This document shows, piece after piece, positions 1-33,378 of a stretch of DNA of 33,378 nt. The stretch covers positions 1-33,378 of the forward strand of contig CAITZZ010000002.1 in the NCBI GenBank assembly GCA_903897005.1, in the 5' to 3' direction. Origin of the DNA: an uncultured beta proteobacterium. Its GTDB lineage: Bacteria; Pseudomonadota; Gammaproteobacteria; Burkholderiales; Burkholderiaceae_C. The first letter of the stretch is position 1, and each line of letters begins with the position of its first letter. Under the pieces are notes generated by a model. That model was not told the DNA's origin, made no database searches, and saw only the letters and a list, made by a program, of their open reading frames with translations. The translations under genes and the position numbers were made by a program.

Positions 1-56
1 CGATTGATGTGGTTACTCTTCCCTTAGAAGTTATCAAGTCTTGGGATATAACAGTA

Positions 57-1424
57 TTAAATCTGCCGTTTGACACCAAAGCGCACCGTCTTGCGTTCTT
101 CAGGAGTCAATTTCGCCATCAAATTCTTGGTGGCCCACATCGAGCCGTGACGAGCGATGTCAGACAGTCTGGCAGCATGGTTGATGGTGTCTCCCAGGAC
201 AGTGAACTCAACTTTGGTTTCGATATGAAAGATTCCCAACCATTCCTGCCCCTCGTTGATACCGGTGTTGAGGTACAGATCGTTGACCCAGTTCTTGCGC
301 AATTGCCATTCTTTGCTGATCTTGCGCATCGCTTCCCGAATCTGGTTAGCGCAACGCAGGGCGTTGTAGATGTAATTACTGTCGGGCTGTGGGAAAAAGT
401 AGTAGACCAAGCCATCACCAACGTGCTTGCCGTGGGTACCGTAGTAACTGCGGAAAATGGGCTCCATGGTGGCCCAAATCTGGTTGATCAGCTCAAAATA
501 TTCTTCTGGTGGCAATTCCGAGCAAATACGCACGGAATTCTGCAGATCGGCCACGATCACTGCAACATCGGTAAGCACCGGCAAACGCTTCTTCAGCAAA
601 TTACGGATCACGTCATCGCGTCGTTCCAGCAGCCCCAGTAACCCCTGGTGGCTATCCACATCGTCGGTAAAGACAACAAGTATGCCTTCGCGGAAGTAGG
701 AGGTGTAAACGCGATAGTGCTCGTTCTCGCCGTCTGGCGAACGAAGACAGAGCGGCCACTCTGTGATGGAGCGGGCGGCCTTGTCTGATTCGCGAGATCC
801 GACATTCATGGTGTCGGGCGAACGTTCACGCCCCAACTGCTTGTGCAGTTGTCTAAACGCTTCGAAATTTTCCACGCTCTTGCCATAGACGCCACGGGAA
901 AAGAAATCCAGAACGTAGCGTTCCTTGGTATCAGCAGGTAGACGGTCAAAATCGCCAAGCAGGGAAACCCTGGCTTCTTCGTTGTACCAGGCCAGTTCCA
1001 GGTTGTAGTTAAGCATGTATGCCGGGTAGGGCAGTTTGTCTATGGTGAGGCGCAGCGAACCAGTTTCGGCCATGGGAGCCGCTGTCGACCGCGACACAGC
1101 GCTGTCTGCCGAGCGGCTGTCGCGTTCTCTTTCAAAGCGAGGCGTGGCTGTGGTCTGCGTTGGCGAAGCTTCAAACCCTTCGCGTGACATATGACGGAAG
1201 ATGTCGGCCATGGTGAGTCCTTCTTTTTTCATAAGTTTGATGCGTTCAATACGGTCAATGGCGTCTGGTGGGAAATAGCCAAGTTGTCTGGCGCGCGTGT
1301 TGGAACTGTCATCCGGATTTCGGATTATCGGTTTCGGCAATAAACCCAGGGCTACGTAATTGTGCAATGTAGCGCGCGAGATGCCTGATGTTTCAATGAC
1401 TTCCAGACTGCTCAACATAACCAT
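57..1424 (-). CDS. MerR-type HTH / PAS-like / class III adenylate (guanylate) cyclase fusion protein
   Basis: 455-aa ORF. N-terminus ISRATLHNYVALGLLPKP...GYFPPDAIDRIERIKLMKKEGLTMADI resembles a MerR winged HTH. Middle LPYPAYMLNYNLELAWYNEEA is PAS-like. C-terminus has cyclase motifs VIVADLQNS, GKHVGDGLVYYF and FTVLGDTINHAARL (metal Asp residues, Lys, Asn and Arg positions present). Confidence 0.85.
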   Translation of the reverse strand: MVMLSSLEVIETSGISRATLHNYVALGLLPKPIIRNPDDSSNTRARQLGYFPPDAIDRIERIKLMKKEGLTMADIFRHMSREGFEASPTQTTATPRFERERDSRSADSAVSRSTAAPMAETGSLRLTIDKLPYPAYMLNYNLELAWYNEEARVSLLGDFDRLPADTKERYVLDFFSRGVYGKSVENFEAFRQLHKQLGRERSPDTMNVGSRESDKAARSITEWPLCLRSPDGENEHYRVYTSYFREGILVVFTDDVDSHQGLLGLLERRDDVIRNLLKKRLPVLTDVAVIVADLQNSVRICSELPPEEYFELINQIWATMEPIFRSYYGTHGKHVGDGLVYYFFPQPDSNYIYNALRCANQIREAMRKISKEWQLRKNWVNDLYLNTGINEGQEWLGIFHIETKVEFTVLGDTINHAARLSDIARHGSMWATKNLMAKLTPEERKTVRFGVKRQI

Positions 1425-1425
1425 T

Positions 1426-1436
1426 TGTACTGTACA
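1426..1436. promoter_or_regulatory. 11-nt palindrome TGTAC-T-GTACA abutting the MerR-cyclase start codon; candidate operator
   Basis: Direct reading of TGTACTGTACA, 1 nt from the ATG (minus strand, 1424..1422). Function is inferred. Confidence 0.35.
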
Positions 1437-1601
1437 GGTGCACTCCGCATATTTAGACAGCCCGATATTGACGCCGACCCGCTACTGCTGTCAATCGCCG
1501 CTCACATTGTTATAGCGTTAGGGCTTGATTGTGTTGCGAACCAGCAACGATTTGGACGATTCAATCATCATGTGATTGGACTGGATCGCAACCTCACTTA
1601 G

Positions 1602-1646
1602 ACAGTTCAACTGTTCAAACGCCTCCCGTTTGACGCATTTGAGGCG
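1602..1646. repeat. Cluster of overlapping inverted repeats between the SPFH gene and the MerR-cyclase gene
   Basis: ACAGTT-c-AACTGT (1602-1614); TCAAACG-cctcc-CGTTTGA (1615-1621/1627-1633); CGCCTC...GAGGCG (1620-1625/1641-1646). The last two overlap and are mutually exclusive. Confidence 0.6.
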
Positions 1647-1667
1647 ACGAAAGGCCGGTGAGCGCAA

Positions 1668-2579
1668 CTAGCTTTTTATTGCCTGAACCATCTTCATGGC
1701 CGAGGCAATCAGCGCCGATACTTCGGTCATGTTGCTCGGCACGATCAGCGTGGTACTGGCATCTGACGCGACTTTGGAATAGGCCTCAACGGCTTTTTCG
1801 GCTACCTTGAGCTGCACAGCCTCGGCACCGCCGGGTTGACGGATGGCCGCCGCAATCCTCTCAATCGCCTCCGCGGTGGCCTGGGCTACGGCTGTGATCG
1901 ACTGCGCTTCTCCCTGCGCCCGGTTGATGACGGCCTGCTTTTCGCCTTCGGAACGCTGAATGAAGGCCTCGCGCTCGCCGGTGGCAATGTTGATCTGCTC
2001 CTGACGCCGCCCCTCGGAGGCGGCGATCAGCGCACGTTTTTCCCGTTCCGCCGTAATTTGCTGCTGCATGGCGTGCAATATTTCTTTGGGCGGCGTCAGG
2101 TCCTTGATCTCGTAGCGCAGCACCTTGACGCCCCAGTTCAAGGCCGCCTCGTCAATGGCCTGCACGACCTGGGCATTGATGATGTCGCGCTCTTCAAAAG
2201 TCTTGTCGAGTTCGAGTTTGCCTATGACCGAGCGCAGCGAGGTCTGCGCCAACTGCGAGATCGCTGTGATGTAGTTGCTCGATCCATAGCTGGCGCGCAT
2301 CGCATCCGTTACCTGGAAATACAGGATGCCATCGACCTGCAACTGCGTGTTGTCGCGTGTGATGCAGACCTGGCTTGCGATGTCCAGCGGGATCTCCTTG
2401 AGCACGTGTTTGTAGGCCACCTTGTCCACAAACGGCATCAGAAAACTCAAACCCGGACTCAGTGTTCCGTTGTATTTCCCGAGGCGTTCGACGACCCAGG
2501 CGTGCTGCTGTGGCACGACCTTGACCGACTGCGTGATGAAAACGACGGCGATGACGAACAAAACAAGGGCGATTTCCAT
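1668..2579 (-). CDS. SPFH/Band 7 (stomatin/paraslipin, QmcA-like) membrane protein
   Basis: MEIALVLFVIAVVFITQSVKVVPQQHAWVVERLGKY...GTLSPGLSFLMPFVDKV and the AEREKRALIAASEGRRQEQINIATGEREA coiled region are typical SPFH features. ATG at 2579 preferred over the TTG at 2582. Confidence 0.93.
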   Translation of the reverse strand: MEIALVLFVIAVVFITQSVKVVPQQHAWVVERLGKYNGTLSPGLSFLMPFVDKVAYKHVLKEIPLDIASQVCITRDNTQLQVDGILYFQVTDAMRASYGSSNYITAISQLAQTSLRSVIGKLELDKTFEERDIINAQVVQAIDEAALNWGVKVLRYEIKDLTPPKEILHAMQQQITAEREKRALIAASEGRRQEQINIATGEREAFIQRSEGEKQAVINRAQGEAQSITAVAQATAEAIERIAAAIRQPGGAEAVQLKVAEKAVEAYSKVASDASTTLIVPSNMTEVSALIASAMKMVQAIKS

Positions 2580-2591
2580 CAATTTCTCCTG

Positions 2592-3017
2592 TCACAGTTT
2601 TTTTACAATCAAACGGCTGCCGATCACTTCCACGATGCTGTGCTTGCCCGGCACGGCGCTGGCACCAGGTGCCAGAGAAACGTTCCAGCTGGCACCCCGG
2701 TATTTCACCACGCTGTTGGCGTCGCTGTCCCAGGCGTCAACCTGCACGGTCCCGCCAATATCAAGGTTCACGTCGTGATTGGCGGTAGCCGGTGCAGCGG
2801 CAGGTTGGACCTGTCGATAAAAGCGCCACGCGATGACCGAGCCACCTCCAAGGGCGGCAGCGACCAACCACTGGACAGCCAGGCTGGCGCCCAGATGCGC
2901 GGCGATCGCGGCGGCAACCAGGCCGAACGCGACCATCAGCAAGTAGAACGTGCCCGTCATGAGTTCGGTGGCAACAAGCACCCCTGCAAACACCCACCAG
3001 ATTGTGGATTGGCTCAT
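2592..3017 (-). CDS. NfeD family protein
   Basis: Two hydrophobic N-terminal segments followed by an OB-fold-like C-terminus (GGTVQVDAWDSDANSVVKYRGASWNVSL), immediately upstream of the SPFH gene. Start set at MSQSTIWW. Confidence 0.85.
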   Translation of the reverse strand: MSQSTIWWVFAGVLVATELMTGTFYLLMVAFGLVAAAIAAHLGASLAVQWLVAAALGGGSVIAWRFYRQVQPAAAPATANHDVNLDIGGTVQVDAWDSDANSVVKYRGASWNVSLAPGASAVPGKHSIVEVIGSRLIVKKL

Positions 3018-3146
3018 ATCTGCCTCAGTTGTGTTGGTATCGCCACATTTTGCGCCAAAAGCTCCCACGCTCCCAGGGTAAGGCCGATTTAGTCCTTACA
3101 CTTCGCGCCTGTTTATGTGTTTTTGCGCGCCTGGCTGGAGATTTCA

Positions 3147-5435
3147 ATGAAGTTCCGTTTTCCCATCGTCATCATCGATGAAGACTTCCGTTCCGAGAAC
3201 ACCTCCGGCCTGGGCATTCGCGCACTGGCTCAGGCGATTGAATCTGAAGGGTTTGAGGTGCTGGGGGTGACCAGTTACGGCGATCTCAGCCAGTTCGCCC
3301 AACAACAGAGCCGTGCCAGTGCCTTTATTCTCTCCATCGACGATGAAGAATTTACGCCCGGACCCGACCTGGATCCCGCGGTCTTGAACTTGCGTCATTT
3401 CATCGAGGAGGTGCGACGCAAGAACCTCGATGTGCCGATCTACATCTACGGTGAAACGAAGACTTCGCGCCATCTTCCCAATGACATTCTGCGCGAACTG
3501 CATGGCTTCATCCACATGTTTGAGGATACGCCGGAATTCGTCGCCCGCCATATCATCCGCGAAGCCAAGAGTTACCTCGAAGGCGTGCAGCCGCCGTTCT
3601 TCAAGGCCTTGCTGGACTACGCTGAAAATGGCTCCTACTCATGGCATTGCCCCGGTCACTCCGGCGGCGTGGCCTTCCTCAAAAGTCCGGTCGGACAGAT
3701 GTATCACCAGTTTTATGGCGAGAACATGTTGCGGGCCGACGTTTGCAACGCCGTCGAGGAACTGGGCCAGTTGCTGGACCATGACGGGGCGATTGGCAAG
3801 AGTGAGCGCAACGCGGCGCGCATCTTTAATGCCGACCATTGCTTCTTTGTCACCAACGGCACCAGCACCAGCAACAAGATGGTGTGGCATCACACCGTGG
3901 CGCCCAACGACGTGGTCGTGGTCGACCGGAACTGCCACAAGTCGATCCTTCATGCCATCATCATGACCGGCGCCATTCCGGTTTTCCTGAAGCCTACGCG
4001 TAACCACTTCGGCATCATCGGGCCCATCCCCAAAGGCGAATTTGAGCCAGAGGCGATCAGGAACAAGATCCGGACGAACCCGCTGATTCGCCAGCACCTG
4101 CAGGACGCTGATGTCGGCAAGATCAAACCCCGCGTACTGACGCTCACGCAGTCAACCTACGACGGGGTGCTGTACAACACCGAGACCGTGAAGGGCTTGC
4201 TCGATGGCTATGTGGAGAACATCCACTTTGATGAAGCCTGGTTGCCGCATGCCGCCTTCCATCCGTTTTACGGCAGCTACCATGCGATGGGGAAGAACCG
4301 GGCACGTCCCAGGCATGCCATGGTTTATGCCACCCAGTCCTTGCATAAATTGCTGGCCGGCATCAGTCAGGCCAGTCACGTCCTGGTGCAGGACTCGCAG
4401 ACCGTCAAACTCGACAAACACCTCTTCAACGAGGCTTACCTGATGCATACCAGCACCAGTCCGCAATACAGCATCATTGCCAGTTGCGACGTCGCGGCAG
4501 CCATGATGGAGCCGCCGGGCGGTACTGCCCTGGTCGAAGAGAGCATCGCTGAGGCCCTCGACTTTCGCCGCGCCATGCGCAAGGTCGATGAAGAGTACGG
4601 CGACGACTGGTGGTTCAAGGTCTGGGGACCGGACAAACTGGTCGACGAGGGTATCGGTCGGGCAGACGACTGGATCATCAAGGGCGAGTCAGCCAAGGCC
4701 AAGGCTGGCGTCAACTGGCACGGTTTTGGCAAGATGGCAGCGGGCTTCAATATGCTCGATCCGATCAAGTCCACCATCGTGACCCCTGGCATGGACCTGA
4801 GTGGCAAGTTCGCCAAGACCGGTATTCCGGCCAGTGTTGTGACCAAGTTCCTGTCCGAGCACGGCGTTGTGGTTGAAAAGACCGGCCTCTACAGTTTCTT
4901 CATCATGTTCACCATCGGCATCACCAAGGGTCGCTGGAACAGCATGTTGACCGCCTTGCAGCAGTTCAAGGATGACTATGCCAAGAATCAGCCCATGTGG
5001 CGGATTCTTCCGGAGTTCTGTCAAAAATACCCGAAATACGAAAACATGGGGCTGGCGGACTTGTGCCAGCATATTCACCAGCTTTATGCCAAGTACGATA
5101 TTGCGCGTTTGACCACGGATATGTACCTGAGCGACCTGACGCCAGCCATGAAGCCCAGCGATGCCTACGCCCATATTGCGCTGCGCAAGACCGAACGGGT
5201 CGAAATTGACGATCTTGAGGGCCGCATTACGGTCGGGCTGGTTACCCCTTACCCGCCCGGCATTCCGCTGCTGATACCCGGCGAAGTATTCAACCGAAAA
5301 ATTGTTGACTATCTGAAGTTTTCACGCGAGTTCAACGCGCGCTGTCCCGGCTTTGAGACCGATATCCACGGCCTGGTGGAAGAAGAGGACAGGGACGGAC
5401 ACCGCCACTACTACGCAGACTGTGTCGTGGCCTAG
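3147..5435 (+). CDS. Orn/Lys/Arg decarboxylase (fold type I, PLP-dependent, with N-terminal wing domain)
   Basis: MKFRFPIVIIDEDFRSENTSGLGIRAL; FHPFYGSYHAMG; ATQSLHKLLAGISQASH (PLP-lysine region); YPPGIPLLIPGE C-terminal motif. Substrate not assignable from sequence alone. Confidence 0.92.
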   Translation: MKFRFPIVIIDEDFRSENTSGLGIRALAQAIESEGFEVLGVTSYGDLSQFAQQQSRASAFILSIDDEEFTPGPDLDPAVLNLRHFIEEVRRKNLDVPIYIYGETKTSRHLPNDILRELHGFIHMFEDTPEFVARHIIREAKSYLEGVQPPFFKALLDYAENGSYSWHCPGHSGGVAFLKSPVGQMYHQFYGENMLRADVCNAVEELGQLLDHDGAIGKSERNAARIFNADHCFFVTNGTSTSNKMVWHHTVAPNDVVVVDRNCHKSILHAIIMTGAIPVFLKPTRNHFGIIGPIPKGEFEPEAIRNKIRTNPLIRQHLQDADVGKIKPRVLTLTQSTYDGVLYNTETVKGLLDGYVENIHFDEAWLPHAAFHPFYGSYHAMGKNRARPRHAMVYATQSLHKLLAGISQASHVLVQDSQTVKLDKHLFNEAYLMHTSTSPQYSIIASCDVAAAMMEPPGGTALVEESIAEALDFRRAMRKVDEEYGDDWWFKVWGPDKLVDEGIGRADDWIIKGESAKAKAGVNWHGFGKMAAGFNMLDPIKSTIVTPGMDLSGKFAKTGIPASVVTKFLSEHGVVVEKTGLYSFFIMFTIGITKGRWNSMLTALQQFKDDYAKNQPMWRILPEFCQKYPKYENMGLADLCQHIHQLYAKYDIARLTTDMYLSDLTPAMKPSDAYAHIALRKTERVEIDDLEGRITVGLVTPYPPGIPLLIPGEVFNRKIVDYLKFSREFNARCPGFETDIHGLVEEEDRDGHRHYYADCVVA

Positions 5436-5453
5436 CTGGCCCGCAAAGCTCCG

Positions 5454-6248
5454 TCAGCCGGCCGGGGTCTCGACGACGGCCACCGCTGTCTGGCTGACGC
5501 CGCAGTCAACATAGGAAATCTGTCCGGTCATTCCGGAGGCCAGATCGCTGAGCAGAAATGCCGCAACGTTGCCAACCTCCTCGATCGTTACATTGCGCCG
5601 CAGTGGGGAAGCATTGGCCGAAATGGACAGCAGACGCCCAAAGTCCTTGATGCCGCTTGCCGCCAGGGTCTTGATGGCACCGGCGCTCAATCCGTTGACG
5701 CGTATGCCCTGCGGTCCCACGGCATCGGCCAGATAGCGCACCGAAGATTCCAGCGATGCTTTGGCCAGACCCATGGTGTTGTAACTCGGCACAACGCGCA
5801 CACCGCCCAGGTAGGTCAGTGTGAGCAGGGACGCCTTGTCAGTGAGATAGGGCAGGGCTGCTTTGGCCATGGCCGGAAAGCTGTAAGCGCTGATGTCGTG
5901 CGCAATGCGGAAATTTTCGCGGCTCAGTCCATCGAGAAAGTTGCCGGCGATAGCCTCACGCGGAGCGTAGCCAATGCTGTGCACAAAGCCGTCGAAGCGT
6001 GGCCAGGTCTGTGTCAGGTCGGCAAAGAGTTTCTCGATCTGCGCATCATCGGCCACGTCACAATCAAATACCAATCTGGAGTCAAAATCTGCCGCAAACT
6101 CGACGATTCGCTCCCTGAAACGTTCGCCGACGTAGCTGAATGCCAGTTCGGCACCTTGTTGGTGGCAAGCCTGCGCGATGCCGTAAGCAATGGACCGCTT
6201 GGACAACACACCGGTTATCAGCAGTTTTTTTCCGCTCAAAAATCCCAT
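5454..6248 (-). CDS. fabI: Enoyl-[acyl-carrier-protein] reductase (NADH)
   Basis: MGFLSGKKLLITGVLSKRSIAYGIA, SIGYAP, YNTMGLAKASLE and RVNGLSAGAIKTLAASGI are FabI signatures. Confidence 0.96.
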   Translation of the reverse strand: MGFLSGKKLLITGVLSKRSIAYGIAQACHQQGAELAFSYVGERFRERIVEFAADFDSRLVFDCDVADDAQIEKLFADLTQTWPRFDGFVHSIGYAPREAIAGNFLDGLSRENFRIAHDISAYSFPAMAKAALPYLTDKASLLTLTYLGGVRVVPSYNTMGLAKASLESSVRYLADAVGPQGIRVNGLSAGAIKTLAASGIKDFGRLLSISANASPLRRNVTIEEVGNVAAFLLSDLASGMTGQISYVDCGVSQTAVAVVETPAG

Positions 6249-6394
6249 ATCTTCCTCTTCGATTGACAGTCAGTTCAGCACGCGATCCATGCTGCCGGTG
6301 AGGAATTGTCGCATGCGGCGCGGTGACTTGCCCTGCTCCGGGCTCAGCGGCGAGGCGGTATGCTAAGGTTGGTTTTTCTATTCGTGGTCAATTT

Positions 6395-9127
6395 ATGAAA
6401 CGTTGTCTTGCGCTTCTCGGCTTCCTGTTTGCCACACTGGGACTCCAGGCCAGTCCCGTGGCGGTGGAGGGTTTTACCCATGTAAAGACCGTCAATAGCA
6501 TTGACGAGTACAGGCTCAATTCAAATGGTTTGCAGGTTCTGCTGCTACCCGAGCATTCGAGCCCGACGCTGACCTTCATGGTGACCTACCGGGTCGGTTC
6601 GAAAAACGAGGTTACCGGCAGCACCGGTGCCACGCACATCCTCGAACATTTGATGTTCAAAGGCACTTCCGAGCGCGACCGCAGCAAGGGCAATAACGTT
6701 GATCAATTGCTCGAACGCACAGGCGCCAGATACAACGCCACGACCTGGCTTGACCGCACCAATTATTATGAAACTCTGGGCAGCGAGCACCTCGCGACCG
6801 TAGTCGACATGGAAGCCGATCGCATGCGCAAACTGCTGCTGCGCGATGAAGATCGTCAACCGGAGATGACGGTGGTGCGCAACGAATTTGAGCGTGGCGA
6901 GAATTCGCCCCTGCAGGCCCTGTACAAGGAAATCTACCAGGCTGCATTTGTGGCCCACCCCTACCATCACAGCACCATTGGGCATCGCAGTGACATCGAA
7001 AAGGTTTCGATCGAAAAACTCCGCGAGTTTTACGACACCTACTATTGGCCCAACAATGCCACTGTTTCCATCATCGGCGACTTTGAAGTGAGCCAGGCGT
7101 TGGCTCTGGTCAAAAAATCCTTCGGCGTCTACCCACGCTCTCCCAAACCGATTCCGACGGTGTATACAGAGGAACCCGCCCAGTCCGGCCCGCGACGCGT
7201 CACAGTCAAGCGTGCGGGACAGCTCGGCGTGCTTGCCCTTGCGCACAAGATTCCGGCAGCAACGCACGCTGACTATGCTGCGCTGGCGCTGCTCAGTGCC
7301 ATTCTGACCGACGGAAAGAACAGTCGCCTGTACAAAGCCGTTACCGACAGGAATCTGGCCACCGAAGTGGAGGCTGATGCAGGCTTTAACAGTGATCCGG
7401 CCTTGCACATCATTTTTGCGCCATTGGCACCCGGTGCCAAGCATGATGAAGTTGAGAAAGCGATCCTGCAGGAGATTGAGCAAATCAAGGCGCAAGGTGT
7501 CTCGGAGACTGAACTCAAGGCGGCGATAGCAAAAAACCTGGCCGATGCGGCGTTCAAGCGCGATGGCTCGTTTGCCATTGCCGGCAATCTTAACGAGTGC
7601 ATTGCCGCGGGCGACTGGTCGCTGTTTTACTCACTGGATGATGCGACTCAAAAGGTTACAACGGCTGATATACAGCGTGTTGCGAGGCTTTATCTGAACG
7701 AAGATCAAAGTACAACCGGCTGGTTCATACCGACGGCAGCGGGCGGTGCAGGCGCGGCCAAGGCCAAAGCATCTCGCATAGACGGGCCGTACTACTACCG
7801 CAAGCCGGAGAACGCCGTCGCTGCGACGGAACCGGCGTTGCCGAGCGGCGCTGGGGCCGCGGACACGGGTGCGAAGATTGCCCCCAAGGCCAAGCGGATG
7901 AAGATTGCCGGGGTGGACGTCATAGCCTACGCCACAGGCGTAAAAAATGTGGTTTCCCTGCGGGCTTCCTTGCCAGCAGGCAAAGGGGCCGGCGCGACCG
8001 GCAATCCGAGCATCCCCACACTGACCGGCATGCTGCTGGATCAGGGTACCCGGAAGCAGGACAAGTTCTCGATCGCTGAAAAGCTGGAAGCGGTCGGTGC
8101 CAGCATCGAGTTCAGAGTTGGAGCCGACCTGCTGGAGATCAGCGCCAAGTCGCTAAGCAAGGATGCGCCGCTTTTGATCAGCCTGATCGCCGAACAGTTG
8201 CGAGCGCCGGCTTTCTCGGCAGAGGAGTTTTCCAAAGCCAAGAAGCAGTTTGCCGGAACTGTCAGGCGCAGTCTGGAGAACACCGATTTCCGGGCCGGCG
8301 AAACCTTTTCCCGTGCCGTCTATCCGCTTGGCCACCCCAATCGGCAGCCCGCGCCTGAGGATTTGCTGGCAGCGATTGAGTCAGCCAGTCTTGAGGACGT
8401 GCTGGCCTTCCACAAGGCCTGGTACGGACCGGAGCAAATGACGCTGGTCTTGGTTGGAGATCTCGATCTGGATCGTTTTCAGGCGGAACTCGGCAAAGCG
8501 TTTGCCGGCTGGCAAGGTGGCAGGAAGGTCGTGCGCACGGCTTTCACGGATTCTGGCAAGCGGACTCCGAATCAGGACGTCGCGCTTGCGGACAAGACCA
8601 GCGTTTCGGTCGTTTTGGGGCAGGCCAGTGGTTTGCACTACAGCGACCCTGACTATCAGGCCTTGCGCCTTGGCACCGCCATTCTGGGCAGCGGCTTTAC
8701 CGGGCGTCTGATGGCCAATGTGCGTGACAAGGAGGGCTTGACCTACGATGTAGGTGCCAGATTGGGCAATGACATGTTCCATGCGGGCGACTGGAGAATC
8801 ACGGCGTCTTTTGCACCAGCGACGCTCGATCAGGGCATTGCGTCGATCCGGCGGCAGCTTGCGCTCTGGTACGAGCAGGGCGTCACGGCTGCTGAATTCG
8901 AAGCGCGAAAGAGCAGTCTGATCGGTTCCTTCAAGGTTGATCTGGCAACCAGCGATGGCATGGCCGGTGCCCTGCTGGCGGCAGTGAATCGGGGGTACGA
9001 ACTGAACTGGCTTGACGACTTCCCCTTGCGGGTCAACGCGCTGACGCTGGCGCAGGTCAACACTGCGATCCGGAAGTATCTCAAGCCCGAGCAGATGATT
9101 CTGGTCAAGGCCGGTACCTTGCCGTAA
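6395..9127 (+). CDS. M16 family zinc metallopeptidase, two M16 halves fused, with signal peptide
   Basis: Start at MKRCLALLGFLFATLGLQAS (signal peptide). HILEH zinc motif in THILEHLMFKGT. The second half (SIPTLTGMLLDQGTRKQDKFSIAEKLEAVGASIEF) resembles M16 but has no HxxEH. Confidence 0.92.
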   Translation: MKRCLALLGFLFATLGLQASPVAVEGFTHVKTVNSIDEYRLNSNGLQVLLLPEHSSPTLTFMVTYRVGSKNEVTGSTGATHILEHLMFKGTSERDRSKGNNVDQLLERTGARYNATTWLDRTNYYETLGSEHLATVVDMEADRMRKLLLRDEDRQPEMTVVRNEFERGENSPLQALYKEIYQAAFVAHPYHHSTIGHRSDIEKVSIEKLREFYDTYYWPNNATVSIIGDFEVSQALALVKKSFGVYPRSPKPIPTVYTEEPAQSGPRRVTVKRAGQLGVLALAHKIPAATHADYAALALLSAILTDGKNSRLYKAVTDRNLATEVEADAGFNSDPALHIIFAPLAPGAKHDEVEKAILQEIEQIKAQGVSETELKAAIAKNLADAAFKRDGSFAIAGNLNECIAAGDWSLFYSLDDATQKVTTADIQRVARLYLNEDQSTTGWFIPTAAGGAGAAKAKASRIDGPYYYRKPENAVAATEPALPSGAGAADTGAKIAPKAKRMKIAGVDVIAYATGVKNVVSLRASLPAGKGAGATGNPSIPTLTGMLLDQGTRKQDKFSIAEKLEAVGASIEFRVGADLLEISAKSLSKDAPLLISLIAEQLRAPAFSAEEFSKAKKQFAGTVRRSLENTDFRAGETFSRAVYPLGHPNRQPAPEDLLAAIESASLEDVLAFHKAWYGPEQMTLVLVGDLDLDRFQAELGKAFAGWQGGRKVVRTAFTDSGKRTPNQDVALADKTSVSVVLGQASGLHYSDPDYQALRLGTAILGSGFTGRLMANVRDKEGLTYDVGARLGNDMFHAGDWRITASFAPATLDQGIASIRRQLALWYEQGVTAAEFEARKSSLIGSFKVDLATSDGMAGALLAAVNRGYELNWLDDFPLRVNALTLAQVNTAIRKYLKPEQMILVKAGTLP

Positions 9128-9166
9128 AATTGCCTTGAAAATCATGGTATTTACGACGTTTTAAGA

Positions 9167-9172
9167 TACAAT
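9167..9172 (+). promoter_or_regulatory. Putative -10 element (TACAAT) for the rimP-nusA-infB operon
   Basis: TACAAT 40 bp downstream of the M16 stop; no clear -35 at 16-18 bp. Confidence 0.4.
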
Positions 9173-9181
9173 CCAGTTTCA

Positions 9182-9223
9182 CGACCAAACGGGCGGGTAT
9201 CTACCGCCCGTTTTTTTTGGTCG
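9182..9223 (+). terminator. Rho-independent terminator / putative rimP leader attenuator
   Basis: Perfect 10-bp stem AAACGGGCGG (9187-9196), loop GTATCTA, CCGCCCGTTT (9204-9213), U-tract to 9218. Extra outer arms CGACC (9182-9186) / GGTCG (9219-9223). A rimP leader attenuator family has been proposed from bioinformatic screens; membership not checked. Confidence 0.85.
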
Positions 9224-9250
9224 ATTGTTTTTGCTTGCATCTGTACACAA

Positions 9251-9877
9251 GTGGCATTGAAAGAAATTGTTGAACAAACGGTAGCCGGTCTGGGCTATGA
9301 ATTGGTGGAAATTCAACGTTCCACCGCAGGCTTGCTGCGCGTCACGATCGATCTGCCCTGGTCTGCAGCGAGCGGGGCAGGCTCGCCGCCCCCGGGTGCA
9401 GAGCAGTTTGTGACGGTTGAAGACTGTGAAAAGGTCACGCGTCAGTTGCTGTTTGCGCTGGAAGTGGAGGGGATTGACTTCAAACGGCTGGAAGTTTCTT
9501 CGCCCGGAATTGACCGTCCCTTGCGCAGCGAGAAAGATTTTGAGCGCTTTGCCGGTCAGGTTATTGATGTGACGCTGAGGGAGCCTGTTGGCACGCTGGT
9601 TGCGGACGGGCAGGTCAGCGCCAGTCGAAAGAAGTTTCAGGGCAGACTGGAGCGCAGGCAGGCTGAGGGTGGCCAGGAGGCAACTCCCGGATGGCAGATC
9701 GTCTGGACGGACGCACCAAGCGTCAAGCCTGGTCAGAGAGTGAGCAAGAAAAGGTTGCCGGCACCAACGCGGGCCTTGGGCTTTACGCTCGATGAGTTGA
9801 GAGAGGCGCGTCTGGCGCCGATTGTGAGCTTCAAAGGTCGTGCTTCCGGGGGAAGCACAGAGTCGAACACAGATTGA
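9251..9877 (+). CDS. rimP: Ribosome maturation factor RimP
   Basis: GTG start. [23 protein letters not shown]...[46 protein letters not shown]; located directly before nusA. Confidence 0.96.
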
Positions 9878-9899
9878 ATTGAAACAGGAGAGTCATGGC

Positions 9900-11396
9900 A
9901 TGAATCGCGAAATGTTAATGCTGGTGGAAGCTATCTCACGCGAGAAGAACGTCGAACGCGATGTTGTATTTGGCGCCGTTGAGGCAGCACTGGCGCAGGC
10001 GACCAAGAAACTTTACCCGGGTGATGTCGATATCCGGGTGGCGGTTGATCGCGACAGCGGTACCTATGAGACTTTTCGGCGCTGGCACGTCGTGCCAGAC
10101 GAGGATGGCCTGCAGTTGCCCGACCAGGAAATCCTGTTGTTTGAGGCCAAAGAACAGATTGCCGATATCGAAGTCGATGAATACATCGAAGAAACGGTTG
10201 AGTCGGTGCCTATCGGTCGCATTGGCGCGATGGCTGCCAAGCAGGTCATTCTGCAGAAGATCCGCGACGCCGAGCGGGAAATGTTGCTCAATGATTTCAT
10301 GTCGCGTGGCGACAAGATCTTTGTCGGTACCGTCAAGCGCATGGACAAGGGCGACATCATTGTCGAAAGCGGACGGGTTGAAGGCCGTCTGCGCCGCAGC
10401 GAGATGATCCCGAAAGAGAACCTGCGCATGGGTGACCGCGTTCGCGCCATGATCATGGAGGTTGATCTCACGCTGCGTGGTGCACCCATCATCCTGTCGC
10501 GCTCGGCACCGGAATTCATGATTGAACTGTTTCGACAGGAAGTACCGGAGATCGAGCAGGGTCTGCTGGAAATCAAGTCCTGCGCTCGGGACGTCGGTTC
10601 TCGCGCGAAGATTGCCGTTCTGTCGCATGACAAGCGGGTGGACCCTATCGGCACCTGCGTCGGTGTTCGTGGCACACGGGTCAACGGTGTCACCAATGAG
10701 TTGGCCGGTGAGCGTGTCGATATCGTGCTTTGGAGCGAGGATCCGGCGCAGTTTGTGATTGGTGCACTGGCGCCTGCCAATGTGTCATCGATCGTGGTGG
10801 ACGAGGAACGACACGCCATGGATGTCGTGGTGGACGAAGAAAACCTCGCCATTGCCATTGGTCGCGGTGGTCAGAATGTGCGCCTGGCGTCTGAGTTGAC
10901 GGGTTGGAAGATCAATATTCTGGACGCCGCTGAATCTGCGCAGAAGCAAGCCAGTGAGACGGACTCTGGCCGCAAACTGTTCATGGAAAAGCTGGATGTG
11001 GACGAAGAGATTGCCGACCTGCTGATCGCCGAGGGCTTTACCAGTCTGGAGCAGGTGGCCTACGTGCCGCTGGAGGAAATGCTCGAAATCGAGAGCTTCG
11101 ACGAGGATACGGTCAACGAGCTTCGCACCCGCGCCAAAGACGCGCTGCTGACCATGGAGATCGCCCTGGAAGAGAGCGCACAGGCCGTGTCACTCGATTT
11201 GCGTGACCTTGAAGGCGTGACCCCCGAACTGATAGCCAAACTGGCCGATGCTGGAGTTCACACCCGCGACGACCTGGCCGATCTGGCCGTTGACGAACTT
11301 ATCGAAATATCAGGCCAGTCTGCGGACGAGGCCAAGACCTTGATCATGAAAGCACGCGAACATTGGTTTGCCAATGAAGCAGTTTCTCAAGCTTAA
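9900..11396 (+). CDS. nusA: Transcription termination/antitermination factor NusA
   Basis: [19 protein letters not shown]1/KH regions ([51 protein letters not shown]); C-terminal acidic repeats. Confidence 0.98.
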
Positions 11397-11481
11397 AGTA
11401 AATGTCATGAATACAAAGTTTCAGTGATGGCTAACAAATGCCCGCAGAGCTTGTTATGCCGAACTAAAGGTTACACAACAA

Positions 11482-14406
11482 ATGTCCAGTACGACCGTCG
11501 CCGAGTTTGCCAGCGAACTCAAAAAATCAACCGATACGCTGCTTGAGCAATTGAAGTCGGCAGGCGTTGCCACATCGGCCGCCTCCGACAGGCTCAGCGA
11601 CGCTGACAAGCAGCGTTTGCTCGCCTACCTGCAATCGACCCACGGCGCTGCCGGGTCGGAGCGCAAGAAGATTACGCTGGTGAAGAAATCGACCAGCGAA
11701 ATCAAGCAGGCGGATGCGACTGGCAAGGCCAGAACGATTCAGGTTGAAGTGCGCAAGAAGCGTACCTTTGTCCGGCGCGAGGACGGTGTTGATGCGCCGG
11801 CCGAGGCAGCGGAGGCAGAACAGGCGGTCGAGACGGCGCCTTTGATCGATAACGCCGAACTGGCACGCCGCGAGGAGCAAGCGCGCCGTCAGGCAGAGTT
11901 GATCCGGCGTCAGGAAGAGGAACTTTCAGAGCGCCGGCGTCTGCGCGAAGAGCAGGAAGCCAATGCGCGTGCCGCGGCAGCGCTGGCTGCCGAGTCTGCG
12001 GCGCAGAAGGCGGTGCTGCAAGCCAGCCTGGACAGCGGCAAGCCCAAGGCGGCCGACCCACAAGTCCAGGAAGCGATCGACAAGGCTGCGGCCGACAGCC
12101 TCGAAGTGGCGCAAAAGGCTCAGGCCGATGCGCTCGAACTGGCTCGTGAAAAAGCTGCTGCGGATTCCAAGACCCAGGCGGCCGAGGAGGTAGCGCGCGC
12201 CGATGATCTGGCCGGCCGCAGACGGACGGCGGAGGCGGAGGCTGCTGCCATTCGCCTGATGATGTCGGCACCCGCCAAGAAGCCGCCAGTCAAGAAGCTT
12301 GAAGAGGTCAAGAAACCAGGCGCGGCAGACGCCGCCAAGGCCGCCAGTATCAAGGGCACCTTGCACAAGCCGGCTGCCGGCACCGCGCCCGCCAAACCGG
12401 TTCGTCCCGGCGCCGCCGGAGCACCAGCCGCCGGCGCTGCAGGCGCCGGCAAGGAAGTCAAGTCGGCCAAGCTTTCCAGCAGTTGGGCCGGTGACCCGGC
12501 CAAGAAGAAAGCCATACCAACGCGTGGCGCGGTTGGTCCTACGGGTCCGGGTCGTGCCAACAACTGGCGCTCTGGCCCACGCGGCAAACGCGGCAATACC
12601 GGCCATGATCGCGATGACAACAGAGCGGCCGCTGCACCGGTCGAGACACGCATTATTGAAGTCCATGTGCCCGAAACCATTACGGTGGCCGAACTGGCGC
12701 ACAAGATGGCGGTCAAGGCGTCCGAGGTCATCAAGCAATTGATGAAACTCGGCCAGATGGTCACCATCAACCAGCCGCTGGATCAGGATACCGCCATGAT
12801 TGTGGTGGAGGAGATGGGCCACAAAGCCATCGTCGCGGCGCTGGATGATCCGGAAGCCTTTACCGACGACGAGGTGTCCAAGCAGCAGTCCGAGTCGCTG
12901 CCGCGTGCACCGGTTGTCACCGTCATGGGCCACGTCGATCATGGCAAGACTTCACTGCTTGATTACATCCGACGCGCCAAAGTGGCTTCGGGCGAGGCGG
13001 GTGGCATCACACAGCACATCGGTGCCTATCACGTGGAGACGCCGCGCGGTGTTATTTCCTTCCTTGATACACCGGGTCACGAGGCATTTACCGCCATGCG
13101 GGCCCGCGGTGCCAAGGCAACCGACATTGTGATTCTGGTCGTGGCCGCCGACGATGGCGTGATGCCACAAACCAAGGAAGCGATCAAGCACGCCAGGGCA
13201 GCCGGTGTGCCGATCGTGGTGGCGATCAACAAGATTGACAAGCCGGACGCCAATCCGGAACGGGTCAAGAATGAACTGGTGGTCGAAGAGGTCGTGCCAG
13301 AAGAGTTTGGCGGCGACTCGCCTTTCGTCGCCGTGTCGGCAAAGACCGGCGAAGGCATTGACGCCTTGCTGGAGCAGGTCTTGCTCCAGGCTGAAGTGCT
13401 TGAACTGCGCGCACCCGTCGATGCCATGGCCAAGGGCCTGGTGATTGAAGCCCAACTGGACAAGGGACGCGGCCCGGTCGCCACCGTCCTGGTGCAGTCG
13501 GGCACGCTCAAGACCGGTGACGTGGTGCTGGCCGGTTCGACCTACGGGCGTGTGCGCGCCATGCTCGATGAAAACGGCAAGAGCATCAAGAGCGCAGGAC
13601 CGTCGATTCCAGTCGAAATTCAGGGCTTGACCGAGGTGCCGCAGGCGGGTGATGACTTCATGGTGATGGCAGACGAGCGCCGCGCCCGTGAAATTGCCAC
13701 TTACCGTGCCGGCAAGTTCCGTCATACCAAGTTGGCCAAGCAACAAGCGGCCAAGCTCGAAAACATGTTTACGGACATGGCGGCGGGCGAGGTCAAGATG
13801 GTGCCCATCATCGTCAAGGCCGATGTGCAGGGATCGCAGGAAGCGCTGGCGCAGTCCCTGCTCAAGCTCTCCACCGACGAAGTCAAGGTGCAGATGGTGT
13901 ACACCGCCGTGGGCGCCATCAGCGAATCGGATGTGAATCTGGCGATCGCTGCCAAGGCTGTCATCATCGGCTTCAATACCCGAGCCGATGCGGGTGCGCG
14001 CAAACTGGCCGAGAGCAACGGCGTCGATATTCGCTACTACGACATCATTTATGACGCTGTGGACGAACTCAAACTCGCGATGTCGGGCATGCTGACGCCA
14101 GACAAGAAGGAAGAAGTCATTGGTACGGCCGAGATTCGGCAGGTCTTCAAGGTCAGCAAGATCGGCTCGATCGCCGGTTGTATGGTCACATCGGGCCTGG
14201 TGCGGCGTACCTCACGGCTACGCTTGCTGCGCGACAACCTTGTCATCTTTACCGGCGAACTGGACTCGCTCAAGCGTTTCAAGGACGACGCCAAGGAAGT
14301 CAAGGAAGGCTTTGATTGCGGCTTGAATATCAAGAATTACAACGACATTCAGGAAGGCGATGTGCTGGAGTTCTTTGAAATTCGAGAGATCGCCAGAACG
14401 CTTTAA
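11482..14406 (+). CDS. infB: Translation initiation factor IF-2
   Basis: GTPase motifs [31 protein letters not shown]2 N-terminal domains with Ala/Pro-rich linker; position after nusA. Confidence 0.99.
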
Positions 14407-14412
14407 GTTGAC

Positions 14413-14784
14413 GTGCGCAAGAAGTCAAGCACTCCGAACCGGAGCTTCAAGGTGGCCGATCAGATCCAGCGCGATCTGACGGAATTGATCGCGCGCGAGC
14501 TCAAGGATCCGCGCGTCGGCATGGTCACCATCCAGGCGGTCGAGGTCACGCCTGACTATGCGCACGCCAAGGTTTTTTTCAGTCTGCTGGCAGGCGACAT
14601 CAAGGAATGTACCGAGGGCCTGAATCAGGCTGCCGGCTTCCTGCGTGCGGGACTCTTCAAACGTCTGCACATCCATACCGTGCCGACCCTGCATTTTGTT
14701 TTTGATCGAACGACCGAACACGCGGCGGACATGAACGCCTTGATTGCGCAGGCGGTCGCTTCACGTTCCAAAAACGAGGACTAG
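14413..14784 (+). CDS. rbfA: Ribosome-binding factor A
   Basis: GTG start. [48 protein letters not shown]; between infB and truB. Confidence 0.97.
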
Positions 14785-14785
14785 C

Positions 14786-15733
14786 ATGCTACAAACGCCG
14801 CGTGCACGGGTTGCCAGGCGCCCCGTGCACGGGGTGCTGCTGCTGGACAAGCCACTGGGCTGGAGCAGCAATGATGCTTTGCAGAAGGTCAAGTGGTTGC
14901 TGCGCGCCGAAAAAGCGGGTCACACCGGGACACTCGATCCGCTGGCCAGCGGGGTGTTGCCACTGTGTTTTGGAGCGGCTACCAAGTTCAGTCAGCTACA
15001 GCTTGATGCCGACAAAACCTATGAGGCAGTGGCCTGTCTGGGTGTCAAGACCAGCACGGCAGACGCTGAAGGCAGCGTGATCGAAACCAGGCCGGTCAAG
15101 GTGGATGACGAGGCGCTGCAGCGAGTGGTGGCGCAATTTACCGGTCTGATCCGGCAGACGCCGCCGATGCACAGCGCTTTGAAGAAGGATGGGCGAGCCC
15201 TGTACGACTACGCGCGGGCCGGCATCGAAGTCGAGCGGGAAGCTCGTGAGCTAAGGATTATGGAATTGACAGCCAGATTGGCAAGCGAAGTTTCGGGGCG
15301 AGAGCTTATTAAAATGACGGTCAAGTGCAGCAAGGGAACCTATATCCGCACACTGGCTGAAGACATGGGCGAAGCGCTCGGATGTGGCGCGCACCTGACT
15401 GCATTGCGTCGCACGGCGACCGGAGGCTTCGGCCTGGCGCTTTGCGTGACCCTGGAAGCGCTTGAAGACATGACCGAGGAAGAGCGGCTGAAGTGCCTGT
15501 TGCCGGTCGATAGTTTGCTGAGCGGTCACACGCCAGTCGAACTTGATGCCGAGAACTCGGGGCGCTTCCTCAGTGGATTGCGCCGGCGCGGTGCCTGGAC
15601 CGACACGGCGCAGGCAGCGGTCTATGCCGGCAACCCGCGTACCTTGCTGGGCAGTGCCCATGTCAAGGCGGGCGAATTGATACCAACACGATTGCTCAGT
15701 CCTGTCGAGATTGAGCAGATGAACAGATTTTGA
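14786..15733 (+). CDS. truB: tRNA pseudouridine(55) synthase
   Basis: [57 protein letters not shown]. Confidence 0.98.
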
Positions 15734-15742
15734 AAGTGAACC

Positions 15743-17575
15743 ATGAGCCATAAACAAATACGCAACATCGCCATCATCGCCCACGTCGACCATGGCAAGA
15801 CCACCATGGTCGACCAGTTGCTTCGCCAGTCCGGTACCTTTGCCCAGCACGAGAAAGTGGTCGACACCGTGATGGACAACAACGCCATTGAAAAGGAGCG
15901 CGGCATCACGATTCTGGCCAAGAACTGCGCCGTGACCTGGAAAGATACGCACATCAATATCGTCGACACTCCGGGTCACGCCGACTTCGGCGGCGAAGTG
16001 GAGCGGGCGCTCAGCATGGTCGACGGCGTGGTGCTGCTGATCGACGCGCAGGAGGGTCCGATGCCGCAAACGCGTTTTGTCACCAAGAAGGCGCTGGCGC
16101 TGGGCCTCAAGCCGATTTTGGTGGTCAACAAGGTGGACAAGCCTGGTTCGCGCCCGGAGTGGGTTGTCAACGCGGCTTTCGATCTGTTTGACAAACTTGG
16201 TGCAACCGACGAGCAACTGGATTTTCCGGTGGTCTACGCCTCCGGCATCAACGGCTGGTCGTCGATGGAGGAGGGCGCCCAGGGTGAACAGTGGGGACCC
16301 GACATGTCGGCCCTGTTCAACACCATCCTCGATCACGTACCGCACCAGCAGGGGGACCCGGCGGCGCCGCTGCAACTACAGATCTCCGCGATCGACTTCT
16401 CAACCTTTGTCGGCCGCATCGGTGTGGGGCGCATCAGCCAGGGGACGATCAGGCCGATGATGGACGTGGTCGTCATGGAAGGACCGGACGGCAAGGCGGT
16501 CAAAGGCCGTGTCAACCAGGTCCTGACCTTTCAGGGACTGGAGCGCGTCCAGACCACCGATGCGGGGCCCGGCGAAATTGTGTTGATCAACGGGCTGACC
16601 GAGATCGGCATTGGTGTCACCATCACTGACCCCGTCAATCCGATGCCGCTGCCCATGCTCAAGGTAGATGAGCCCACCCTGACCATGAACTTCTGCGTCA
16701 ACACCAGCCCGCTGGCCGGGCGCGAAGGCAAGTACGTCACGAGTCGCCAGATCTGGGACCGGCTGCAAAAAGAGCTGCAACACAACGTGGCGCTGCGCGT
16801 CAAGGAAACTGGCGAAGAAGGTATCTTTGAAGTGATGGGCCGTGGCGAACTGCACCTGACCATCCTGCTGGAAAATATGCGCCGCGAGGGCTACGAACTG
16901 GCGGTGTCCAAGCCACGCGTGGTGTTCAAGATGGTTGATGGGGAAAAGCACGAACCGATTGAGATGGTGACTGTCGATATTGAGGAACAGCACCAGGGTG
17001 GCGTGATGCAGGCGCTTGGCGAGCGTCGAGGTGACCTGTTCAACATGGAATCCGACGGCCGCGGCCGCGTACGCCTGGAGTACCGCATCCCGGCGCGCGG
17101 CCTGATTGGTTTTACCAACGAATTTCTGAACCTGACGCGCGGCACCGGCCTCATCTCCAACATCTTCGACAGCTACGAGGCGCACAAGGGTGAGATCGGC
17201 GGGCGCAAGAACGGTGTGCTGATTTCCATGGACGCCGGTGAGATCTTCACCTACGCACTGGGCAAGCTCGATGACCGCGGGCGCATGTTTGTCAAAGCCA
17301 ACGATCCGGTGTACGAAGGCATGATCGTTGGCATCCACAGCCGCGAAAACGACCTGGTGGTGAACGCCACCCGCACCAAGCAGCTGACCAACTTCCGTGT
17401 CAGTGGCAAGGAAGATGCAATCAAGATCACCCCCCCGATCGAATGTACGCTGGAATACGGCGTTGAGTTCATCGAAGACGACGAACTGGTCGAGATCACG
17501 CCGAAGTCGATTCGTTTGCGCAAGCGCCACCTGACCGAGAACGAACGCAAACGTGCCAGCCGCGGACCGGTGTAG
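15743..17575 (+). CDS. typA: Translational GTPase TypA/BipA
   Basis: [40 protein letters not shown]; length 610 aa; TypA C-terminal region ([20 protein letters not shown]). Confidence 0.98.
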
Positions 17576-17583
17576 AGACTGGA

Positions 17584-18459
17584 TTGAAGCTCACTCACAA
17601 CCGGGCGGTTCTCCTGATGCTGGCGGTGACCCTGATGTGGTCAATCGCCGGTGTTGTGACTCGGCATCTGGAGCATGCACGCAGTTTTGAGGTGACGTTC
17701 TGGCGCAGCTTCTTTACCGTGCTGTCCTTGTTGGTGATTCTGCCGCTGTTTCAGGGGCGCGATGTGTTTCGCCGGATGCAGCGCGGCGGCTCGGCCCTAT
17801 GGATCTCTGGCATCTGCTGGTGCGGCATGTTCACCTTCTTCATGGTGGCTCTCACATTGACCAGCGTGGCCAATGTCTTGGTGACCATGTCGATCGGCCC
17901 CTTGCTGACGGCGCTGGCATCCCGACTCTTTATTGGCCACAAAATACCGCTGCGTACCTGGCTTGCCATTGTGGTCGCCGGCTGCGGTATTGGCTACATG
18001 TACGGCACCCAGATCAGTCAGGGCGTCAGTGTGGTCGGTACGCTGGTGGCCCTGTGTGTACCGATTTCCGGGGCTGCCAACTGGACCGTCACGCAGCACG
18101 CGCACGCTCAGGGGCGTGATGTCGACCTGATCCCGGCGGTCCTGATTGGCGCTGTCTTTTCCTGCATTTTGACGCTGCCCCTGGCCTTTCCGTTTCAGGC
18201 CTCTGGCCATGATCTGACTCTGCTGGCCGGGCTCGGCGTTGTGCAGCTGGCCATCCCGTCGGCGCTTTCGGTGCTGTGCGCCCGGGTTCTGAAAGCGCCT
18301 GAAGTGTCCTTGCTGGGCTTGCTGGAAGTGATCTTTGGTATTCTGCTGGCCTGGGTTGGTGCCAATGAGGTGCCGGGCGCGAACGTGCTGGCCGGCGGCG
18401 CACTGGTCATTGGCGCGCTGGCGGTCAATGAATTAATCGGCTGGAGAAACAGAGGATGA
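17584..18459 (+). CDS. EamA/DMT family transporter
   Basis: TTG start. Ten-TM-like hydrophobic profile; MLAVTLMWSIAGVVTRHLEHARSFEVTFWRSFF. Confidence 0.9.
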   Translation: MKLTHNRAVLLMLAVTLMWSIAGVVTRHLEHARSFEVTFWRSFFTVLSLLVILPLFQGRDVFRRMQRGGSALWISGICWCGMFTFFMVALTLTSVANVLVTMSIGPLLTALASRLFIGHKIPLRTWLAIVVAGCGIGYMYGTQISQGVSVVGTLVALCVPISGAANWTVTQHAHAQGRDVDLIPAVLIGAVFSCILTLPLAFPFQASGHDLTLLAGLGVVQLAIPSALSVLCARVLKAPEVSLLGLLEVIFGILLAWVGANEVPGANVLAGGALVIGALAVNELIGWRNRG

Positions 18460-19583
18460 ATAAGAACCCCGAACTGCCAACCGGCAACGCGGCAGAGATT
18501 GTGACTGAGGTACACGGTCATGTAGGACTGATCACGCTCAATCGCCCGAAGGCCCTCAATGCGCTTTCGCTGCCGATGATCCGCAGCCTGACAAAGTGTC
18601 TGCTGGCCTGGCGCGATGCCCCGACCGTGCATGCTGTGGCGATTCGCGGTACCGGCAAGCCAGGGCCTTTCGGCGCTTTCTGTGCTGGTGGCGACATCCG
18701 CTTTTTTCATCAGGCCGCACTGGCTGGCAACGATGAACTGGAGCAGTTCTTCACTGAGGAATATGCGCTCAATCACCTGATCCATGACTACCCAAAACCC
18801 TATATCGCGTTCATGGATGGCATCGTGATGGGCGGGGGCATGGGCATCAGTCAGGGCGCCCAGATCCGAATTGTCACCGAGCGAACTCGCATGGCCATGC
18901 CGGAAACCAATATTGGCTTGTTCCCGGATGTCGGCGGCGGTTACTTTCTGAGCCGTTGCCCGGGACACAGCGGTGAATGGCTGGCCCTGACCGGCGAAAT
19001 CGTCGGCGCCGGCCTGGCGCTTGAATTGGGCTTGGCGGACGCCTGCTTTGAAACAGCACAACTGGCCTCGGCCTGGGCCGCGCTGGGTAGTTCCGATTTT
19101 GATCGGGAAGGCGCGGTCGATCAGTGGCTCGCCTTGTTCTCGAACGCTGAGGCAGAAGATCCGAATGCGCACACGGCGCAGATCGACCATCACTTTGCGA
19201 AGCACTCGGTCAGTGCCATCGTCCATTCGCTTGAAGCGGATGAATCAGCCTGGGCGCAACACACGGCGCATACGCTGCGCCGCCGCTCACCCTTGATGCT
19301 GCATGTGGTGCTGGCCCAGATCCGGCGCGCCCGTCACATGACGCTGGCCGACGACCTGCGCATGGAACGTGACATGATTCATCACTGTTTTCATCCACGC
19401 CATCTGAACCTCGGTGACGCGCAGAGTGAGGCGGTGGAGGGCATCCGGGCCCTGGCTGTCGACAAGGACAATACGCCGCACTGGAATCCGACTCGCATCG
19501 AGCAGGTCGAGCCGAGCATGGTGACGCCGTTTTTCGGCAGTCCCTGGACGCCCCAGACGCACCCGCTGCGCGATCTGGGTTAA
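18456..19583 (+). CDS. Enoyl-CoA hydratase/isomerase family, probable 3-hydroxyisobutyryl-CoA hydrolase
   Basis: GLITLNRPKALNALSLPMI; GAFCAGGDIRFFHQ; MDGIVMGGGMGIS; MPETNIGLFPDVGGGYFLSR (HIBCH-type); start overlaps the upstream stop by 4 nt. Confidence 0.88.
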   Translation: MNKNPELPTGNAAEIVTEVHGHVGLITLNRPKALNALSLPMIRSLTKCLLAWRDAPTVHAVAIRGTGKPGPFGAFCAGGDIRFFHQAALAGNDELEQFFTEEYALNHLIHDYPKPYIAFMDGIVMGGGMGISQGAQIRIVTERTRMAMPETNIGLFPDVGGGYFLSRCPGHSGEWLALTGEIVGAGLALELGLADACFETAQLASAWAALGSSDFDREGAVDQWLALFSNAEAEDPNAHTAQIDHHFAKHSVSAIVHSLEADESAWAQHTAHTLRRRSPLMLHVVLAQIRRARHMTLADDLRMERDMIHHCFHPRHLNLGDAQSEAVEGIRALAVDKDNTPHWNPTRIEQVEPSMVTPFFGSPWTPQTHPLRDLG

Positions 19584-19589
19584 ACGCAA

Positions 19590-20063
19590 CTACCGATTGC
19601 GCCCCTTCATGGCGCGTTCCACCTCGCGTTTTCCTTCACGGTCCTTGATGGTGTCGCGCTTGTCGTGCTCGGCCTTGCCTTTGGCCAACGCAATATCGCA
19701 TTTGATCTTGCCGGCCTTCCAGTGCAGATTCAGAGGCACCAGCGTATAGCCTTTTTGCTCGACCTTGCCAATAAGACGCTTGATCTCTTCCTTGTGCATC
19801 AAGAGCTTTCGGGTGCGCACCTTGTCCGGACTGATGTGGGTGGAGGCGGTTCCCAAAGGGTTGATCTGCAGTCCGATGATGAACAGTTCACCGTCGCGAA
19901 TCACGACATAGCCGTCGGTCAGTTGCACCTTGCCTTCGCGCAGCGATTTCACTTCCCAGCCTTCGAGTACCAGGCCCGCCTCAAAGCGTTCTTCAAAGAA
20001 GTAGTTGTAGGCCGCCTTTTTGTTGTCAGCAATGCGGGCGGTGGTTTCGGGTTTCTTGGCCAT
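19590..20063 (-). CDS. smpB: SsrA-binding protein SmpB
   Basis: [45 protein letters not shown]; conserved C-terminal basic tail. Confidence 0.98.
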
Positions 20064-20131
20064 GGGGTCAATCTGGGGTTGTAAGTCGTGCGTACAAGGC
20101 TTGTCTACAATCCCGCGCAGACCTCCATTCT

Positions 20132-20575
20132 ATGAAAACCGTAACCAAGTCCGTCCTCATCTGGTACACACCCTCAGAGATGTATGTTCTGGTGACGGAC
20201 GTTGACCGGTATCCCCAATTTCTGCCCTGGTGTGATCGAGCCCGGGTGGTCAGTTCCGATGCGGTTGGAATGACAGCGGAGATTGGTATTGCTTTCAGCG
20301 GAATCCGTCAGACCTTCACGACCCGCAACACCCATGTGCAGGATCGTCAGGTGGCCATCAAGCTGGTCAGCGGTCCGTTCTCCAAGCTCGACGGCGAGTG
20401 GAACTTCCTGCCGATCGGAGACGGCACACAGCGCGCCTGCAAGGTGGAGTTGACACTGCACTATGGCTTCGACAACGCGGCCTTGAGCAAAATAGTTGGC
20501 CCGGTATTCGACAAGATTGCCAGCAGCATGGTCGATGCGTTCGTCAAACGGGCAGGGCAGGTCTATGGCGAGTGA
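20132..20575 (+). CDS. ratA: RatA/Coq10-like START-domain protein (type II toxin-antitoxin annotation family)
   Basis: MKTVTKSVLIWYTPSEMYVLVTDVDRYPQFLPWCDRARV; divergent from smpB and followed by RnfH, as in conserved synteny. Confidence 0.93.
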   Translation: MKTVTKSVLIWYTPSEMYVLVTDVDRYPQFLPWCDRARVVSSDAVGMTAEIGIAFSGIRQTFTTRNTHVQDRQVAIKLVSGPFSKLDGEWNFLPIGDGTQRACKVELTLHYGFDNAALSKIVGPVFDKIASSMVDAFVKRAGQVYGE

Positions 20576-20912
20576 CCCGGCGCTTTGCGTCAGTGTGGTC
20601 TATTCGCCAGCGCCGCGTCAGGTACGTGAAGTCAGGCTGTCGCTTTCGCCCGGCAGCACAGTGCTGCAAGCACTGCAGGCCAGTGGTCTGCTGGAACTGT
20701 TGGCGCTGTACGAGCCATTGGCCGCCGTGTTTGGCGTCTGGGGGCGCAAAGTGATGCTACAGACGATACTGCTGGACCATGACCGCGTCGAGATCTATCG
20801 GACGCTCAAGGTCGACCCGAAAGTGGCCCGGCGGGCACGCTTTGCAAAGCAGGGAGCACGCAGCGCTGGCCTCTTCACTAAAAGGCGTCTCAGCGCCAAA
20901 GCAGGTGATTGA
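20565..20912 (+). CDS. RnfH family protein (ubiquitin-like fold)
   Basis: MASDPALCVSVVYSPAPRQVREVRLSLSPGSTVLQALQASGL; VFGVWGRKVMLQTILLDHDRVEIYRTLKVDPKVARRAR. Overlaps the ratA end by 11 nt. Confidence 0.92.
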   Translation: MASDPALCVSVVYSPAPRQVREVRLSLSPGSTVLQALQASGLLELLALYEPLAAVFGVWGRKVMLQTILLDHDRVEIYRTLKVDPKVARRARFAKQGARSAGLFTKRRLSAKAGD

Positions 20913-20936
20913 CTCAAGCGCTGGCGTCCAGCGTCA

Positions 20937-21407
20937 TCAATTGCAGTCGGCTTCGATGATGTCCTGAACCCGGCTCAGCTCGGCAGCCCGCGCGGCAGCG
21001 TCCAGCATCTCGGGTTCGCCCTTTTCGTTGCTGCGAGCGATCGGGCGACCGGAGTCAAGGTTGGCTTTGGCGCGCTTGGCCCGCGCGCAGTTGTCCGCTC
21101 TGGATGCTGCCGTTTTTTCGCCATCCGCGCGGCGCTTGGCCAGGTCAAGTTCTTCGGCCTTCTTCTTCTTGTCCGTCAATTCCTTGTCAACCCCGCCAAG
21201 TCGCGGTGCACTGGCACCATTCTGTGGCGCAGACGCGGCAGGCTGTACGGCGGGACGCGCCAGAATGTCCTTTTCCGCAATGCCAGGCGGCGGCGCCCGG
21301 TCGCTGAAGACCTTGCGCCCTTCCTTGTCCAGCCACTGCCAATGAGCGGTCGCCTGCAGGCTGACCAGGCAGAGCAGGGCGGCAAGAAGGTGGCGGAAAT
21401 GTTTCAT
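20937..21407 (-). CDS. DUF4124 domain-containing secreted/periplasmic protein
   Basis: Signal peptide [21 protein letters not shown] then [22 protein letters not shown] (DUF4124-like). Confidence 0.8.
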
Positions 21408-21468
21408 CGCGCGAGTTTATCCTGCACCAGGCATTCTTGCCAAAGGCAGCGCACGCTCTCACGTGGCT

Positions 21469-21474
21469 ACAATC
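21469..21474 (+). promoter_or_regulatory. Putative -10 element (TACAAT) upstream of guaB
   Basis: TACAATCC 22 bp before the guaB ATG, with GGAG at 21484-21487 as ribosome-binding site; no strong -35 seen. Confidence 0.35.
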
Positions 21475-21495
21475 CACCATTTGGAGCTCAAGAAC

Positions 21496-22965
21496 ATGCG
21501 CCTCATAGGCAAAGCGCTCACCTTCGACGATGTTTTGTTGGTGCCAGCGTTCTCCCAGGTCCTACCCAAGGACACCTCACTGGCCACCCGTTTCTCCCGC
21601 AATATCGCACTCAATTTGCCGCTGGTTTCAGCCGCCATGGATACCGTGACCGAGGCGCGTCTGGCCATTGCCATCGCGCAAGAGGGCGGTATCGGTATCG
21701 TGCACAAGAACATGTCCGCCAAAGAGCAGGCAGCGCAGGTGGCCAAAGTAAAGCGCTACGAGTCAGGTGTGTTGCGTGATCCGGTGGTGATCACGCCACA
21801 GCACACCGTGCGCCAGGTGATGAGCCTGTCTGAACAACTTGGGGTATCGGGTTTTCCGGTCTGCGACGCTGGCAAGGTGGTAGGTCTGGTCACCGGGCGG
21901 GATCTGAGGTTTGAGACACGACTGGACTTGCCGGTCAGCCACATCATGACTCAGCGCGACAAACTGGTGACCGTGCCCGATGGCACGACCCTGGAAGAAG
22001 CCAAGGTGTTGTTGAACCAGTACAAGATCGAGCGCTTGCTGGTCGTCAACGATGCGTTTGAGCTCAAGGGACTGATCACGGTCAAGGACATCACCAAGCA
22101 AACCAGTTTTCCCAATGCGGCGCGCGATGCACAGGGCCAGTTGCGGGTTGGCGCGGCGGTCGGCGTGGGCGAGGGTACCGAGGAGCGGGTCGAGGCACTG
22201 GTGCGCGCCGGGGTTGATGCGATCGTGGTTGATACGGCGCACGGCCACAGCCAGGGCGTGATTGAGCGTGTGCGCTGGGTCAAGCAGAACTACCCGCAGG
22301 TGGACGTCATTGGCGGCAATATAGCAACGGGTGCGGCGGCGCTGGCGCTGGCCGAGGCGGGTGCCGATGCGGTCAAGGTAGGTATTGGCCCCGGCTCCAT
22401 CTGCACCACACGCATTGTGGCGGGCGTGGGCGTGCCACAGATCATGGCGATCGACAGCGTCGCCACAGCGCTGCGCGGCAGTGGCATTCCCTTGATCGCG
22501 GATGGCGGCATTCGCTACAGCGGCGATATTTCCAAGGCACTCGCGGCCGGCGCCGGGTCAGTCATGATGGGCAGCATGTTCGCCGGTACCGAAGAGGCGC
22601 CGGGCGAAGTGATTCTGTTTCAGGGCCGAAGCTACAAGAGTTACCGTGGCATGGGCAGCATTGGTGCCATGCAGCAGGGCAGTGCGGATCGCTATTTTCA
22701 GGAGTCGACCACCGGCAATCCGAACGCGGACAAGCTGGTGCCCGAAGGCATTGAGGGGCGTGTCCCGTACAAGGGTTCCATGGTGGCCATCATCTACCAG
22801 ATGGCTGGTGGCGTTCGTGCCAGCATGGGCTATTGCGGCTGTACCACGATCGATGACTTGCAGAGCCGATCTGAATTTGTGGAAATCACCACCGCCGGCA
22901 TTCGCGAGAGCCATGTGCACGACGTCCAGATTACCAAAGAAGCGCCGAATTACCGAGCCGAGTGA
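21496..22965 (+). CDS. guaB: Inosine-5'-monophosphate dehydrogenase
   Basis: [27 protein letters not shown] pair; [20 protein letters not shown] catalytic Cys loop; [10 protein letters not shown]. Confidence 0.98.
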
Positions 22966-22983
22966 GCGCCTGACAGACCCCAA

Positions 22984-24594
22984 ATGCATCAAACAATTCT
23001 TATCCTTGACTTTGGTTCCCAGGTCACCCAGCTGATTGCCAGACGTATCCGCGAAGCACATGTCTTTTGCGAGGTTCACCCTTGCGACGTCAGCGATGAC
23101 TGGATCCGTGCCTATGCCAGAGACGGCAAACTCAAAGGTGTGATCCTCTCGGGCAGCCATGCCAGTGTGTACGAAGAAACCACCGACAAGGCGCCACCGA
23201 GCGTCTTTGAATTGGGTGTTCCGGTGCTCGGAATTTGCTATGGCATGCAAACCATGGCGCACCAGCTCGGCGGCGTCGTGCAAAGTGGCCACAAGCGCGA
23301 ATTCGGCCACGCGGATGTGCGCGCGCATGGGCATACGCAACTGCTCGATGGCATACAGGATTACGCCACGGCCATGGGCCACGGCATGCTTCAAGTGTGG
23401 ATGAGCCACGGCGACAAGGTGGTGGAACTGCCGCATGGCTTCAGGCTGATGGCCTCGACCGACAGTTGTCCGATTGCCGGCATGGCCGACGAGGAGCGAC
23501 GTTTCTATGGCGTTCAGTTTCACCCCGAAGTAACCCACACCAAGCGCGGTGCCGCCATCCTGGAGCGCTTTGTGCTGGACATTTGCGCGACGCGTCCGGA
23601 CTGGATCATGGGGGATTACATCAGCGAAGCGGTGGAGAAAATTCGCTCGCAGGTTGGCAAGGAAGAGGTGATTCTGGGTTTGTCCGGTGGTGTCGACTCC
23701 TCGGTCGCCGCAGCGCTCATCCATCGTGCCATCGGTGACCAGTTGACCTGTGTTTTTGTCGACCATGGCCTGCTGCGCCTGAACGAAGGCGACATGGTGA
23801 TGGATATGTTTGTCGGCAAGCTGCACGCCAAGGTGATCCGCGTCGACGCCGCCGACCAGTTTCTGGGACATCTGGCCGGCGTCAGTGAGCCGGAAGCCAA
23901 GCGCAAGATCATTGGCCGGGAGTTTGTCGAGGTCTTCAAGAGCGAGGCGAGCAAACTCAAGAGCGACCAGTCGCGGCACGTCGCCTGGCTGGCGCAGGGA
24001 ACCATCTACCCCGATGTGATCGAGTCGGGTGGCGCCAAGACCAAAAAGGCGGTCGTCATCAAGAGTCACCACAACGTTGGCGGCTTGCCGGAGCAACTGG
24101 GTCTGAAATTACTGGAACCCTTGCGCGAATTGTTCAAGGACGAAGTACGTGAACTCGGTGTGGCGCTGGGCCTGCCGCATGCGATGGTGTACCGCCATCC
24201 GTTTCCGGGCCCGGGTCTGGGTGTGCGGATTCTGGGCGAAGTCAAAAAGGAATATGCCGATTTGCTGCGTCGCGCCGATGCCATCTTCATTGAGGAGTTG
24301 CACAATTTCGTGGATGAGGAAAGCGGCAAGAACTGGTACGAACTCACCAGCCAGGCCTTCACTGTGTTTCTGCCGGTCAAGAGCGTGGGCGTGATGGGCG
24401 ATGGCCGAACCTACGATTACGTGGTGGCACTGCGTGCTGTGCAGACCAGCGATTTCATGACGGCGGACTGGGCTGAATTGCCCTACGCATTGCTCAAGAA
24501 GGTCTCGAGTCGCATCATCAATGAGGTGCGTGGAATCAACCGCGTCACGTATGACGTGTCGAGCAAACCACCTGCCACCATTGAGTGGGAATAG
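22984..24594 (+). CDS. guaA: GMP synthase (glutamine-hydrolysing)
   Basis: [46 protein letters not shown]-loop; C-terminal [15 protein letters not shown]. Confidence 0.99.
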
Positions 24595-24609
24595 CGAGGT
24601 CAGCAAGCC

Positions 24610-25706
<1,097 letters not shown>

Positions 25707-25722
25707 CGTGACCGGTACCCGC

Positions 25723-26682
25723 ATGAAAAAGAGCATCTACATCTATTCTCCCTCCGGCGCCGTGCGTGACAAGGCGGCGTTTCGACGCGGCCTGGCGCGG
25801 TTGCAGACGCTTGGTTATGAGGTGGAAGTCGACTCGGCCGCGCTGGCCAGCCACCTGCGTTTCGCCGGTGATGATGAAACACGCCTGGCTGCCATCCACC
25901 GCGCCGCAGCCAGCGGCGCCGATGTCGCCCTGATTTCCCGCGGCGGTTACGGCCTGACGCGCATACTCAGTGGAATCAAATACAAGAAGGTGGCCCATGC
26001 CATCGAGAACGGCATGCTTTTTGTCGGCATCAGTGACTTCACTGCGTTTCAGAGCGCTGTATTGGCACAGACGGGCGCGCTTACCTGGGCCGGCCCGGCC
26101 CTGTGCGAAGGTTTTGGTGTGGGCGGCAAACCCGACCTGGTGGACGGTCACGGACACGGCGAGGCGAAGTTGCCGGACGACATCATGGAAGCCTGTTTTG
26201 GTGATCTCACCAGTGGCCAAGGGGAGGGTGCTGGCTGGCGCCAGAACCGAGATGGCTATCCCGTGGCGGCAAGGCACTTCAGGAAGGCGACCCTGTGGGG
26301 CGGCAACCTGTCGGTGCTGACATCGCTGCTCGGCACACCGTATTTTCCTGATGTGAAGGCAGGTGTCCTGTTCTTGGAGGATGTGGCAGAGCATCCGTAC
26401 CGGATTGAGCGCATGTTGACGCAACTGCTTCATGCAGGCGTCCTGGCGAACCAGAAGGCCATTGTGCTGGGCCAGTTCACCGAGTATTCACTGGTCCCAC
26501 ATGATCGCGGCTACAAGTTGGCCACCGTCGTGAGTTGGCTGCGCCAGCAGATCCGGGTTCCGGTGGTCACCAACTTGCCCTACGGCCATGTTGCGACCAA
26601 GGTCCTGCTACCGGTCGGCGCGCAAGTTGAGTTGATACTGGACGGGCGTGACGCGATGCTCTTTTGGAGCGCTACGTCTTAG
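25723..26682 (+). CDS. ldcA: Muramoyltetrapeptide (LD-)carboxypeptidase, S66 family
   Basis: MKKSIYIYSPSGAVRDKAAFRRGLARLQTLGYEV; ISRGGYGLTRIL; GISDFTAFQSAVLAQTG; GQFTEY. Confidence 0.93.
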   Translation: MKKSIYIYSPSGAVRDKAAFRRGLARLQTLGYEVEVDSAALASHLRFAGDDETRLAAIHRAAASGADVALISRGGYGLTRILSGIKYKKVAHAIENGMLFVGISDFTAFQSAVLAQTGALTWAGPALCEGFGVGGKPDLVDGHGHGEAKLPDDIMEACFGDLTSGQGEGAGWRQNRDGYPVAARHFRKATLWGGNLSVLTSLLGTPYFPDVKAGVLFLEDVAEHPYRIERMLTQLLHAGVLANQKAIVLGQFTEYSLVPHDRGYKLATVVSWLRQQIRVPVVTNLPYGHVATKVLLPVGAQVELILDGRDAMLFWSATS

Positions 26683-26699
26683 GGCAGGTTATGCCCTAA
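26679..26699. repeat. 8-bp perfect inverted repeat overlapping the ldcA stop codon
   Basis: TTAGGGCA (26679-26686) - GGTTA - TGCCCTAA (26692-26699); no adjacent T-run on either strand. Confidence 0.7.
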
Positions 26700-26735
26700 A
26701 CTGTGCATCAGTTCAAGCAATAGAATTATTCTGGA

Positions 26736-27668
26736 ATGAGTGTTCACGCCACCGTTGTATTCACTGATTTGTTCGGCAGCACAAGTGTCTATGAGGCCTT
26801 GGGCAATGCACAGGCGACTCAAGCGGTCACGCAGGTAACGAGTTGGATCGCCAGCACCATCGGCGCTCATGGTGGCAGGGTGGTCAAGCTGTTGGGTGAC
26901 GGCGTACTGGCCTTGTTTCGAAACAACCGATCCGCCATCAATGCGGTGGTCGAAATTCAGCGAAAGCATCAGGAGCGCATGGCTCGCGTCCCCGTGGCGC
27001 ACCGCTTGCCGATCCGTATTGGCGTGGCCTGTGGCGATGTCGAAATTGTCGCTGCCAGTCAGGACTGTTATGGCGACGCCGTCAACGTGGCCGCGCGACT
27101 AAGCGACCTCTCCGGTGCCAACCAGATTTGGGCCAACAGCGCTGCGCTCGAAGGTATCAATGAGGCAGAAGGTGTGCGGTTTCGGGTATTGGGTCCGATC
27201 AGCATACGCGGGCGCACCGAGCCTTGCACGGTGCACCAGGTGGATTGGGAAGACGACGCCGCCTCATCCTTGCTGACCATGCAGTCCGACATGGTTCCCT
27301 TGTTCGATCCTTCAGAGGTCGACACGCTGGGGGGGCAGATCGAACTGATCTGGATGGATGTGAGAAAGTCCTTTAAATCCTTTGACCTGCCGATTCACAT
27401 CGGGCGCCTGCGGCAAGCCGAGTTTGTTGTCGATGATCCGCGGGTTTCTCGTACCCACGCCCGCATCGACTGGCGCAACGGCAGCATGATGCTGGTGGAT
27501 TTGAGTTCCTACGGTTGCTGGCTGCGCTTTTCCGGCGATGGTTCCGACTTGCTGCTGCGTCGGGAGGAATGCGTACTGCATGGGCAGGGCGAAATATCAC
27601 TCGGATCTTCGTTTGCCGACGTGAGTGCGCCAACGCTGCGCTTCTCGGTGTCACAGCCTCCCACATGA
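26736..27668 (+). CDS. Class III adenylate cyclase fused to C-terminal FHA domain
   Basis: Cyclase motifs VFTDLFGST, VVKLLGDGVLALF, DCYGDAVNVAARL (Lys/Asp pair in the positions expected for adenylate cyclase). FHA motifs [27 protein letters not shown] and LVDLSSYGCWLRF. Confidence 0.93.
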   Translation: MSVHATVVFTDLFGSTSVYEALGNAQATQAVTQVTSWIASTIGAHGGRVVKLLGDGVLALFRNNRSAINAVVEIQRKHQERMARVPVAHRLPIRIGVACGDVEIVAASQDCYGDAVNVAARLSDLSGANQIWANSAALEGINEAEGVRFRVLGPISIRGRTEPCTVHQVDWEDDAASSLLTMQSDMVPLFDPSEVDTLGGQIELIWMDVRKSFKSFDLPIHIGRLRQAEFVVDDPRVSRTHARIDWRNGSMMLVDLSSYGCWLRFSGDGSDLLLRREECVLHGQGEISLGSSFADVSAPTLRFSVSQPPT

Positions 27669-27689
27669 TTCATCCGTTCTCCGTATCGA

Positions 27690-27710
27690 TATATTAGTTA
27701 ACATAATATA
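27690..27710. repeat. AT-rich perfect inverted repeat between convergent genes
   Basis: TATATTA (27690-27696) - GTTAACA - TAATATA (27704-27710). Confidence 0.65.
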
Positions 27711-27738
27711 CATCGTATGAAGTACAGTTTAGCCCATG

Positions 27739-28407
27739 TCACCAGGTTCCCTTGGGTTGCCGGCCGCGTATAGCGGCCGCAATCATCTCCGCTGCATCAA
27801 CCCGACTGGCGCGCTGCGCAAAATCAATGGCAGACAAACCCTGCTCGTTTTTCAGGCCTGGATCAGCGCCGCCCTCAAGTAGCAACTTCACCGCCGCAGG
27901 CGTGCCGTAGTGCGCGGCCATCATCAGCGGTGTCGTGCCGTTCGGCGATGTGGCGTCAATATAGGCATGTGCCTCAAGCAGCAACTCCATCGTCGTCAGA
28001 TGCCCGTTGGTCGCGGCGTAATGCAGCGGCGTCCAGCCGGGTTTGTTGACATCGGCGCCAAGGACGATCAGTTGCCGACAAAGATCGGTCAGACCTTTGA
28101 GCGCGGCGAGCATCAGCGGACTCTCGTCATGTGGGGTGCGCACCTCGACGTTGACTTTGGGCGCGCCAAGCAAGGCCGATACGGCCTTCAGGGAAGGCTC
28201 TCGAAGCGCGACGATCAGTCCGTGTTCACCCGCAGGGCTGATCGTATTCGGATCAAAACCGCGGCTCAGCAACATTTCGATGGTCGCTGGATCGTCCTGC
28301 CTGAGTGCGCTGAAAAAATCGTCGAAAGACCCGGAATAACACAAAGAATATCCAATAACTACATATAGATAAAGCACATATCTGATGTAATACATGATAT
28401 TCGACAT
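27739..28407 (-). CDS. Ankyrin-repeat protein with predicted signal peptide
   Basis: Ankyrin repeats: GWTPLHYAATNGHLTTMELLLEAHAYIDATSPNGTTPLMMAAHYGTPAAVKLLLEGGADPGLKNEQGLSAIDFA. Hydrophobic N-terminus. Confidence 0.93.
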   Translation of the reverse strand: MSNIMYYIRYVLYLYVVIGYSLCYSGSFDDFFSALRQDDPATIEMLLSRGFDPNTISPAGEHGLIVALREPSLKAVSALLGAPKVNVEVRTPHDESPLMLAALKGLTDLCRQLIVLGADVNKPGWTPLHYAATNGHLTTMELLLEAHAYIDATSPNGTTPLMMAAHYGTPAAVKLLLEGGADPGLKNEQGLSAIDFAQRASRVDAAEMIAAAIRGRQPKGTW

Positions 28408-28414
28408 GGTCTAT

Positions 28415-29212
28415 TCAGGTCGCCAAAACACGCTTGAACAGGGCTTCGAAGTTGCGACTCGTCAACTCGGCCATCTGCTCGACAGAACAAGTTCTGAGTC
28501 GCGCCAGTTCAGCCGCCACGTAGGGAACGTAAGCAGGATTATTGGTCTTGCCACGGTACGGAGCCGGCGCCAGATAGGGACTGTCAGTCTCGATCAGAAG
28601 CCGATCCAGCGGGACAAAAGCGGCTACATCGCGCAGATACTGGGCGTTCTTGAAGGTCAATATGCCGGAAAACGAGATATAGAACCCCATGTCCAGTGCC
28701 GCGCGGGCCACCTCTGCCGTCTCGGTAAAGCAGTGAAACACCCCGCCGGCACAAGCCGCTGAACCATCTTCGCCCTCCTCGCGCAAGACGCCCAGGGTGT
28801 CGGCCGAGGCGGCCCGGGTATGAACTACCAGCGGCAAACCGCACTGGCGCGCCGCCCGGATATGGGTGCGAAAACGTTCGCGCTGCCAGGCCATGTCGGC
28901 CACACTGCGCTCACCCAGGCGATAGTAGTCAAGGCCGGTCTCACCGATGCCGACGACACGCGGGTGCTCAGCCAGGCGCGTCAGATCGCCCACGCCAGGC
29001 TCTGCCACGCCTTCATTTTCCGGATGCACGCCCACGGTGGCCCAAATATTGTCGTGCTGCTGAGCCAGGCCAAGAACCGTGTCAAATTCCTCCAGCGTCG
29101 TGCAGATGCACAGGGCACGCTCAACCTTGGCCTGCCGCATGGCCTCCAGCAGCGCCGGCATTTGCGTTGCCAACTCGGGAAAAGTCAGATGACAGTGTGA
29201 ATCAGTGAACAT
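28415..29212 (-). CDS. TatD family metal-dependent hydrolase
   Basis: MFTDSHCHLTFPELA; GIGETGLDYYR; VHTRAA; ETDSPYLAPAPYRGKTNNPAYV. Confidence 0.95.
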   Translation of the reverse strand: MFTDSHCHLTFPELATQMPALLEAMRQAKVERALCICTTLEEFDTVLGLAQQHDNIWATVGVHPENEGVAEPGVGDLTRLAEHPRVVGIGETGLDYYRLGERSVADMAWQRERFRTHIRAARQCGLPLVVHTRAASADTLGVLREEGEDGSAACAGGVFHCFTETAEVARAALDMGFYISFSGILTFKNAQYLRDVAAFVPLDRLLIETDSPYLAPAPYRGKTNNPAYVPYVAAELARLRTCSVEQMAELTSRNFEALFKRVLAT

Positions 29213-29230
29213 GACCCGCCAGCCGCGGCA

Positions 29231-29599
29231 TTAGACGGTTTGAGTTTGCCGATCCGATGCCAGCAGGTTGCCCAGAATCGCCTCGATCTTTTGCCGCAGC
29301 GCCAGAGACTTCGGGCCTTCGGGAAAGCGTATCCCAATGCCTTGGGTGCGGTTGTTGGCAGCCTTGGCGGGCGTGATCCAGGCGACTTTTCCGGCCACCG
29401 GATAGCGTTCAGGATCGTCTGGCAGCGACAGCAGCACATAGACGTCGTCACCCAACTTGTAATCTCGCGTCGACGGAATGAAAATCCCGCCCTCTGCAAA
29501 CAGGGGGATAAACGCCGCGTAAAGGGCGGGCTTCTCTTTGATCGCCAACTGAATGACGCTGGGGCGCGGGCTGGATAACATCGATGGGATCGTCGGCAA
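29231..29599 (-). CDS. pilZ: PilZ domain protein (type IV pilus PilZ-like)
   Basis: LAIKEKPALYAAFIPLFAEGGIFIPSTRDYKLGDDVYVLLSLPDDPERYPVAGKVAWITP; located between holB and tatD as in conserved synteny. Confidence 0.88.
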   Translation of the reverse strand: MPTIPSMLSSPRPSVIQLAIKEKPALYAAFIPLFAEGGIFIPSTRDYKLGDDVYVLLSLPDDPERYPVAGKVAWITPAKAANNRTQGIGIRFPEGPKSLALRQKIEAILGNLLASDRQTQTV

Positions 29600-29602
29600 T
29601 AA

Positions 29603-30604
29603 CTAGTGGCCTGAGTTTAGGGCGTTTTGCGCCTGGCTCACAAGCGCTTCCATCATCAGGCCCACATTAAACGGGTGTTCGGCCGTTCGTTTGCTGGCAG
29701 CCAGATCATTGGCCCATTCTGTCAAGCAGGCAATCGATCCGCCCGCCGGCAAGGCCGCTGCATCAAAGAAGCGGGTGTCGGCACCCACCTTCAGAGCGAG
29801 CATGTCATGACAGAGCTTCTGCAGCGCATTGACTACCTGCGGCGCCGACCAGTCCTTGAACACGCCAAGATCGCCGCTGGCAATCGCCTTGGGCAGCAGA
29901 ACCCAGGCCTGTGCATCCGCCTTCGCCAAAAACAACTGCAATGCATCCTGCGGCCGGCAGCCGGCGGCTTGCAGCATCACCCTGGCCTGCTGCGCATTCA
30001 GGCCTCTTTCCGACAACCAGGCCAGTGAAGCATCTGGTGACGGCCAGGTCATGGTGTGGGCCAGACAACGGCTTCGAATCGTCGGAAGTAACTGGTAGGC
30101 GGCGTCGCTGGCCAGCACAAACCTGACGTCACCCGGCGGCTCCTCCAGCGTTTTGAGCAAAGCATTGGCGGTAACCAGATTCATGCGTTCAGCCGGGAAA
30201 ACCAGCACCGCCTTGCCGCGCCCACGTGCGCTGGTGCGCTGCGAAAACTCGACTGCCTCGCGCATCGCCTCGACGCGGATTTCCTTGCTCGCCTTGCGCT
30301 TCTTGTCATCAATGTCGGACTGTGCCGCTTCACTCAGCGGCCAGCCAAGATCGATCATCACGGTCTCAGGCATCAGCACACACAGGTCCGCATGGGTATG
30401 CACATCGATGGCATGGCAGCTGCCGCATTGGCCACAGGCGCCCAGCGCCGTCGGCTGCTCGCAAAGCCAGGCCCGCACCAGCGCCAGTGCCAGATCGTAC
30501 TGCCCCAATCCGGAGGGCCCGGCCAGCAGCCAGGCATGACCGCGCTGCGCCAGCAGGGCCTTGCACTGCGCAAGCATCCAGGGCGCGGCTGCACTGTCGC
30601 TCAT
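29603..30604 (-). CDS. holB: DNA polymerase III subunit delta'
   Basis: [44 protein letters not shown] zinc module; [18 protein letters not shown]; overlaps tmk by 4 nt. Confidence 0.95.
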
Positions 30605-31248
30605 GCCAGCCAGCCCCTGCCCTGCACAGAGCGCAACACCTGCAGCCAGACCGCCTCGCGCGAGGCGTCGGCGTCAATGCGGGCAAAGCGCCGTGGATTC
30701 GCGCTCATGCGCTGCGAATAGCCGGCGGCCACACGAGTGAAAAACTCCAGCGGTTGCGCTTCAAACTTGTCTGGCGGGCGTGTCAGCGCCAGCCGACTGG
30801 CGGCGATGGCCGCTGGCAGGTCAAACCAGATCGTCAGGTCCGGCTGGCGAATCACCTCGCTTTGCTCGCCGGGGATTGCCTGCACCATTCTCTCCAGCAG
30901 CGACAGCAGTTTCAAATCAAAGCCCCGGCCAGCGCCCTGGTAGGCAAAGCTGGCATCGGTGAAGCGGTCGCACAGCACCACAGCGCCTTCTGCCAGCGCC
31001 GGCTCAATCAGCTGTTTGAGGTGATCGCGCCGCGCCGCGAACACCAGCAGTGCTTCGGTCATCGCGTCCATCGCATCGTGGAGCACCAGAGCGCGCAGTT
31101 TTTCAGCCAGCGGCGTACCGCCAGGCTCGCGCGACAGCGTCACCTTCCTGCCATGAGCGCGAAAGGCCTGTGCCAAAGCCTCGATGTGGGTGGATTTTCC
31201 GGCACCGTCAATGCCCTCGAAACTGATGAAGATTCCGCCTGTTGCCAT
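30601..31248 (-). CDS. tmk: dTMP kinase
   Basis: [56 protein letters not shown]. Confidence 0.98.
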
Positions 31249-31266
31249 AGGTCCTTGTTCGCTGCC

Positions 31267-32259
31267 TCAGCGAGCGCGCTGGTATTTGTTGACTGCCCGA
31301 TTGTGCTCTTCCAGGCTGGCGCTGAATTCGCTGCTGCCGTCGCCGCGCGCCACAAAATAGAGCGCCTTGCTGGCGGCGGGTCGCACGGCGGCCAGCAGCG
31401 CCGATTTGCCCGGCATGGCAATCGGGGTCGGCGGCAGGCCGGCGCGTGTGTAAGTATTCCAGGGGGTGTCGGCCTGCAGATCGCGCTTGCGCAGGTTGCC
31501 GTCAAAAGCGTCGCCCATGCCGTAAATCACGGTCGGATCGGTTTGCAGCATCATGCCGATGCGCAGGCGGTTGGCAAAGACACCGGCAATCATGGACCGG
31601 TCGCCAGGGCGCCCGGTTTCCTTCTCGACGATGCTGGCCAGAATCAGCGCCTGCTCCGGTGTTTTCAGCGGTGCATCGGGCGAGCGCTGACGCCACACTG
31701 CCGCCAGATTCCTGTCCATCGCGCGCATGGCACGCTTGAGCACCGCCAGATCGCTGCTGCCCTTGGCGTAGGTGTAGGTGTCCGGAAAGAAGCGACCTTC
31801 CGGATGCAGGCCCGGTCTTCCCAGCACCTTCATGATCATGTAGTCTGGCAGTCCTTTGGCTTCAGGCTTGAGTTGCTCGGCCTTGGCCAGCGCTGCGCGA
31901 ACCTGGCTGAAGTTCCAACCCTCCACCAGCGTCACCGCGCGCAGCGCCTCTTCGCCACGCACCAGCTTTTGCAGCAGACTGCGCGGGCTGGCATCAGCTT
32001 CGATCTCGTAGCTGCCGGCGCGGATCAGGCGTGCCTGGCCTGACAGGCGAAACCACCAGTACAGCAGCGTCGGGTCGACGTCGACACCTGCCTCACTGAC
32101 CAATTGCGCCACTGCGCGCACCGGCGTGCCCGGCTCAATCGACAGATCAACCGTTTCACCAGACAGGCGCAGGCTCTGGTTGACCCACCAGACAGCCCCA
32201 CCACCCAGCAGGAGCGCCAGCGCAAGCAGCCACTTCACAACAGTAAAAAAACGACGCAC
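31267..32259 (-). CDS. mltG: Endolytic murein transglycosylase MltG
   Basis: N-terminal TM; LTLVEGWNF-like VTLVEGWNFSQVRAAL; EGRFFPDTYTYAKG; LASIVEKETGRPGDRSMIAGVFANRLRIGMMLQTDPTVIYG; NTYTRAGLPPTPIAMPG. Confidence 0.97.
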   Translation of the reverse strand: MRRFFTVVKWLLALALLLGGGAVWWVNQSLRLSGETVDLSIEPGTPVRAVAQLVSEAGVDVDPTLLYWWFRLSGQARLIRAGSYEIEADASPRSLLQKLVRGEEALRAVTLVEGWNFSQVRAALAKAEQLKPEAKGLPDYMIMKVLGRPGLHPEGRFFPDTYTYAKGSSDLAVLKRAMRAMDRNLAAVWRQRSPDAPLKTPEQALILASIVEKETGRPGDRSMIAGVFANRLRIGMMLQTDPTVIYGMGDAFDGNLRKRDLQADTPWNTYTRAGLPPTPIAMPGKSALLAAVRPAASKALYFVARGDGSSEFSASLEEHNRAVNKYQRAR

Positions 32260-32271
32260 AGCCCTACAGCC

Positions 32272-32299
32272 TTGTATGAATTCGACGGGGGATGATAAT
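32272..32299 (+). promoter_or_regulatory. Putative promoter for ygfZ (TTGTAT - 16 bp - GATAAT)
   Basis: -35-like 32272-32277, -10-like 32294-32299, in the compact divergent mltG/ygfZ gap; -10 ends 7 nt before ATG 32307. Confidence 0.4.
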
Positions 32300-32306
32300 T
32301 CACCTC

Positions 32307-33224
32307 ATGCAAAGCAAACTCAATGGCGTGGTGCAACTGGCACACCTGGGTGTTATCAGTGCCGAGGGAATTGACGCCGCTTCCTTTCTGCACGGGCAAC
32401 TGACGCAGGATATTTTGCTGCTGGGCTCATCCGAGGCCAGGCTGGCCGCCTATTGCTCGGCACAGGGCCGGATGCTGGCCAGCTTCTATGCCATCAAGCG
32501 CAGCCCGACCGAAATCGTTCTGATCTGCAGCAAGGACCTGCTGGCTGCCACACTGAAGAACCTGTCGCGCTTCGTCCTGCGTGCCAAGGTCAAACTCAGT
32601 GACGCCAGCGCCGACCATGCGATCTTTGGCCTGGCCGGTGCGGCGCTTGACGCTCTGAGCGCTGGCGCGCTGGCGCCTTGGGCGCGCCGTTACGAAGGCG
32701 ATGTCTCTATCCTTGGTCTGTACCCGGCCGACGGCCTGCCCCGCGCCTTGTGGCTCGCTCCCGCCGCGCAGGGCGCACCGGCTGGCCCGAGCCTGACTCT
32801 GCAGGACTGGCTATGGAGCGAGGTGCGTAGCGGCGTTGCCATGATCAGCGAGCCGGTGGCACAGGCGTTTGTGCCCCAGATGCTCAATTACGAGTCGGTG
32901 GGTGGTGTCAATTTCAAGAAGGGCTGCTACCCGGGTCAGGAAGTGGTGGCGCGCAGCCAGTTTCGTGGCACCCTGAAGCGGCGGGCTTTTCTGGCGCATT
33001 CAGACTCCCCCATGAAGGCGGGCGACGAAGTGTTTCAGGAGGCCGATCCGGAGCAGCCCTGCGGCACGGTCGCGCAAGCCGCAGGGTCGCCGACTGGCGG
33101 CTATGACGCGATTGTTTCGATGCAGATCTCTGCCGTTGAAGCTGGCGCCCTGCATCTGAATTCAGCTAGCGGCACCGCCATCGTGGCGACTCCGCCGCCC
33201 TACCCTTTGCTGGCCGACATCTGA
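32307..33224 (+). CDS. ygfZ: Folate-binding protein YgfZ / CAF17-like
   Basis: LHGQLTQDILLL; NYESVGGVNFKKGCYPGQEVVARSQFRGTLKRR contains the KGCYxGQE signature. ATG at 32292 is an alternative start. Confidence 0.95.
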   Translation: MQSKLNGVVQLAHLGVISAEGIDAASFLHGQLTQDILLLGSSEARLAAYCSAQGRMLASFYAIKRSPTEIVLICSKDLLAATLKNLSRFVLRAKVKLSDASADHAIFGLAGAALDALSAGALAPWARRYEGDVSILGLYPADGLPRALWLAPAAQGAPAGPSLTLQDWLWSEVRSGVAMISEPVAQAFVPQMLNYESVGGVNFKKGCYPGQEVVARSQFRGTLKRRAFLAHSDSPMKAGDEVFQEADPEQPCGTVAQAAGSPTGGYDAIVSMQISAVEAGALHLNSASGTAIVATPPPYPLLADI

Positions 33225-33246
33225 TTGCCTGGATTTGAGCCATAGC

Positions 33247-33353
33247 GGTTGCAGCGGGACACGCTCGGGCGGGTGTTGCCGGGGACCGATTTCTGCGCAT
33301 TTGGCAGCATGAGGGCCACGGCAACGCTTGCCCGAGCGACCACGAAAGCAGCC
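33247..33353 (+). ncRNA. Putative structured RNA element downstream of ygfZ, class unknown
   Basis: 20-bp uninterrupted pairing 33262-33281 / 33319-33338 including three G-U wobbles; flanking helix GGTTGC (33247-33252) / GCAGCC (33348-33353); small apical helix CTGC (33293-33296) / GCAG (33304-33307). Confidence 0.5.
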
Positions 33354-33378
33354 GGCTTGTTACGCTAAAGCCCGTGCA

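Follow-up and report, generated by a model that had tools for sequence, protein, structure and literature searches.

A gene at the start of the window (the whole stretch of DNA analysed, 33,378 nt from an uncultured beta proteobacterium) encodes a MerR-PAS-cyclase which, on balance, is best accounted for as an autoregulated, PAS-controlled DNA-binding cyclase, acting both as an autorepressor and as a maker of cAMP. The protein, which is presumably soluble and probably a homodimer, would be a one-component regulator and enzyme in a single chain. Its MerR-type head would bind repeated 13 bp palindromes at its own promoter and repress its own gene, the PAS domain would bind a ligand or cofactor, and a helix would relay the state of the PAS domain to the class III cyclase, leading to cAMP, and probably also to the helix-turn-helix (HTH), so coupling the two ends of the chain. 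One signal received by the PAS domain could then bring about release of the DNA, lifting autorepression, and/or synthesis of cAMP. It seems rather doubtful that the enzyme works while bound to the promoter, with operator occupancy and the state of the PAS domain gating the cyclase and occupancy being reported as cAMP. The features concerned are given in Table 1.

Table 1. Coordinates of the MerR-PAS-cyclase gene, its domains and its upstream sites in the window
Feature	Position	Strand	Details
Contig edge, 61 bp	1..61		Absent from relatives; interrupts the gene in the assembly; AGA in common with the start of contig C374
MerR-PAS-cyclase ORF	57..1424	-	455 aa, ATG start; C-terminus cut, native length 499 aa
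Class III nucleotide cyclase, residues 284-446	87..575	-	D293, K333, D337, T408, N415, R419
Helical segment LLGLLERRDDVIRNLLKKRLP, PAS to cyclase	576..656	-	Modelled as a helix at 260-279
PAS-fold sensor domain, residues about 122-256	657..1061	-	Structure search; no Pfam match
MerR_1 winged HTH, residues 8-80	1185..1403	-	Pfam; recognition segment ISRATL(N/H)NY
Operator-like site CTGTACAGTACAA	1425..1437	-	Abuts the start codon upstream; 8/9 consensus positions
Weaker operator-like site TCGGGCTGTCTAA	1453..1465	-	Just 3' of the proposed -10; relatives have stronger sites there
Proposed sigma70 promoter TTGACA-18-CAATAT	1465..1494	-	Best TTGACA/TATAAT-like match; same place in relatives
Perfect palindromic site TTAGACAGTTCAA	1598..1610		Upstream cluster
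Second perfect site TTCAACTGTTCAA	1606..1618		Overlaps the site at 1598..1610

The MerR-type head and its candidate operators

The MerR-type head and the class III cyclase proposed in an earlier note on this DNA were both recovered by Pfam above the curated cut-offs (numbering in this search starting one residue later): MerR_1 at residues 8–80 of 455 aa (E 1.2e-6, 28.9 bits versus a cut-off of 21.6) and Guanylate_cyc (PF00211) at residues 285–442 (E 2e-10, 41 bits versus a cut-off of 21.9). The PAS-like region named in the same proposal, by contrast, had no Pfam match, either in the window protein or in the 24-member family alignment, all 24 members of which matched both MerR_1 and Guanylate_cyc at E ≤ 1. 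The topology of the head in the structure model (helix-helix-strand-strand-helix-helix) agreed with a MerR-type N-terminus; S16, R17, A18, L20, Y23 and P32 were invariant among the 37 family proteins, and mean pairwise identity in the recognition region was 65 %. Two features count against an autorepressor-cyclase: the linker that follows the HTH (residues 81–120, modelled with low confidence and poorly conserved, with 14 % mean pairwise identity) contains no recognizable MerR coiled coil, and a classical MerR dimer would be expected to have a longer site than a 13 bp palindrome.

The intergenic DNA at 1425–1667, which had been put forward as a binding target, was found to hold palindromic sites common to the upstream DNA of nearly all members. 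The motif is a 13 bp palindrome, TTrgACwGTcyAA, which occurred upstream of the family genes and was often repeated 20–28 bp apart. There were 118 matches to CWGTHYAA in 29 upstream regions, compared with 4.0 ± 2.0 expected. At a site threshold of at least eight of the nine fixed consensus positions, 86 sites were found in 8.5 kb of upstream DNA, whereas shuffled sequence gave 4.4, and the members' own coding DNA (48 kb) had 18; at least one upstream site was present at 33 of the 37 loci, although the consensus was derived from the first locus set, so that the main count is not independent and only the held-out loci, which were few, are. All eight of the latter (L111, L113, L114, L115, L120, L121, L122 and L128), which are the full-length, non-degenerate members collected after the motif had been defined, had at least one site. 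The sites co-occurred with the HTH: they were absent upstream of the HTH-less members L037 and L100/L101, which represent one lineage, and of L105 (G718:C136), a second, degenerate copy with several substituted catalytic residues in a genome that has an intact copy as well, whilst the HTH-bearing L117, L118 and L125 had partial sites only.

These distributions suggest that the protein itself binds the sites. Domains with a regulatory role but no DNA binding are also known in front of cyclases, and sequence by itself cannot prove that the sites are operators of the MerR-PAS-cyclase. An autoinhibitory N-terminal domain is found, for example, in Rv1264 (PMC3938503). That a different transcription factor uses the sites to control the cyclase gene, the MerR head being a dimerization or regulatory domain without DNA binding, is nevertheless unlikely, as the recognition segment ISRATLNNY was near invariant and the sites were gone where the HTH was missing or altered (L037/L100, L105). 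An external factor would, moreover, normally have further targets. Tandem sites in genome G000 gave five matches, two at the gene's own promoter and three in G+C-rich sequence elsewhere, compared with two in the control; no second target was identified genome-wide by this means, the three other matches being left without annotation and those elsewhere in other genomes not all being annotated. No gene adjoining the cyclase was common to all lineages, and no adjoining regulator gene was conserved across them.

Many loci possessed TTGAC[A/T] separated by 16–18 bp from a -10-like hexamer, and a site occupied this spacer and/or followed immediately on the -10. This arrangement is as for a repressor, and binding would be predicted to repress the gene. 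A stricter, generic promoter scan of 1400–1700 made no call, the proposed promoter of the window gene being based on comparison with relatives. Activation by untwisting of the promoter, as in MerR/SoxR, with the remainder of the scheme unchanged, would suit both the membership of the MerR family and the sites inside the -35/-10 spacer of many relatives; it is nevertheless unlikely, as the spacers were 16–18 bp and not 19–20 bp (only 16–18 bp being permitted in the search) and as a site lay just after the -10 in several relatives, the window included. Autorepression by the MerR-type head is preferred.

A second cluster of operator-like sites was observed far upstream, at 1576–1618 in the window and, in many relatives, at about -130 to -230, and occurred in lineages with differing upstream genes. 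Such a cluster might serve in looping or belong to a second promoter.

Cyclase domain, PAS fold and joining helix

The catalytic residues named in the earlier note were all found, comprising the metal-binding Asp pair (D293, D337), the transition-state Asn/Arg (N415, R419) and, in the window protein, K333 and T408 as the adenine-selecting pair. Counted per position, D293, K333, D337, N415 and R419 were kept in 36 of the 37 family proteins (L010 has Gly at D337), and the cyclase was the best-conserved domain, with a mean pairwise identity of 70 %. Judged from these residues, the cyclase is apparently catalytically intact, and its predicted product is cAMP. Position 408 was T in 21 proteins, V in 14, A in one and L in one, and ATP specificity is uncertain for some members because of the 14 with Val. 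The variability of this position and the substituted residues of the degenerate paralogue L105 are the points in favour of a DNA-binding regulator whose catalytically silent cyclase fold serves as a nucleotide sensor or dimerizer, but this is quite improbable given the conservation of the five catalytic residues and of the domain as a whole, and the suggestion that the fold acts solely as a dimerization or sensing module is likewise disfavoured by the intact catalytic residues. Of the other mechanisms in the earlier note, synthesis of cAMP at a DNA locus and gating of the cyclase by ligand or DNA may each apply, and the locus would then be the gene's own promoter.

The proposed PAS-like sensor was supported by fold searches and not by Pfam. 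The AlphaFold model of this part (mean pLDDT 72) matched PAS or LOV-type PAS folds in its best 50 PDB hits (top E 6e-5, prob 1.00). The whole-chain model, like that of residues 118–284, matched PAS domains in the PDB, the matches listed for the latter being PAS folds, including LOV and PYP. A profile search of the PDB with the PAS region gave no significant match. The whole-chain model was of poor confidence (pLDDT 50), and the geometry of coupling cannot be read from it. Mean pairwise identity was 35 % in the PAS domain and 56 % in the helix that joins it to the cyclase, which is probably a signalling or transducer helix.

An identity with MLTR_LBD (PF17765), the ligand-binding PAS domain of XRE regulators, was considered because of a resemblance in sequence and because of neighbouring lipid-metabolism genes (acyl-CoA synthetase and β-oxidation genes), which would point to a fatty-acid-type PAS. 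It was not accepted, as the hhalign match was too weak (probability 9 %, E 0.0037, 46 columns) and hmmscan gave no match.

Distribution, gene context and the truncated end

The ORF claimed at 57–1424 was present and was located to the minus strand, no strand having been named before. Its end at position 57 is not the native end, which corrects the first reading. Relatives extended about 45 residues past the end of the window copy, and the L005 protein (499 aa) was 99.8 % identical, homology to the window breaking at position 61/62. The missing last 45 codons were found at the beginning of another contig from this genome, C374, and the gene is thus split over two contigs, the window edge and the start of C374 overlapping by 3 bp (AGA). 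Either the assembly is broken here or a sequence has been inserted with a 3 bp duplication; the window copy, split at residue 454, may be a disrupted allele, and an insertion could mean that this population carries a disrupted gene. Searches of the genome and of plasmids revealed no second occurrence of the sequence at 1–61. This sequence is foreign to the relatives and is possibly the end of a mobile element.

A survey of the architecture across genomes, as the earlier note had proposed, identified full-length relatives in Rhodoferax-like, Gallionella and Nitrosomonadales MAGs. About 22 of 90 genomes were positive in the genus search (one of them with a fragment), 13 of 399 in the order search, two of 369 in the class search and five of 299 in the phylum draw, including three from another class; these samples overlap, G000 being included in each. 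The family is rare and patchy, occurring in several families of Burkholderiales and reaching at least one further class of Pseudomonadota. A tblastn search of plasmids gave matches to the cyclase domain only and no full-length member.

Lipid genes recurred near family members. In one subgroup a cNMP-binding, NTE-like patatin gene and an acyl-CoA synthetase-type gene lay upstream, sometimes with a second cyclase; the former, a cNMP-binding, NTE P-loop, patatin phospholipase gene, adjoined the cyclase in L118 (7118–8995) and also in L124–L127, and is a possible direct receptor of the cyclase product. Another subgroup had acyl-CoA dehydrogenase, thiolase and 3-hydroxyacyl-CoA dehydrogenase as neighbours. 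At three Gallionella-type loci a GGDEF-family gene lay 2 bp downstream of the cyclase (L012 7575–9350, L013 7554–9383 and L015 7566–9347), probably forming one operon of cAMP and c-di-GMP enzymes; in L012 this gene encoded PAS-GGDEF-EAL. Within the genome, 11 cNMP-binding domains scored above the Pfam cut-off, and the proteins carrying them could be receivers of a cAMP signal.

Relation to known systems

The actinobacterial Ad_Cy_reg cyclases may carry a MerR-like head. No MerR-cyclase fusion was found in the literature searched, most subscription journals lying outside its scope. Fusions of an HTH with a cyclase are known from the mycobacterial CHD+LuxR subfamily, such as Rv0386 (PMC3466318, PMC3938503), in which a class III cyclase and an HTH are likewise combined in a single chain, and the MerR-PAS-cyclase is for that reason a variant and not the first HTH-cyclase. 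The mycobacterial proteins differ in having a LuxR-type HTH and, in Rv0386, an AAA-ATPase, neither of which was matched in any of the 24 aligned members, whereas the window family has an N-terminal MerR HTH, a PAS domain and sites at its own promoter.

A MerR-type head is shared with LitR/CarH (PMC9758184), as are repeated operators that overlap the -35 or lie between the transcription start and the start codon, and some sites of the window family (TTGTACAGTACAA) are similar to TGTACA-N12-TGTACA, the class II site of those regulators (PMC9758184). The window family differs in its 13 bp palindrome core and in having PAS and cyclase domains in place of a B12-binding domain. Membership of LitR/CarH was rejected, as Pfam revealed neither a B12-type domain nor a class II remnant helix bundle in the 24 members. 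The structures closest by sequence were 1wc1 and CyaB 3r5g (E 2.9e-12 and 7.6e-11), which have the same catalytic set with Lys and Thr but comprise soluble class III cyclase domains and lack a DNA-binding head. PAS-containing one-component transcription factors, such as that with the heme-PAS of FG214 (10jx), likewise join a PAS fold to DNA binding, to which the window protein adds a cyclase.

In bacteria, a cyclase and a transcription factor are usually two distinct proteins linked by a diffusible messenger, whereas here they are found in one chain. In the Gallionella relatives a connection between cAMP and c-di-GMP is possible because the PAS-GGDEF-EAL gene starts 2 bp after the cyclase. The MerR-PAS-cyclase is predicted to be a natural PAS-controlled regulator-cyclase, and as it is a single chain with an identified candidate DNA target, the mutual influence of DNA binding and cyclase activity would be directly measurable.
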